This document shows positions 1-64,000 of a stretch of 64,000 nucleotides of DNA, piece by piece. The DNA comes from Hondaea fermentalgiana. Lineage: Eukaryota; Sar; Bigyra; Thraustochytrida; Thraustochytriidae. The stretch's first letter is position 1. Every line of letters begins with the position of its first letter. The translations under genes were made by a program, and so were the position numbers. The notes below the pieces were generated by a model. That model saw only the letters and a program-made list of their open reading frames with translations, was not told where the DNA came from and did no database searches. The DNA lies in contig NPFB01000015.1 in assembly GCA_014084085.1 (NCBI GenBank), forward strand, positions 31,453 to 95,452, written 5' to 3'.

Positions 1-48
1 GTGGGTTATCGGCGGCGGCAAGTGGAGAATGCGGCGGCGCAAGTTCGA
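1..48 (+). promoter_or_regulatory. Candidate upstream element, GGCGGCGCAAGT module (copy A)
   Basis: Starts with GTGGGTTAT and then carries two close copies of a GGCGGC(GC)AAGT motif about 20 bases apart. The same order of blocks occurs at 30044-30099 upstream of the CCT epsilon gene. Both copies lie on the coding strand upstream of a + strand gene. A promoter role is inferred from position and repetition only. Confidence 0.4.
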
Positions 49-1007
49 GCGCGCAGTGCGCACAGCAAACTCGAAAAGGCTGGCAGAGCGAGCGGCGCAG
101 ACCCGAGCGATCTCTCGCTCGTGCCGCGACCCACTCGCCCTCCCTCCCTCCCTCCCCTCGGCCGCTCCCTCCCGCCGCGCAGGCGCCGGCCGGAGCGGAG
201 AGAGAGCGGGACGGAGACCGCGCCGGCGGCGCCGCGGGAGGCCCGGGCGGCGAGCGAGCGCGGCTGCGTGCGAGGGCGCGGCGCGGGCCAGGGAGGAGGA
301 GAAGGCGGCGCTGGTTTTGAACTTTTCCATCTCCATCCATCTCCATCTCCATTTCATCCAGCTCAGCTCAGCTCATCTCAGCTCGCCGCTGCGGCATCTC
401 GTCGCAGCTGTCCGTCGCAAGCTAGCGCGCGCAGGCGCCCCCGCGCCGCGGCGAGACGCCCCTCGCGCGCGCGGAGCGGCCCCCGCCGCCGCGGACGGGG
501 AGAGAGAGGCCGAGGAGGCGGGCGGCTGCGCGAAGGGCCAGTCGCTGCGCGCCAAAAGCGGCCAGAGGCAAAAAAGAAAGCGCACGCGCGCCGCGGACCT
601 GCTGCGCGGGACGGAGGCGGGCGCGGGCGAGGACGGCGAGGAGGGCGCCCCGGGAGAGAGGACGGGAAGAGAGCTAGCTGCCTGCCTGCAGCAGCGCCGG
701 CGGTAGCGCCAGCGTCGGCCTGCGTCGGCCTGCGTGGACAGGAAGGAAAAAAGGACACAGGCCCCTCGTGGGACGCACACGCGCATAAACCAGCCCGCGG
801 AAGAGACGAGGGCGAGACCAGGCCACGCGACGTTGCAAGTCCGCGCCGCTGCTCCGCCACGGCCCCGGGAAAGGGTAGAGCAGGTGTTGTCTCAATTGAA
901 GCTTGTTGTCCTTTTCTCAAGAGGCACCGTACGCGCATGGCCGTGGACAGTCTTTGTTGACAAGAAGCGGATCTCCAGCTCCGACGACAGCAACAAGCAA
1001 CTGCGCC
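1..1007. other. GC-rich upstream region of the EF-hand gene
   Basis: No gene is supported here. The region is very GC-rich, with CCCT-type pyrimidine runs near 140-175 and a CATCT/AGCTC repeat stretch near 325-385. Long open frames cross it on both strands, but their translations are Arg/Ala/Pro-rich low complexity with no domain, as expected of GC-rich DNA. It should hold the promoter and leader of the gene starting at 1008. Confidence 0.6.
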
Positions 1008-3920
1008 ATGCAGCAGCACTCTCCGACTAACGGCGGTCTGCGCAAAGGGCGCGCCGCCAAGCGAGACTTCAAAAGCCGTCTGGAGAATGCGTGCCAGATC
1101 CATGGCACGACCTTGGAGCGAGCCCGGGTGCCCGTGCGCGGCAGCCGCAAGGTCACCTACGTTCTCGATTGGGGCCGCGTTACGGGCATGCACAACTTTC
1201 AAAACGAAAAAGGCGCCGTCAAGTTAGTCCCCGGCGGATTCAAGGTCGCATTCGAAGCGAGTAACTTTGTCTGGATCGCCGAAGTGCAGTTCTCCATCCC
1301 GGGCGGCCAAGTCACGGACGTGCCCATGTTCCGCGTGAATCCAGTCCGCAAAGATGGGTCCATGCAGGAAGAGGGAAGCGGCTGGCTTGACAACATTTCG
1401 GCAGCGTTTCGACGTGCGCTCAGCATTCTCAATGGCGACGTGCAAAAAGAACAGCACCGGCCGAATGGACGACTCTACCTTGGCATTTTTTACCCTGCAG
1501 TACAGACCTCACTAAAGGACATTTTGCGCGAAGAACCGCATCGCGTCGACCCAAGCATGCGCGCAAGCGTGCGCGAGTGGCTCGCTGGCGGAAACGCGGC
1601 CACCATCGCAGCCGCATCACCACGGAGCAACGGCGCAGCCGCAGCCGCGGCACATCCGCATGCGCATGCGCATGCACATGCGCACAGAATCGGCCTGGAT
1701 TCTCAATTGCATAATCCGGGGCAGCCTCGCCCGCCGACTTTGCCGTCGACAGCTGCAGCAATCTCAGAAGTCGCCTCGGCACCTTTGCATGGAGATACTA
1801 AAAGAGGAGGCGCGCCATATCCAGCATTTTCACACGATCATCCGATGTCCCGAAACTCAACCGCTGCTAGTAGCATGTCTTCGTCGTCATCATCATCTAC
1901 GGCAGCAGCAACAGCAGCAGCAGCAGCAACTTCTCGGCCCGGGCACACTGACGCCTCATCACTTCACAGTTTTGGCTGGGGTCATTCATCACGGCACACC
2001 CTACACCATCACGCGCATGCTGGACAGCTAGAGCAGCAGCACCACCACCTTCATGGAGCTCATGACCACCACTCGCACGCACAACAGCAGGCGCAGCAAC
2101 AAGCGCAGCAACATGCGCAGCATCAACGCCTGGGCGCCCGCGGCGCCTCGCACATGCCCCCGCCGCACAATATTACGCGTGTCAAGGCGGAAGGGTCAGC
2201 CTCGATGGCCTCGCAGCTCGCGCACCGCGCGTTGCACCAGAATCATACCTCCAAGTCGCCCATGCAATCTCCTTCAGCATCGTCCATGCCGCCACCCAAG
2301 CCCATGGATATTCGAAATCGCGCTCTGGGAGTTCCTGGAGCAGGACTCAAGGCGCAAAAAGCCGAAGACTCGCGCAAACGCGCCATGGCAGACGGAGGCC
2401 ACAAACTATTGCACCTTGCGACCTCGGGTCAAATGATGAAGGGCAAGACTGGCGGCCTGGAGAACATTGAAGAAATTCTGCAGTCTGTCTTGCTGCAAAT
2501 CAAGTCCAATGATATCTCGGACGAAAGCTCGGCAGCCGAGCTCATGAAAGGCATGGACGACGCAGATCCTGAAACCACGCGACGTGTGCTCGGAATGCTC
2601 AAGGAGATCAAACGGGAACTCATTGTGCGCGGCACGAGCAAACGCCGCCGCCTTCACGCCGACGACAGCTCGGAAACGAGCGCTTCCTCGGTCGGGTCTA
2701 TCAGCAAGCGCATGTTTAGTGGTAGCGACTTTGATCCATCGACCCCACCCACTGTGGCAAGCTTGCATCCGTCATCACCATCTCTTGCCGCGTCGCTATC
2801 GCTCAATGGCGCATCCGGGTACGGATCGTCCAATCTCTTTAGTGGAGTAGGCAGCAGCAATGGCGGTGGCAAGGGATCGCAAGGAGGACGGCACTTTACG
2901 GCGGCGCATCTTGGGAACCCGCACCACCCGCCACTGCACCCGACGGCAGCGCAAAGTGTTTCAAGCGGTCCCTCGGGCACGAACAACGGGCCATCAGCGG
3001 CCAACGCATCGTCTCTCAAGGGGAAGATGGGGCTCTCGGCTTTGTCTCGAGGCCGCACAAGCAGCGCGGACTCGCAGAATCACCCTTTGCGCGGCGGCCT
3101 CGCGCTCGACGACTTTAACACGCACACAACGGGCGCGGATGCTGGCGCCGGCGGATTCGGAAGCAACAGTAGCACCGCGAGCGGGCCGCGGTCCTTCAGG
3201 GGAGGGGCCGCAAGCCATGGTGGCCAGTCCGCAGACGACCACTTTGCAGGCTTTGATTCGCATTCGATTGGCGGATTCAGTGACCCAGGCAATCTGCTCG
3301 GAACTCTTTTCACAGACCTGGAAGACTACGAGACGGACCCGAACAAGAAGTTGCCCATCATTGTGGGTTGCCACCTGAGCCATGAAGGCCTGTTTTTGCG
3401 GCTTGCCCCTCCTGATACCGACGGCTTTAGCGAGGAGGAGCTCGCGAACGCCATGACTTCTCTCCGGATCCCAGCCGCCAGTAGCATCGTCCGAGCAACC
3501 TTGCAAGCAGCAGATGTGAACAATAATGGGCGGGTGTCGATGCCAGAGTTTTTGAACTTTTTGAAGCGTCGCGAAGAGGAACTCAAGGTCATGTTCGATG
3601 CGATTGACCGCGATCACGATGGCGTGATCTCGCTTCGCGATCTCAAGTGGGCCCGTGACCAAGGCAAGCTCGAACAGACGGCCTCGGACGAGGAGCTGCA
3701 AGCCTTGCTCGAGTGGATGGACACGCTCGAGGACGCTTACCAGGATCACCACATTCATTTTGAGGAATTCCGCACCGGTCTCATTTTGCTTCCACCGGCT
3801 ACGACCCTGACGGACCTTATTCGGCATTTTCGAGAGAAAGGCACGCCCGAAGCCAAGTACACGGCGACCGATAGCGCCAGCATTCACGCCTTGGCAACCG
3901 CCGCGCAGGCGCGTCCCTGA
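1008..3920 (+). CDS. EF-hand protein with long low-complexity middle and unrecognised N-terminal domain
   Basis: The protein is 970 aa. The frame is open from 903, but the first ATG is at 1008 (context gccATGc). Residues about 40-190 form a well-ordered region rich in Gly, Val and Phe that I do not recognise. Residues about 195-480 are Ala, His, Ser and Gln-rich. A helical, basic segment with a KRRRL cluster sits near 500-550. The C-terminal 150 residues carry two canonical 12-residue calcium loops, DVNNNGRVSMPE (about 837-848) and DRDHDGVISLRD (about 866-877), with degenerate hands on either side. The last hand runs into an HFEEF...LLPP segment like the one that ends the calcium-sensing half of SCaMC-type mitochondrial carriers, but no carrier domain follows. 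Function is unknown; calcium-regulated nuclear or scaffold roles are guesses. Confidence 0.85.
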   Translation: MQQHSPTNGGLRKGRAAKRDFKSRLENACQIHGTTLERARVPVRGSRKVTYVLDWGRVTGMHNFQNEKGAVKLVPGGFKVAFEASNFVWIAEVQFSIPGGQVTDVPMFRVNPVRKDGSMQEEGSGWLDNISAAFRRALSILNGDVQKEQHRPNGRLYLGIFYPAVQTSLKDILREEPHRVDPSMRASVREWLAGGNAATIAAASPRSNGAAAAAAHPHAHAHAHAHRIGLDSQLHNPGQPRPPTLPSTAAAISEVASAPLHGDTKRGGAPYPAFSHDHPMSRNSTAASSMSSSSSSSTAAATAAAAATSRPGHTDASSLHSFGWGHSSRHTLHHHAHAGQLEQQHHHLHGAHDHHSHAQQQAQQQAQQHAQHQRLGARGASHMPPPHNITRVKAEGSASMASQLAHRALHQNHTSKSPMQSPSASSMPPPKPMDIRNRALGVPGAGLKAQKAEDSRKRAMADGGHKLLHLATSGQMMKGKTGGLENIEEILQSVLLQIKSNDISDESSAAELMKGMDDADPETTRRVLGMLKEIKRELIVRGTSKRRRLHADDSSETSASSVGSISKRMFSGSDFDPSTPPTVASLHPSSPSLAASLSLNGASGYGSSNLFSGVGSSNGGGKGSQGGRHFTAAHLGNPHHPPLHPTAAQSVSSGPSGTNNGPSAANASSLKGKMGLSALSRGRTSSADSQNHPLRGGLALDDFNTHTTGADAGAGGFGSNSSTASGPRSFRGGAASHGGQSADDHFAGFDSHSIGGFSDPGNLLGTLFTDLEDYETDPNKKLPIIVGCHLSHEGLFLRLAPPDTDGFSEEELANAMTSLRIPAASSIVRATLQAADVNNNGRVSMPEFLNFLKRREEELKVMFDAIDRDHDGVISLRDLKWARDQGKLEQTASDEELQALLEWMDTLEDAYQDHHIHFEEFRTGLILLPPATTLTDLIRHFREKGTPEAKYTATDSASIHALATAAQARP

Positions 3921-4417
3921 TATGACATTGTTGCACTGCGAGTTCAAAACGTATCCTAGAGCCCCCGAAGTTGATTTTTTGGTCTTTTCCTCCATTTTTG
4001 GTTTTTTCACTATGCTACGTTGGGCCTATTCTGACGTTTTGCGAAGGAGGGGCGTCAGATCGTCAACATAGGCCTGTTCCCGTGTTGCTCGTTGGTTCGT
4101 TTGTGGTTCTTTTCCCATTGAGATACGCGTATCCACACTCGCCAAATACATTTTATTCTTTTTTTTTTTCCCCTGCCGCTTTGCAGCGGGCACGTTCGTA
4201 CAAACGAACGCACATACGAACGAAAGCTGGGCTTGGGCTTGGTCAATGTTCATAAACAGGAGGTCAGCAGCTAGCGACTGCTTCTCTTCCCGCGGCAGCT
4301 TCTTAGATTGTGTACGCGCCCTCGCAAGGATCGTCATGCATCTACGTGCAGTCGCATCCACGCACAGACCTCGAACAACAGGAAGATTGGCAGACATGCT
4401 CAAGCGCTTGAGCTGTC
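3921..4417. other. Convergent 3' spacer between EF-hand gene and TAF13
   Basis: A 497-base spacer holding the 3' ends of two convergent genes. It has T-rich stretches (near 3974-4010 and 4150-4171) and several ACGAACG copies at 4195-4225. No gene seen. Confidence 0.6.
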
Positions 4418-5109
4418 TCACTTCTTCTTCAGACCAGCAAGCTGGGAAGCATCGATGTTGGCCAGCTGCTGATCCATCGTAGCTGCGACGGTGGTGCTGA
4501 GAGGCTGGGAGCTCTTTTTGACCTTGTTGGCAGAGGCCTTGGCCTTCTTTTTGGCGGCGGCTGTGCCAGCTTTGCGCTTTTTTGCTTTATTTGCAGCCGA
4601 CGATTTGTCCTCACGCTTCAGCTTCATGTCGCGCTCGTTGATAACCTCTTGATACATTTTCAAGAGCTGCCGAACTCGCTCTACCTTGCGGGGGTCGCGG
4701 CGGATCGCGAACTCGAGACCTTTCGTGTTGAGATTGGATCCAAAGGTGTTTGCGAGCGATTCGCGAGTCATGCCCTCCATGTACTCGACCACGATCGAGT
4801 TCATCAGATCGAGAGTCTCGTTGAGTTGCTGGCGCTTGTCGCCAAAGCCGTACATGACAGCTGCCACTGCGTTTTGGGGAGAGGGTTGCATGCATTTTCG
4901 AGCGTCAGTTTCTTCGTGCCTCGCATAGGTTCAAGAAGGAGATCGATTCAAGAAGGGGGGGGGCTGAGAAAGAATTCGAGCAAAGGTTGGGAAGCGGGAA
5001 GCGGAAGGCGGCCGAGCGACGGCCTAGCTTCTAGGATCTCTCTGGAAAACGTACGCTCAGAGCGAAAGTCCTCTGTCGCCGCAGCGTCGGCGGTGCGTTT
5101 GGGCGCCAT
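4418..5109 (-). CDS. TAF13: TFIID subunit TAF13 (histone fold), two exons
   Basis: TAF13 pairs with TAF11 in TFIID, the general transcription factor that binds core promoters in the nucleus. Exon 1 is 5109-5055 (55 nt, ATG at 5109) and exon 2 is 4866-4418, giving 167 aa. The 188-base intron starts with GTACGT and ends in GCAG. Splicing yields FRSELAAVMYGFGD, which matches the family pattern F-S-K-E-L then MYGFGD of human TAF13; without it the histone fold would lack the first part of helix 1. Downstream are ETLDLMNSIVVEYM, then IRRDPRKVERVRQLL, the conserved second half of the fold. A Lys/Ala-rich tail (about residues 100-140) extends beyond the human protein and resembles a nuclear localisation or DNA-contact tail. 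The gene is divergent from the S-adenosylmethionine synthetase gene. Confidence 0.9.
4867..5054 (-). other. Intron of TAF13 (188 bp, phase 1)
   Basis: Donor GTACGT follows GAGC; acceptor CGCAG precedes TGGCAG. The phase-1 join creates a Leu codon and restores the conserved N-terminal histone-fold sequence. Reading on without splicing ends in a stop codon. Confidence 0.8.
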
Positions 5110-5884
5110 CTCCTCTTCTTCTCCTCTCCCTCGTTCGCGTGTGGAAGTAAGTGTTGATGAATGAAGAGTCGCAGATCAAGAGGATTGAAGGCGCGCGTTC
5201 CGCGTAGGAACTGCTCCTTCGCCCGCGGGACGAACGGCTGCCCACGTGCGCGCGTCCTCTTCTCTCTGGCTGTGTGCCGCGACAGCGATCGCGGCGGTGC
5301 CACTTTTTAAAGTCTCTTTTTTGCGCGTTTGAGTCCTTTCTCATCTTCCGTGCACAGACCCGTACAAGGGTCGGCCACGTTCGGCGCAGCAACGTCATCA
5401 ATCCTGGCGGCGGGTGGCTCGTAGCGTTGCGCCTAAGCTCCGGCAGTAAGCGCCGGACGCAGGGGAATCTTTGGCGGCGCCTTACGTGCGGCCGTATCTT
5501 GGCCGCCCCTAGACGCGCCGTCTAGCCGCGGCCGCGTAGACCCTGGGTGAGGGCAGTACGATTAAGGCGGGCGCGGCGCATCGCGCATCGCGCAAACATT
5601 GGGACAGGACACCAGCGTCTCCTCTACTATCCCCTGTACCCTCTGCCCCTGGCGGCGGCCAGCGAAGGAAGACAGCCCGCCCGCCCGCCAGCCAGTCAGT
5701 CACAGTCAGGGGCAGAGAGGGCGAGACGTCAACGATCGTGAGGAGCAGCTCCGTGCGCGGAACGCGAGCCGCAGCGCCGCTGCAGGCTGCAGCAGCCGAC
5801 CAGAGGCAGCCGAGCTGCAGCTGCTAATAGCGAGCGAGTGAGTGAGCGAATCTTCTGGGAGGCGATGGCAGCAGCAGCAGCAGG

Positions 5885-5985
5885 CAGTAAAAAAGAGAAA
5901 AGAAAAAAAGAAAAAAAGAAAGAAATAAAAAGAAAAAGAAAAAGAAGAAGAAAAAGAAGAAGCAAGGAAAGGAAGGAAAGATGAA
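5885..5985 (+). repeat. Polypurine A/G tract
   Basis: About 100 bases consisting almost entirely of A and G, with runs of AAAG and AAGAAG. It lies between the divergent TAF13 and SAM synthetase genes. Such tracts can favour non-B DNA or exclude nucleosomes; no function can be read from the sequence. Confidence 0.7.
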
Positions 5986-6832
5986 GAAGATAGGGCTGCA
6001 GATGTGGCTGTGGCAAAGGTAGTGTAGTTGGGTACGACGATGATGTATAGGTGCCGCGTTGGACACGCCAGAGGTGGACTCGAGATGTCACAGACGGCCA
6101 TGCCCAGGACACATGAATCGATCGCGGTGATGCTGCCTGGCTGCGAATGTCTGGCTGTTTCTTTTGTTTGTTTGTGTATAAAACGAATGGGCCCCGTTCA
6201 CGGAAAAAGCTCTCTAGTAGTATACGAGCTTACGCATGCACAGCATGGCATACCGTACGAGTGGCAGCGATGGCCAGCCAGCGAAGCGCGATGTCATAGA
6301 TGTCACGACATCATCATGATGATCCTTTTTTCGGGCGGGGCGGTACTGCTTGCGACGAGGATTGCCGTGCTGGCAAATGAACAAGAAGTCTTCGGTGGCT
6401 CGCCAGCTTGGCAGGAGCGAGAACCGCGGCTTCCCCTGAAGGAATCTCACGAGGCCGTCGTTCTTCGGCGTCGGCTCAGCGCGCTCACTCGCTCGCCCGC
6501 TTGCCTGTTCGTTGCTTGCGTTTGCATTGATCCTCAATGGTCAATCGATCGATCGATCATCACAAACAAGCTGCCACTGGTGACTCCTGACCCTTCTCGT
6601 CTCCTCTGGTCGCGCCGCATTGCATCGCATCGCATCGCGTCGCATCTCCCGGCAAAGGCCACTTCCGCCTTCGGCATCGAATCCAGCCGCCTCAGGTCCA
6701 GTCCAGTCCAGTCGCGTCGAGTCGGGTCGCGTCGCGTCGCGTCGGGTCGGCGAGAGAGAGGGCGAGCCAGGCCTGCTGGCGTGGCTGGCGTCGGCGTCGC
6801 GCGGCGACCTCCCTGCCTGTCCTTGTTATCCT

Positions 6833-6905
6833 CCTTTCTTTTTTTCTTTCTGTCTTTTCTTTCTTTCTTTCCTTCTTTTCTTTCTTTTTTCTCTGTTTCA
6901 ATCTT
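6833..6905 (+). repeat. Polypyrimidine T/C tract
   Basis: A CTTT/TTTC tract on the + strand upstream of the SAM synthetase gene, the opposite strand bias to the tract at 5885-5985. Confidence 0.7.
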
Positions 6906-7560
6906 TTTACAGGCGGCCTCGCAGGTGGGGGCTACGGTTTTATATGACTGGGCAGTAGAACCGCTCCAGATGCGCCGGCCACCCACGTTTCTTTTTAACG
7001 CGCATAAACATTTTCCGGGCTACTGCCTCCTCGCCTATGTTTTTCCTTTTTTTTTTCTTTTTTTTATGTTTTGGATTTTTGATTTGCGATTTATTCATTT
7101 TTTATTTTTTTTGGCTGCTGGCCTCGAGAACGTCGCGACGCGACCTCGGGGCTGCCGGAGGCGGGCGAGCTCAGCTAGGGCGCGGGGGAGGAAGCGGCTC
7201 GGTGTCCCTTTTCGCTGCCGCCTGCGCCGCGGCCTCGTCAGGCTCGCCGGGCCCAGCCGCCGTGGCCTGCTGCTGCCCTCGCGGCGCGTATCATCCATCT
7301 CTCGATTATCTTCGCAGGCAGAGTCGATGCCGTCGTCAGCCAGCTCAGCCGCCGTCGCGGTGTCCGCTAGGCTCTAGTCTCTCTCCATGCAATTATTTGT
7401 ATTGGTTAACTACCGCATACCTTGAAACAAGACGCGGACAAAGCGGCGCGAGGGTTAAGGGCGCCGAGCAAAACCACAGGCGCAGGAGCAAACCCGAATC
7501 TCAGCCAAGCCGCCGCCAGCCACCCGCCGAGCACGCACGCAGACACGCACGAAAAGCACC

Positions 7561-9107
7561 ATGGCCACCCGCGAGTACCTCTTCACCTCGGAGTCCGTCA
7601 ACGAGGGCCACCCGGACAAGCTCGCCGACGTCGTGAGGTAAGTGCCCGCCGCGCGCCGCGTCGCGTCCACACGTCCGTCCGTCTCTGTCAGACTGCGTCA
7701 TGACGACCAGACGATGAGATGAGACGCGCGTGAGAGAGAGAGAGACAGAGGCAAGTACGAGCCCGCCACGGTGGCGCTCGACGGCCAGGAGCAGGAGACG
7801 GGAGAGCAGAGGGAGGTGATTGAGAGAATGGGCGACGAGTAATCGCGCTTTGCTTGCGACGCACTCGAAGCTTGCTGGCGCTGCTCGCATTCTTCTTGCG
7901 CACATTGTAGGCTGCTGAAATCTGTGGCCAGCCCAGCCGCAGCAGCAAAGAGAGAGGGAGGGACCGGAAGGTACATACATGGTAAAGATCATGACGACTG
8001 ACAGAGATATGAATGCACAGTGATGCCGTCCTCGATGCCTGCCTCGCCCAGGACCCCGACTCCAAGGTCGCCTGCGAGACCGCTACCAAGACCAAGCTGG
8101 TGATGATCTTTGGTGAGATCACCTCCAAGGCCACCGTGAACTTTGAGCAGGTCGTCCGCGATGCTGTCAAGAACGTCGGCTACACCTCGCCCGAGATCGG
8201 CATTGGCCACAACTCGTGCAGCGTCGTCGTTGGCATTGAGGAGCAGTCCCCCGATATTGCCCAGGGTGTGCACCTTGGCAAGGCCCTCGAGGACATCGGT
8301 GCTGGTGACCAGGGCATCATGTTCGGCTACGCCTGCGACGAGACCGAGGAGCTCATGCCTGCCAGCCACCTTTGGGCCACCAAGATTGGCAAGCGCCTGA
8401 CAGACGTCCGCAAGGACGGAACCCTCGGCTGGGTTCGCCCCGACGGCAAGGTCCAGGTCACCGTCGCCTACAAGGAGGTCAACGGCGTCACTGAGCCCCA
8501 GTACGTGCACACTGTCCTCATCTCCACCCAGCACGACGAGGGCGTCTCCCAGGAGCAGATTGCCGAGGACCTCAAGCGCGAGGTCATCAGCAAGGTCATC
8601 CCGGAGAAGTACATCACCCCGGAGACCCGCTACGTGCTCAACCCCAGTGGCCGCTTCGTCATTGGTGGCCCCCACGGCGATGCCGGCCTCACCGGCCGCA
8701 AGATCATCGTCGACACCTACGGTGGCTGGGGCGCCCACGGTGGTGGCGCCTTCTCCGGCAAGGACCCCACCAAGGTCGACCGCTCGGCCGCTTACGCTGG
8801 CCGCTGGGTCGCCAAGTCGCTCGTCGCGGCTGGCCTTTGCCGCCGCTGCCTCGTGCAGCTCTCGTACGGTATTGGCGTCGCTGAGCCCATCTCGCTCCAC
8901 GTCGAGACCTACGGCACCGTCAAGGAGGGCATGACCGAGGCCCAGCTCAAGGAGATTGTCAAGAACAACTTTGACCTTCGCCCCGGCTGCCTCATCCGCG
9001 ACCTCAAGCTCAAGCGCCCCATCTACTCGAAGACCACCTGCTACGGCCACTTTGGCCGCAACGACCCGGACTTCACCTGGGAGCAGCCCAAGGAGCTCAA
9101 GTATTAA
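7561..9107 (+). CDS. S-adenosylmethionine synthetase, two exons
   Basis: Makes S-adenosylmethionine from methionine and ATP, the methyl donor for most methyltransferases, in the cytosol. Exon 1 is 7561-7637 and exon 2 is 8021-9107; together they encode 387 aa, near the usual 380-400. Exon 1 holds [14 protein letters not shown], the start of the ATP site. The join makes [15 protein letters not shown], exactly the family sequence. Further signatures are [12 protein letters not shown] (methionine and adenine site), [18 protein letters not shown] and the P-loop-like [19 protein letters not shown]. The end, ELKY, matches the usual C terminus. The start ATG has an acceptable context (caccATGGCC). 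Codon use is strongly biased to C and G at third positions, consistent with high expression. Confidence 0.96.
7638..8020 (+). other. Intron of SAM synthetase (383 bp, phase 2)
   Basis: Donor GTAAGT directly after GTGAG, acceptor TGCACAG before TGATGCC. Splicing rebuilds the conserved SDAVLDA motif. The interior contains a GA-repeat (about 7731-7749). A long antisense frame ends inside it but is a shadow. Confidence 0.92.
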
Positions 9108-9737
9108 GTCGCCTGTACCCCATACGTCTGCTTTGACGATGGTGGGCGGCTGACTGATGCGCATCTCCCCCTCCCTCCGTACTTGCTTGCTATTCCTCTT
9201 TAACCCTTTTCCCCTTGAAGACGTGGCGAAAGCCATGTCTTTTCGATTTCTTTTTCTAAACAAATCGCCCATCTTTCTTCTGTGAATCTTTGTTTGCCTT
9301 GTGTATTATCAACCTCGGAAATGCTCGACATGCTCTTACAGCTTCAACCAAGTTTGGAAGCGAAGAGAAGACTCCAGACAGCAAACGGAAAGATCCCATT
9401 ACGCTTTGCATGGGGCTGGGGGGGGGGGAGGGCAATCAAGGAGGCTGATCAGCATTATCTGGCGAGATTTTGATCTTCATCTGACTGTGAAGAATAATGA
9501 CAACGGGGAGTCTATTCAGTATTTCTGGGGGGGGGGATAGATGAGCGAAGTCAATCTTCAGATGAGCGAAGTCGATCTTCAGATGAGCGAAGTCGATCTT
9601 CAGATGAGCGAAGTCGATCTTCAGATGGGCGAAGTCGATCTTCATCTGACTGTTCAGAGTGACTCGAATTTCAACTTCGTTCACCGACGACTAGGCCTGA
9701 TCTAGGCCTTCTAAAATAAAAGAAAAAGTAAAATCCT
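9108..9737. other. Convergent spacer with tandem array
   Basis: Lies between the 3' ends of SAM synthetase and the TLC-domain gene. Contains two G runs (about 9419-9428 and 9527-9536), the 21-bp tandem array at 9540-9644 and an AAATAAAAG stretch near 9713. No gene seen. Confidence 0.65.
9540..9644 (+). repeat. Five tandem copies of a 21-bp unit
   Basis: Five contiguous 21-base units (9540, 9561, 9582, 9603, 9624), each of the form GATGAGCGAAGTC-GATCTTCA. Copy 1 has one change (CAATC) and copy 5 one (GATGGGC). Each unit contains the near-palindrome GAAGTCGATCTTC. A 17-bp direct repeat, GATCTTCATCTGACTGT, sits before the array (9472-9488) and overlaps its end (9637-9653). The unit is 7 codons long, but the frame across it has no ATG-started gene. 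Confidence 0.95.
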
Positions 9738-10541
9738 TTAATCACTCTTCTTGTTGTCTGGCTTCTTCTTGGACATGCGAAGAATTTTACCGAACCACAG
9801 AATGTTGAGCACAATCATGATCGTGTTTGTCGCGAATAAGATCGCGTAGTGGCTCTTGTACTGGATGAGTCCCTTCCACAGCGCCACCGTGCCCTCGTAG
9901 GTGCCATACACAGCCATGGGAACGCCAAAAAGGATGCGCCCCACCAAAAAGGCAAGCCCGAAAAGCAGCTCGGCACGCTTTACAGCTGGAGATCCCTTGT
10001 ATCCCAGCGCGAGCATGATGGATCGATAGCTGAGGAATGGCGTCGAGAGCTCAAACAGCGTGCAGCACAGGCCATAAAACTGCATAAAGGGATGCAGCAT
10101 GGTCACGAGCGTCGCAAAGCCCACAACGTGATGCGCCAAGAAGCCTAGATCAACCGTTGGAGCCTTGAAGACCATGATAAGGTCCCACAAAAAGTATGCC
10201 ATCGTGTAGTTGAAAAGCCGGCATGAGTTCAACGAAGTGCCGTAGATGCGGTCCGAGACCACCGTTCCCTCTTGGGTGGCCATAATGTAGGTGGCTGCAG
10301 ATACACCTGTAACCGCATGGAAAATGCTCACGCACCATCCCGAGATCTTGGTCTTTTCCAGATCCGTGAGCTTGTCCCATCGATCTGCTGGGATCACGCT
10401 AGGGAGAACTTTTTTCCCGAGCGCTTGCAGGCTAAAGAAAAGCGCCAGGCTCGCCACCACGCGCTGTGCCTGTTCCGGTTCAAGCACCTTCCCGAGGTAC
10501 GCTGCACTTGCCTCCAGCAAGGTCGTTCCGTCTTGCGCCAT
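9738..10541 (-). CDS. TLC-domain multi-pass membrane protein (TLCD4/TMEM56-like)
   Basis: A 267-aa membrane protein with about six to seven hydrophobic segments. TLC (TRAM-LAG1-CLN8) features are FHAVTGVSAATYIM, NYTMAYFLWDLI, the HHVVGFATLVTMLHPFMQFYG segment with its paired histidines, and ELSTPFLSYRSIML. Members of this broad family include ceramide synthases and lipid-regulating TLCD proteins. The homeobox and LAG1-type active-site pattern of ceramide synthase is not evident, so the TLCD/TMEM56 branch is the better fit. The C terminus ends KKSD, which fits the KKxx di-lysine signal for ER retrieval. ATG at 10541. Substrate is unknown. Confidence 0.85.
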   Translation of the reverse strand: MAQDGTTLLEASAAYLGKVLEPEQAQRVVASLALFFSLQALGKKVLPSVIPADRWDKLTDLEKTKISGWCVSIFHAVTGVSAATYIMATQEGTVVSDRIYGTSLNSCRLFNYTMAYFLWDLIMVFKAPTVDLGFLAHHVVGFATLVTMLHPFMQFYGLCCTLFELSTPFLSYRSIMLALGYKGSPAVKRAELLFGLAFLVGRILFGVPMAVYGTYEGTVALWKGLIQYKSHYAILFATNTIMIVLNILWFGKILRMSKKKPDNKKSD

Positions 10542-11383
10542 CGTGCAGTCCTACGACGAAGTCACGCGCCTCCCTCTTTGTCAGGCCGAGTTCGCAAAGG
10601 GCGTTTGTCTCCGTGTGAACGCGCCGAGGAGTCTTATCGTCGTCGTCGCCAACTCAACCCTTTGGTTGATTGCGCTTTCCACGTGCTCGGGTGTCCTTGT
10701 GCCAGGATGGCCCTTGCGCTTCCGCGCTCGGCAGACTGCAACGCGTGCAAGCGCGAGCCGCGTCGCTGTCTGCCCAGAACCCTGCCCGTGCGTTCGCTGC
10801 CTCCCTTGCCCGCGCACCGCGCAGGCTCCGACCCGCGCTTTCGCGTTTTGCCGTGGCGCACTCAAGGGCGCGTGCTTGGGCTTGCTCTTATTGTGCATCC
10901 GTCTCGATCCGTCCATCAATCGAACAAGGCTTTAATTTGCACAACAGAGCCGAGCCGAGAGGGCCAGCATTGCATGCACCCACCAGCTGGCTGTGCCCGA
11001 GCCCAGTCTGGCAAGGAGCACGGACTCTATCTACGCGGAGCCGACTGAAACAAGCTCGCGTTTGTACTCATTCTGCAAGGCAAATGAAGAGCAAGAGCTC
11101 TGCACGGGGAGGACACCGAGGCATCGGGCTGCTCGATAAGTGAGTCCACCACAAGCAAGCGGTCCGAGGTGTGTGATGATGACGGCAAAGTGAAGTACCT
11201 AAAGTAAGCGAAATTGCAGCTGCCATGGCTGGCCATGCAATACAGAAGAAGAAGAAGATGCAAAAGAAGAAGAAGAAGAAGAAGAAGAAGGGAGGGAAAA
11301 AAAAAAGTCCATCAACATTCATTCAAGGCGGACGGGATGCTCTTTGTCTGGCTGCCGACCCGCTGGATACTTTCGCACACGTT
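10542..11383. other. Spacer upstream of TLC gene and 3' of EB1
   Basis: An 842-base spacer between two - strand genes. It has an AAG-repeat stretch (about 11247-11310) near the EB1 stop. Open frames here are short and without domains. Confidence 0.55.
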
Positions 11384-12433
11384 CTAGTACTCCTCAGCGT
11401 AGGAGGACGCCGAGACAGGTGCCGCCTCGGAAGAAAGGTCCCGGTCATGAGCAGCTTCATCGTCGACGACGCCACCCTCCTTGGATTCCGCAGCGTCGAG
11501 CGCCTCGTGCGGTGCCTCGGCCCCAAACTCGTCCTCGTCAACGCTGGCCAATACAGCCTCGGCCGCGGCCTGAGCCGCAGCGCCATCCGGATCATCCTCT
11601 GTGGCGTAAAGCACAGTAAGAACCTGGAGCACAGTGTCGCGGTCCGGCCCCTGGTACGCTTGCAGAAGAACCTCCACCTCGCGAAGCTTGTGAAAGTAAA
11701 AGTCGCGCTCCTTCTCGGCGCTCTCCAGATTCATTTGAAGGGTCGCGCTCGAGGCGCGGAGATCCTTGACCTGCTGCTCGAGCTCGTCAATTTTCTCAGC
11801 CTCCTTCGAGTCCTCAGCCCGGCGGACCGGCGATCGCGCGGCCGAAGATGTAGACGAGCTTCCGAGCGAACGGTTCGGCCGCGAAAGGTTCTCCTTCTCC
11901 TTCTCCTTGGGCTTGAGGGCGGCTGAGCCCACAGTCTTGGTGGGTCGCGGTGCAGGCCTCGACGCAGGCTTGCGCGCGGCCGGCTTGGCAACGCTCTGCG
12001 CGGGCTTGTACAAACTGACGCCCTTGCCAAGATTTCGCCTCGTAATCGCGTCATAGTCCTCGGGAATGTTGGCCTCATGGTCCAGGAATACCGAACGCAC
12101 CCACTGCAGATGTTCGAGGTTGTCTTGGTACTTGGCACGGATGAGACGATCCACGGGGATGTGACGCGTGATGCCCACCTTGTCAAAGACGGCCTGCATG
12201 ACCTTGTAGTTGGCCACGAACTCGTGGTCGCTGCGCGCGCCCCAGTTCACCTTTTTCATGGGCACCGTGCCGGGAAAGAGGGCGTCCATTACCTGGCAAA
12301 CGACGGCGCCATTCGCTGTCTCTTCGACCTTGCCCAAGTTCAACTGGCACAGCCCATTGAGCCATTCAAGGATCTCGCGACGTCCCACAAAGTACGCCTC
12401 GTTCATCATGCCCACCGCGCGGTCGGTCGCCAT
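11384..12433 (-). CDS. EB1-family microtubule plus-end binding protein
   Basis: EB1 (MAPRE) tracks growing microtubule plus ends and recruits CAP-Gly and SxIP proteins. The protein is 349 aa from the ATG at 12433; the frame is open a little further upstream but without ATG. The N-terminal calponin-homology domain spans about residues 5-120 (GRREILEWLNGLCQL, KVNWGARSDHEFVANYKVMQ, RLIRAKYQDNLEHLQWV). A Pro/Ala/Lys/Ser-rich linker (about 145-205) is followed by the EB-homology coiled coil (about 210-275), with FYFHKLREVEVLL matching the EBH core. The last residues, YAEEY, form the EEY/EEF motif read by CAP-Gly domains. The segment after EBH (about 80 residues, acidic) is longer than in animal EB1. 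Confidence 0.95.
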   Translation of the reverse strand: MATDRAVGMMNEAYFVGRREILEWLNGLCQLNLGKVEETANGAVVCQVMDALFPGTVPMKKVNWGARSDHEFVANYKVMQAVFDKVGITRHIPVDRLIRAKYQDNLEHLQWVRSVFLDHEANIPEDYDAITRRNLGKGVSLYKPAQSVAKPAARKPASRPAPRPTKTVGSAALKPKEKEKENLSRPNRSLGSSSTSSAARSPVRRAEDSKEAEKIDELEQQVKDLRASSATLQMNLESAEKERDFYFHKLREVEVLLQAYQGPDRDTVLQVLTVLYATEDDPDGAAAQAAAEAVLASVDEDEFGAEAPHEALDAAESKEGGVVDDEAAHDRDLSSEAAPVSASSYAEEY

Positions 12434-13403
12434 CTTGCTTTTCTTGAGCAAACTCGTACGGCCTCCGACCCTCTCGCTTTCCCGGTCCTTTTCTGTATCG
12501 TATCGTATTGTATCGTATCGTCAGTCCTCAACGTCCGCGTCCCTGCCAAAGACGGCCTAAGCAGAGCGCACGCGCGCCATGCTTGCTTTTCCCTCCCGAG
12601 CCGCGACCAGCAGGCGCGCTCGCCAAAGAAACCTGCCGAGCGCCTTTGCCGCCGTCGCGCCCGCGTCTGCGGCCCCGCCCCGACGTACCTCGAGCTGTCT
12701 GCCCTCGTTGCCTGCGCGCCGAGCGACGTGGCTGCTTGCGGGTCTGCCGCGTGCTCGGCCGGCGTTGGGCCTCGACCGTTATACCTGGAGACAGCCACCA
12801 GCAGCACTGTATAGAGAGAGAGGGCAGGCACGCGATGCGTCCGTCACTTCAGCCAGGTGGTTGACAACGAAAGCAGGGCCTCCGTCTGTTTGGGCTGGCT
12901 GGCTGGCTGGCTGGATAGCCAGCTGGCCGGTGGGCTTCCTTCGTAAGCATGAAGCTTCACAAAGGACTCGCATGATACGTATACGTTGTGGCGGGTGGTC
13001 GAGGAAGGAATCGTGATGGCCACGTGCACGTGTCGTTGTGGACTAGGTTTGTGGAAACTGGAGTTCGAACTGGCAGAAAGAGGGACGGAGGAAGTCACGG
13101 TACAGTAACCACCATGACATATGACATGCCATGGCATGTCATCACAGAACAACTTGAAGAGTGCCGTGACAGCTCTTACTCAAGAGCTAGATGGACTTGG
13201 CAACAGCGAGGGTCTCTTTGAAATTACGTCAATCGAAAATACGTCAAGAGATAGCCCGGGATTGAGTTGGCACAAGAGAATGAGGGTCTTTCTGAAAGCT
13301 CCCAGCTGTTCGAAAGAAAGTCTCGAAGAGCAAGAACTTCACAAGCCCCAAAAATGCTAGCCTAGTCAAACTTGAAAGTGGTGAAAATCGAAAATGAAAA
13401 ATT
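12434..13403. other. Spacer upstream of EB1 and 3' of flavin monooxygenase 1
   Basis: A 970-base spacer. It contains a TATCG repeat (12494-12519), a CTGG repeat (about 12892-12914), the 22-bp palindrome at 13121-13142 and two TACGTCA copies at about 13226 and 13241. A frame of 79 codons at 13121-13360 has no recognisable domain. Confidence 0.55.
13121..13142. promoter_or_regulatory. Perfect 22-bp palindrome, possible operator-like site
   Basis: The 22 bases equal their own reverse complement: half-site ATGACATGCCA followed by TGGCATGTCAT. A further ATGACAT copy lies directly before it (13114-13120). Nothing in the sequence identifies a binding factor. Confidence 0.45.
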
Positions 13404-15074
13404 CTACCACGCAAAGAAAAAGGTCTTGCCCGTAGTCAAAAGAGACTTGAGCTGATAGAAGATGGCCATCGGAAGCACAATTCCAAGCATCTTGAGCTGA
13501 TACACGAGCACGCCCAAGAGAGTCTTGCGGTTGCGCTTGTGCGCGTAGCAATTCTTGTACTCCTTGAGAATGTCGTGGCGCGCGAGATCAAGGTCTGCGC
13601 CATAGCCAAGAAGTCGGTAGTGCGCTCCAACCGTAGGCGTCGTGTACACGAGCCAGAGCAGCCATGGGGCCTTGAAGAGCAGACGCAGGAAGTGCGGCGT
13701 GGCCCCAATCATTTCCGCGAGCTCGTCGAGATATGGGCGAATCGAAACCTGCACCGTGTGACGCGGCGCCTTATAGTACCACTTGTTGTTGAAATCGAGC
13801 TTGGCAGCAATGTCCTGCTTCATGGCCTCACGAGACGGCATCTTCAGGGCTCCAGACAGGTATCGTGCTGCCACCCGCGCCTGCACGTCGGCAATCATCG
13901 CCATTGCGCCAACAGGCTGCGCAACACCGATAAATGCAATGTTATCCACATCGCGCGCTCCCACCGGGACCATGTGCTTGTAAAGCTTGAGCTCGTTGGA
14001 CTCATTCACCTCGAGAATGTCAGAGGGAATAAAGGGAAAGGTGATCTTGTACCCTGTGCAAAAGACAACTGCATCTGCTTCCATGGACGTTCCGTCCGTG
14101 AAGTGCACCGTGCTGCCCTCGAAGCGCTCGATACCGCGGCGTCCTTCGATCTTGCCCTCCTCAACTTGCTTGTAAAAGTTATTTTCGAGGCTGTTGAGCG
14201 TCAGCGTCGGGTGGCTCTCGTTGAAGCGGTATGTCGGCCCAAGCCCGACCTTGTCCAACATCTGACGCGCCGGCTCGAGTTGGGCTTCGACGAGGGACGC
14301 GGAGACTTCCTGCGGAAGACGGCCAATGATGTTTTCGTCCAGCCGCGACGTCACGTCAGCGTCCTCGTTGAAGAACGGGTTGGGTACGATCCACGCACCA
14401 CGCCGCGCCACAAGGACCGTCCGTGTCGCGACCTTGCTGATTTCCGTGGTGATGTCGCTGCCACTGTTGCCAATTCCCACCACGACGCACCTCTTGCCTT
14501 CAAACTTTCGATTGTCCTTGTATCCGTGCGAGTGCATCACGAGGCCGGGGAACTCGTCAATGCCCTTAAAGTTGATCGAGTGCGGGATCGAGTGGTGCCC
14601 GGAGCACACCACGACACCGTCAAAAGTACCCGTCTTCCGAGACCCTCCTCCCTCCGCATCCTCCGTCTCGACACGCCAGCTCCAGTTCGACTTTTCGTCG
14701 CGAGCCTCGACCGGTTCCACGTGCGTGACGCGCGTGTTGAATTCAATACATTTGCGAAGACCAAATTTGTCCGCGTAAAGATTGAAATAGCGCATCATGT
14801 CCTCGTGACCCATGGCGATTGGGAAGCCCTCGGGGATGGGGAAGTCACCGAAAGAGTTGGCCGCGCGAACCGTGTTGATCCGTGTCGACCGGTACACGGT
14901 CGACAATGTCTCCTCTTCGGTGAAGCGCCAGATCCCGCCAATGTCGTCGCTCACCTCAAAGGCAGTGACATCCATGCCGGCCTCGAGCATTTCCTTGATA
15001 GCCTTGAGGCCGCACATGCCGGCGCCGATGACCGCCACATGTTTCTTCTGCGTCTCGGGCGGGTGCGCAGACAT
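13404..15074 (-). CDS. Flavin-containing monooxygenase, copy 1
   Basis: An FAD- and NADPH-dependent oxygenase that would oxidise soft nucleophilic N or S atoms; substrate unknown. It is 556 aa with ATG at 15074. Visible motifs: FAD-binding VIGAGMCGLKA (about residues 15-25), DIGGIWRFTEE, the FMO signature FxGxxxHxxxY as FPGLVMHSHGY (about 175-185), NADPH-binding VVGIGNSGSD (about 197-206), and FCTGYKITFPF near 340. The C terminus, about 120 residues past the core, has hydrophobic stretches and ends with MAIFYQLKSLL...FFFAW, which suggests membrane association as in animal FMOs. It is paralogous over its whole length to the gene at 61848-63515, including an almost identical last 20 residues. 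Confidence 0.93.
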   Translation of the reverse strand: MSAHPPETQKKHVAVIGAGMCGLKAIKEMLEAGMDVTAFEVSDDIGGIWRFTEEETLSTVYRSTRINTVRAANSFGDFPIPEGFPIAMGHEDMMRYFNLYADKFGLRKCIEFNTRVTHVEPVEARDEKSNWSWRVETEDAEGGGSRKTGTFDGVVVCSGHHSIPHSINFKGIDEFPGLVMHSHGYKDNRKFEGKRCVVVGIGNSGSDITTEISKVATRTVLVARRGAWIVPNPFFNEDADVTSRLDENIIGRLPQEVSASLVEAQLEPARQMLDKVGLGPTYRFNESHPTLTLNSLENNFYKQVEEGKIEGRRGIERFEGSTVHFTDGTSMEADAVVFCTGYKITFPFIPSDILEVNESNELKLYKHMVPVGARDVDNIAFIGVAQPVGAMAMIADVQARVAARYLSGALKMPSREAMKQDIAAKLDFNNKWYYKAPRHTVQVSIRPYLDELAEMIGATPHFLRLLFKAPWLLWLVYTTPTVGAHYRLLGYGADLDLARHDILKEYKNCYAHKRNRKTLLGVLVYQLKMLGIVLPMAIFYQLKSLLTTGKTFFFAW

Positions 15075-15872
15075 TCTCTTCCGCCACCGACGACCAACTC
15101 CTTCGAGATCCTCCTCCTCTTTCCTTCCCCTACCCTACGCGCGAGTCTTCTCCTTTCGCCTCTCCTTGGCAAATTCGCTATTGCGTGCGCGTCCTGGATT
15201 CTTCGATGCGGGTCTGCGAGCCGCCTTTGACGATATCTTGGCCGTGCTGCTGCCTGTGTTGCCTGCCCGCCGTATTACTATCCCCTCACCCCATCGTCCA
15301 GCCCCGAAGTTCGTGTCGGACCTGGACGAAGAAAGTCTCCTACGATCTTGACGAGTCCCCCCGTTCTCGTACAAGACATTCACTGTCGTTACTACCTCTG
15401 ATGGCATGCTAGTAGTCAAGGCTCCAAGGACGCTATCGCAATGTCTTCATTGTCGTCACTAGCGAGCGACGCGAATTGGGCTGGGCATCAATCGCTGCGG
15501 TCCATGGCGCCATGAGAGCAGACATTCTTGCGGTCGCCTTCGCCTGCCTGTCAGATCACAAATCATGTTTGCCTCTCACGATGGATGCAAGGCAGCTGAG
15601 CACAACGCAAGGCTGTTCGCAACAACGATGCCGTGAAGACTTGCTTGGTGGTGGCTTGGGTTGCAAGGCGACTGACAGTGAGAGACTGATTCACTGTGAC
15701 ACGACCAGCCAGGGCAACTCGAGGCCACCATCCTGGACCAAGGAAGCGCGGCAAAGCGCCGTGGCAGAGCGCCGCATGGGGGCGAGGCTCGTGCAGGTTG
15801 CCCGGGAAACGCAGGTCGAGTGGTAGTGATCACAGGCAACAACGCGGTCGGCGAGGACGCGGAGCACGCAAG
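15075..15872. other. Divergent spacer, flavin monooxygenase 1 to carnosine methyltransferase
   Basis: A 798-base spacer that must carry both promoters. No gene, long repeat or clear TATA box is seen. Confidence 0.5.
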
Positions 15873-17256
15873 ATGAGCGAGCACGAACATGGTCACCACC
15901 ATCAACATGAACACGACTCTGGACACGGGCACAGCCACGAGCACGGCGGACACCATGGAGGCGAGGACCTTGCCAAGGCGCAGGCAGCAGAGGAAGAGCA
16001 AGCGCATTTCGATGAGGTGCTGCACGCCTTTCTGACGTACGAGACGGACATCGTCGATGCTCTCTCGCGCAGAGAACGCAATCTTCGACGAGTCCCAGGG
16101 CTCATCTCGCTCCTCCCGGGCGGCGAAGAAGTCCAGCAGAAAAAGTTTGAAGCGCTTCGCGAGGCGGCGCGCAAGAACCAAAACTTTTTCAATGAAATCG
16201 TCAAGAACAGCTCCAACAAGGGCTCTCTTTCGCGTGTGCCTGATCCTGGAGCCCAGGTCCGAAACCTTGGCAAGGTCCGCAGCACCTTGGCGCAATGTGC
16301 GCGTGAATGGTCCGAAGAGGGTTCCGAGGAGCGCGAAAAGTCCTTTGCCCCGCTGCTCAGTTGGCTCGAAAAGTACCTCGATGCAGGCCCTGACGGCGAC
16401 AAGCGCGTACTTGTGCCTGGTGCGGGCCTTGGTCGTCTGCTCACCGAAATCGTCGGACGCGGCTACAGCTGCGAAGGCAATGAATTCTCTTATCAAATGC
16501 TTGTCACCAGCGATTACGTCATGAACGTTATGCACAGCTCTTCGCCCACTCACCAGCTCGAAATTCACCCATGTAAGTTCTCTTTCGCCTCCATGCTTGA
16601 GTGAGCAAGGATGCTCTTGGCAACCCGCGACGATGGTTGGGGTCAAAGAATTATTTGACGATGAAAGGCCGTACTGACTTGCTTCGTCATTGTTCTTCTT
16701 CGTTACACTTTTTTTGGGGGGGGGGATATCAGGGATTCACAATCCGTCGAATGTCGCGAGCGCATCGGACGCTTCTCGTGCAGTGCGAATTCCTGATGCA
16801 TCCGCTACGGAGATTCTCGAGCGGCGCAAGGACAACAAGGCAACGATGAGCATGTGCGCTGGTGAGTTCCTCCTCGTGTACGGCAAGGACGAGGCAAAGT
16901 GGGATGCAGTGGTGACTTGCTTTTTCATCGACACGGCGCCCAATATTCTGGACTACTTGCAAGTCATTTACCGTAGTCTCAAACCTGGAGGAATATGGAT
17001 CAATGGCGGTCCTCTCCTTTGGCACTGGCAGTCGAGCGAGCCACGCGCTACACGGGACGATACGGCCGGTGGCCGCGATCCGCGCTATGATTCCTCCATT
17101 GAGCTTTCTTGGGAAGAGGTCAAGGGTCTCGCGACAAGTGTCGGCTTTGAGTTCAAAGAAGAGGCATGGCAAGAGGTTGGCTACAACACAAACGCGACAT
17201 GCATGCTTCGCTCCGTGTACCGAACTGTTCAGTCTGTAGCTATCAAGAAGGCGTGA
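15873..17256 (+). CDS. Carnosine N-methyltransferase-like protein (N2227 family), two exons
   Basis: The N2227/CARNMT1 family transfers a methyl group from S-adenosylmethionine to histidine in carnosine or in proteins. Exon 1 is 15873-16572 and exon 2 16733-17256, encoding 407 aa. The N terminus is His/Glu/Gly-rich (about 13 His in the first 30 residues). The SAM-binding motif is VLVPGAGLGRL (about 187-197), followed by GNEFSYQML. The splice join rebuilds HPWIHNPSN, which matches the human PWIH segment. Then come TMSMCAGEF, TCFFIDTAPNILDY and LKPGGIWINGGPLLWHW, all diagnostic. Without splicing, exon 1 ends prematurely after about 14 non-conserved codons. The His-rich tail could bind metal. 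The natural substrate is not certain. Confidence 0.92.
16573..16732 (+). other. Intron of the carnosine methyltransferase gene (160 bp, phase 1)
   Basis: Donor GTAAGT after CACCCAT; acceptor ATATCAG before GGATTC. The join makes the Trp codon of the conserved PWIH motif. A T-then-G homopolymer run (16709-16725) precedes the acceptor, an unusual replacement for a pure pyrimidine tract. Confidence 0.9.
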
Positions 17257-17563
17257 CAAGTGTACTGTATAGCTCCCGTAGAGGAGAGACACAAGGACAC
17301 AAGGACACAAGGTTGGCCAATAAATTGCGTAGCAAGATAATAAGATGATCTGATCTTCACATGGTAGGCAATGATACGTAGAACATGAATGCCATGGAAT
17401 CAGGCACCCTCTTCGAACTTGTATCGTTCCTTGTCTTCTTCTTACCGCGCATCAATCCGATGCATGCGCCCATGAGTTGCAGCAGCATTCTTGTCTTGTT
17501 CATCATCTATTTCACGTTCACATGTTATCAGAAAAAGTACTACACACAAATCTTGCATCAGTA
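17257..17563. other. Convergent 3' spacer
   Basis: A 307-base spacer between the methyltransferase and an unrecognised - strand gene. It holds an ACACAAGG triple repeat (about 17289-17312) and CAATAAATT near 17318, a possible polyadenylation signal. Confidence 0.5.
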
Positions 17564-18502
17564 TCATGATTCGGTCTTTCGCCGTTTCGCCTCGTGTTTC
17601 TCATCGTCGTCGGCATCGCTAGGACTTGCGCGCCCTTGGTTTTCGTCGTCGTCCGCATCTGCATCCTCGTCTTCCATGTCGTCCCCGCCCTTGTTGCTGC
17701 CTGGGCTGCGCGAGGCCTCGGAAGCCGAACCGTACTCTTCCTCGTGCTCTGCAGTTGGCGAAAAGAGAAAGTTGGCAAGTTTGCTCGCAACTTCATCCAA
17801 GTCCAGCAGCGTGAAGACGACAAGAAAAGCGACCACGTCATCTGCGTCCTCGAGGTGTGCTCCTGCCGCACGGAACCACTCGATGAGCAAACCGGGCGGC
17901 TGCAACTCAAGCTCGCAGGCATGTTTCTTGTCCTCGCATTGACCGCAGTGCATTTGTTCAAAAGAGTCAAATTCGGCCTCCTCGAATCCATGCGTCTCGC
18001 ACGCCCACTTCGTTTTGAGACGCAGAATTTCCGTCACGGGGTCCACGTCAGAGAAAATGGCAATACGAAAGCTTGCCTCGCGCGTGGCGCAGTTCTGCCG
18101 AAAGACCGCGCGCAGTGTGCCACGGTGCGGTCCCAAGCCGGTGACCTCGAAGTCATGGTAGTCCTCAGAACCGCACTGCTCCGCAACACGTTTACGCACG
18201 CGCAGGTCGCGAAGGGCCCAGGGCCGCAAGCCCGCGTCGAAGACCGTGCCGCCAAAGTAGTCCTCTTCGATGCGCTGCCGTAGCGCGCGGTTGGCGCGCT
18301 CGAGCTTGCAGGCCTCGGCGACAGCGTCCAGCCACTCGTCCTCATCCCGCTCGACCCCTGCTTCTTCGCCTTGGCGCAAAAGCTGCGCCACCAGCTTTTG
18401 GACGCCGACGCGCGCGGCATCTCCCACGCTCGCCATCGGGCCTGCACCCTGGCTGCACTCGCTCTCGCTGCCGCTGCCGCTGCTGGTCTCGCTGCCGCTC
18501 AT
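17564..18502 (-). CDS. Unrecognised acidic protein with Cys cluster
   Basis: A 312-aa protein from the ATG at 18502. The frame is open further upstream to 19003, but that part would run through a GGAT microsatellite and overlap the divergent gene, so I do not accept it. The N terminus is Ser/Gly-rich. Residues about 25-245 look folded, with DYFGGTVFDAGLRPWALRDLR, a VTGLGPHRGTLRAVF segment and a CGQCEDKKHAC cluster that could bind a metal. A hydrophobic helix-rich stretch (VVAFLVVFTLLDLDEVASKL) precedes a tail of about 60 residues rich in Asp, Glu and Ser that ends in a basic KRRK cluster, consistent with a nuclear protein. I know no family for it. Confidence 0.75.
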   Translation of the reverse strand: MSGSETSSGSGSESECSQGAGPMASVGDAARVGVQKLVAQLLRQGEEAGVERDEDEWLDAVAEACKLERANRALRQRIEEDYFGGTVFDAGLRPWALRDLRVRKRVAEQCGSEDYHDFEVTGLGPHRGTLRAVFRQNCATREASFRIAIFSDVDPVTEILRLKTKWACETHGFEEAEFDSFEQMHCGQCEDKKHACELELQPPGLLIEWFRAAGAHLEDADDVVAFLVVFTLLDLDEVASKLANFLFSPTAEHEEEYGSASEASRSPGSNKGGDDMEDEDADADDDENQGRASPSDADDDEKHEAKRRKTES

Positions 18503-18941
18503 GGTCTCGGTCGCCGCCGACGGGATCGGGTTCTGGCGTCCACGAGCGCTGGCCCCGCGGCGTGCAGCCCTTGTGCAAGGCGAGGCAGCAGCAGCCTCCA
18601 GCCGCGCAGCGAGCCATTGCGAAGGACGACGGGGCGGGCTGGCCAGGTCGACGGAGGACGCTGCCGGTCGGGACCCCAGGCGCCTCCGCAGGATGGATGG
18701 ATGGATGGATGGATAGCTTGATGTTTGCTCGAGGTCAAGGGAGACGCAGAAATGGTCCCAGGAATAGTGCCGTTGAGAGCGCTCGCCCCCGGGGCCCGGG
18801 CAACTGCAGTACGACCAGACAGTCCTGGCCAAGCCCAGGTTCCGTCCGAACTCAAAGCGCCCGCGCGGACAGACGCAAACGCAAGACGGGAAGCCAGCCA
18901 GCCAGCCAATCAGCCAGACGCTGCTTGCGAAGGCGAACAGC
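18503..18941. other. Divergent spacer with GGAT microsatellite
   Basis: A 439-base spacer between two divergent unrecognised genes. It contains six GGAT units at 18691-18714 and CAGC repeats near 18892-18915. Both promoters must be within or overlap it. Confidence 0.55.
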
Positions 18942-20660
18942 ATGCTGCATCTCCTCGTCAAGCTTGTTGAAACCAAGCTTGAAGAGCGCATCTTGGATGA
19001 CAAGCTGAGATTGACCGTCGAGGTCCACCCTCGTCAGGACCAAGAGAAGGCCCATACAGCTTGGCTGCGCGACGTGACGACGCCTCAAGGAGCCGCGCTG
19101 CACTGCAAATATTCACTCGCTGCATTTGATGCCAAGGCTCCATTCTATGCGCTTCTGACGGTGCAAGATGAGACGGGGGCAAATCGAGTCGCAAGCGCCT
19201 CCCTCGACCTTGGTCCTTTGCGAATCAATCACACCGCAGGCCCTGTCGACGCTCAAGTATCGCTGCGCACACCCAAAGGAGCCAAAGCCTTTACTCTGCA
19301 AGTGAGTGCGTCGTATGACGGCTCCCATGATGACGACCTTATCTCTGACAATTCAAGCGAAGCTGGAGAGGATGATGTGAGGACGGGGGATGACCCAAAC
19401 GCCACTGATAACTCTAGTGAGGCCGAGGAAGATGATGTTCCCGCCGATGAAACGGGAAAAGACATGAACGCCGACGAAAAGGATGCCAGTGCTTTGTTTA
19501 CTGATGACTCCAGCGAGGCCGACGAAGACGACGTGCGACCCGGTGATGACGTCTACGGTACAGACGACTCAAGCGAAGCTAGTGAGGATGACGTTTTAGA
19601 AGAGGTGCCCGAGGCAGAGAGTCCAAAGGCTGCTGCTGCAAAGCAAAATCCACGACAAAAGGAACAGTTCCATTCGGAAAACGATTCGGAGCAGAGCGAA
19701 GATGACATCGACGATGATGACGATATTGCGAGCGACGATAGACAAAGCGAAAGCTACGGATCTGCGTCCTTTGCTGATGCGGAAAGTGAGCTCAAGATGC
19801 CTCTTGTTCCTACCGTCGACACTTGCAAAGAGTCTCTTCCTTTGCAGAGCGAACACCATTCTCAAACATCAGGGGCTTGGGAAGCACTCTATCGCGTGGA
19901 TCGTTTTGAATCCGGCCCTGGGCAAGCTAAGCCCAAGGTCAAACCCGTTCCGCCTCGCAGACCAAAAACCCCAAAGGCTAGCTTGCCTGCGACGCCTGGA
20001 TCCAAAAAGGATCGTGCTCGCCGACGAAAGAGTCAGGAAGAGACTTCCGCGTTTCTAAAGCGAATGGACCAGCGAGCAGAGCAGAAGCGCCATGCCGCGA
20101 GAGATCTGCAAGCTCGTCTAGACTACGAAGCGAGTCTTCGCAAAAAGGTTTGCCCCGAATGTGGCCGCACCCAGTCTTTCGAGCAAGTCAAGAAACGCCA
20201 AAAAAAGTGTATTGAGTGCAAGGTACTATTCCGCTACTCGGTTCGATGGGACCGAGTAAAGGACGACTTTATGGATCGCAACACCGTGGCGCCAAAACGA
20301 CCCGAAGCGGACCATATCACTCGGCGTCGAAGACCATCTCGCGCTAACGAAGACTTTCTTGCTCGTATGGACAAGGCCGCAGAGAGGCGACGGCAGCGGA
20401 ACATGCAGCAAAAAAAGTCCATCAATCAAGAAAGGTCAACCAGTCAAGAAAAGTCGCACGAGCTGCGAAAATCGCAGGAGAATTTTGTACAAGACAAGAG
20501 AAAGCCTGTAGCAAAGGAGCTCGCGCGACCGCGACTTCCAGGGGAAAAGGTCCCCCTTGAGCCACCTTTTGACCGCGATCTTTGGACCGCAGAGCAAATT
20601 GTTATCGCCCATCTTTTCGGGCCCTGCGAGTCTTGTCATCTGGATGAGCGCTGTGAATAA
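18942..20660 (+). CDS. Unrecognised protein with acidic repeats and a CxxC zinc-ribbon-like motif
   Basis: A 572-aa protein with ATG at 18942. Residues 1-125 look like a beta-rich domain, possibly C2-like (an inference from alternating hydrophobic strands only). Residues about 130-260 contain at least four copies of an (N/D)SSEAxEDDV unit and a related DSEQSEDDI, spaced irregularly by acidic linkers. Residues about 320-400 are Pro/Lys/Arg-rich. A four-cysteine motif, CPECGR then KKCIECK (about 404-427), fits a small zinc ribbon. Basic, glutamine-rich helices follow (RRRQRNMQQKKS), with a final CESCHLDERCE. Acidic SSE repeats look like casein kinase 2 sites. No function can be assigned. Confidence 0.8.
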   Translation: MLHLLVKLVETKLEERILDDKLRLTVEVHPRQDQEKAHTAWLRDVTTPQGAALHCKYSLAAFDAKAPFYALLTVQDETGANRVASASLDLGPLRINHTAGPVDAQVSLRTPKGAKAFTLQVSASYDGSHDDDLISDNSSEAGEDDVRTGDDPNATDNSSEAEEDDVPADETGKDMNADEKDASALFTDDSSEADEDDVRPGDDVYGTDDSSEASEDDVLEEVPEAESPKAAAAKQNPRQKEQFHSENDSEQSEDDIDDDDDIASDDRQSESYGSASFADAESELKMPLVPTVDTCKESLPLQSEHHSQTSGAWEALYRVDRFESGPGQAKPKVKPVPPRRPKTPKASLPATPGSKKDRARRRKSQEETSAFLKRMDQRAEQKRHAARDLQARLDYEASLRKKVCPECGRTQSFEQVKKRQKKCIECKVLFRYSVRWDRVKDDFMDRNTVAPKRPEADHITRRRRPSRANEDFLARMDKAAERRRQRNMQQKKSINQERSTSQEKSHELRKSQENFVQDKRKPVAKELARPRLPGEKVPLEPPFDRDLWTAEQIVIAHLFGPCESCHLDERCE

Positions 20661-21225
20661 GGTTTTGTCGGCTTGCTCGTGTTTCTAATTATGATGAGCA
20701 CAAATGTCAAATGCCCACCCACTGCTCTGCAGCTGCAAACTGGTCAAAGAAACGAACGGCACATTTAGGAAGAGGACGATATTTACAAGTTTTTTTTTTT
20801 TTCACCATTGGCAGGATAAGCCCATCAGTCAAAACAGCTCTTGATTCCGATTCCTATCCGCATGATTGGTGGCAGTCTCAGCGACGTGATGTGCTCTGCT
20901 TGGGTTACTTGCCTGTCTTCCCGCAAGCCCAACTCTCTCCAGGTCACGCCACCCTGAAGGGGAAGTATACACCTACATGTTCCCGAAAGACGAAGACATG
21001 GGTGTGCATTTGTTCGCCAGTACTTTTGCGGGTCTTCTTCTTTGCTGCTTCCTCGCTCGGCTCCAGAAACCGATTCCTCGAAGCCCGTCCGCGCGAACGA
21101 CCCGAGAATGGTTGAAGGGCTCGAAAGAGAGGACGAACCTACGCGTCAAGGCGTCGCCGTCGCAACGCAGCGGCAGCCAGCCAAGGGTACCCGGAAGGTG
21201 CCGCTGCTCGTAGCGATCACCGTGG

Positions 21226-21325
21226 NNNNNNNNNNNNNNNNNNNNNNNNNNNNNNNNNNNNNNNNNNNNNNNNNNNNNNNNNNNNNNNNNNNNNNNNNNN
21301 NNNNNNNNNNNNNNNNNNNNNNNNN
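21226..21325. other. Assembly gap (100 N)
   Basis: Exactly 100 N, the usual placeholder for a gap of unknown size. The two flanks share no obvious sequence. Confidence 0.99.
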
Positions 21326-22423
21326 CCGCGAGACCACGCGAGGCGGGCGGCGGCCGCGCGGCCAGGGGGCAGCGGGCCGGGCGGGCCTGCGCACGGGGTG
21401 GAAGCGGCGGCGCTGGAGCAGGCGAGCGAGCAGGCGATTGATTGTTTGATTGATTGATTGCCTGCCTGCCTGCCTGATTGATCGATCGCCTGCGTGCGGC
21501 TTGCTCGCCCGCACCAAACCTGGAACCCCGGACGCGACGTCGCGTGCAGGGTCGCCCGCCTTCTCGTGCCGTGCCTCGCCTCGCCTCGACCCGCGCGGAG
21601 AGGACGCGCGAGCGGAGCGAGACCTCGCAGCGCGAGCCGCCCCGGCGAGGAGACAAACCAAACGAGGGAGCAGAGCTGAGCAGAGCTGAGCAGAGCAGAG
21701 CAGCGCCTTTCTGCTTGCCCCGGCTTGCCTTGCAAAGCAAAGCAAAGCAAAGCAAAGCAGGGGAAAAAGAAGGGAGAAAAAGAAAAGAAAGAAAAGAAAA
21801 AGGTGCCAGGAACCCGGCGTGCAAATTGCGTTGCGCACACTTCGCCGTTAGCGTGCACGGTATTATCGGTGGCCTGGCCGGCGCGTGCCCTCCCTCGCGA
21901 GGAGCTAGCTCGTGCCCATTCGCGTCATTCGCGTTGTCTGCCCCGCGTCCGCCTTCCTTCGCGTTCGCGTTCGCGCCGAGCCAGCGTCCGGCGGGGGAGC
22001 ATCGTCTGCGGTCTCGTCTCGACGGCCCCGCGAGCCGACCGACGCTGCGTCGCGTTCGCGATCTCGCGGCAGCGGTCTCTTGGCGCCCTTACCACAGCGC
22101 GTTCGTTCATCAGTCGTCAGTCCTCCTCGCGAGCTTCCTTTCCTGGAGGGAGCCCCAGCCCAGCGAGCCCAGCGCGGAAGACGATAAGACAACACAACAG
22201 ACCCGGACGCTTCGCAGCGGCCACGGAGTTTCTTTCTTGCCTGCGCGAGAGGGCACAGCAAGCGCACGAGAAGAAAGGCAGAGCAGCGCAAGGCAGAGCG
22301 AGAGCTAAACCTGGCTAGCTCGCGCGCGAGCGAGCGAAGTCCAGGTCGAGGTCGAACTCGAGGACGGCTGCGCGACCGCACGTGCCGCGGCGAGGTGGCC
22401 AGCGCGCGAAGCCGCCAGGCTGA

Positions 22424-22424
<1 letters not shown>

Positions 22425-22455
<31 letters not shown>
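22425..22455 (+). repeat. GCTT tetranucleotide microsatellite
   Basis: About eight GCTT/CTTG units in a row. Part of a cluster of tetranucleotide repeats upstream of the SET-domain gene. Confidence 0.9.
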
Positions 22456-22456
<1 letters not shown>

Positions 22457-22500
22457 CGATTGGCGGACGGGGAGGTGAGGTAGCCGCAGCAGCAGCTGCA

Positions 22501-22522
22501 GCTAGCTAGCTAGCTAGCTAGC
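22501..22522 (+). repeat. GCTA tetranucleotide microsatellite
   Basis: Five to six GCTA units directly after a CAGCAGCAGCTGCA stretch. The unit is self-complementary (GCTAGC), so the run can fold on itself. Confidence 0.9.
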
Positions 22523-23488
22523 CCCCTGCTGCAGGATCGAAGACCTGCTCGCGCGCGCGGCCAGGAGAACGAAAGCGGGCTCCTTGCTCGCTCTGTCTGC
22601 ATAGTATCCGGGGCGCACGCGCCGCGGGGAGCCGGGGCGAGCGACGCCGCGCGTGCCTCCGGTGCGTGGTTGCCGGCCCGGCCTTGCGAGCGAGGCGCGG
22701 CGGGAAACTCACGAGTGCCGGCCAGCGAGCCGAGCCAGGGCGCACGCAAGGCAAGGCAAGGCAAGCACGCACCCTAGCGAGGGAGAGAAGGGAACGAGCG
22801 GGCGAGCGGCCAGCCCCCGGTCGGGCGTACGCCTCTCTCCCTCTCTCACTCTGCGCGACGGCGAGGAAAACACCGTGCCTGTGTCCGCGCCGCCGGAGAC
22901 AGAGACGGAGACGGAGATAGACTGCGGCCCTGCGATCCATCGATCGAGCAAGCAAGCAAGCAAACATACTTCAATCCAGCCAGCCAGCCATTCGTGGCCC
23001 TTTGCACAATCAAATCGATTGCTCGATTCACCTCGACGACGACGTCCTCGGCCGCGACGAGCCGAGCCTAGCCAAGCCAAGCCAAATCAAGCCCACCCGA
23101 GTGAAGCCCAAAGCTCGCCGAGGGCCCGTGACGCTGGCTGGGTCTGCGCCAAGAACGCAACGACTCCGCCCGCGTGCCTACCTGCCTGCCTGACTGACTG
23201 AGCCCGCGGGTTCGCTCGCGCCTGCCGCCGCCACCTGCGAAGCAGCTGCTGCTGCTGCTGTTCCTACTCCTTTTGTTTCCTGTCCTGCCCTTGTGCCTTC
23301 CAAGGCTTGCCTCCGGTGGGGGGCGGCGGCGAGAAGTCTTCCGACGGGGTGTGACCCGGCGCCCGCGAGCGTCGTGCAGAAAAGCAAGTAAGCAAGCCCC
23401 GAACAAAGCCAGCCAGGCCGCGAGCGAGCGAGCGTGGATTGGACGGTTTGTGCCGCGTGTGCAGCATACCTGCATCAGGAGCGGTGCA

Positions 23489-23489
<1 letters not shown>

Positions 23490-23517
<28 letters not shown>
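23490..23517 (+). repeat. ATTG tetranucleotide microsatellite
   Basis: About seven ATTG units, followed after a few bases by complementary CAATCAATCG (23519-23529), so the RNA could form a hairpin in the leader of the SET-domain gene. Confidence 0.9.
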
Positions 23518-23519
<2 letters not shown>

Positions 23520-23778
23520 CAATCAATCGATCGCGACACCGCGGGTTGCCGAGCTCCCCGGCGCAGCTTCCACGCACGCCAATCGAGTCACAAGTCGAGC
23601 CGAGTCGAGCGTGTTTTCGTTCAGATCGCCAACCACCCAAGCCAACCCTAGCCAAGCTGTTCGGGCACGACGCGATAAAAGAGCCACGCACCCATCATTG
23701 GACCCGAGGAGGTGGCCTGGCATTGATTGCCATCGCCTGTGCGCCGGGGCAAGCAGACGCAAAAGCAAAACCATTCGG

Positions 23779-25308
23779 ATGCTCATTCCCTCGGCCGCCG
23801 ACATGGACGACCTGACTAGCCTCGCGGGTGTCTCAGACGCCAGCTGGCCGAGCTCGCCAGGGTCTCTACAAACTATCGGTGGTGTGACGGTCGATACCAT
23901 TGAAGAGGAACAGAGGCCCGAAGACGCCGTCAAGGTGACACGGAGAACCGCAGCAAAGGGCATCGGCCTTCGCGCCAGGCGCCCCTTTACGCCTTACGAG
24001 GTCGTCTTTGCAGAGTCGCCCCTCCTTGAATTCCGCCGCGACGAAGACATCGACCGTGCCGTCTATCATGACCTCCCCGACGAGGCGCGTCGCGCCTTTT
24101 TCAGGCTCAAAGACTCGTGCAGCAGCTCCAACCTCCTGGAGCGAACGCCCAGCGACATGAGCACCAAGAGCCGAACCGAGCACGATGATGACGACGCCTC
24201 AAGCCACCGCCGTCGCCGCTCTTCCTGTGACGATAAGTCGGACCGCGGCAGCACCACGTCATCCTCTGCGAGGCGAAAACTCGTGAAAAGTGCATCCTCC
24301 TCGTCGCTCTCTTCCGCGTCAAATAACGCCTCGTCCTCCAAAAAGAGGAACAGCCAGAAAATTACAAAAACCAAGGAGAACATGGCAATCAACGACGAGA
24401 TCAACACTGCGATCGACGAGCCCGACGCCGTCGGCCGCCTTCGCAGCGACAGCCAACGCAGTTGCATCAGTTCGTCTGCGTGCTCGCGCCGCTCCTCGCG
24501 CACCTCGGCGCTCTCAAGTAGCGGCGAGGGCTCTGCAGCAAGCGAAGAAGACGTCAGCCCCTCTGACATGCAGCAGCAGCAGCAGCAGCCTGTTGCAGCA
24601 TCGCGCAGGAACCCCAAGGCCTGTGCGGGCACCTCAGACTCCGGCGATGTGAAGCCTGAAAAAACTCCCATGGGCGTCTGTGAAACCAACGCCATTTGCC
24701 TTGGCGGTGATTACTTTGCCGTGCTCAAATACGGAGCGCGCATCAATCATTCGTGCGCACCCAATTTGAGCTACCGTTTCGAAGAAAGAGAACACTCGCG
24801 TCAGGTCGTCTTCTATGCTCTTCGCCACATTGAAAAGGGCGAGGAACTCTACCTTTCCTACGTGGATCAGTCGCTCCCGCGTGACGCGCGCAGGGCTCTG
24901 CTCTTCGAGCGCTATCGCTTCAAATGCAAATGCGAGTCATGCTCGCTGAAAAACGACGAGCTTGAAATGGCAGAGGCCAGACGAGAAAATCTCGCTGCAA
25001 TGGACAATAAGATTTACGAGGCCATCGAAACCGAGGACTTCGACAATGCCTTAGAGATCGTTGATCGGCGACTTGATCTCTTGAAGGAGGAACCTGGTCT
25101 TCAAACGCCGCTCCTCATGCTTCGGACCGAATTCGATGCTTTGCGTATTTGCGAGAAAATGACCAACATTGATGGAATGACTCGCTGGATTTGCGCCGCC
25201 ACCGAGCATGCAAGAATTGCTCATGGCGAGGCTTCACTCATTTACGCAGAGCTTTGCCACAAAACGCGTGACATTCAGTTGCTCGAGCATATCGACAATT
25301 TTCATTGA
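23779..25308 (+). CDS. SET-domain protein, MYND-less SMYD-like
   Basis: Likely a protein lysine methyltransferase using S-adenosylmethionine. It is 509 aa from the first in-frame ATG at 23779; an ATG at 23803 (gacATGG) has the better context. The SET domain is split. The N-terminal part, KGIGLRARRPFTPYEVVFAESPLL, is at about residues 60-83. The catalytic part is TNAICLGG, then RINHSCAPNLSY (NHSCxPN signature, about 322-333), GEELYLSYVD and post-SET CKCESC (about 394). Between the halves lies a linker of about 180 residues rich in Ser, Arg and Lys with a Gln run, in place of the MYND zinc finger of SMYD proteins. A helical C-terminal region of about 110 residues follows, as in SMYD relatives. 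Confidence 0.9.
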   Translation: MLIPSAADMDDLTSLAGVSDASWPSSPGSLQTIGGVTVDTIEEEQRPEDAVKVTRRTAAKGIGLRARRPFTPYEVVFAESPLLEFRRDEDIDRAVYHDLPDEARRAFFRLKDSCSSSNLLERTPSDMSTKSRTEHDDDDASSHRRRRSSCDDKSDRGSTTSSSARRKLVKSASSSSLSSASNNASSSKKRNSQKITKTKENMAINDEINTAIDEPDAVGRLRSDSQRSCISSSACSRRSSRTSALSSSGEGSAASEEDVSPSDMQQQQQQPVAASRRNPKACAGTSDSGDVKPEKTPMGVCETNAICLGGDYFAVLKYGARINHSCAPNLSYRFEEREHSRQVVFYALRHIEKGEELYLSYVDQSLPRDARRALLFERYRFKCKCESCSLKNDELEMAEARRENLAAMDNKIYEAIETEDFDNALEIVDRRLDLLKEEPGLQTPLLMLRTEFDALRICEKMTNIDGMTRWICAATEHARIAHGEASLIYAELCHKTRDIQLLEHIDNFH

Positions 25309-25894
25309 GGATAAACATTCTCAAATGGAGCTCAGAGTCAAGTCAAGTCGAGTCCAGTCGTTTCTAGCATACTTTTGAGGCTCGCGCACACCTTTCAGCA
25401 CATCGTCCCCGTACATACAAATATATATATATAGAGAGAGAGAGAGACAGACAGAGAATAAAGTAGCGCCAACGTCCAGCCCAACAATCAATTAAAGTGG
25501 GCTCCGTTCATTGGCATGGCGCGCAATCACATTGTATAAATTCTGATATCAATTTTACCCAACTGTTTTTATTCAGTGAAGGCAACAAAAGAAAGTTCCC
25601 TCGACCAAGAAGACACAGTAATAAAAAACATACTCCGCCCACGAGCCTGCGCGCGCGCCTGCTTGCCGTTGGTGGCTGCAAAGCGATCAGATTAGGTCAT
25701 TGATTGCTCATTGCTATCTTGGCTGCAGACAAGGCTAGCAAACCAGCAGAGAACACGAGTCTTGGATTCGTTCGTGTGCGCCAAGTACTAATCCCAAGGC
25801 TTTGACGCCCGACACCACTCCAACAAGTGAGGTACCTAAAACAGAAAAAGTCAAGGTGGATAAAATTGATCGATCTGTCTCTGACTGTTGGTTT
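25309..25894. other. Convergent 3' spacer, SET gene to ataxin-2
   Basis: Contains ATATAT followed by a GA/GACA repeat (25422-25457), a GAATAAAG possible polyadenylation signal near 25456, and nothing gene-like. Confidence 0.55.
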
Positions 25895-25921
25895 TTATTG
25901 TTGTTGTGGCTGCTGCTGTTG

Positions 25922-25958
<37 letters not shown>

Positions 25959-27616
25959 GCTCCAGAGCCGCCCTGTCCTGGCGCGTACGACATCGGAGGT
26001 GCTCCACCGGAATAGTAACCCATCTGGGGCTGGCCGTAGTGGCCAGGGTACATTCCCGGCGCGCCCATTGGCATACCCGGATACATCATTTGCGGCGGAT
26101 ACCCGTAACCCGGGTTCATTGGCATGTAGCCACCTTGCGGCATCCCGTACGGCATTCCACCTTGCGCACCTTGCGGCCCGCCATATCCTCCATCTGCCAT
26201 TGTCTGCGCTGGCTGCGAAGGTGTGAACTCCTTGGCATTGGCATTGGGCCGCCACTCCTTGGCAGCAGAGTTCAGACCCTTCTTTACCTCCTCTTTGGAG
26301 GTCTTTTCTCCTCCAGCCGCCTTGCTGGCCTCGGTCTGCTTCTTTTGTTTGTCCGCACCTGCTTCGCCACCACTGCTCGTCCCACTCTTTTTCGTCTTGA
26401 GCGTCTCTGAGAATTGCTTCAACCCGTCAATCTCGCGCTGACGATCGCTCATGCGCTTCTCTTCAGCTGCAGACGGGCTCGCCTTGGCCGTATCTGCCTT
26501 GGCCGAATCAGGTTTGGCAGCTTTAACCTTGGCTGCCTCAGGCTTGGCTGCCGCAGTCTTGGCGGACTCCTTTTTGCCGCCCTTGGCGGTCTCCGTCTTG
26601 GTCGCCTTGGCTGCCTTGGCAGTTTCTGCCTCAGTGTCCTCAGTACCAGGCGCATCCTTGGCAGAAGTATTGCCAGCCGCCGGGTCCTCCTTGGCATCCT
26701 GCGTCTGGGATCCACGCACGCGGGCAGCCCAGCTCATGGCACCGCCGGCGCTCGCCTTGGGCGCCTCAGGAGCAGCCTGTGCGGCGGCGACGGCGGCCTT
26801 CGGGGTCGCGTCACCTTGTGCTTTGCCACTAGCCTCCGGGGTGCCACGGCGATGCGGAGGCTGATAAGCATTCTCGTTCCGCGTGACTGATGAGTAGCGC
26901 GATTCCTCATCCAGGTCCTCTTCGCCAGACGGAGCAAGGCCGCGCTCCTCGCGTACATGAAAGTTGCTCGACGACTGCGATTCGATCGACCGTGCAAGGC
27001 GGTTCGCGCGCCGTCGCTCAGACTCGCTAATCTTGCCCTTGTCCAGCTCAGTTGTGTAGAGGTTTTCGTTGTAGGTCGATTTGACGCCAAACTTTTCTTC
27101 ATTGACCTTGAATTGGTCCCAGCTCCCTGCCGGACCGCCGCTCTCCAATGAAGCGCCCTTGAGCGAGTCCGCGTTGCCGCCCGAAACGGGCGGGCTCGCA
27201 AGCCAGGCGGCGGATTGAAGTTTGCGCTCCGCACCGCTCGCGCGGGCACCGCTGCTAATGTCGGTGTCCGTGCGAAAGCCGCCGCTGCCCTGGTCCTTTT
27301 CATGTTGCGTCTCACGCTTCACGGCCTCCACCATGCCGCCTGCGTCCGCGGCAAAAATGCTCTCGATATCCTTCCACATAATATTCACCGGCGTCGCGGA
27401 GGTCGGGCCCGCGGATTCGCCCTTGGTGCCCGCGTACTGAAGCGTGACCCCTTCGAGTGTGGATCCGGCATCGCCGGGATCGTTTTTAGCGCCAACAAGA
27501 ACGCCCTTGACTACGCTTCCGTCCGTCTTGGTCACTTCCACCGTCTGGCCCATGAGGAAGCCGAGCGCGAACGCTACGCGGTCCTTCGAGCTCCTGCCCG
27601 ACGCATTGCCGTTCAT
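25895..27616 (-). CDS. Ataxin-2 homologue (Lsm, LsmAD, PAM2, C-terminal polyglutamine)
   Basis: Ataxin-2 is a cytoplasmic RNA-binding protein that works with poly(A)-binding protein in mRNA stability, translation and stress granules. It is 573 aa from the ATG at 27616; the frame extends 11 codons upstream with no ATG. An Lsm domain spans about residues 10-90 (FLMGQTVEVTKTDGSVVKGVL, VNIMWKDIESI). The LsmAD domain is at about 160-215 (DQFKVNEEKFGVKSTYNENLYTTELD, then ERRRANRLARSIE). Ala/Lys-rich repeats fill about 270-430. A PAM2 motif, NANAKEFTPS (about 460), should bind the MLLE domain of poly(A)-binding protein. A Gly/Met/Pro/Tyr-rich segment follows, and the protein ends in 16 Gln, Pro, 3 Gln. 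In human ataxin-2 the polyglutamine is near the N terminus. Confidence 0.95.
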
Positions 27617-28488
27617 ATTTGCTCGCTTTTGGTCAAAGTCGCCGTTCACGGGCGCAAAGACGGGAGACTTGGTTTCTTAGCCTCGCTCGCCTCGGAAACG
27701 AGCGCGTACACAAGCTTGAAGTGGAGTAGCAGCCTTGCGTTCGCTGCGAGAGAGAGAGAGAGCTATCCACAAACAAGGAGCTCGTGAGAATTATCGACGG
27801 CGAAACTCTACGTGAATGAATGAATGCGTGAGCAATTCCTGCTCCTCTACGTCTCAACGCGCTTCGTTTCTGCGATAACCCCCCCCCAAAAAAAGCCGTA
27901 CTTTGCGCCACGACGCTCGACGCCCTGTCTCGCCTCGTTGCGCTCCGCCGCGTCGGGCTGCACGCGCGCAGCCGCAGCCCTCGCCGCGCCGCGCCGCGCC
28001 GCTGCTTTTCTAGGCGCGACCTCGTGCTCTTCCGCTCGTCCGGCCGCTCGCTCGCTCGAGCTCGCGTGGGCGCGGGCAGGGGCGCGCGCCGCTTCCCTCT
28101 CTCGCCCGCTCGCACGCACGCTCGCGCGCGCTCGCCCGCACGCACGCGCTCGCTCGCTCGCTCGCTCGCTCGCTGGCTGCTCGGGCGACGCGGGCGCAGG
28201 CGCAGGCAAAGCCAGACTGCTTTTTGCAGTCGTGGATGCCTAGAAGATAGGGGAGATGGACCTCAGGATCGCAGAGATCATGCATGGCTGGCACCACGGG
28301 AGAGCATGGATGACCAGAGCTCACGACCTTTGCGCTCTTCCGCAACATGACCGAGCTCGTCGGGCTGATGGTGTCGTGAATCGGCAACAAACTGAACCAG
28401 CGTCGGGGTCATTGTGCAATTCGTCAAAATAGGCCTACTGGTTTTTATATGGCAGAAGAGGGTGTGCAGTGCGTGCAGTGCTTGCGAG
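27617..28488. other. Spacer between ataxin-2 and the histidine phosphatase
   Basis: An 872-base spacer upstream of ataxin-2 and 3' of the next - strand gene. It contains CGCT units (28147-28174), GA repeats near 27747-27762 and GC-rich low complexity. No gene seen. Confidence 0.55.
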
Positions 28489-29370
28489 CTACGAGTCCAC
28501 GGAGACGCGCACGGAGGAAGCGCGAAGACGCCGACGCAATGTGAACGATGACCGAAATTTGACTAAATCGCACCAAATAGGTACACCATTGGGAACACGG
28601 CGAAACGTATTGAGTAACTTCATCATCTGCAGCGCAATGTTTTTTTTTCTTACGAATGTGAGATGCGGAACAACACAATCGGGGAGAACAGGACATCGAG
28701 CGAACTTACATTGCAACAGTGGCCAACGACGACGAGGCGCTCGTCCGGAAGAGCATGGATGATCTTTTTGAGACGTGCTATCTGTGCATCCGACTTTATG
28801 GGCTCGAAGCTGTGCCGCTCATCATGATATACACACCATTTGCAGAAACACTCTACATTGTTAGCTTGCGTTCGCGCGAGAAAACAAAATGCTCGATTGA
28901 AAAGGAATGGATCACTTCACGTACCTGGAAGACCACCACTGTGTCCCGTAATTGGCTTCATAGTTTTTGATGAGTGTAAAATCGACATCGGCAAATTTCG
29001 ACAATTGTTTCAGGTCTGCGTCCTGACAGAGATCCTCGTATGGCCTTCCCGTGTTCTCATAACCTGACATTTTTTTTCTCAATGCAAATTCAGCAAGTTC
29101 AGGGACAACGATGATCTTGCACGGGTGTCCTTCGAATATGATGCAGGCAGTCTCAAGCGCACGTGATAGCGGAGAACAGAGCACGGTTTGCACACTTTTG
29201 AAGCGTGCGTCGCGTTTGATTTTCTCGCCAAGCTTTCGCATTTCCAGCACCCCTTCTTTCGAGAGCTTAGCGTCTACCAGCGCGAACGAGGTGCGCCGAT
29301 CGCCCGAGCTCGCTTCTTGCGCCTGTGACTTTGCATGGCGAATCAGCACCACTTCCTTTTTCCGCGTCAT
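28489..29370 (-). CDS. Phosphoglycerate mutase-like histidine phosphatase, three exons
   Basis: A histidine-phosphatase superfamily enzyme that uses a phospho-histidine intermediate; substrate unknown. Exons are 29370-28925, 28809-28710 and 28626-28489, giving 227 aa. Exon 1 has the catalytic VVLIRHAKS motif (about residues 7-15), LSKEGVLEMRKLGEKI, LCSPLSRALETA with the second arginine, and PELAEF with its catalytic acid. Exon 2 joins QWWSS to SFEPIKSD...ARLKKIIHALPDERLVVVGHCCN, which supplies the second catalytic histidine. Exon 3 gives MMKLLNTFRRVPNGVPIWCDL, the usual end of the fold. Both donors are strong (GTACGT, GTAAGT). Exon 1 alone would lack the second histidine and stop after RYVK. 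It is closer to the plant and fungal PGAM-like phosphatases than to glycolytic mutase, by length. Confidence 0.82.
28627..28709 (-). other. Intron 2 of the histidine phosphatase gene (83 bp, phase 0)
   Basis: Donor GTAAGT after TGCAAT; acceptor GCTGCAG before ATGATGAAG. Confidence 0.75.
28810..28924 (-). other. Intron 1 of the histidine phosphatase gene (115 bp, phase 2)
   Basis: Donor GTACGT after TTCCAG; acceptor CACAG before CTTCGAG. An earlier AG lies upstream but would leave the second histidine out of frame. Confidence 0.7.
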
Positions 29371-30483
29371 CTTCACGCTGATGACCCCCCTTCTCGTCGA
29401 CAGGGCTGCCTCGACGCACAACACAAACGACTTTTTGTATCTCGAGACGAGAGAATCCGCGCGCCGTCGCTACCCCTCAAGGCTGTCTCTAGCCCTGCCT
29501 CGGTCTGCGCCATTGCCGAAGCGTGGCGACTTCGCGCGCCCTCAGCCTGAGAGCGGCCAGTCCTCTCCTCGCAAGCGCCAGCGCATGCCACGTTTTGCGT
29601 TGCGCAGCTCCGCGCCGTCTTCCCTCTCGACTCCCTTCTGCGCCCCTCCCAACCGACGGGTAGCATATTACCCGCGCAGCCCAAAGGGGCACCTTGCAAG
29701 TCCCCAAGTCTCTGGATAACCCCTTCCAAGCAAATTGACCTCGCCAAGCTCCGCAGCGCGAGGGCGCACAGCGTACGTTGCGCGCCCGTTAGCAGCTCCT
29801 TTTTCGAGAAGGTCCCTCGCTCCCTCCCTCCCGCTGCGCCTTGCGCCCCGCCGCGTCGCGGGCCCCCGCACGGCGCGCGCAGGCGCCGCGTGCGCGGGGG
29901 GCGGCCGGCCGCGAGCCGTGGCCGCGCGGCAGCTTTCTTGCTCTCTTTTTCTTTCTTTTCTTCTTTCTTTCTTTCTTTTCTCTCCTCTAACCGTGGGGCG
30001 CGCCCGGCACCCTGCGAGCGGCACTTGCGAGGTGCGGCGCGAAGTGGGCTATAGCGGCGGCGCAAGTGAGGAATGGCGGCGGCGCAAGTGCAGAATGGGA
30101 GGCGCGGCGGGGCGGGGCGGGGCGCCGCGCAGACAGACCAAGATCAGGCGCGAGCTCCAGCGCTCGTCCGTTCGCACGCACGCAGACAGACAGACGCTCG
30201 CACGCGCAGCGCAGGCACGCACGCGCAGCAGGCCCGGCGCCGCGCCCACGCTCGCTCGCCCGCCCGCTCCCGCTCTCGCACCCGCGCGGTCGGCCAGCCA
30301 GCCAGCCAGCGCCGGGATCGAAGATCGGCGGTTGCCCTTGCTTGTGCGACGCGGCGAACGGTCGGTCGCGAAAGGCGCGAGGAGACGGCCCTCGGCGGCG
30401 CGGAGGAGGAGCAGCGCAGGCGCAAGCGGCAGCGGTAGCGGTAGCAGCGCGGCGGGAAGCAGAAGAAGAGAAGGAGGAGGAAA
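29371..30483. other. Divergent spacer, histidine phosphatase to CCT epsilon
   Basis: A 1.1-kb spacer with a T/C tract (29937-29989), the GGCGGCGCAAGT module at 30044-30099 and GGCGG repeats near 30100-30122. Frames across it are Arg/Ala-rich artefacts. Confidence 0.6.
30044..30099 (+). promoter_or_regulatory. Candidate upstream element, GGCGGCGCAAGT module (copy B)
   Basis: GTGGGCTATA followed by two GCGGCGGCGCAAGTG copies about 22 bases apart, each followed by an AGAATG- or GGAATG-like block. It lies about 385 bases upstream of the CCT epsilon start codon. It matches copy A at 1-48 block for block. An inverted ACTTGCG lies at about 30023-30029. Confidence 0.45.
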
Positions 30484-32091
30484 ATGAGCGTCGTCTTCGA
30501 TGAGTTCGGGCGACCGTTTATCGTGATGCGCGAGCAGGAGCAGCGCCAGCGTCTCAAGGGCCTCGATGCCCAAAAGGCCAACATCCTGGCGGCGCGGACC
30601 GTGGCGGGTCTGCTGCGGTCCTCGCTTGGCCCCAAGGGCATGGACAAAATGATGGTCTCCCCCGACGGCGATGTGACCATCACCAACGATGGCGCAACCA
30701 TCCTCAACAAAATGGAGGTCGAGCACCAGGTCGCCCGTCTCATGGTAGAGCTCTCGCAGTCCCAGGACAACGAGATTGGCGACGGCACCACGGGCGTCGT
30801 CGTTCTGGCCGGCGCGCTCCTCGAGCAGGCCAACAGACTCCTCGACGAGGGCATCCACGCCGTCCGCATCTGCGAGGGCTTCGAGAAGGCCTGCGAGGTG
30901 GCCGTGGCACAGCTCGAAAAGATTAGCGACACGGTCGAATTCTCCAAGGACAACATCGAACCTCTCATCCGCACCGCCTCCACCACTCTCAGCTCCAAGA
31001 TCGTCCACCGCTACAAGGCCAAGATGGCCAAGATTGCCGTCGACGCTGTTCTCTCGGTTGCCGACCTTGACCGCAAGGACGTCAACTTTGATCTTATCAA
31101 GATGGAAGGCAAGGTTGGAGGCACTTTGGAAGACACCGAGCTCGTCAACGGCGTCATCCTCGACAAGGATTGGGCCCACCCTCAGATGCCCAAGGAGGTC
31201 AACGACGCCAAGATCCTCCTCCTCACTTGCCCCTTTGAGGCCCCCAAGCCCAAGACCAAGCACAAGCTCGATATCAAGTCTGCCGACGCCTACCGCGCTC
31301 TCTACGAGCAGGAACAAAAGTACTACAGAGACATGGTCAAGATGTGCAAGGACTCGGGTGCCAATACCGTCTTTTGCCAGTGGGGTATGGAGGACGATAG
31401 TCTTGGTGTCCTTGTCCAGGAGAAGCTGCCCGCTGTGCGCTGGGTCGGCGGTGTCGAGGTCGAGCTTCTCGCCATGGCAACCGGCGCGCGCATTGTGCCC
31501 CGCTTCGAGGAGATTACCCCGGAGAAGCTCGGTCGCGCGGGCAAGGTGCGCGAGGTTCAGTTTGGTACCACAAAGGAGCGCATGATGTACATCGAGGACT
31601 GCCAGAACGCAAAGACCGTCACCGTTTTTGTGCGTGGCGGCAACAAGATGGTCGTCGACGAGGGCAAGCGCTCTCTCCATGATGCCATGTGCGTCACTCG
31701 CAACCTTATCAAGGACAACCGCATCGTCTATGGTGGTGGTTCCGCCGAAGTTGCGTGCTCTCTTGCCATTTCTGACTATGCCAACACCATTACTGGCATC
31801 GAGCAGTACGCTATCCGCGCCTTTGCTGACGCTCTCGACGATGTGCCCATGGCGCTCGCCGAGAACTCGGGTCTCCCGCCCATCACCATGCTGTCCAATA
31901 TCAAGGCGCGCCAGGTCGCGGAGGAGAACCCCTTTATTGGTATTGACGCCATGGGCAACCAGGAGGCCAACATGAAGAGCGCGCTCGTCTTCGAGACCCT
32001 CGCCGGAAAGATCTCCCAGATCCAGATGGCCAATCAGCTCGCCAAGCTTATTCTCCGTGTCGATGACGTCTTGGCCAGCGCCGGTCAGTAA
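30484..32091 (+). CDS. CCT5: T-complex chaperonin subunit epsilon
   Basis: One of eight subunits of the cytosolic CCT/TRiC chaperonin, which folds actin, tubulin and WD40 proteins using ATP. It is 535 aa in one exon, the normal length. Group II chaperonin motifs: [12 protein letters not shown] (about residues 46-57), [10 protein letters not shown] (about 70), the ATP-hydrolysis [15 protein letters not shown] (about 99-113) and the C-terminal [13 protein letters not shown] with [14 protein letters not shown]. The opening [14 protein letters not shown] and the internal stretch [33 protein letters not shown] are epsilon-type. ATG at 30484 (gaaaATGAGC). Codon use is strongly G/C-ending, like SAM synthetase. 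Confidence 0.97.
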
Positions 32092-32744
32092 TTCTAAGCG
32101 TATCGTATACCTATACCCCGCACGAATGTGTTCTTTCTTTCTCTCTTTCCTTCTGCCTTTCTTTCTTTTTGGCTTGCCGAAATTTCTTGCAGCAATGAGG
32201 GCGTCTCCTTTCTTATAACCCCGGAAACTTGCAAACCTCTTGACGAGGAAGGTACTTATCGTTCCGTTCTTCGCGGGCTGCTATACCGCTGCCGCCGTCA
32301 TTATTTATTCCATCAATACGTGCTTGCACTGATGGCTGGCTGGTCACGCGTGACCGACAAAGGATACCTTCGTGGACACCTTGAATTTTGAAGTACGTCG
32401 CAAACACCTAACCCCCTTCTGCCCTCGCGCCGGCGGCGCGACGGTGCGACAGGCCAGATCGAAAGGGGAAAGGGGCAAGCAGCTGCTCCTATCTCTCCCT
32501 TTCCCTTTCTAGCGTGCGTTCTTGCGACACGCCGCGCGTGTGCGCCCACCGGAGTTCGCCAAGCCCGCCTCGCAGCACCAGGAGCCCAGCTCTCCGCTCT
32601 CATCGATCTTTTCTCTCCCCTCGCCTTTTTCTTCGTTCTCGTCCCTTCACGCCGCGGCCGCTACCTCGCTTCGCTTCTTCGATTCGTTTCGCTTGCCCTC
32701 GCCCGCCCGCCCTCGCGCCCTCCCGCGCTCTTCTCGCCGCCGTC
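32092..32744. other. Spacer upstream of the WD40-ROC-COR-TIR gene
   Basis: A 653-base spacer between two + strand genes. A T/C-rich stretch follows the CCT epsilon stop (32128-32170) and a pyrimidine-rich stretch precedes the next ATG (about 32590-32740). The downstream frame is open back to 32514 but without an ATG. Confidence 0.55.
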
Positions 32745-35700
32745 ATGGGCCGCATCCTGGGCACCGTGGACTGCGTCGCGCAGTCCGCCGACCTTGTGCT
32801 GGCGGCCACAAGCGGCGACGGCTACTTGCGCGTATGGAGCAAGGAGGAAGGCGCCCTCGTCTTGGAGATGAAGACGCCCAACAACATGCCGGCCAATACA
32901 GTGGCCGTGCAGGACAATCTGGCCGCCGTGGGGACTCTCGCAGGCGGCCTGTTTCTCATTGACCTGGGCACCTCCTCCGTCCTGCACGCCCTGGTGGGCC
33001 ACACCGACCATGTCAACAGCGTCATCCTCGACGGCAACCAGATCATCTCCGGGTCCGAGGACCAGACTATTCGTGTTTGGGACAGAATCAGCGGCCGAGA
33101 GATCTTGACGATCGACGCTCAGGTGGAAGTCAAGGCCCTTGCCGCCCACAAGAAATTGCTCGTGGTTGCGTCGCAGGACAACATCGTGCGCGTCTTCGAC
33201 CGGGCCACCCGTCACCGACGACCACGCCGCGTCCTCAGGCAGGCGACAGGCAAGGTCACAGCGGTCGCGATTGACGCGCAGCGTATGGCGAGCGGGTCGT
33301 ACGACAGAAAGGTGAGGGTCTACGCCGTGCCCTCCTTCAGGCTCGTCCGCGTGCTCAAAGCGGACGGCATTGTGACCTGTGTCGCGCTCGAGGGAGACCG
33401 CATCGTGAGCGCGTCGTTTCCCACGATCACAGTCTGGGATGCGCGCAACGGAGACACGCTGCACGTCCTGCAAGGACACTCGAGCATTGTATGGACGGTC
33501 TCTCTTTTGGGCCCGGACGTCGTGAGCGGATCTGGGAACTCCGCTGGATCTGCTGACATCAGCGTGCGTGTCTGGGATGCGGAGACGGGCGCCTTGACGC
33601 GCGTGCTAAACGGCACGGAGGCTGTGCGGCCCATCGAGGAAGTGCTCGGCGCCGCGACGGGAGCCGCGGCTTCTGCGGCGGCGGAGAAGGTGCTCAAGGC
33701 GGCGCTGGCGAACGGAGACCCCGCAGAACTGGGCCGCTGCAAGCTCATGATAGTCGGCCAGTGCGCCGCCGGCAAGACGTCCACCGTGCGCTCGCTGCTG
33801 GGCATGGCGCCCGTTGAAGAACACATCTCGACGGTGGGCGTCGAGCTCAAGCGTACCGATGCAGAGTCGTGGGAAGAGATCAAGGACCTTGACAGCGGAT
33901 TTGAACGCCAGGTGTATCGCGTGGCAGCGCTGCGCATGGCCGTGCAGGAGCAAGCTGCGAGCAAAACACCGCAATCCACTCCCATGCGTATCTGCCGCAA
34001 GGCATCGAATCTCGTCTTTGGACGCCGACGTTCCTCTGCCGCGCGGCCTTTCGTTGCAGAGGTGCAGGTGGAGCTGGTGCCTGAGGCCGAGGTGGCGCAG
34101 CGGTTCGAATATGCGGAGATCGAGGATATGGCCGGCAAGACGCAGTCGGACCAGAAGATCTACTTTACAATCTGGGACTTTGCGGGCCAGGACGTCTTTT
34201 ACGCGCTGCACCACATTTTCCTCACGCGCGAGGGCGGCGTCTTCATGGTCGTCTTCGACATGCAAGAACTTCTTAGCAAGCAAGAGCGAGCCGTGGAGTA
34301 CCTTTCCTTTTGGCTCAACTCGGTCAAGCTACGTGCGCCAACTGCACCCATTATTCTGGTGGGCACGCACTATGACGAGGCGTCCGTTGACCTCAACGAG
34401 GTGGAGGAGATACTCATCGGACAACTGTCTGTTGACGAAAACGAAAACATCGTTCCAAACTCGAGAGCAAGCCTGAATTTCTTTCCTATCGACAACATGA
34501 GCTCCGAGCCAGATCGTGCCTCAGAATTGCGCGTTGCGGTCGAAGCAAGCGCTTCGTCGCTCGAGTCCGGCTCGCGAAAGATCTCCCTGCGGTGGCTCAA
34601 GGTGTTGGACGACCTGCTAATGCTCGACTGCGACCATGTGCCTTTCAAGGCAGCGCAAGAACTCGCAACCAAGTATCACGTCGGTGAACAGACCGATGAG
34701 CTCTTAAGCTTCTTCCATGAACTCGGCATGCTCGTCCATCTCCGCGCAACAGATGTCTTGTATGACAATGTCGTCCTGAATCCGCAGTGGCTCCTGAACA
34801 AACTTTCGCGCGTGATTGCGGACGACATCCATGTCGACCAGATACGGTACGACCATGAACTTCAAAACGCTGGTCTAGAAAAGGACTTTGAGTGGCTGCG
34901 CAAATGCGGTATCGCCACGCTCAGTCTGCTGAGGTTTCTATGGAATGATGAAGAAGTCGACTTCCTCGTGGACTTCATGCGCGGCGCCATGCTACTGTCA
35001 GATTGGGCGTTTCCGGAAGAGAGCCTCACATCGGGCCGTCAAAGCGAACCGCTCTATTTGGTGAGCAGTTTACTCAAAAATTCAACAAGCGCTGAGCTTG
35101 ACGCAGAGATTGCTGATATGGACATCGGTTTGACATGCGTTTTGGACTTTTCCAAATTCTTTCTCCCGGATGGCGTCTTTGCGCGCCTGCTCTCACTTTG
35201 CGTTCAGTACAGTGGAAATTTTGGGGCCATTTCGCGCGCCCCTCAGCTCGCGGGAAACCAGGCGATCGTTCACTTTAATTTTTCTGATTTTGCGCTCAAG
35301 CAGACCAAAAATAAGATCTGGATTCGTATCGAGCGGAAATCCAGAAAGCCCGCGAGCACGCTTAAGACACTGGTGGGCATGTTCCGAGGCGCACGGAACG
35401 CGATCTTTCGTGATTTGCCTTGGGAGCTTCTTCTTCAGTCACCTAAGGACGCGTCTGCATTGTGTGCGTACGATGAGGTGGCTCGGGCGCGTACATCCGG
35501 CGCAGATTCCGTCTTATCCACGAGCAAGAGAATTACAAGTGTAGCAGACTTTGACCCTTTTTTCCACGACGGCTCGCTGGAAGAAGACGAAAAAGGCTCC
35601 GAGACTGTTGAGCAAGCCACTGCAGCGGATTTTGATCCGTTCCGCCAAGATGACTCGCTGAAAGAAGACGAAACAGATACCGAGACTGTCGAGCAGGCAA

Positions 35701-36233
35701 GTGTAGCAGACTTTGACCCACATTTCCAAGATGGTTTGCTGCAAGAAGACGAAAACGACACCGGTACTGTCGAGCAGGTTTCACTCCAGGTTTTGCCAGC
35801 GGGTCTCGAATATCATGTCTACTTGAGCCACCGACAGAGGAACGCCCGTGAAACATGCAATCTCATTGCAGATAAACTCGAAAGTCGAGGGCTTAAGGTC
35901 TGGTATGATCGAGAAAGTAGAGGCGACCTAGCAAAGGAAGTCATGCGTCGCGGCATTCGCGCGTCAAAGTGTTACCTTCTTTTTCTCTCCAAGTCCGTAT
36001 TCATGGGCGCGGTGCTCATGGAGCTCGAGATAGCGCTGCAGGAAAAAAAGCCTGTTTTGCTTGTGCACGAGAACGATCCAGATCGAGCTGGCTTCGTCAC
36101 CTTTACAAGTTACATTGAGTCGGCACCGAAGGATGCCAAGCATCTCTTACGCGAGTCGGAGTCCATACCTTTCCAGCGTCGTCTGACGGAACACTTTTAC
36201 GAACAGCTCATTGCACGAATTAACGCCAGCTAA
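32745..36233 (+). CDS. WD40-ROC-COR-TIR multidomain protein (ROCO family)
   Basis: A 1162-aa protein from the first ATG at 32745. Residues 1-285 are about seven WD40 blades (SGDGYLRVW, SGSEDQTIRVWDR, SGSYDRKVRVY, SADISVRVWDAETG). A ROC GTPase follows: P-loop GQCAAGKTS (about 338-346), switch-II-like WDFAGQDVFYALHH (about 474-487) and base-recognition VGTHYDEA (about 537). The COR region runs to about 900, including HELGMLVHL and VVLNPQWLLNKL. Then three tandem 27-residue repeats (933-1013). A TIR domain (about 1020-1162) opens with EYHVYLSHRQ, has VWYDRE and LFLSKSV, and Glu1093 (VLMELEIAL) aligns with the NADase glutamate of SARM1. ROCO proteins are GTP switches that dimerise through COR. 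TIR domains signal by assembly or NAD+ cleavage. An immune or stress-sensing role is an inference. Confidence 0.92.
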   Translation: MGRILGTVDCVAQSADLVLAATSGDGYLRVWSKEEGALVLEMKTPNNMPANTVAVQDNLAAVGTLAGGLFLIDLGTSSVLHALVGHTDHVNSVILDGNQIISGSEDQTIRVWDRISGREILTIDAQVEVKALAAHKKLLVVASQDNIVRVFDRATRHRRPRRVLRQATGKVTAVAIDAQRMASGSYDRKVRVYAVPSFRLVRVLKADGIVTCVALEGDRIVSASFPTITVWDARNGDTLHVLQGHSSIVWTVSLLGPDVVSGSGNSAGSADISVRVWDAETGALTRVLNGTEAVRPIEEVLGAATGAAASAAAEKVLKAALANGDPAELGRCKLMIVGQCAAGKTSTVRSLLGMAPVEEHISTVGVELKRTDAESWEEIKDLDSGFERQVYRVAALRMAVQEQAASKTPQSTPMRICRKASNLVFGRRRSSAARPFVAEVQVELVPEAEVAQRFEYAEIEDMAGKTQSDQKIYFTIWDFAGQDVFYALHHIFLTREGGVFMVVFDMQELLSKQERAVEYLSFWLNSVKLRAPTAPIILVGTHYDEASVDLNEVEEILIGQLSVDENENIVPNSRASLNFFPIDNMSSEPDRASELRVAVEASASSLESGSRKISLRWLKVLDDLLMLDCDHVPFKAAQELATKYHVGEQTDELLSFFHELGMLVHLRATDVLYDNVVLNPQWLLNKLSRVIADDIHVDQIRYDHELQNAGLEKDFEWLRKCGIATLSLLRFLWNDEEVDFLVDFMRGAMLLSDWAFPEESLTSGRQSEPLYLVSSLLKNSTSAELDAEIADMDIGLTCVLDFSKFFLPDGVFARLLSLCVQYSGNFGAISRAPQLAGNQAIVHFNFSDFALKQTKNKIWIRIERKSRKPASTLKTLVGMFRGARNAIFRDLPWELLLQSPKDASALCAYDEVARARTSGADSVLSTSKRITSVADFDPFFHDGSLEEDEKGSETVEQATAADFDPFRQDDSLKEDETDTETVEQASVADFDPHFQDGLLQEDENDTGTVEQVSLQVLPAGLEYHVYLSHRQRNARETCNLIADKLESRGLKVWYDRESRGDLAKEVMRRGIRASKCYLLFLSKSVFMGAVLMELEIALQEKKPVLLVHENDPDRAGFVTFTSYIESAPKDAKHLLRESESIPFQRRLTEHFYEQLIARINAS
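35541..35783 (+). repeat. Three tandem 81-bp coding repeats
   Basis: Three in-frame 81-base units (35541, 35622, 35703), each coding 27 residues of the form xADFDPxxxDxxLxEDExxxxTVEQxx. They link COR and TIR. The copies have diverged at the DNA level, so the expansion is not very recent. Confidence 0.95.
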
Positions 36234-36671
36234 ATCAGATTATCGTTTGTAATCTCTGGAAACTTATCGTTTGCAATCTCTGTGTCCAGTATGAGCAACC
36301 ATCTGGGTAGGCTACGCAAGAACTTGAGCAGGCTAACAAGCAAGCACTTGCGCAAGCTAAAATGTCGTCAGCGCGGAAGCGGAAGTTGGTTGTCTGTACC
36401 TGCGAGGCGCCGGAGCAGATGATTGTTTGCTTGTCTTAGATTTTGCGTACGTGCGTAAGTGCGTGTGCAAGTGCACAAGTGCAAGCATGGAAAGCATGCA
36501 TGAGTGCGATCGAGCCTAGATGCATTTGTCCTTGCGTGTGGCATTTTAGTATTTATCGCGCGAGCCAGAAACATGTTGATATCAAGGTTAGTCATTGTCA
36601 AAGTCGATGGTCATCAACTGTCTTGTCTGATTAGGTTCTAAAAGAGGGAGAGAAAGGGAAAACAGATGTTT
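36234..36671. other. Convergent 3' spacer
   Basis: Lies between the ROCO gene and the hexose-6-phosphate epimerase. An ATCGTTTG(T/C)AATCTCTG block occurs twice (about 36242-36259 and 36267-36283). GCAAG-type repeats follow. No gene seen. Confidence 0.5.
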
Positions 36672-37574
36672 TCACATCTTTGAGAAGGTGACACGTTGCG
36701 TGAGCACCCAGGTAGCGTTTGGCTCACAGGTCTCGTAGCGCGAGACACAGCCGGGCTCGAGGCACATCATGGTATGAAACTCCTCGTCGCCGAAGTCGCC
36801 CATTCCCTTGGACTTTTCCGTCCAAGGGTTCCAAAGGACTGCATCGCAAGGCTTAATGTCCGTACCGTCCTCACCAGTACTGAGGCTCAGTTCGATACTG
36901 ATTTTCTTGGATTTTCCGTCAAGAATTTCGATTGGGCCCTTGGCATCAGTATAGATGCGATCGGTTTCCGCCTCGAAAGTGATCGGATCGTTTTCCTCCG
37001 TGAACGTGTTGCTCTCACGGAGCTGATCCACGTACGAGAGACCCTTCAGCCCCACCACTTGGACCTGCGAGATGTCCTCGATCAGGTAGTACGTGTGCAA
37101 GAGAGCTTGGAACTTGAAGGCCTCCTCGCCCACGTTCACGACGTGCATGCTCGTCTGCAGCTTGGAGGCGCCAAAGACAATGTTGTGCACAAGCTTGAAT
37201 TTGAAGGGCCAAATTTTCAGCGTCTCCTCATTGCTCTCCAGCACGAAAGCGACCGTGACGATGCCGTCCTGTTCCGTGGGCGTGTCTTCAAGAAGCCACT
37301 CGGACGTGCGCGCAAAGCCGTGCTTGGGCAGCTCGCCGCCGCCAAACTGGGGAAACACCAGCGGCACGCCGCCTCGCACAGGCTTGCTGCGATCGGTGTG
37401 TCCCTCTTCTGACGCAAAGAGCTTCTCCTCGCCGTCTGCGTCCTTGTAGGAGTACAGCGTGCCACCAAACTTGGTGACGCGAATGGACGCGCCGCACTCG
37501 TCGCTCGTTACCTCGAGCGCCTCCAGCGAGCCGCCGTGCTTGCCCTCCAGCAGCACGTCCTTTTGCGTGACCAT
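36672..37574 (-). CDS. Glucose-6-phosphate 1-epimerase (aldose-1-epimerase family)
   Basis: Interconverts alpha and beta anomers of glucose-6-phosphate or related hexose-6-phosphates in the cytosol. It is 300 aa, the usual length, with ATG at 37574. Motifs: KPVRGGVPLVFPQFGG (about residues 64-79), HGFARTSEW (about 85-93), LHTYYLIEDI with the catalytic histidine (about 158), TDRIYTDAKGP and LWNPWTEKSKGMGDFGDEEF (about 249-268), all diagnostic for the YMR099c-type branch rather than galactose mutarotase. A long Glu/Asp/Arg-rich frame overlapping its 5' end is a shadow. Confidence 0.93.
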   Translation of the reverse strand: MVTQKDVLLEGKHGGSLEALEVTSDECGASIRVTKFGGTLYSYKDADGEEKLFASEEGHTDRSKPVRGGVPLVFPQFGGGELPKHGFARTSEWLLEDTPTEQDGIVTVAFVLESNEETLKIWPFKFKLVHNIVFGASKLQTSMHVVNVGEEAFKFQALLHTYYLIEDISQVQVVGLKGLSYVDQLRESNTFTEENDPITFEAETDRIYTDAKGPIEILDGKSKKISIELSLSTGEDGTDIKPCDAVLWNPWTEKSKGMGDFGDEEFHTMMCLEPGCVSRYETCEPNATWVLTQRVTFSKM

Positions 37575-38247
37575 CTTGCCCTAGCCTCTTCTTGTGCTGC
37601 CTGCTCCTCCTTCTTTCACGATCCTTGCCTGCCCGTCTGGATGTCGGTCTGCTTCGCGTATCCTTTGGAGTCAGTCGAATCTGGTTTGCCTCGGTCTCGC
37701 GCTGCGATCGACGCTCTCGCTCCTCGTGCTCATGCTCATGCTCATCCTCCTCCTCATCAAGATCCTCCTCATGCTCCTTCCTCTTCAGCGGAGAGCTTCG
37801 CGTCACCTTTCGATCTTTTGCATCCTGCGCAACCCCGAACTACCTCACCACATTCGCTCCGAACGTTACAAACGTGCCATACGATGGGAGCCGTAAGAAG
37901 ATGGTTCCTTATTGTTCTTTGACTGCATGCAAGCCTGCGGCGGGTGGTTCCTGTCTGTTCGATGACACGCGCGGGGCGGGCTGCAGCTGCTTTTCTTTGA
38001 GTTTGAATTCAAATTCAAATTCCATTCAAATAATACAAATTCAAATTTCGCGATCCTCTCTCTCTCTCTCTCTGTCTCTCTCTCGGCTGTGCGCGCGAAC
38101 AGCGACAGTCGCGCAACGCGAGACCGAGACGACGCGAGACCGACGCGAGCCGCGCGACCTCGGAGGCCTGGGACGCGCGCGGACGCGCAGGGAAGCGAAG
38201 AATCGCACGCGCGCGAGCGGCGGCAGCGCCCTCCCCCCCCTCCCCCC

Positions 38248-38347
38248 NNNNNNNNNNNNNNNNNNNNNNNNNNNNNNNNNNNNNNNNNNNNNNNNNNNNN
38301 NNNNNNNNNNNNNNNNNNNNNNNNNNNNNNNNNNNNNNNNNNNNNNN
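38248..38347. other. Assembly gap (100 N) with identical flanks
   Basis: One hundred N. The left flank (38229-38242) and the right flank (38349-38362) carry the same CCC-T-C8-T-C string, so the true gap may be zero or negative. Confidence 0.99.
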
Positions 38348-38383
38348 CCCCTCCCCCCCCTCGGCGTGGTCGGTGGGCTGCGC

Positions 38384-38428
38384 TGAGCTGAGCCGAGCCG
38401 AGCCGAGCCGAGCCGAGTTGAGCCGAGG
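38384..38428 (+). repeat. AGCCG pentanucleotide repeat
   Basis: About eight GAGCC/GAGCT/GAGTT units directly upstream of the PP2C-CCCH gene. Confidence 0.85.
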
Positions 38429-38477
38429 CGACGCGCGTCAACCTAAATAAAGGCCACGCGCCGAGGAGGCGGACACG

Positions 38478-40811
38478 ATGGAGGAAGAGGGCAAGGGCGT
38501 CGAGGAGTTCGCTCCCGTCGTGAGATTTTACAAGCAAAAGAAAAAGCTCAAGGATGAAGACTTTGAGTGTGTGGATAATGGGCTGCACGCCTTGGGCCGA
38601 CAGTTTGACGTCTTTGGCGTCTTTGACGGCCACGGCGGACCCGACGCAGCGCAACTCGCCTCGCAAAAGTTCTGTAGGACGCTGGTGGAAACTCTCCAGC
38701 GCGCAGATAAAGCCGACGCTGACGCAGAAAACGGGACCGGGTGGGAGCAGCGTGTGCTGCCGCAAGCGCTCATCGATACCTTCGAGCTGCTCGACACCGA
38801 ATGCACAAAGGAGTTCAAAACCTCGGGTACCACGGCTACTGTCATGGTCGTAACGCGCTCGCCCAGGATACAAAGCGACGGCTGGGCACTTGCAACGATT
38901 GCAAATGTTGGTGACTCCCATGCCCACGCGGAAATCGCTGGGTCGATCGTGCAACTTTCTGCAGATCATCGTCTGGACAACAATGAGGCCGAGCGCGAGC
39001 GTGTCACCCGGGAGGGGGGCGAGATTGCCCGCTGCTCCGGCGTCGTGGACGATGACAAAGCCGACGACCCGCTGCGGCTGTGGCCTGGAGGGCTCATGAT
39101 GAGCCGTACCATCGGTGACCCCGACGCCAAACAGGCCCTTGCCACCCCCGAAATCACGAATCTGCTTGTGCGACTGCTCGATGCCGACGAAGAGTCTCCC
39201 GTTCCTATACGTGCACTTCTCGCCTCTGACGGACTCTGGGATGCTGTCACGCCCAAGCAAGCGTTCTCCATTGTGCGTAACCGCAACCCGCAAGCTGCCT
39301 CGCAGACGCTCATTCAGACCGCCGTGCGCAATGCAGGCAAGGATCGCGACGACATTACTCTTGTGCTCGTCGACATGGCCGCCGAAGAGGACCATTTTGC
39401 TCACGGCAATCGTCGCCGACTCTCTTCCGTTGCTTCGGCGCGCTCGCACAACCCACCCGTGGCCGCGGCCCTTCCGGGGTCAGCTGCCGCTTCCTTGCGT
39501 CTCTTTCATTGCTGGGATCCACTTGCAGCCGACGCGCCGCATGAGGAAATCGCAAGTGCCGAGTCTGCTCTCGCTGCCGAGCACGAGGCCCGTGAGGAAA
39601 CCTTGCGCGAGGCCCGCGAAGAGCGCGCTCGTGTGGAAGCCGCGCTTCGTGAGAGCATGCAGGACGAAGAGGCCGTGGCAGCAAGACGCGCTGCCGAAGA
39701 AGCAGCTGCCGAAGAACTTGAAAACGAAGGCGAATGGGAACCTGTGAAACGCAATCCCCGACGCGGCGACCGCGCGATCTCGGAACCAGACGGTGAAGGT
39801 TCCCACCAGGATGAAAACAGCGCAGATGGCGACGCTACCAATCAAAATGCTGAGACAACCGATCAGGCCGTCACAAAGAAAAAGGCAGGAACCAAGGGAA
39901 AGAAAAAGGACGCTACCAATGACCGTTCCGCCAATGCTTCCAAGGATGGGCGCAAGCTTTGCTTTTCCTTCAAGAAGTCTGGCCAATGCTCTCGCGGTGA
40001 TCGCTGTCGGTACCTGCACACCGTACCCGAAACTGGGTCGGTTGCCGAAGATGTGTCCTCGGAAACAAATGAGGGCACTGGCTCAAAGAGTGCCGAAGTG
40101 TGCCGTGCTTTCCAGCGCCGATCCGGCTGTCCTCGTGGCAATCACTGCAAGTATCTCCATGTGCGCAAGGAGACCGCCGCGCCGAAAGACAAGGCCGGCA
40201 AGGAAGGAGAAATGTCGTTGACGGAAAACGAGGAGACGACCAATTCTCTCGCGAACGAGGTGACGGAGGATACTGCTGCTTTTGCCAAAGCCGACAAGGA
40301 GAACAGCGCCATCGCTTCCCAGGCTGAAGTGGGAAACTGGGCTGACGAGGTGGAGGTTCCAATGGCTGGCGAGGCTTTGGCTCTCAGTGGGAGCAAATCA
40401 GGTTCTCTTTCCAAAACGTCTGCACCAGAGGATGGCGCCAAGCCAGCTTCTCGCAAGTCCAGCAATGCCAGAACCAGCAAAAAGTCCGACGAGCCGAGGC
40501 CGTGCTTCTCCTTCCAGCGCGATGGGGCATGTCGCTTCGGGGACAAGTGCAAGTTTTCCCATGCCACTACCCTCAAGGCTACCAACAAGCAGTCGTCTGC
40601 TTCTGGCTCGGAGCCTGACAAATTAGGAGGAAGACGGCCTCGTGGCAATGGGTCCCGAGGCAAAGCCAACAAGACAACTTTTCCAGCAGCAGAGGGCAAC
40701 GCGGACAACGAGGCACCTCGTGTGTTTGATGGACCGAAAAAGTGCTTTGCTTTTGAACGCAAGGGCACGTGCAAGTTTGGCGACACATGCAAGTTCGCGC
40801 ATGCTCGTTGA
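38478..40811 (+). CDS. PP2C-type protein phosphatase fused to four CCCH zinc fingers
   Basis: A 777-aa protein, ATG at 38478 (cacgATGG). Residues about 20-300 are a PP2C (PPM) Ser/Thr phosphatase: FGVFDGHGG (about 48-56), SGTTATVMV, ANVGDSHAHA, LSADHRLDN, GGLMMSRTIGD, LLASDGLWDAV (about 248-258) and DRDDITLVLVD, so the metal-binding aspartates are present. The usual GDSRA motif reads GDSHA here. After a charged Ala/Glu-rich helix (about 350-420) come four CCCH fingers of exact spacing C-x8-C-x5-C-x3-H, at about 494, 541, 675 and 755. The last ends three residues before the stop. CCCH fingers of this spacing generally bind RNA. The fusion suggests a phosphatase targeted to RNA or RNP; I recall no standard family with this architecture. 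Confidence 0.93.
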   Translation: MEEEGKGVEEFAPVVRFYKQKKKLKDEDFECVDNGLHALGRQFDVFGVFDGHGGPDAAQLASQKFCRTLVETLQRADKADADAENGTGWEQRVLPQALIDTFELLDTECTKEFKTSGTTATVMVVTRSPRIQSDGWALATIANVGDSHAHAEIAGSIVQLSADHRLDNNEAERERVTREGGEIARCSGVVDDDKADDPLRLWPGGLMMSRTIGDPDAKQALATPEITNLLVRLLDADEESPVPIRALLASDGLWDAVTPKQAFSIVRNRNPQAASQTLIQTAVRNAGKDRDDITLVLVDMAAEEDHFAHGNRRRLSSVASARSHNPPVAAALPGSAAASLRLFHCWDPLAADAPHEEIASAESALAAEHEAREETLREAREERARVEAALRESMQDEEAVAARRAAEEAAAEELENEGEWEPVKRNPRRGDRAISEPDGEGSHQDENSADGDATNQNAETTDQAVTKKKAGTKGKKKDATNDRSANASKDGRKLCFSFKKSGQCSRGDRCRYLHTVPETGSVAEDVSSETNEGTGSKSAEVCRAFQRRSGCPRGNHCKYLHVRKETAAPKDKAGKEGEMSLTENEETTNSLANEVTEDTAAFAKADKENSAIASQAEVGNWADEVEVPMAGEALALSGSKSGSLSKTSAPEDGAKPASRKSSNARTSKKSDEPRPCFSFQRDGACRFGDKCKFSHATTLKATNKQSSASGSEPDKLGGRRPRGNGSRGKANKTTFPAAEGNADNEAPRVFDGPKKCFAFERKGTCKFGDTCKFAHAR

Positions 40812-40944
40812 AAGGGTGGGTGGTCTGCGACTCAAATGGCAAACTGTATTATCATCCCATCTATTTTCTTTGTTTCTTCTTCCAATGGGGTCTTTCTTGC
40901 ACGTACAACACGGAGAGAGGGGGAGACGTGGTCGGTTGCACCGA
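40812..40944. other. Short convergent spacer
   Basis: Only 133 bases separate the PP2C-CCCH stop from the myosin stop, so the two transcripts probably overlap or share terminator sequence. Confidence 0.6.
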
Positions 40945-43900
40945 TCATACAATGTGCAAGACGTGCTGAAATGGAGTTGTGGCCTTGCGCAAGAGGATGA
41001 GGTCGGCCTTGAGCTCCTCGAGATCAGAGCGAAGACGCTCATTCTGGTCGCGAAGTTCCTGATTCTCCTTCTTAATTCCTTGCTGCGCCATGTCGACGAG
41101 CTCCAAAAAGTCTGGATTGAGCGAACCTCGAGGCGTGCGCAAGGCGCCAGAAAGATTCCAGCCGCCGGATATGCGTTTCGCGCTGCGGTACCGCTGACGG
41201 GCCTTGGCGCCCGTCTCGGTAGGCGTCTTGAGCGGGGGCATGTTCTTCGAGCTGCCAGCATCAATGGCAAGGCCAGGCTTCTTGCCGCGAAGATTAGAAT
41301 CCTTGCTTGGCTTGCTAGGGCCCGAAGGCGGAGCCCCATGATGCTGTGCTGACTGGCTAAAGACTTCTGCAGCCTCTTCGCGTGAGACTTTGCCTTCCTT
41401 GAGCGCCTCGCGGCGTTTTTGTTCGGCTTCCTCGCGGGCTTTGCGCTCCGCAGCCTCGCGAGCCTTTCGCTCTGCGGCACGCTTGGCCTCGAGTCGTTTC
41501 TCGATGCGCTTGGAAATGACCAGCCGGAAGAGGAACGATCGCACAGCGGCTTGCGCAACGCGAGCCGCATTTCCTCTCGCGCGAGAGGCCTTGAGAACCG
41601 CGAGAAACTTGTTGCAAGCAATGACCTTGGCCGCACAACGCCGCCAGCGAAGACGCGCATAGTATAGCTTAAAGCGACGTCCAACCTCAATCTTTTCCTC
41701 GCTCTCTTTGCCCTCGTCTTGCGCCCACGCCGCGGCCTCCTTCATGATACGGTCCAAAAGGTCAATCATGCCTGATGAAAAGAAGACGCGCGAGAGACCG
41801 AGACGATAGGCTTCCTGCGGGACCTTGAAGGCCCAGAACAAGGCGCACACAAAGGTTCGCCCATTCTGCTTGTTGCCGTTCTCGTTTGCTCGCTGCCATA
41901 CTTGCAGGGCATCTGGCGGGAGCGCAGTCTGGTATGCAGACACAATCGAGTCGTACTCGATGCGTGTGGGGAACCCACTCTTAAGCACGGCGGCGGTCTG
42001 CGGGATACTCAGACACTTGAGCTGCTCCGCCACGTACTGATTGTTGAACCAATTTGTACCCGGCGCGTACTTCATCTCCGGGTTCGGCTTGACGCAGCGA
42101 ATGAAACTGCACTTGGTGGACTCCAGAGTGTCCACGAGGCCACGGATCTGACGACCAAAGTTTGCCACGACAGTCTTCTTCGCCTTGGAAGAGCCACTGT
42201 CCGCGCAACGCTCAAACGCAGAGCATACCACCGAGTTGGATGCGACGCGCATGAGAGCATGCATCTTGGCAGGAATACGGTCATTGTTCTTTTCCACGAA
42301 ATCGCCCACCGTGTACTCGACGACGCCGGCATAGTGCGACACGAGAAATTTCTTTGCCAGATCCTTGGGGTGCGGCTTGGGGAAGCTCTTTTCCTTACCA
42401 AAGCACTGGTGCAGCCGGCGGTTCATCTTGTCATCGGATGGCTTCGGGGCACGAGATTCAGAGTCGATTTCCATCAGGAGACCGGCGGTGCCCGGCTTGC
42501 CCTCAAACAGGTCCAGGCACGCGCCATCGTCTGCGGGGCACGCAAAAGGCTCGCCTGCGAGAATGAGGCCTTCTTGTTTGTACAGGTCCGCCTCGGCAAC
42601 AAAGACCTGGTAGTTAAAGGTGGACTGCAGCGACTCGTTCGTGTAGTTGATGAGCAGTTGCTCAAAGCCATTCTTGGCAAAAGACTCAAAACCGAAAATG
42701 TCCAGCACTCCGATGAAGGGAATCTCCTCCAGCGGGGTGTCCGCAGTGTACGAGCTCATCAGGACCGCGTTGATCTCATGCACGAGCCAGTCAAAGATGA
42801 TTCCATACGTCCACTTGGCCAGAGCGTCGCGTCCGTACTGCGCCGAGGTGGTGTCGAGTCGCGACTTGATAACCTCGAGCCCGGCCTTGACCTCCTTCTC
42901 AAGCAAGAGCGTCAACAGATCAGCCTCGTTGACGCCCAAAAGGCTGGCAGACTTGTGCAGAGCTGCTTTGCCGTCATCGGCCACGCGCGCCGCGTCGTCG
43001 GAGGTGGCCTCGTCATTTACAAAGCTGATGTTGCCAAGGTGAAGGATACCGCCCACCACCGAGAGGAGCTCGTCGATTTCGGTTGGGGTCTTGCCAATGT
43101 CCGCCAAGGCCTGCAGGAGGAATCCAAAGTTGCGCTTGTCCTTTTCGAGGATCTGCGGCTCAAAGTACCGTTCGTTCGAGACCGTCATCGTTTTGGTCAT
43201 TCCCCCCTTCGAAGGCGCGGAGGATGGCGCAGCACCTGCGCCGCGACGGCCACGGGCGCGCCCGCCGGCACCACCCACACTTTTTCCAGCAGCTGCACCG
43301 GCACTTGCATCAGTACTTTGCGCGAGCATTCCGGGTGTCAGGTAGCGGAACTTGCGCGCGTCTTGTACCTTGGCAGGCAGCTCGAGTCTCTTGCGCAGCG
43401 CGTCGTCAGCACCGTTGATAAGCTGATAAAAGACGTGAAAGTTGCGCTCGCCATTACTGTGGTTCACCACGCGGGACTTCTCCAAAAGGTAGGTCTCGGC
43501 CGTGGCGCCGACGAGGTCCCATGAACGACCCCGGCCGCGTTCCTGCGAGGTTTGCAGAAAGTGCAACTTGGAAAACTTGCCAAAGCGAGACGAGTTGTGG
43601 TTGCAGACCGTCGAGGCGTTTCCGAACCCTTCAAGAATTGGGCCAACGCCCGCAAGCTGCACGTCAAGCTTCGAGTTGTTAGACTCATTGCTGCACGTGC
43701 GGGTGACGAGATGACTCAGCACTCGCTTGCCGGCCTCTGTCTTTCCAGACCCACTCTCGCCACTGATGACCACGGATTGGTTCACGACGAGTTCAATGTC
43801 GCCCATGCTGCTCACGTCCTGACCAGCACGCGACATGATCTCGAGCTGCCGCGTGACTTGCATCTTTCGCTCGTACGAAAAGGTCATGTTCTTGAAGGCG

Positions 43901-44301
43901 TTTTCGGAGATGGAGTACGGGTGGGGCACGTCGGCTGGAAGGACCTTGTTTGGCCCAACATCCGGGTCGCGCACGGCGTGCAGCGGATTCACGCTCACGA
44001 GAACCGAGCCCATCATGGTGTAGGGAAGGTCCTTCTCGCTCCGGACCTTGAGGTTGTGCAAGATTCCTGCATCGTTGATGTGATACAAGGAGGTCATGTC
44101 GGGCACAACGCGCGGGTTGGTGAGCTGAAGGTCGTCAATGGAAAGCTGTAGCTTCGGGCCCGAGGATGCCTTGACTGTGCAGGTCTTCGCTTCATCATCC
44201 ATGCTCAGCACCTTGGCCAGCTCGTACACTTCTCGCTCATTGCCCTTGCACGCGGGAATCCAGACATCGCTCTCGACGCGGACGCGAAGGGCGTCGCTCA
44301 T
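40945..44301 (-). CDS. Myosin heavy chain, single short-tailed motor
   Basis: An actin-based ATP motor of 1118 aa in one exon, ATG at 44301. The motor domain has an N-terminal SH3-like start, P-loop GESGSGKTEAGK (about residues 179-190), switch I NHNSSRFGKF (about 233), switch II DIFGFESF (about 530), NYTNESLQ and the converter segment YRLGLSRVFF. A Gly/Ala/Arg-rich insertion of about 35 residues (about 325-360) sits in the motor. One or two degenerate IQ-like segments follow (about 860-925), then a charged helix rich in Glu, Arg and Ala (about 925-965), a Ser/Pro-rich linker and a short leucine-containing coiled coil at the C terminus (about 1075-1105). No FYVE, MyTH4 or other cargo domain is visible. 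I place it among stramenopile unconventional myosins without assigning a class. Confidence 0.95.
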   Translation of the reverse strand: MSDALRVRVESDVWIPACKGNEREVYELAKVLSMDDEAKTCTVKASSGPKLQLSIDDLQLTNPRVVPDMTSLYHINDAGILHNLKVRSEKDLPYTMMGSVLVSVNPLHAVRDPDVGPNKVLPADVPHPYSISENAFKNMTFSYERKMQVTRQLEIMSRAGQDVSSMGDIELVVNQSVVISGESGSGKTEAGKRVLSHLVTRTCSNESNNSKLDVQLAGVGPILEGFGNASTVCNHNSSRFGKFSKLHFLQTSQERGRGRSWDLVGATAETYLLEKSRVVNHSNGERNFHVFYQLINGADDALRKRLELPAKVQDARKFRYLTPGMLAQSTDASAGAAAGKSVGGAGGRARGRRGAGAAPSSAPSKGGMTKTMTVSNERYFEPQILEKDKRNFGFLLQALADIGKTPTEIDELLSVVGGILHLGNISFVNDEATSDDAARVADDGKAALHKSASLLGVNEADLLTLLLEKEVKAGLEVIKSRLDTTSAQYGRDALAKWTYGIIFDWLVHEINAVLMSSYTADTPLEEIPFIGVLDIFGFESFAKNGFEQLLINYTNESLQSTFNYQVFVAEADLYKQEGLILAGEPFACPADDGACLDLFEGKPGTAGLLMEIDSESRAPKPSDDKMNRRLHQCFGKEKSFPKPHPKDLAKKFLVSHYAGVVEYTVGDFVEKNNDRIPAKMHALMRVASNSVVCSAFERCADSGSSKAKKTVVANFGRQIRGLVDTLESTKCSFIRCVKPNPEMKYAPGTNWFNNQYVAEQLKCLSIPQTAAVLKSGFPTRIEYDSIVSAYQTALPPDALQVWQRANENGNKQNGRTFVCALFWAFKVPQEAYRLGLSRVFFSSGMIDLLDRIMKEAAAWAQDEGKESEEKIEVGRRFKLYYARLRWRRCAAKVIACNKFLAVLKASRARGNAARVAQAAVRSFLFRLVISKRIEKRLEAKRAAERKAREAAERKAREEAEQKRREALKEGKVSREEAAEVFSQSAQHHGAPPSGPSKPSKDSNLRGKKPGLAIDAGSSKNMPPLKTPTETGAKARQRYRSAKRISGGWNLSGALRTPRGSLNPDFLELVDMAQQGIKKENQELRDQNERLRSDLEELKADLILLRKATTPFQHVLHIV

Positions 44302-45598
44302 CGTTTTCTTCGACCCTGTAGATCGCGTAATCGAGGCCTCCTTCGAAACTCCGCGCCCAAGAGCGCGCCGCGCTTTAGAAGATTTGTTCGCACCTAATTC
44401 GTACCTTGCTCCAACGGAGCACCTTTTCCCGGCCTTGCCGACAAAGCGGAACTGTTCTTGGCGCGCAGAGGCGCCCTAGGTGGGTGAGACAGTCAAAGGG
44501 AAGATAGGGGATGGATTCCCTTTCTTTCCCCGCCTGGGCCCTGAGGAAACTCGGTCTTCAGAACTTGGCCAGAGCCTCGGAGACATACAGTGCGGAGGAA
44601 GTCGGGGATACTCAGTCGCTGCGGTCGGCATGCAGTGCAATCACCGAGTTTGTCTCCTCCCTTTCCACGTTTTTTACATTTTCTACTTACTTGACGTGCC
44701 TGATTCGAGTCGTGTGGCCGGTGGCTCGGAATCCTCGGATGTTTCGGCCTCGCTGACTGACCGACCGTCCTCGCACATGGGTCAACTGTTCGTCTATGCT
44801 CTGATCAAGATCGCACGAGTGCTGTTCATCTTCCGCTTGTGGAAAACATGGGGAGTGCTGGGGTCCTGCGACTGCACGTGCAAAGGCAAAGCGTGCTAGA
44901 AAGACAAGTGGGCCAAGCTTTGCGCGTTGGAAGCACGATGGTCCCGAACTGCACGCGTGTCCCGAGGCGACAACGCGGGCATACCGCAAGCCGCCTACGC
45001 ATGATGTGGCGTTCTGATTGACGTCCCTGCGTCGGCCTTGTATCGACCTGACGCAATACGCTGCTTGCTAGGACCCTTCTTTTTTTCTTTTTTTTCCGTG
45101 CTCTGCACATGCTTGCAAGAACGAAAATTGCCCGCCTTGGGGCTTGCGGTCCTCCGTCTGCTGGGGCACGCCGGATGACCGCCCAACATTGGCAAGTGAG
45201 GTGACGATGCCCAATCGACCGCTTGCGTGGGCTGGCTGGTCGTTGGGCGAACGGGCGGTCAATTGTGCGCGCGTCCCTCTTCGCCGGTCAGACGTTTGCG
45301 AGCAAGATATTTACAAAACTTCGCCACGCCCAAAATCAAGGGTTCCAGGGCTTGTTTGTTAATCAAAAGCACGAACTCCTCTGCAAAGCGTTCGCTTCGA
45401 AAAGGTGCCAAGAACACGCGCCAGTTGCTCCGCATACTGCCCGTCAAGAAGAGGTTGGCTTCTCAACTTGAACTGATTGAAGCTTCGAAGAAGAAGGAGA
45501 AGTTCGACACTGCCCGTAACGGTTCTGTATCAGTTAGTCACTGTCAGTCCGAGTCACTCTATAAGAATGAGGCCCGCGCGGAAGAAGGTCATGTAGGC
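44302..45598. other. Divergent spacer, myosin to F-box gene
   Basis: A 1.3-kb spacer with short open frames on both strands, none with a domain. T runs lie at 45082-45098. CTATAAGAA at 45559-45567 resembles a TATA box about 32 bases before the first in-frame ATG of the F-box gene. Confidence 0.5.
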
Positions 45599-47263
45599 AT
45601 GGTCGCGGCCAGGTCTGCGTCGCGGAAGATGCATCGCGCGCGCGAACCTCTCGCGCAGGGCCGTGGCCATCGAGAATGTGACCCTTCGAGTCTTGACCCT
45701 CGCGTGGAAACACCAAGGGCGAGGGATGCACGCGAGTCGTCGTCCTCGACGACAGCGACCAAACTGCGCGGCCATGCGGGCCCAGGGCCGAGACCGAAAC
45801 CGAGACCAAGACCTGGGTCCAGGTCTGGGGCGTCTGCGCGAGACCGCGTGCGAGGTCGAAGTGCAGACATGAGTCGCATCTCAAAACTAGCGCAACCTCG
45901 AAGACGCATCACTCGACGGTCGCTCTTGGAGCTCTTACCCGTTGCGCACGTGTCCTTTCACATTTTCTCGTACCTCGACACGGCCAGCCTTGCGTCCATA
46001 AGCGCAGGGTGCCGAGACCTCTACGGGCTAGCGAGCAGCGACATTGTCTGGAGAGACCGGGTCAGCGCAGGTCACAATGCCGGGACCATGGCGAGCTCAC
46101 TAAAGTCTCAGTTTGTGCAGCGTCGGCGCGAGCTCGTCGCGCGCCGATCCGCAAAACTCAAGGAGACCTTTCGCCGCATCCAGGAGCGATCCGGCGTCGA
46201 AACTTGTCTCTCCCGCACGATTGAGCGTCTAGAGGTATCCCTCACTGTGTCAATCAACGGCGCTGTCTGCGACCTCCTGGCGTTTCGCAAGCGCACGCAG
46301 CAGGGACGAAAAGAGCAATTCCGCGCGCTAGGCGCGGCGCCGGCGCCCAATCTCGCAACGGGCGCTCTTCGCTTTGACCAGGCTGCTGTTCTTAAACTTG
46401 CTGTGCCGCCAAACTTGTCCGAAGATCAGTTAGCATCGCTTGAGGTGACGTGCACGACCAAGCTCAAGTCGTGTGGGACAACGCGGGTCCTTGCATGGAG
46501 CAAGAACCATGGCACTGCCCCTGAACGTCTCGGGAGTACAGGGTTCTCACAGATTAGCCTCGGTCGAAGCGCGGTACTCTTTGGTTCTCTCGACCAAGCG
46601 ATGGGGCCACGACGCGGGGTAGCGCTTCTCGTCGTCAGCGTGCACCATCTTGATGTGCTGGCAGCGCTCGGTATTGCTGGTACGATGCATGAACCCATTA
46701 CTGATGATCTCGACCGTAATTATGGAATGCATGGATACACTGGCGCCTTCACAATCAGAAGTCTTGGACAAACGTGGTGGTCGAGTAGCTTTGGCGATCT
46801 CGACTCGCGCTCGAGCATCGCGGGCGGCGGCGAATTTGCACGTTTTCCTGTGCTCGACGCGGAGCATTGTGAGGGAGACGTCACGCGCCGCATTGAGTTC
46901 AAAGTGCCTGGCCGAGGACGCGATGGCGAGACGGAGAGACCGTCATTGTACTTTCGAACCGAGACCTTTTCAGGGTGCCTTGATGGTTACGTTGTTGTCG
47001 ACATGACGCTCTGGGACGAACATCGTGAAGCGTTTTGGGCTTTTACGCGCGTGCTCCCTATCCAGACCGTGGATGCCGAACGGTCTCAAGCCTTCAACTT
47101 TAACGACGGTGTTCATGGAAATGGCTTTGAAGTCGTACATGAGGACCAAGAGAAGGGACGACTTCGCATCGGAATTGCCCCAATGCACGATCGCGCAACG
47201 GTGGTCAAGGAAATGGACTTTGCGCTTCGCACTCGCGCAATCTCCAGTTGGTTTGGAATGTAG
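45599..47263 (+). CDS. F-box protein with unrecognised C-terminal domain
   Basis: Probable substrate adaptor of an SCF ubiquitin ligase. The frame has two plausible ATGs, 45599 (554 aa) and 45869 (464 aa). The stretch between them codes an Arg/Pro/Ser-rich low-complexity sequence, so the real start may be 45869. The F-box lies just after the second ATG: LLPVAHVSFHIFSYLDTASLASISAGCRDLYGLASSDIVWRDR (pattern of alternating Leu with Trp at the end). After a basic helix (KSQFVQRRRELVARRSAKLKET) there is a large, apparently folded region of about 340 residues with no LRR, WD40 or Kelch repeats. It may be the substrate-binding part. It is convergent with the Cdc34-type E2, the enzyme class that works with SCF ligases, but neighbouring in a eukaryote need not mean a link. 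Confidence 0.8.
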   Translation: MVAARSASRKMHRAREPLAQGRGHRECDPSSLDPRVETPRARDARESSSSTTATKLRGHAGPGPRPKPRPRPGSRSGASARDRVRGRSADMSRISKLAQPRRRITRRSLLELLPVAHVSFHIFSYLDTASLASISAGCRDLYGLASSDIVWRDRVSAGHNAGTMASSLKSQFVQRRRELVARRSAKLKETFRRIQERSGVETCLSRTIERLEVSLTVSINGAVCDLLAFRKRTQQGRKEQFRALGAAPAPNLATGALRFDQAAVLKLAVPPNLSEDQLASLEVTCTTKLKSCGTTRVLAWSKNHGTAPERLGSTGFSQISLGRSAVLFGSLDQAMGPRRGVALLVVSVHHLDVLAALGIAGTMHEPITDDLDRNYGMHGYTGAFTIRSLGQTWWSSSFGDLDSRSSIAGGGEFARFPVLDAEHCEGDVTRRIEFKVPGRGRDGETERPSLYFRTETFSGCLDGYVVVDMTLWDEHREAFWAFTRVLPIQTVDAERSQAFNFNDGVHGNGFEVVHEDQEKGRLRIGIAPMHDRATVVKEMDFALRTRAISSWFGM

Positions 47264-47351
47264 TAAAGAGAAAAAAAAAAAGGAAATCAGTCTGTCAAAG
47301 TAGCAAAATTGTGGCTTCTTTGTTTGTTTGTTTTCTGTTCAGACGAAATTA

Positions 47352-48530
47352 TCAAGCGGCATCTTGCTTGCGGCGTTTTCCCGTCTGCTCGATGTGTACA
47401 ATCTGGTCCGGGCGCGGACTTGCCATAGCTGATGATGCAGAATTTGGCGAGGTCAACACTGGGGCGCTTCCGCGTACTTCTTCAGACGACAAGGAGGCGT
47501 CAGAGGACCGCTTGCGTTTCATCGCAACCATACTTTCTGATGAGGGCGTCTTTTCCATGTTTACTGTTGAGGTGGTAGTTTCTTCGACGTCGATGTTTTC
47601 TCCAGTCTTCGACTCTTCAGACGAACTACTGCGCTGTGACGGTGCTCCGTTCGCGTTGGCACTGCCGTGGCCGTGGCCGTTGCCGTCTGAACCATTTGCA
47701 ACTTTGCTGAATCGTTCGTCCACGCTTCGCGTTCCTGCTCCATGATCCGTCTCATCATCGTCACCATCTTCTTCAACATCATCTCCCTCGCGCATGGTCC
47801 ACGCCGCGGCATCTTCATCGTCAGAATAAACGTATTCGACTTCTGCCTCCGAGTCTTCGGCAGCAGCCGCGGTCGCGGGACCATTGTTGTTTTCTTGCTG
47901 ATTCGCGCCAGCAGCTTGCGAAGACTTGGACGACGAAGACGAAGATGAGGATGAAGAAGAAGCTGGCGCAGCTTCTGAATTAAGGTGAGCAACAACAGGC
48001 GCGATAAAATCCCGAGGTACAGATTTTCGCGATTCGCGTGCGAGCTCTTCGCATTTTAAATCGAAAAGTGGGCGGTTCACGACCCAGAGCTGCGCCGCAT
48101 ACTGATTTGCTGGGTCATTTACATTTGGATCAGACAGAAGCGATACAACAGAAAGAAGAGCCTGCTCAGCACCAAGCACGGGCCGCCAGTACTCGCTAAA
48201 ATTGGCGCCAAGCTCGCCTCGAGGTGGGCATTGCAAGGTGCTGATGCAGACCTTGCCATCGCGGTAAATATTGGGATGATACATTTTGCACGAGAACTGG
48301 ATTGAAGGCGGCTCCATCGGATATGAGTCAGGAAACCGCATCACTGCGCGATAAATGCCGTTCTGGTACGCGGTCCCTGGAGGACCAATAATGAAGACGT
48401 CCCATGCCGTCACATCATTATTCACGCAATCATGGACCTGAAAGTAATTGGACCGAGGTTTTCGTCGAAGATTGTAAAACTCGCGGCTTACCAGCGTATC
48501 TGGGCGTCTCTTCGAAGGCTTATGTGCCAT
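47352..48530 (-). CDS. Cdc34/UBE2R-type ubiquitin-conjugating enzyme E2 with long acidic tail
   Basis: Carries activated ubiquitin to SCF-type ligases. It is 392 aa from the ATG at 48530; the frame is open further upstream but crosses an assembly gap and Ala/Gly repeats. The UBC fold covers about residues 10-190: HPNIYRDGKVCISTL with catalytic Cys about 95, then the loop CPPRGELGANFSEYW, the acidic-loop position typical of Cdc34 and UBE2G enzymes, and LLSVVSLLSDPNVNDPAN. The tail of about 200 residues begins with a Ser run, then Asp/Glu-rich blocks (YVYSDDEDAAAW, DDVEEDGDDDETD), like the acidic tail of Cdc34 that docks on the cullin basic canyon, and ends with a basic KRRKQDAA. Only 88 bases separate its stop from that of the convergent F-box gene. 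Confidence 0.93.
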   Translation of the reverse strand: MAHKPSKRRPDTLVSREFYNLRRKPRSNYFQVHDCVNNDVTAWDVFIIGPPGTAYQNGIYRAVMRFPDSYPMEPPSIQFSCKMYHPNIYRDGKVCISTLQCPPRGELGANFSEYWRPVLGAEQALLSVVSLLSDPNVNDPANQYAAQLWVVNRPLFDLKCEELARESRKSVPRDFIAPVVAHLNSEAAPASSSSSSSSSSSKSSQAAGANQQENNNGPATAAAAEDSEAEVEYVYSDDEDAAAWTMREGDDVEEDGDDDETDHGAGTRSVDERFSKVANGSDGNGHGHGSANANGAPSQRSSSSEESKTGENIDVEETTTSTVNMEKTPSSESMVAMKRKRSSDASLSSEEVRGSAPVLTSPNSASSAMASPRPDQIVHIEQTGKRRKQDAA

Positions 48531-49611
48531 TCTTGTGTGCCGGTCTGTGTCGCCCTTTGCAGCTCGCGAAAAGGGCAAACGAGGCCAACTTGCTTGCTCA
48601 ACTCCGCGCCCCGCGTCCGGCCGCAAAGCAAAAGCAGCAGCACCAGCAGCACCAGCGCCAGCACCAGCACCAGCGCCAGCACCAGCAGCGCGGGGCCTCT
48701 CCANNNNNNNNNNNNNNNNNNNNNNNNNNNNNNNNNNNNNNNNNNNNNNNNNNNNNNNNNNNNNNNNNNNNNNNNNNNNNNNNNNNNNNNNNNNNNNNNN
48801 NNNCGCCCCGCCGGGCCTGGCGCGCCGGAACCGAACGCGCTGGCCGCCCCCGGGCCCCACTGGCACGCCGCGGAGGCAGTGGTGACCCCAGTGCTGCTGG
48901 GCTTTCGGGCGCGCCGGAAAGGGGCTTCGAGGGGGGGGGGGAAGCAAGGCACTACTGGAGATGTCGCGGGGGAGGGAAGTGTAGAGGAGGGAGGGGGAGG
49001 TTTGAACGGCGGAAGCTGCTGTGGGACGCGTGAACATGAAGAGTCGACGAGCAAGGCGTCGGCGCGTGCTGAGGAATGGAGAAAGTCTCCGGGCGGTCAC
49101 GAAGTAGGAGAGAATGGGGAAGGGAGGGAGGGAGAGAGGGAGGGAGGAAGGAAAGGGGGGAGGGGGGGGGCAGCGGGGGCATGCATGGGTCAATCTCGAG
49201 CTTGGCGTAAAAGTTTGACTGGACATTATGTGCCGACACAAACAATGTAAATGAAGCTGTGTTTGGCCCAGTGTTTCCATTTTATCATACTTCTTTTCGC
49301 GATTTCTTTTTCCCTTTCTCGAAGTGCAGACGACTTTACAGGTAGTATCGACCGCCATGGCGAATGAAGTGCCACAGAGTATGGTAAACATGTACGGAAG
49401 TGTCATCGAGCAAGATCTATTTTCAGTGCAATCAGGCTTGAAGGAATGAATCGCGAGAGGTTTCATTTTAATTGTTGGGGCAACTGCGATATCGTCAGAT
49501 TCTGTGCTTCACAATTTTTTGAGATTTTTCTGTTTTAGTGGTAATCAGTGAGAGAGGATAGCTCACCCTTGCTTGAAATTACAGACTCCATTCACATTGA
49601 GATGAATGACT
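48531..49611. other. Spacer upstream of the E2 gene, with assembly gap
   Basis: Contains a CACCAG/CGCCAG repeat (about 48636-48690), the N gap, a G run (about 48932-48942) and a GGGA/GGAA repeat (about 49115-49172). No gene seen. Confidence 0.55.
48704..48803. other. Assembly gap (100 N)
   Basis: One hundred N after a CACCAGCGC-type repeat and before GC-rich sequence. The flanks do not match each other. Confidence 0.99.
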
Positions 49612-50640
49612 CTACTCTTCCTTACTCGCCGCTGCATCTTGCTTGACATCCGCATCCCCAGCCAAAGTGTCACTCGACTGTGCGTCAGCCTTCTTGCTTT
49701 CTTTCTTGACATCATTGCTGGACTTTTGCTCGACCACACCAGATTTCGTTTCCTGAGCGTCATCACTCTCTTGCTCGGCTCGGCGTTTCGCTTCAATCTT
49801 CGCTGCAACTCGGGCACGGGCAGACTGTCGAAGATGAAGAGGCAACTTTGGCATCCCGGATTTCGCGTCTGCGACTGGCTTACGCACACCGCCTCCTGCG
49901 GGAAGAATGGGTCCGTCGCCATATTTTACGCGTGGCCCTGCAGCCTTCCATGCCCTGGCGTCTTCAAGAGGCACCTGTCTTACTTTATCAAGACGTATTC
50001 TTGCGAGCTTTTCTTGCGCGCGACTTTGCAATTGCGCGTGTGTTGGGAGTTTAGACTCTCGAATTCTCTTTTGCATGAGCGCTGCTGCGCTCTGTCGTTT
50101 ATTTGCATCTGCGAACATCGCCCCCTCGCTAGCACTCTTCGATAGACCGGGTAATAAAACATCAATAGACTGGCCGCACGCAGAAAAGCTGTGCCCTGAA
50201 GGCCTCGCATGCGCTTTGAACGTTGTCTTCGGTTCTTTCTTCTTAGCCATGCGCTCTTTTCCATGAGGGTCATTGTGCTTGAATTCCTCCTCGTTGCGAA
50301 AATGAGTAGCACTTTGATCGTCTTGCAAGTCCTCCGCAGCTTGTCGTATCTGCTTGGCAAGATATGATTCAAAATGCGTGGTAAGATTCTGAGCATCTTC
50401 GAAAACCCACCACTTTGCCGGGTCGTCTCCCAGGGCAGTGAGATTCAAGTCGTCGCTTTCGTCATCGTCATCGTCGCTGCTTCCAGGCTCATCCTCGCTT
50501 GCACGCTTCTCTTCGTCCCGAAAGGAATAATCATCACCGCGGTGCCATGCCTTTTCTCTTTCCTGCAGCCTGTCCAAAGTTTCTGACCTCGGGTCTGCGA
50601 AGGCTCGCGCGCCAGCAGCGTCTAGACCCTTCCCGCTCAT
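49612..50640 (-). CDS. Unrecognised charged protein
   Basis: A 342-aa hydrophilic protein from the ATG at 50640. The frame continues far upstream (to 52128) but runs antisense through the next gene, so I reject the longer form. An acidic run (SSDDDDDESDD) lies near residues 55-65, then KWWVFEDAQNLTTHFESYLAKQIRQAAEDL, which looks like a helix-forming segment. The middle and C-terminal parts are basic helices (QKRIRESKLP, RQSARARVAAKIEAKRRAE) and the end is Asp/Lys/Ser-rich. No domain, signal peptide or membrane segment is visible. Its codon use matches its neighbours, and clean spacing supports it as a gene. Confidence 0.7.
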   Translation of the reverse strand: MSGKGLDAAGARAFADPRSETLDRLQEREKAWHRGDDYSFRDEEKRASEDEPGSSDDDDDESDDLNLTALGDDPAKWWVFEDAQNLTTHFESYLAKQIRQAAEDLQDDQSATHFRNEEEFKHNDPHGKERMAKKKEPKTTFKAHARPSGHSFSACGQSIDVLLPGLSKSASEGAMFADANKRQSAAALMQKRIRESKLPTHAQLQSRAQEKLARIRLDKVRQVPLEDARAWKAAGPRVKYGDGPILPAGGGVRKPVADAKSGMPKLPLHLRQSARARVAAKIEAKRRAEQESDDAQETKSGVVEQKSSNDVKKESKKADAQSSDTLAGDADVKQDAAASKEE

Positions 50641-51294
50641 GTCGTTTCGACCTCCCGAAGTTCCGGCCCAGCAGAGACCCGAAGCTCGATGCGCCGCGGT
50701 GCGCGTATCATGTCTCCTGCTGCTGCTCTTCTCCTCTCTCCTTCCCTCGCACAGGCCGTGGCGGCGGCTCAAAGCTGGCGTATGTATGAGTTCGCCTTGC
50801 TCAGCCCTCTGCTCCTTGTTGATCTGGACTCGAGCGATGGTCACACAACGGATACTAAACCTAGAATTCGAGCCAAGCTGTGTGTAATCAATCCACCAAT
50901 CCTTGCGTCCCACTTGGTCAAGATTTCCTCCCAGACGTGCGCCAAGGCCGACCGCGCCGCACTGCCGCCGCCTCCACGCTCTGCTACTGCTCCGCTCTCG
51001 CGGCACGCGGGAGAAAACGGCCCTCACCGCCGGCCGGCAGGGGCGCGTGGTTGCGGTTGGTCGCGAGCTCGACTTGACCGCGAGGGGACGCGCACGACCG
51101 ACGACATCGCACCGCACGTGCCGAGCGGTAGGTACAAGCAAAACCAAAACCGGGGAGCTCGTGCCTGCTTGGGCCTGCTTTTTCGTGACCCCCTCGCAGA
51201 CCGGAAACTGCGCGCGGGCCGTCTTTGTCGTGAGCGTCGAAGACTCGCGCGAGGGACGGACCGCACCCGAGGGTGAGCGCGCGAAAGCAGAAAC
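50641..51294. other. Divergent spacer, hypothetical gene to VAT1-like oxidoreductase
   Basis: A 654-base region with both promoters. No repeats of note and no gene. Confidence 0.5.
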
Positions 51295-52554
51295 ATGCTC
51301 GTCAAGATGAGCGATGCGAACGCCCACGGCGGCGACCTCTTCGCCGAGGACAACGACCTGTCGCGACAGCACTGGGTGCTGCCGGCCAAAGGGGGAGACA
51401 TTGCGGCACTTAAAGTTGAGCACGTAGCCGCCATGGAGGAACCTGTGCATGGCGAACTGACGGTGCGCATCGAGGCGATTGGGCTCAACTTTGCGGACAT
51501 CTTCACGGGCCTCGGGCTGTACTCGCCTGTGCAACGCGGCGAAATCAAGGGCAGATTCGTTCCCGGGCTCGAATTCGCCGGAGTTGTCGAGCGCATTGGT
51601 AGCCCCGAGAACAGCAAGTGCCCCGACACTCTCCAGGGCGAGGAACAACTCAAACACGGCCACCAGTTGGTCCAGCTCTCGGAGCAGGTGTGGAAGATCG
51701 CACGCTCCGAAGCATCTCGCTTCAAGGTCGGAGACCGCGTCATGGGCGCGACTCGCTTCGGTGCCTACGCAACGCGCATCAATGTCCCTGCCCATCAGGT
51801 TCGCCGCGTCCCTGACGGCTGGACCTTCCAGCAGGCGGCAGCCTTTCCCGTGCAGAGCCTGACGGCCTACTATGCGCTCAAGGAACTCGGCGGGCTCCGC
51901 GCCGGCAAAGTTGTTCTTGTACATTCTGCTGCAGGAGGCTGCGGCATGCAAGCTCTTGAGATCTGCCAGCGCTACGGGACATACGTCATCGGGACTGTTG
52001 GGTCGGAAAGCAAGGTGGCTGGCCTGTTGGACAGGTTTCCGTCCCTTGACGCGCGACAAATCATCGTGCGCGACCCGACTCCCTCTGGCTTTGCAAAGCA
52101 GCTCGACACCGCCCTTCAATACCTCCAAAAGTGCCGCAATGCCAACGCCAGTGGCATTGACATTGTGCTGGATGCCGTCATGGGCCCGTATTTTGAACCG
52201 GCCTTTAAACTTCTCAAGCCGACGGGCCGCTATATTGTCTTTGGTGCGGCGTCCATGACCCCGCCCTCGGACAACCTTGGCGTTTCAGACTGGCTGCGCC
52301 TCGCGTGGCAGTACATTCAACGCCCCAAGGTTGATCCCTTTGATATGATTTCCTCCAACAGAAGCGTCATGGGCTTCAATCTGATTCACTGCCTCAACGA
52401 TGCCGAGACGCTCATGAGCCTATTTGAGGAGATCGAGGGTCTCGACCTTCCGCCGCCTCACGTCGGCCGTGAGTTCAAATTCCACGAGCTCGTGACGGCC
52501 ATGCGTTGCTTCCGTTCTGGCAACACCTCGGGCAAGGTTGTGCTCACTTGCTGA
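51295..52554 (+). CDS. Quinone oxidoreductase / VAT1-like medium-chain dehydrogenase
   Basis: A member of the zinc-independent branch of the medium-chain dehydrogenase/reductase family, using NADPH to reduce quinones or enones. It is 419 aa with ATG at 51295. The GroES-like half has VRIEAIGLNFADIFTGLGLY and VPGLEFAGVVERIG. The Rossmann half has VLVHSAAGGCGMQALEICQRYG (NADPH site, about residue 204-225) and DIVLDAVMGPYFEPAFKLL. The catalytic zinc ligands of alcohol dehydrogenases are absent. An insertion of about 35 residues (SPENSKCPDTL through WKIARSEASR) splits the usual VVxxxG-KVGDRVM junction at about residues 100-140. The region DWLRLAWQYIQRPKVDPFDMISSNRSVMGFNL fits VAT1-type proteins. 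Confidence 0.92.
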   Translation: MLVKMSDANAHGGDLFAEDNDLSRQHWVLPAKGGDIAALKVEHVAAMEEPVHGELTVRIEAIGLNFADIFTGLGLYSPVQRGEIKGRFVPGLEFAGVVERIGSPENSKCPDTLQGEEQLKHGHQLVQLSEQVWKIARSEASRFKVGDRVMGATRFGAYATRINVPAHQVRRVPDGWTFQQAAAFPVQSLTAYYALKELGGLRAGKVVLVHSAAGGCGMQALEICQRYGTYVIGTVGSESKVAGLLDRFPSLDARQIIVRDPTPSGFAKQLDTALQYLQKCRNANASGIDIVLDAVMGPYFEPAFKLLKPTGRYIVFGAASMTPPSDNLGVSDWLRLAWQYIQRPKVDPFDMISSNRSVMGFNLIHCLNDAETLMSLFEEIEGLDLPPPHVGREFKFHELVTAMRCFRSGNTSGKVVLTC

Positions 52555-52745
52555 AACCCCTACCGTACCACTCCATTTCTTGTTTTCCGAAGAAGAAGAA
52601 CAAGAAGGAGAAGAAGAAGACTGGGAATGGGAAGTATTAAAATGATGATTAGGTCCAAGTCACCACGAGAAAATAAAGATGACTTTCGTCCGAGTTGCTA
52701 TGCGTATACAACGCTTGTTTTCTTTCGCAGACAATACACTGTTTT
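52555..52745. other. Convergent 3' spacer
   Basis: A 191-base spacer with an AAGAAG stretch (52589-52620) and AAAATAAAG near 52670. The 3' ends of two genes face each other here. Confidence 0.5.
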
Positions 52746-54023
52746 TCATGAAAAGTCAAGAAGACTTCCAGCTTCATCTTGGTCATTCCGAGCGGTGGTA
52801 CCTGCCGCAGGCAAAGCGTCGTGAGAATCCGAGCCTTTCGCGTCGTCCTTCTCGTCGACGCTATCGTCGTCATCGTCGTCATTGCTGTTTTCGCTCCTGC
52901 TCTCGTTGTCTTTCACATCTTCGTCTTCGAACTGCCCAATAAGGTCTGCGTCTTGCGGGGCCTCACTTTCTTCTTCCGCACGGGTGATGCGATAACCGCA
53001 CTTCCAACAAAAGTTGGCACCCGTAGGCCCTCGCACTCGACAAGACGGACACTTGGGCTTCCCGCGCGGCCGAATGCCCCACATGGAGCCAGACCCGGTG
53101 CTACTTTGTTTGGAGCGCAAACTGTGGCGCTTCACTAGACGACGTACAATTTCAGTAGGTTCAAAAACAATCCGAACAGGCCGGCCGGCATCTCGAACAA
53201 TAGCTGCGATTTGAGCAAAGTCGAGCTGTCGACAGTCGTGTACTTTCCACTGCTGCGCACCACTATCGCTGAGGTCTTCAAAACTAGCCGATGCTGAGTC
53301 GTCACCAGAAACCTTGCGTCGAGACTTGACCTCGAGCAATCGGTCACCAAGTGAAATAGGCCGGAGCACTTCAGAGTCACCTCCGTTCATAAATTGTGAG
53401 ACAACCACAAGACCACGCACATGGCCAATGTTGAGGCCTAGAAATTTTTGAGGAAATTCGACCTCATAGGGCTCACCGCGGACCTCGAGCTCGCCGTCAT
53501 CGCCAAGGCGCGAGAAAATCGTTTCGCTGTCCTTGGACGGGAATTTAGGGATAATAAGCGGCTGGAAGTCCACAGTCATGGGCCTCGATGCAATAGAAAT
53601 AAGTCGGAGAAGCTCCTTCATGGTCAAGTTGAGGCACGACCTTCCAGCGATGGCAACGACTTGGTGGCCTACCTCGACGAGGCCGCTGCGCCTCGCCTGA
53701 CCGGGACTTCCGTCGGGACAATCCTCGAGCGCAGTCACAAGCACACGGGGACCAACGTCTGCGAGCTGTAAGCCGAGTGGTCCTCGATCAAACTCGACAC
53801 GGATGACCTTGCCGCAGGCTTGCATGAGTGGCTCTCGCTTTATGAGAGACGCAACCTGGATCTGTGTCTTGAGCGACATTTGCGTCAGAGGTTTGTTGAT
53901 CACTTGAAACTCCTCATCATTGCGCTGCATAGACGGCGGCTGCTGCTGCTGCTGCTGCCTCTTGAGCCTGCGCGCGCCCTCGTCCTCCTCGTCACTGCTG
54001 TACGTGAGCCGTGTGGTCTCCAT
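52746..54023 (-). CDS. PDZ-domain protein with zinc-ribbon-like motif
   Basis: A 425-aa protein, ATG at 54023. After a charged N terminus with a run of six Gln, a PDZ-like domain covers about residues 75-155 (FDRGPLGLQLADVG, SGLVEVGHQVVAIAGRSC, MKELLRLI). A second, more divergent PDZ-like module is suggested at about 185-290 (EFPQKFLGLNIGHVRGLVVV, ISLGDRLLEV, FAQIAAIVRDAGRPVRIVF). A four-cysteine motif, CPSCRVRGPTGANFCWKC (about 323-340), fits a small zinc ribbon. The tail is Asp/Ser-rich. PDZ domains bind C-terminal peptides, so an adaptor role is likely; partners are unknown. Confidence 0.85.
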   Translation of the reverse strand: METTRLTYSSDEEDEGARRLKRQQQQQQPPSMQRNDEEFQVINKPLTQMSLKTQIQVASLIKREPLMQACGKVIRVEFDRGPLGLQLADVGPRVLVTALEDCPDGSPGQARRSGLVEVGHQVVAIAGRSCLNLTMKELLRLISIASRPMTVDFQPLIIPKFPSKDSETIFSRLGDDGELEVRGEPYEVEFPQKFLGLNIGHVRGLVVVSQFMNGGDSEVLRPISLGDRLLEVKSRRKVSGDDSASASFEDLSDSGAQQWKVHDCRQLDFAQIAAIVRDAGRPVRIVFEPTEIVRRLVKRHSLRSKQSSTGSGSMWGIRPRGKPKCPSCRVRGPTGANFCWKCGYRITRAEEESEAPQDADLIGQFEDEDVKDNESRSENSNDDDDDDSVDEKDDAKGSDSHDALPAAGTTARNDQDEAGSLLDFS

Positions 54024-54389
54024 CTTGGCCTCGCCCGCTTGCCGCCTCTGGCGCCGTCTCTATGGGCGCAGAGCAGCGCAGCGAAGCTTTCGCGCGGACG
54101 CGCGAGCTAGCGGTACGCGTCTGCCTGCGCTTTCGCCTTCGCGCTCCCGCCTTCGAGCTCTTCTCCGCGTCCGCCAGCTTCGTTTTCTAGGATTGCCTTG
54201 CTTTGCTTTGGGGAGTTTTTTTTTTTCGGGGTCACGTCGAGACACGTCCCAGGAGACATTTGTGTTTGTATACCAGCATGTGCGTCGAGCACCGGGCCCG
54301 GGAGCTTGCCTGCCTGAGTGTGACTGCTTGAACAGAAACCGTGTTTGGACCTTCATTCGTGCACAGCATATCAAATTGAAAATACTTGC
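54024..54389. other. Spacer between PDZ gene and Dispatched-like gene 1
   Basis: A 366-base spacer upstream of the PDZ gene, with a T run at 54219-54229. No gene seen. Confidence 0.5.
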
Positions 54390-57197
54390 TTACAACGCAT
54401 CGTTAACGGAAGTGGTAATCTTGGACTCCAAGGCCGTCACCTTGGGCGGAGGCTGCGGCCCAAACTTCATGAGAAGCGCAGGGAGCACCGTGTTGCTTGC
54501 GACGAGGGAAAAGATGATCACCTGAAGAAGAAACTTGCCAAAAAGTCCCAGATACTGGATCTCGCACAGAGTCAAGGCAATTGCCGCCGTCGTGGAGGAA
54601 ATTGCGCCGAATAAAACGCTCACACTAATGCGCGTGAACGCAACACGCGTCCTCAACAGGCTCGTTGCCACCATGTCTCCGTCTGCCGCCTTGTAAAAGT
54701 CTCCAATCATGCAATTCTCGGGCGTCACCTCTGCGATGAGCCAGGCGTGCTCGGGTTCGTATTCAACATAAGCAATGGCAAAATGCAAAGTAAAGTCGAA
54801 CGAGAGACCGACGAGCGCGGTGATGCTAATGGCCTCCATGAAGCCAATCTCGCCCAGCGTAAGCTGCATGACACCGAGCACTAACGCGGTGATCACTACA
54901 ATGTTGAGCGTTGCAAGAACGCTGACGCGGAGATTTCGTGTCATGGCGAGAAGACAAACAAAGCCAAAGCCGACGCCTGCACAAAGGCCAATGATCGCTG
55001 TTTGAACAAGCACCTCTTGCATAGCAAAAATAGTGAAATAGTCCGACACGAGCAAAGCAGTCCCCACCGAATCAGGTCCGTCCTTGAAACGTTCCGTCAA
55101 TCCGTTCGCCAGAGCCTCGAACCCGTTCATCTTATCGCCCAGTGAAGCGCTCTGCGGGACGGCAAGCACGGTCGTCATTGTCATAAACTTGACCGGATCA
55201 GGCACCACAGTGCCATCGGTAGGTGTGAGACCAATCAGCACACTCGCAAAGTCTTCCGCGCTTTCATCGCCGCTTGCGAACCATTGCTCGAGCAAATTGC
55301 GCGCATCCGTTTCCGTCGCGACGGGAAAAGTTTCGTTCTGCGCTTCAAGCCAGTCGCTCCAGTCCAGAACCCAGCACGACACGCTCGGCTCGCCCGCTGT
55401 AGGAGTGCGCACATAGCTCGGGCGATTCGTGCTATTTTCGTCGCCGTAGTCGGTGCAGAGGTCGTAGAGGGCTTGTTGTGCATCGGGCTGAAGAGGCGCG
55501 AAGCCGTCGCTGTATGAAAGGGCGCCCACATCGAGTGGGTCGAAAGGCGAAGTCCCAGAGCGATCAATCAATTCAAGGCCAAAGGACACAACAACTGTAA
55601 AGAAGGCGCCCGCTGAAAAGACAAACTCTTCGATCTTCAAACCATTGACGATGGTAAGAGGATGGTCCTCATCAAAGATGTCCTCAATGCGCTTCGTCCC
55701 GGGCTCGAAACGAGTCGCAAAAGACCCAAAGGTGACGGTGAGGGCAAGGCCAACAATGAGAATCGGCCAGCGCGCGCGCCAAATGAAGGGAATCCAACGA
55801 TCACGAAAGAAAAGTTCCACAAGCCCCAGCACAGGATCCTCGTCACTCTCGTCGGAAGTTGACGAAGAGTCCTGCGTGCGTCGCAGACATTGAGTTGGCT
55901 TGCACGACTTGACGTGACGATAGTGCACGACCACGAGGCAAGGGAAGATGGTGATCACCATGACAAAGTTGACGACAATGAGCAGACCGGCAAACATGCC
56001 AAAGTCTTTAATGTTCGGGATCGAGCTCAGTGCCGTCACTGCAAAGGCCACGAATGTCGTGAGACTTGTCACCAGCATAGCCCCGGCTGCTTTGCGGAAC
56101 GCCCAATCCATCCGATCAATCAAAACATCTGGATTGTCGGATTTGACAGCAAATACAACGGCGCTCTGGCGAAATGCGTCCCAAAAGATGAAAATATCGT
56201 CGGTACCAATACCAAGGACGAGAAATATTGCCAGCGTCTGGAGCGTGCCAAAGTGCTCAATGCCAAAGACGAAGCGGTAGATAAAGTACGTCGTGGGAAA
56301 TGAAAGAATAATCTGAAGAAGAGACAAAGATCCCAAAAAGAGCGACCTCGTGTGGAAGCAAAGCATGAGGAAGACGATTGCAATAGCAAGGCCAGCATAG
56401 GCGGCGTCCCGTACGATCGTGTCGAATGCGTAAAAGTTCGTAATGTCCTGAAAGTCAAAATAAAAGACCATTGCCTCGTTCTGCTCTCGCAGGGGATCAA
56501 GATAGTTGATTGAGACGTCCTCCACCGTTTCCTGAATGATTGCCGCCTGCTCGCTCGCACGGTCTTGCGTCCCGTTGTATCCTTCCAACGGAAGCCCAAA
56601 GCGGATGCGAGAGCGCATCATGGGCATCACCACCGTCGACGGATCCTCGGCTTCGATATCAAAGCCTGAGCTCACAAAAAAGCTCGTGGACTCAATATCG
56701 TCCAGCAGAGCGGTCGCAAAGGCAACGCGGTCGTAGTCGGACTGGTTCTCAGGGAGGTAAGATGTTGCGGAATACGGCTCGAGACATTCACCCGTTGCAT
56801 TGGACAAGAGGCAGATCTGTTGAATTGCCTCATGAGCGAGGACTTCCTCTTGCAAATCGCGAATGTAGTATAGGTCATCTGGATTTGCGAGGAAGTCCGC
56901 GGTCGAGCGCTTTGAAACCCAGTAGAGATCGAGATAGTTCTCGGATACTTCGGTCCGCGTGGGTGCGTTGGCGGCGGCAGAGTTTGCTGCAGTGATCTCA
57001 GACAAGGCGGTCGAATACGCATCATAGGCGCGCGAGGAGTAGCTCGACTTGACAGACCAGCCAGCTGTGTCGTTGAGCTCCAAAAAGTTCACCGCGACGG
57101 CCGTGAAGATCACGGGCAAAAGCGAGGCGAAAAGGAGCAGTACACGAGGGTACCGGACCACGACGGTCATGGCGCCTTTCGTTGTTGGCCACCGCAT
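54390..57197 (-). CDS. Dispatched/Patched-like RND transporter, copy 1
   Basis: A 935-aa polytopic membrane protein of the eukaryotic RND superfamily (Patched, NPC1, Dispatched). ATG at 57197. One N-terminal membrane helix (about residues 17-38) is followed by a large extracytoplasmic loop, then a five-helix sterol-sensing-like block (about 265-415) with the proton-relay motif GIGTDDIFIFWDAFRQ (about 326-341). A second loop (about 490-700) and a second helical block follow, with GLSFDFTLHFAIAY (about 795-808). The GxxxDD in the first block and the GxxxD in the second are typical of Dispatched. The loops contain Cys and NxT/S sites. The substrate could be a lipid or sterol. It lies in tandem with a paralogue at 58203-60980. 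Confidence 0.93.
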   Translation of the reverse strand: MRWPTTKGAMTVVVRYPRVLLLFASLLPVIFTAVAVNFLELNDTAGWSVKSSYSSRAYDAYSTALSEITAANSAAANAPTRTEVSENYLDLYWVSKRSTADFLANPDDLYYIRDLQEEVLAHEAIQQICLLSNATGECLEPYSATSYLPENQSDYDRVAFATALLDDIESTSFFVSSGFDIEAEDPSTVVMPMMRSRIRFGLPLEGYNGTQDRASEQAAIIQETVEDVSINYLDPLREQNEAMVFYFDFQDITNFYAFDTIVRDAAYAGLAIAIVFLMLCFHTRSLFLGSLSLLQIILSFPTTYFIYRFVFGIEHFGTLQTLAIFLVLGIGTDDIFIFWDAFRQSAVVFAVKSDNPDVLIDRMDWAFRKAAGAMLVTSLTTFVAFAVTALSSIPNIKDFGMFAGLLIVVNFVMVITIFPCLVVVHYRHVKSCKPTQCLRRTQDSSSTSDESDEDPVLGLVELFFRDRWIPFIWRARWPILIVGLALTVTFGSFATRFEPGTKRIEDIFDEDHPLTIVNGLKIEEFVFSAGAFFTVVVSFGLELIDRSGTSPFDPLDVGALSYSDGFAPLQPDAQQALYDLCTDYGDENSTNRPSYVRTPTAGEPSVSCWVLDWSDWLEAQNETFPVATETDARNLLEQWFASGDESAEDFASVLIGLTPTDGTVVPDPVKFMTMTTVLAVPQSASLGDKMNGFEALANGLTERFKDGPDSVGTALLVSDYFTIFAMQEVLVQTAIIGLCAGVGFGFVCLLAMTRNLRVSVLATLNIVVITALVLGVMQLTLGEIGFMEAISITALVGLSFDFTLHFAIAYVEYEPEHAWLIAEVTPENCMIGDFYKAADGDMVATSLLRTRVAFTRISVSVLFGAISSTTAAIALTLCEIQYLGLFGKFLLQVIIFSLVASNTVLPALLMKFGPQPPPKVTALESKITTSVNDAL

Positions 57198-58202
57198 TTT
57201 CAGACTGCGGGTCCAGCCTTTCGACGCGCGCGCAAGAGAGAGACAGAGAGCGCGGAGAGCGAGGTCCTTCTCTCGCCACCGCTGCTTGTCCAGACGTCTG
57301 CTGCCGGTCCTGCTCCTCGCACTGCCTGTTGCTGTCGCGGCCGCTCCCTGCCTTATTACAGGCAGCGAGGCCTAAAACAGGATTGGTGCGGCACGTGCTT
57401 GCTGCTTCTGGCTGCACGTGGTGACTGCAGTCCGAAAAAAAGAAAAAGAAAAAGGCGTGTGCACCGCTTTCATGAACGGAATTTTTGGCTGCTAGCACCG
57501 CCGGACGACGTGGAGCGAGCCAAGCACCTTGGACGGCGCTCGCTCAAAAAGTCTCTACGCGCAGCTACGCGCGCACCTTTGCGAGGTGGACCGCGAGCAA
57601 GTTCTGCGATGTTGAGATAATGGCGATCTCCTCGCTGCGAACATTCGGGTTTTGTTGCTGGCTTGGTGCTGCAGCTGCACCTGGCTGCTGACGCTGCTGC
57701 GGAAGTTACCATTGTCGTCCCAGTCGACAAGACGGACAGAGGTGGACCTCTACGAGCACGAGGTAAAGTCTAGCATAGCCCAGCTGTGTCCAGCGTGAAC
57801 GCGCTCCTCCGTACGAAAAGCTGTCACGGTCAGAGAGAGAGAAGAGGCAGCAGCGACCCGCGATTTTTCGCAGGGAAGGCAAAAATTGAATGTACTACGA
57901 ACTTACAAGTTGAACTTGTAGGTACGACCTGATTATACCCAAGGCTGAGCGATAAAGTCCAGGCCAATGTTGTTCATGGCTCGCTGGACTTAGGCCCTAC
58001 TGTTAGCAGCGCTTTATTTTAATTTTCAATTCGCAGCGACAAGAACAACAGCAACACAACAACAACGATGACGAATACTACTACTTACAATCCTGAAACA
58101 AATGTATTGACGTAGTAGCCAGCCTGTCTGCGAGATGGCCTGAGCTATGTAGTGAATCTCTCCGTGGGGCTCAGTGAGCAAGGAAGAATAAACACGGACG
58201 CC
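57198..58202. other. Spacer between the two Dispatched-like genes
   Basis: About 1 kb containing the promoter of copy 1 and the terminator of copy 2. An AAGAAAAAG stretch lies at 57434-57454 and CAACAACAACAACG near 58054. I looked for a remnant exon near 57600-57760 (a frame reading EVTIVVPVDKTDRGG) but could not support a gene. Confidence 0.5.
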
Positions 58203-60980
58203 TCACGGTTCCTGCAATGCGACAACCTTTGTCGCCTTAGGTGGAGCCTGAGGCCCAAACTTCATGAGCAGCGCAGGGAGCACTGTGTTACTTGCAACGA
58301 GCGAGAATATGATCACCTGGAGAAGAAAGTTGCCAAAAAGCCCCAAGTACTGAATCTCGCACAGCGTCAACGCGATGGCCGCCGTCGTGGACGAAATCGC
58401 CCCAAATAAGACGCTCACGCTGATTCGCGTGAAGGCAACGCGCGTCCGCAAAAGACTCGTGGCCACCATTGCGCCGTCATCTGCCTCGTAAAAGTCACCT
58501 GGCAGGCAATCTTCGGGGGTCACGCCGGCAATAAGCAAGGCATGCTCGGGCTCGTACTCAACGTAAGCAATGGCAAAGTGCAAGGTAAAGTCAAACGAAA
58601 GTCCAACGAGCGCGGTGATGCTGATGGCCTCCATGAAGCCAATTTCGCCAAGCGTGAGCTGCATGACACCGAGCACCAATGCGGTGACGACCAGAATGTT
58701 CAAGGCAGCCAACACGCTCACGCGAAGGTTTCGAGTCATGACGAGAAGACATAGAAATCCAAATCCAATACCTGCGCAAAGACCAATGATGGCCGTTCGC
58801 ACGAGGACTTCTTGCATGGCAAAGACAACGAAATAGTCGGAAACAACGAGCCCTGTGCCAATCGACGCAGGACCGTCTCGAAAGCGATCGGTGAGCCCAC
58901 TCGCTAGGGACTCAAACCCATTCATCTTCTCGCCCAGTGAAGCGCTCTGCGGCACGGCGAGTACAACCGTCATGGTCATGAACTCGACTGGATTTGGCAC
59001 CACATTGTCGCCGCCTGGCGCCAAACCGACGAGCACGTTCGAAAACTCCTCGGCATTTTCGTCGTCGCTGTCAAACCATTGCTCGAGTAGATTGCGCGCA
59101 TCCTCCTCTGTGGGCACGGGGAAGGTCTGGTTTTGCGATTCGAGCCAATTTCTCCAGGCCAAAATCCAACACGTGACGCTCGGCTCCCCCACCGTTGGGG
59201 TGCGCACGTAGTCCGGGCGATTCGTGCTATTTTCGTCACCATAATCGCTGCAGAGGTCAAACAAGGCCTGCTGCGCGTCGGTTTGAAAGGGTGCAAAACC
59301 CTCACTGTACGAAAGCGTGCCGTAGTCGCTGGGGTCAAAGGGTGAGGTCCCCGCGCGATCAATCAGTTCAAGGCCCAGAGTTACCGTGGCTGTGAAGAAT
59401 GCGTTCGAGGAAAAGACAAACTCCTCAATTTTCAGTGCATTGACAATAGTGAGCGGATGATCCGCATCAAAGATGTCCTCAATGCGTTTCGTTCCGGTCG
59501 TAAACCTTGAAGCGAGCGAGCCAAACGACACCATGAGGGCCAGACCGACAAACAAAATGGGCCAGCGCGCGCGCCAGACAAGTGGGATCCAACGATCGCG
59601 GAAGAAGGTTTCCACCAGTCCCAGTCTCGCTTGTTCACCTTTTGCTTCGGAAGGAGATGCTCCTCTCGATCTGCACAGGCAACGAATTGGCTTGATGTAG
59701 CGCATGTGAATGATCACGAGGCAAGGGAAGATGGTGATGACCATGAAAAAATTGAGCACAATGAGCAGTGCCGCAAACATGCCAAAGTCCTTGATGTTTG
59801 GAATCGGGCTTAGCGCAGTAACAAAGAATGCCACAAAGGTGGTCAGACTCGTCACAAGCATCGCTCCGGCCGCCTTGCGAAAAGCCCAGTCGAGACGATC
59901 GACCAAAACGTCCGGGCTATCAGCCTTGGCCGCAAATACGACGGCGCTCTGTCGAAAGGCGTCCCAAAAGATGAAGATGTCGTCGGTACCGATGCCCAAG
60001 ACGAGAAAGATCGCCAGAGACTGAAGCGTACCAAAATGCTCGATGCCAACGATGAAGCGATATGCAAAGTACGCCGTAGGGAACGAGAGTAAAATCTGCA
60101 AGAGAGACGTGAAGCCGAGAAAAACCGACCTCGTGTGGAAGCACAACATGGTAAACACAAAGGCTCCGGCAGCGCCAGCATACACAGCATCGCTCACGAT
60201 GGTTGTGTCGACATAGTAGTTGGTGATGTCGGAAAAGTCAAAGTACAGAATGAGCGCATCGTTTTGCGTGCGCAGAGGGTTCAAATAGTCGATTGCAACA
60301 TTCTGAATTGCCTCCTGAATAATGTCAGACTGCTCGCTGGCGCGGTCCTGCGCGCTGTCATAACCCTCCAGAGGAAGTCCGAACTGCAGACGCGAGCGTA
60401 GCATAGGCATCACCACTAAAGAAGGGTCCGTGGCGGTAATGTCGAAGGCAGAGCTTACAAAGAAACTGGTGTCGTCAATGTCGCTTAGCAAATCACTTGC
60501 AAAAGTATTACGGTCGTAGTCTGCTTGGAGCTCTGGCAGAAAGGAAGTAGCCGAGTACGCCCCGACACATTGGCCAGTGGAATTGGACAAGAGGCAGACT
60601 CGCTGAATGGCATCTTGCGCGATGACCTCTTCTTCGAATGCACGAATGTAGTAGAGATCCTCCGGGTGGTTGAGAAAATCCGCGGGGCTGCGACTCGACA
60701 CCCAATAGAGATCTAGATAGTTGCTCGAGGCCTCTGTGCGCGTCGGGGCCATGGCTGCCTCGGAATTGGCTGCTTCAATCTCTGCGTTGGCTACGATGTA
60801 GGCATCGTACGCGCGCGATGAGTAGCTCGACTTGACCGACCATCCCTGCTGGTCATTGAGCTCAAGTTGCGTGACGCCAATGGCCGAGAAGACTAGCGGG
60901 AGTACGAGCGCAGCAAGGAAGACAAGACAAGGCCGCTGGACCACGACACTCATGGCGCCTCGGCTCGTTGGCTTCCACAT
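58203..60980 (-). CDS. Dispatched/Patched-like RND transporter, copy 2
   Basis: A 925-aa paralogue of the protein at 54390-57197 with the same topology. I start it at the ATG at 60980 because MWKPTSRGAMSVVV lines up with MRWPTTKGAMTVVV of copy 1. The frame is open upstream to 61727 only through repeats. The relay motif GIGTDDIFIFWDAFRQ (about 326-341) and the second-block GLSFDFTLHFAIAY are identical to copy 1, and the second loop shares DYGDENSTNRP. Most differences lie in the first loop, in the cytoplasmic stretch after the first helical block and at the C terminus. Its leader contains a CTG/CAG repeat and a GCGT repeat. Conservation of both copies argues that both are functional. Confidence 0.93.
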   Translation of the reverse strand: MWKPTSRGAMSVVVQRPCLVFLAALVLPLVFSAIGVTQLELNDQQGWSVKSSYSSRAYDAYIVANAEIEAANSEAAMAPTRTEASSNYLDLYWVSSRSPADFLNHPEDLYYIRAFEEEVIAQDAIQRVCLLSNSTGQCVGAYSATSFLPELQADYDRNTFASDLLSDIDDTSFFVSSAFDITATDPSLVVMPMLRSRLQFGLPLEGYDSAQDRASEQSDIIQEAIQNVAIDYLNPLRTQNDALILYFDFSDITNYYVDTTIVSDAVYAGAAGAFVFTMLCFHTRSVFLGFTSLLQILLSFPTAYFAYRFIVGIEHFGTLQSLAIFLVLGIGTDDIFIFWDAFRQSAVVFAAKADSPDVLVDRLDWAFRKAAGAMLVTSLTTFVAFFVTALSPIPNIKDFGMFAALLIVLNFFMVITIFPCLVIIHMRYIKPIRCLCRSRGASPSEAKGEQARLGLVETFFRDRWIPLVWRARWPILFVGLALMVSFGSLASRFTTGTKRIEDIFDADHPLTIVNALKIEEFVFSSNAFFTATVTLGLELIDRAGTSPFDPSDYGTLSYSEGFAPFQTDAQQALFDLCSDYGDENSTNRPDYVRTPTVGEPSVTCWILAWRNWLESQNQTFPVPTEEDARNLLEQWFDSDDENAEEFSNVLVGLAPGGDNVVPNPVEFMTMTVVLAVPQSASLGEKMNGFESLASGLTDRFRDGPASIGTGLVVSDYFVVFAMQEVLVRTAIIGLCAGIGFGFLCLLVMTRNLRVSVLAALNILVVTALVLGVMQLTLGEIGFMEAISITALVGLSFDFTLHFAIAYVEYEPEHALLIAGVTPEDCLPGDFYEADDGAMVATSLLRTRVAFTRISVSVLFGAISSTTAAIALTLCEIQYLGLFGNFLLQVIIFSLVASNTVLPALLMKFGPQAPPKATKVVALQEP

Positions 60981-61062
60981 CTTGCTCTTTTCACGCTCGC
61001 CTCCTCTCTCTCGCGCGTCGCGGCCACCTCTTCGTCTTGTTTTGCCTTCGCTTGGCACGTCC

Positions 61063-61063
61063 T

Positions 61064-61095
<32 letters not shown>

Positions 61096-61096
61096 G
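61063..61096 (+). repeat. CAG trinucleotide repeat
   Basis: About eleven CAG units, followed by AGCAGCAGG. On the transcript of Dispatched-like copy 2 it reads as CTG in the presumed leader, about 85 bases before the start codon. Confidence 0.9.
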
Positions 61097-61135
61097 CAGC
61101 AGGACCAATGAAGCTTGTCTGTCTCAAGGTCCCTA

Positions 61136-61137
61136 TG

Positions 61138-61177
<40 letters not shown>

Positions 61178-61180
61178 TGT
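61136..61180 (+). repeat. GCGT tetranucleotide microsatellite
   Basis: About eleven GCGT units in the same divergent spacer. Alternating purine-pyrimidine sequence of this kind can adopt Z-DNA. Confidence 0.9.
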
Positions 61181-61847
61181 TATCAAGCGAGCACGCAAGA
61201 AAGCACGCAACTCCCGGCACGACAAAAAATGACGCGAGCACGAAGGAAGGAAAGAAGGAAGGAGGGGACCTCGCCGACGGGTCCCGGGGTCCAGGGTTCG
61301 CCTTGGCCGCTCCGTGAGTCACCTTCCACCACCCTCTCGTTCTGTGATGTATAGCAGTGACAGCTCGAGATGACAAGTATAGCTGCAGCTGATTGGCCTT
61401 CTGCTGCCACCGAGGCCAGTCGCAGTCGCCGCAGCCGCCGTCACGTAAGTTGGAGCAGCTCATTCCATTCCACCGCGACTTACTTATGCTTTGCGTCATT
61501 GACACGTGCTCACACACGCACACACCATCGTCCTTCGTGTGCGCGCACCCAACTGAGAACGGGAGAATGAGGGTACGCGAACGGGGGCCAGACAAGCCCC
61601 GCTCGGCGTTTTGGCGAGGTCCGAGATGCGCTACAAGAGATGATTTGCGGTCGGCCAGCCAGCCAGCTGGCGGGCGGGCGGGCGGGAAAAGGCTGGCAGC
61701 CAGCCAGACAGAAAGGCAGAACCTCAACAGCTCTCGGATCTCGAATTGACTGGCTGGTCAAGAAAAGGACAAGACAAGACAAGACAAGACAAGAAGACCA
61801 ACCAAGCAGGCAAACAACTTGAAGTGAACAGACAGACGACGGACAGC

Positions 61848-63515
61848 ATGACGCTCGCAGGTTGTCGCAAACTGGGTCATGTGGCGGTGATCGGAGCCGG
61901 CATGACGGGTCTCAAGGCGATCAAAGAGCTCCGCGCAGCTGGAATCAAGGTCACCGCCTTTGAGCTCAGCAATGATATCGGTGGCATCTGGCGCTTTACC
62001 GAAGAAGAGTCGCTCTCAAGTGTCTATCGCTCGACGCGTATCAACACAATTCGCGCAACGAATGCCTTCGGAGACTTTCCCGTGCCAGAGGACCGCGGCT
62101 ATCAAGTCAACATGACCCACCAAGACATGATGGGCTACTTTCGTGATTATGCGAAGGAGTTTAACCTGCTGGAGAACATTCGCTTCGAGACGCGCGTGAC
62201 GCGTGTTGAACCTTGCGAGGATTCTGGTAAGAACGGAACTTCGTGGCGGCTGCGTTTTCACGGCCCGGACAACAAGGCCGAGGAGGGCGTCTTTGACGGC
62301 GTCGTTATTTGTTCCGGACATCACTCGACACCGCACATGCCCTCGTTCAAGGGCATGGAGTCCTTTCCTGGCAAGCTTATGCATTCGCACTCGTACAAGG
62401 ACAATACCCCTTTTGAAGGGAAGCGCTGCGTTGTGGTTGGCATTGGCAACAGCGGCAGCGACATTGTAACAGAGGTGAGCAAGGTGGCCAAAGAAACGAT
62501 TTTGGTCGCGCGCCGCGGTACCTGGATGGTGAAAAACTCGCTGCATGACCCCAACGCAAATGCAGTATCCCGACTCGAACAAAACGTGCTGGGTCGTCTT
62601 CCCAAACACGTCGGCGCCGATCTTGCCGAGGAGGGCCTCGCGGACTCTCGCGCGAAACTGGAAAAGGCAGGCTTGGCGCCGACCTTTCGTTTCAACGAGG
62701 GTCATCCAACCATCACGGGCAACTGTGCCGACAACGATTTCCTCAAGCAGCTGGATGCCGGCAAGATTTCGGGCCGTCGCGGCATCGAGCACTTTGACGG
62801 CAGCACGGTCCACTTCACAGACGGATCACAGGTCGAAGCTGATGCCGTCATCATGTGCACTGGGTACGAGATTGGGTATCCTTTCCTTGACAGTGATGTT
62901 CTCGAAGTTCGTCCTGATCGCCACCTGGACCTCTACAAGTACATGTTCCCCGTAGGACCCCGCGAGGTGCACAACATCGCTTTTGTTGGCGTGGTGCAGC
63001 AGATCGGCGCCATGTCCATGATCTGCGATGTTCAATCTCGCGTCGTGGCGCGCTACATGGCCGGCGAGCTTGCTTTGCCCTCCCGCCAGAAGATGAAACA
63101 AGACATTGAGGCGAAGCGTGCCTTTAATGCCGAGTGGTATTACGACGCGCCGCGACACTCGGTGGAGGTGTCTGTGCGTCCTTACTTGGACGAGATTGGC
63201 GAGATGATAAGCGCTACGCCCACTTTTTGGCGCATTCTCCTTCGCGCGCCCTGGCTTCTCGGGCTCGTGTACTCGACGCCGACCTGTGGTGGTCACTATC
63301 GTCTCGTGGGATATGGCGCTGATGTCAAGCGCGCACGGTACAATATGACCAAGGAGTACAACGTGTGTTATGGCCACATGGCCAACCGTCGCTCCTGGAG
63401 CGGGTATTTGGAGCACAAACTCAAGGTCTATGGCGTGCTCTTGCCCATGGCCATCTTTTACCAGCTCAAGTCATTGCTCACGACGGGCAAAACCTTCTTT
63501 TTCGCTTGGGAGTAG
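61848..63515 (+). CDS. Flavin-containing monooxygenase, copy 2
   Basis: A 555-aa paralogue of the enzyme at 13404-15074. ATG at 61848; the frame is open to 61746 without an ATG. It has FAD-binding VIGAGMTGLKAIKEL (about residues 13-27), DIGGIWRFTEEESLSSVYRSTRINT, the FMO signature FPGKLMHSHSY (about 171-181), NADPH-binding VVGIGNSGSD (about 193-202) and MCTGYEIGYPF near 338. The last 20 or so residues (MAIFYQLKSLLTTGKTFFFAW) are the same as in copy 1, while the middle differs at many positions. The hydrophobic tail suggests membrane attachment. Substrate unknown. It is divergent from Dispatched-like copy 2. Confidence 0.93.
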   Translation: MTLAGCRKLGHVAVIGAGMTGLKAIKELRAAGIKVTAFELSNDIGGIWRFTEEESLSSVYRSTRINTIRATNAFGDFPVPEDRGYQVNMTHQDMMGYFRDYAKEFNLLENIRFETRVTRVEPCEDSGKNGTSWRLRFHGPDNKAEEGVFDGVVICSGHHSTPHMPSFKGMESFPGKLMHSHSYKDNTPFEGKRCVVVGIGNSGSDIVTEVSKVAKETILVARRGTWMVKNSLHDPNANAVSRLEQNVLGRLPKHVGADLAEEGLADSRAKLEKAGLAPTFRFNEGHPTITGNCADNDFLKQLDAGKISGRRGIEHFDGSTVHFTDGSQVEADAVIMCTGYEIGYPFLDSDVLEVRPDRHLDLYKYMFPVGPREVHNIAFVGVVQQIGAMSMICDVQSRVVARYMAGELALPSRQKMKQDIEAKRAFNAEWYYDAPRHSVEVSVRPYLDEIGEMISATPTFWRILLRAPWLLGLVYSTPTCGGHYRLVGYGADVKRARYNMTKEYNVCYGHMANRRSWSGYLEHKLKVYGVLLPMAIFYQLKSLLTTGKTFFFAWE

Positions 63516-64000
63516 GCCAAGCTAGGCTAAATCGTAACTAAATCACCATCGTCTGCCAATCGGTCCAATAGCCCTAGTACCTCTCAGTCATTGCGCGCGC
63601 GTGTGAGAGTGCGTGCGCGCGTGCGTGCGTGCGTGCGTGCGCGTGGCATTCTTCTTGTCCAAGGTTTTGAGCGCTGTTAGGGGAGAAGGGACACCGAGCG
63701 TGAAGTAGGAGCGGCGCAAGTGGCGGGTTTCTCCGCGCAAGTCGAAAGTTTGCTCCGCGCAAGTGCAGTTTCCCGCGCCGCAAGGTCTATCCTCCAGTGT
63801 CCCCCACACAATATACAACTTAGCCTACCTTGCAGAAAGAGGCCTTCAACAGAACCAAAAAGTCGACTAAAATCTGCCTGCACAGTCAACAAAAGCAATA
63901 AAAATCCAACCAAGCCCGGCCGCCTCTTCGCTGGAACCAGCGTGCCGCGCCAGACACGCTTCGGGACTCGCGCCGCGCCGCCCCGCGCCGCCGCCCGCCC
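63516..64000. other. 3' spacer and probable upstream region of a gene beyond the window
   Basis: Contains GCGT units (63610-63642), the GCGCAAGT motif cluster at 63711-63766, CAATAAAAATCC near 63895, and strongly GC-rich sequence over the last 80 bases. No gene seen. Confidence 0.5.
63711..63766 (+). promoter_or_regulatory. Candidate upstream element, GCGCAAGT cluster (copy C)
   Basis: Three GCGCAAGT copies within 56 bases: GCGGCGCAAGTGG (63711), CCGCGCAAGTCG (63733) and CCGCGCAAGTGC (63754). The core is the same as in copies A and B, but the surrounding blocks differ. Confidence 0.35.

Follow-up and report, generated by a model that had tools for sequence, protein, structure and literature searches.

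A WD40-ROC-COR-TIR protein of the thraustochytrid Hondaea fermentalgiana as a candidate innate-immune-type receptor

The 64,000-nucleotide stretch of Hondaea fermentalgiana DNA analysed here (the window) encodes a protein joining a WD40 propeller, a ROC-COR core and a C-terminal TIR domain. We consider it likely that this protein is a cytosolic innate-immune-type receptor of a single-celled stramenopile, combining a ROCO switch with a probable NAD-consuming TIR. Binding of a non-self ligand, or of a modified host protein, to the top of the propeller would shift the ROC-COR core in its nucleotide state or in its COR-mediated association. The TIRs, carried on ~60-90 flexible residues, would be drawn into an active assembly, whose NAD+ hydrolysis or ADP-ribose signal would lead to dormancy, death or defence. 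For this chain as a whole, from ligand sensing through TIR action, we regard the case as evenly balanced.

The protein belongs to an unusually large Hondaea family of dozens of genes, which resembles an immune receptor repertoire. The genome counts of the family are lower bounds. For eight Hondaea proteins (P0004, P0007, P0011, P0015, P0017, P0018, P0019 and P0020), none of the loci examined was an exact match over the full length, and genome searches with P0011 and P0017 gave best matches of 89% and 88%, respectively. The full-length model was built on 30 of 61 proteins.

A WD40-ROC-COR-TIR protein is not named in the titles and abstract openings examined in the open-access literature. Searches of that literature gave no paper on thraustochytrid TIR domains, on ROCO-TIR NADases, or on TIR domains together with NLRs in unicellular protists. 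Diversified non-self recognition is little known in single-celled eukaryotes, and the Hondaea family offers a testable protist case. It poses the questions of which ligand the variable propeller face binds and whether a GTPase, not an ATPase, gates a TIR death effector. The family is also a natural system for ROC-COR signalling from sensor to effector, an unsettled point in LRRK2 biology.

Gene, reading frame and domain order

The open reading frame ran from the ATG at 32745 to the stop at 36233, with 1162 codons and zero internal stops. Pfam matches exceeded the cut-off for WD40 (70.4 vs. 27 bits), Roc (71.4 vs. 27), COR-A (43.1 vs. 35.3) and TIR_2 (46.8 vs. 28), in this order from the N- to the C-terminus. 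This bore out the initial annotation, which had read WD40, ROC, COR and a C-terminal TIR in one exon. The stramenopile origin that it had assumed was likewise supported, by exact protein matches to Hondaea fermentalgiana and by the lineage of that species. COR-B (PF25497) was not among the Pfam matches; its region nonetheless folds confidently in the AlphaFold model. The model also contained the strands of a seven-bladed propeller and folded ROC, COR and TIR domains, with pLDDT below 50 at aa 407-439 and aa 949-1011. The features are as follows.

32745..36233, + strand: WD40-ROC-COR-TIR gene, 1162 aa, one open frame (ORF and Pfam; paralogues align from residue 1)
32745..33632, + strand: proposed sensor, a WD40 propeller of seven blades, aa 1-296 (Pfam, site variability, AlphaFold)
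Motif-defined top-face residues within the propeller (aa 1-296), first set: 7, 9, 24, 26, 49, 51, 65, 67, 89, 91, 105, 107, 128, 130
Motif-defined top-face residues within the propeller (aa 1-296), second set: 144, 146, 170, 172, 186, 188, 209, 211, 225, 248, 250, 264, 272
33729..34385, + strand: ROC GTPase domain, aa 329-547 (Pfam Roc 71.4 bits, AlphaFold); aa 407-439 form an insert of low confidence
33756..33779, + strand: P-loop GQCAAGKT, aa 338-345 (GxxxxGK[ST] in 9/9 paralogues with sequence there, query included)
34176..34190, + strand: switch II DFAGQ, aa 478-482 (D[FY]AGQ in 13/13 aligned ROC paralogues, query included)
34362..34376, + strand: G4-like motif GTHYD, aa 540-544 (THYD in 11/13, SHYD in 2/13)
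34485..35534, + strand: COR region, aa 581-930, with Pfam COR-A at aa 616-703 (Pfam, AlphaFold)
35538..35780, + strand: acidic linker (three tandem 27-aa copies of an 'ADFDPFFxDGSLxEDExDTxTVEQ'-like motif)
35802..36230, + strand: TIR domain, aa 1020-1162, proposed effector (Pfam TIR_2, structural neighbours)
36021..36023, + strand: codon of Glu1093, putative catalytic glutamate, within 'MELEIAL' (Glu in 61/64 letters of the column)

The same domain order was found elsewhere in the genome, in four paralogous open frames (L040, L042, L043 and L044) that align from residue 1 at ~58-66% identity. All four Pfam domains were present in 7 of the 61 proteins compared, query included (P0001, P0002, P0005, P0011, P0013, P0014 and P0017). 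Since the order is kept in these paralogues and all four domains occur together in the seven proteins, the arrangement is not due to chance. False domain calls were likewise ruled out by the Pfam scores, the register with solved TIRs, the structural neighbours and the AlphaFold folds.

The ORF comes from one genome and was read from DNA alone, which leaves room for a gene-model artefact in which distinct WD40, GTPase and TIR genes are taken for one. We hold this to be very improbable, as the 1162 codons lie in one frame without a stop and the identical fusion is open in the four paralogues. A split gene was disfavoured on the same grounds. Several paralogues end at residues 330 and 360, where N runs or contig ends lie in the sequence; their truncation was therefore taken as an assembly gap and an exon boundary at these residues was rejected.

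The ROC-COR switch and its relatives

The protein contains the ROC-COR tandem that defines ROCO proteins, and its nucleotide-binding motifs GQCAAGKT, DFAGQ and GTHYD are present; at the level of sequence the ROC G-domain is intact. Neither a NACHT nor an NB-ARC NTPase was among the Pfam matches of the query, whose switch is the ROC domain. The initial annotation had proposed GTP-driven dimerisation. This was left unsupported, because the bacterial Roco protein CtRoco is reported to be mainly monomeric with GTP and dimeric when nucleotide-free (PMC6337361). Judged by CtRoco, association may be promoted when GTP is lost or hydrolysed, and not when it is bound.

The protein had also been described as carrying a TIR in place of a kinase. 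The C-terminal TIR is present and no C-terminal kinase was found among the Pfam matches, but such a replacement has precedents, ROC-COR-TIR proteins being known from several lineages. Nostoc (P0081) and the bivalve Sinanodonta (P0074) have LRR-ROC-COR-TIR proteins, the LRR matches of the latter being under the cut-off. Aplysia is reported to have ROCO domains in some TLR, MyD88 and other TIR proteins (PMC9334734), a figure legend lists TIR among the ROC-COR architectures of Trichoplax (PMC4104024), and a TPR-ROCO-TIR protein is reported from Chondrus (PMC11378527). These proteins share with the Hondaea one a GTPase-COR core and a TIR in a single polypeptide. No WD40 family was among the Pfam matches of the relatives found outside Hondaea, and the passages of the three papers that deal with the Aplysia, Trichoplax and Chondrus proteins mention no hypervariable propeller.

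Other ROC-COR systems resemble the Hondaea protein in part. The prokaryotic AP-GTPase-COR conflict systems, as outlined by Kaur et al. 2021 (PMC8195603), likewise combine a ROC-type GTPase and COR with rapidly evolving N-terminal repeats and variable C-terminal effectors; they differ in being bacterial and in having an LRR sensor instead of WD40. The brown-algal LRR-ROCO candidate immune receptors are stramenopile ROCO proteins with sensor sites reported to be under diversifying selection, whereas their LRR sensor derives from shuffled exons and the relevant passages describe no TIR effector in brown algae (PMC11378527). The same paper gives at most four ROCOs per species for several other SAR species. 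LRRK2 and the Roco kinases have the ROC-COR tandem in common with the Hondaea protein, and LRRK2 is described as having a WD40 domain as well; in Hondaea, however, the WD40 domain is N-terminal and a TIR forms the C-terminus.

Variability of the WD40 propeller

The top-face sites were set by motif, as the neighbours on either side of V in strand a and of D in the b-c turn. Across 17 paralogous propellers, pN/pS at these blade positions was 1.31, compared with 0.45 elsewhere, and top-face positions mixed aromatic, charged and small residues. An earlier blade register, based on offsets from the VRVWD anchor and off in blades 1, 6 and 7, had given 1.28 (bootstrap 0.98-1.69). Because the motif had been picked after inspection of the variability profile, the sites were checked on four later-added propellers. 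Their nonsynonymous divergence was 0.63 at top-face sites vs. 0.29 at other sites, a ~2-fold difference, and pN/pS at the top-face sites among these four alone was 0.98.

We have also estimated omega on a likelihood grid, with the 17 propellers, a tree from all 300 codons and scaled branch lengths. Top-face omega was ~4 under F1X4 (2dlnL 38.1) and ~1.5 under F3X4 (2dlnL 0.6); F3X4 takes GC3 bias into account, and under it omega was not significantly above 1. The propeller region had low synonymous divergence and a high GC3 of 0.76-0.93; gene conversion might be a source of the low synonymous divergence, an effect not separable from that of the high GC3. The hypervariable top face supports the sensor role given to the propeller by the initial annotation, and it is quite probable, judging from these sequences, that this face binds a modified host protein or a ligand of non-self origin.

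A developmental or housekeeping scaffold family without a role in defence, in which each paralogue acquired a distinct endogenous partner after duplication, could likewise vary at its top face. The F3X4 result, the comparison of paralogues instead of alleles, and the low synonymous divergence and high GC3 of the region are compatible with this reading. We nevertheless consider it unlikely, as the variable sites cluster at the binding positions defined by the motif, the 77 other charged or polar propeller sites having a pN/pS of 0.45, and as the genome additionally encodes TIR-NPHP3_N-WD40 and ANK-TIR proteins, a repertoire typical of conflict systems.

The fungal HNWD NLRs HET-E and HET-D also have a WD40 sensor with position-specific diversity on the predicted binding face (PMC12222747). 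The diversity positions taken from that source were 10, 11, 12, 14, 30, 32 and 39, of which, as we infer from motif spacing, 12, 14, 30 and 32 would fit the Hondaea top-face sites. The HNWD proteins differ in their NACHT switch, HET effector and C-terminal WD40 domain, and in their high internal repeat identity. The blades of the query propeller, by contrast, diverge widely, shifted-blade matches to the paralogue L059 being ~29% identical as read from the alignment. Since this nearest parallel for position-specific WD40 diversity is one of allorecognition (PMC12222747), the family could serve self/non-self recognition between conspecific cells, as HET-E/HET-D do in Podospora, instead of acting against pathogens; we rate this still lower than the housekeeping scaffold.

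At a broader level, and with somewhat less than even confidence, this single-celled stramenopile may possess a large, diversifying intracellular immune repertoire. It would use a ROCO GTPase instead of an NLR ATPase, with hypervariable WD40 faces and NAD-depleting TIRs. Propellers that stand alone and are putatively prenylated would assist it as membrane tethers or decoys, as would distinct receptors of the TIR-NACHT-like-WD40 and ANK-TIR kinds. Diversity of the propeller would be convergent with that of the fungal allorecognition NLRs.

The linker and the TIR domain

The acidic linker is predicted to be flexible from its pLDDT below 50 at aa 949-1011, and a related motif was present as a single copy in 15 of the 32 relatives scanned. 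The TIR that follows belongs to the TIR superfamily by both profile and fold. Glu1093 aligned in register with five solved TIRs, in agreement with the initial placement of this residue at the SARM1 catalytic position. The corresponding column, which covers the TIRs of the genomic loci examined and P0002-P0031 rather than all 73 TIR matches, comprised 67 rows (own sequence twice, some near-duplicates) with 61 E, 2 K, 1 Q and 3 gaps. In a narrower alignment of 36 sequences, made up of the query's own and 35 of the 44 TIR references, the "invariant" Glu was a property of the chosen rows, since those left out (L009, L024, L025, L038, L041, L054, L056, L067 and L072) include a Q (L054) and a K (L067); L038 is the query's own copy.

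Four residues ahead of the Glu, Ala1089 replaces the Trp found in five PDB sequences, including AbTIR, PdTIR, TIR-1 and 7uxr; this column had Ala in 30/64 letters and Asn in 15/64. SARM1 and TIR-1 share the TIR fold and the Glu position with the Hondaea protein and differ in the Trp. SARM1 has ARM and SAM domains and no GTPase, and neither ARM nor SAM was among the Pfam matches of the Hondaea protein, which therefore lacks the ARM-SAM-SAM-TIR architecture of that family.

With the Glu present and the usual Trp missing, the TIR is a putative NAD-consuming effector, a reading that we slightly favour. The receptor logic would be unchanged if the TIR acted as a scaffold, through TIR-TIR filaments or partner recruitment as in TLR/MyD88 and without NADase activity. 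The Ala at the Trp position and the occurrence of MyD88, Toll-type and IL-1 receptor TIRs among the structural neighbours would suit such a role, and TLR TIRs, which are not counted among the NADases, have a similar Glu. On the other hand, the first 32 Foldseek matches and the first 9 VIA matches were all SARM1, TIR-1 or AbTir, and the Glu is retained in 61/64 letters, which makes the scaffold the less probable of the two. PADLOC returned four weak matches, three of them inside the TIR.

Domain organization of the WD40-ROC-COR-TIR protein

Pfam placed WD40, Roc, COR-A and TIR_2 along the protein, all above the cut-off, which confirmed the order WD40, ROC, COR and TIR proposed by the initial annotation. 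The gene and its nucleotide motifs are as follows:

Window 32745–36233, + strand: WD40-ROC-COR-TIR gene, uninterrupted single frame of 1162 codons
Residues 338–345: P-loop GQCAAGKT, intact nucleotide motif
Residues 478–482: DFAGQ, intact nucleotide motif
Residues 540–544: GTHYD, intact nucleotide motif

The full-length AlphaFold model (30-row alignment) had a mean pLDDT of 81.3 and a pTM of 0.57. The strands of a seven-bladed propeller were present and ROC, COR and TIR were folded, with pLDDT below 50 at residues 407–439 and 949–1011; because the pTM was low, the domain-domain arrangement is uninterpretable. The protein is best read as a receptor recognising non-self, in which the propeller would be the sensor, ROC-COR the switch and the TIR the effector. 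The putative catalytic Glu1093 lies within "MELEIAL" of the TIR, and one main rival keeps the same receptor but has the TIR act as a scaffold.

The switch motifs recur across the family, with GxxxxGK[ST] in 9/9 copies having sequence there, D[FY]AGQ in 13/13, and a G4-like THYD in 11 of 13 (SHYD in the other two). Over six copies, the median pairwise dN/dS was 0.29 for ROC and 0.16 for COR. The direction of the switch is another matter: GTP-driven dimerisation had been proposed, and CtRoco does not support this, being predominantly a monomer when GTP is bound and a dimer when nucleotide-free (PMC6337361). The proposed direction should therefore be abandoned or kept open.

Between COR and TIR (window 35538–35780), an acidic FxPFF-like motif of 27 residues is repeated three times in tandem. 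A related single-copy motif occurs in 15 of 32 scanned relatives, including P0026 from Mucochytrium quahogii as well as P0022 and P0023, and may serve as a docking element. By Pfam, the gene neighbourhood is ordinary, with a TCP1/cpn60-type chaperonin upstream and, on the downstream side, genes for an aldose 1-epimerase and for a PP2C phosphatase that carries CCCH fingers. A single open frame at window 38478–40811 joins the protein phosphatase 2C to four CCCH zinc finger matches.

The COR-TIR family in the Hondaea genome

The COR-A profile matched the genome 33 times (31 above cut-off) and the TIR_2 profile 73 times (68 above cut-off), with a same-strand TIR_2 match at most 4 kb downstream of 30 of the 33 COR-A matches. 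Forty-three of the 73 TIR matches had no COR-A match nearby, and since at least six of these (C62, C75:64610, C86, C125, C194, C215) nonetheless align to family members over their COR-TIR portion, the 30 COR-TIR loci are a lower bound. At one of the three COR-A matches lacking a listed TIR (C13), a divergent TIR aligns to the query with Gln at the Glu column. Against these at least 30 loci, several other SAR species, Schizochytrium aggregatum among them, have at most four ROCOs each, according to the part of Teng et al. consulted (PMC11378527).

Four further paralogues (L040, L042, L043, L044) carry the full WD40-ROC-COR-TIR in one frame, L041 has a frameshift within the TIR, and seven more copies (L045–L051) are cut short on the N-terminal side by N runs or by the end of a contig. 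The 5' part was repeatedly hit by assembly gaps or contig ends in the copies on C206, C233, C105, C212, C102, C25 and C172, four of which break at the same codon, 360. Because such breaks recur in the 5' part of the genes, the N-terminal repertoire is under-sampled in the assembly.

The Hondaea-named database proteins P0002, P0003, P0005, P0006, P0008, P0009, P0010, P0013, P0014 and P0016 match loci of this genome over 34/36 to 53/53 40-residue windows; Hondaea belongs to the thraustochytrids, within the stramenopiles. The family is obscured by database titles like "F-box/WD repeat-containing protein 7" and "Ras-related protein Rab-14". The 1753-aa Hondaea gene model P0011 has a protein kinase C-terminal to WD40-ROC-COR-TIR, possibly through merging of gene models; searching the genome with it gave no exact match.

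Variability of the propeller face

We have compared 13 propellers: six with ROC-COR-TIR (the TIR of L041 being frameshifted), six whose assembled locus lacks ROC-COR (L060–L064, L068), and L059, which is interrupted by a gap. Along the blade, nonsynonymous change peaked where strand a begins and in the b-c turn. Motif sites were defined as both neighbours of V in strand a and of D in "GSxDx", giving 27 in the protein encoded in the window.

pN/pS at motif sites and at the sites compared with them
Propellers: motif sites; compared sites
First 13: 1.39; 0.45 (remaining 273)
Six ROC-COR-TIR copies on their own: 1.22; 0.49
Four later-fetched, among themselves: 0.98; 0.50 (pN 0.63; 0.29)
Four later-fetched against first 13: 1.25; 0.45
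All 17: 1.31 (1.17–1.49); 0.45
16 nearest-neighbour pairs: 1.49; 0.43

For the first 13, bootstrapping over the 27 sites gave 1.19–1.67, with 0/5000 replicates at or below 1, and 77 other charged or polar propeller sites gave 0.45. Among sites with at least six residue types, 23 of 29 belonged to the 27 (2.6 expected). Codon likelihood on the all-site tree put motif-site omega at ~4 under F1X4 (2dlnL 38.1 over omega 1) and ~1.5 under F3X4 (2dlnL 0.6), with 0.3 and 0.2, respectively, at the remaining sites. Since the pN/pS contrasts hold but F1X4 and F3X4 differ, hypervariability of the predicted binding face is firm, whereas an omega significantly above 1 is model-dependent.

In WD40 propellers, the d-a and b-c loops share one face, the ligand-binding one, and the modelled strand limits place the motif sites there. 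Two further main rivals are a housekeeping family whose partners have diversified among copies, and an allorecognition system; recognition of non-self is still the best reading. A similar kind of site-specific variation is described for fungal HNWD receptors, in the part of the source consulted, at positions 10, 11, 12, 14, 30, 32 and 39 (PMC12222747). Allowing for two additional residues in each repeat, positions 12, 14, 30 and 32 would share the Hondaea spacing.

Relatives, solo propellers and other TIR architectures

WD40 families appeared in the Pfam lists of 9 of 61 related proteins, eight of them Hondaea-named plus the protein studied here, and in none of the non-Hondaea relatives among the 61. 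Our protein searches relied on short shared words and scored the best 7988 and best 7987 candidates, so remote WD40 versions may escape. Where Hondaea has a WD40 sensor, Nostoc P0081 and bivalve P0074 have LRR-ROC-COR-TIR (LRR matches below cut-off in P0074). P0022, P0024, P0063 and P0065 are ROC-COR-TIR relatives without any Pfam N-terminal domain, P0025 (a Hondaea protein), P0026 and P0028 have sub-cut-off LRR or GYF matches, and P0023 has an additional TIR-like stretch N-terminal to ROC. The component domains and the ROC-COR-TIR module are already known; in the portions consulted of the open-access literature searched, we found no report of a diversified WD40 sensor on ROC-COR-TIR, or of an expansion to at least 30 such loci in a unicellular stramenopile.

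A CaaX-like box (CSIL in four, CLIL in one) ends five of the nine solo propellers with a visible stop codon (L060, L061, L062, L074, L077), as if geranylgeranylated; these could be membrane-tethered partners or decoys. L063, L064 (stop at the contig end), L068 and L075 have no such end. At two loci, TIR sequence lies about 0.5 kb 3' of a CaaX-ending solo propeller: a fragment in two frames at L062 (C233:248002–249754), and a TIR within an ORF of 331 aa at C208:41709–43498. Both look as if a receptor gene had lost its ROC-COR.

In the same genome, L070 (C232) and L071 (C228) encode proteins with the order TIR, NPHP3_N (NACHT-like) and WD40, in which as many as 11 WD40 matches occur; they would be NLR-like receptors in a stramenopile. 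L069 and L073 combine a TIR with WD40 repeats. The ANK-TIR protein L011 (C233:62130) has both domains above cut-off, and its TIR resembles those of L035, L017, L033 and L026.
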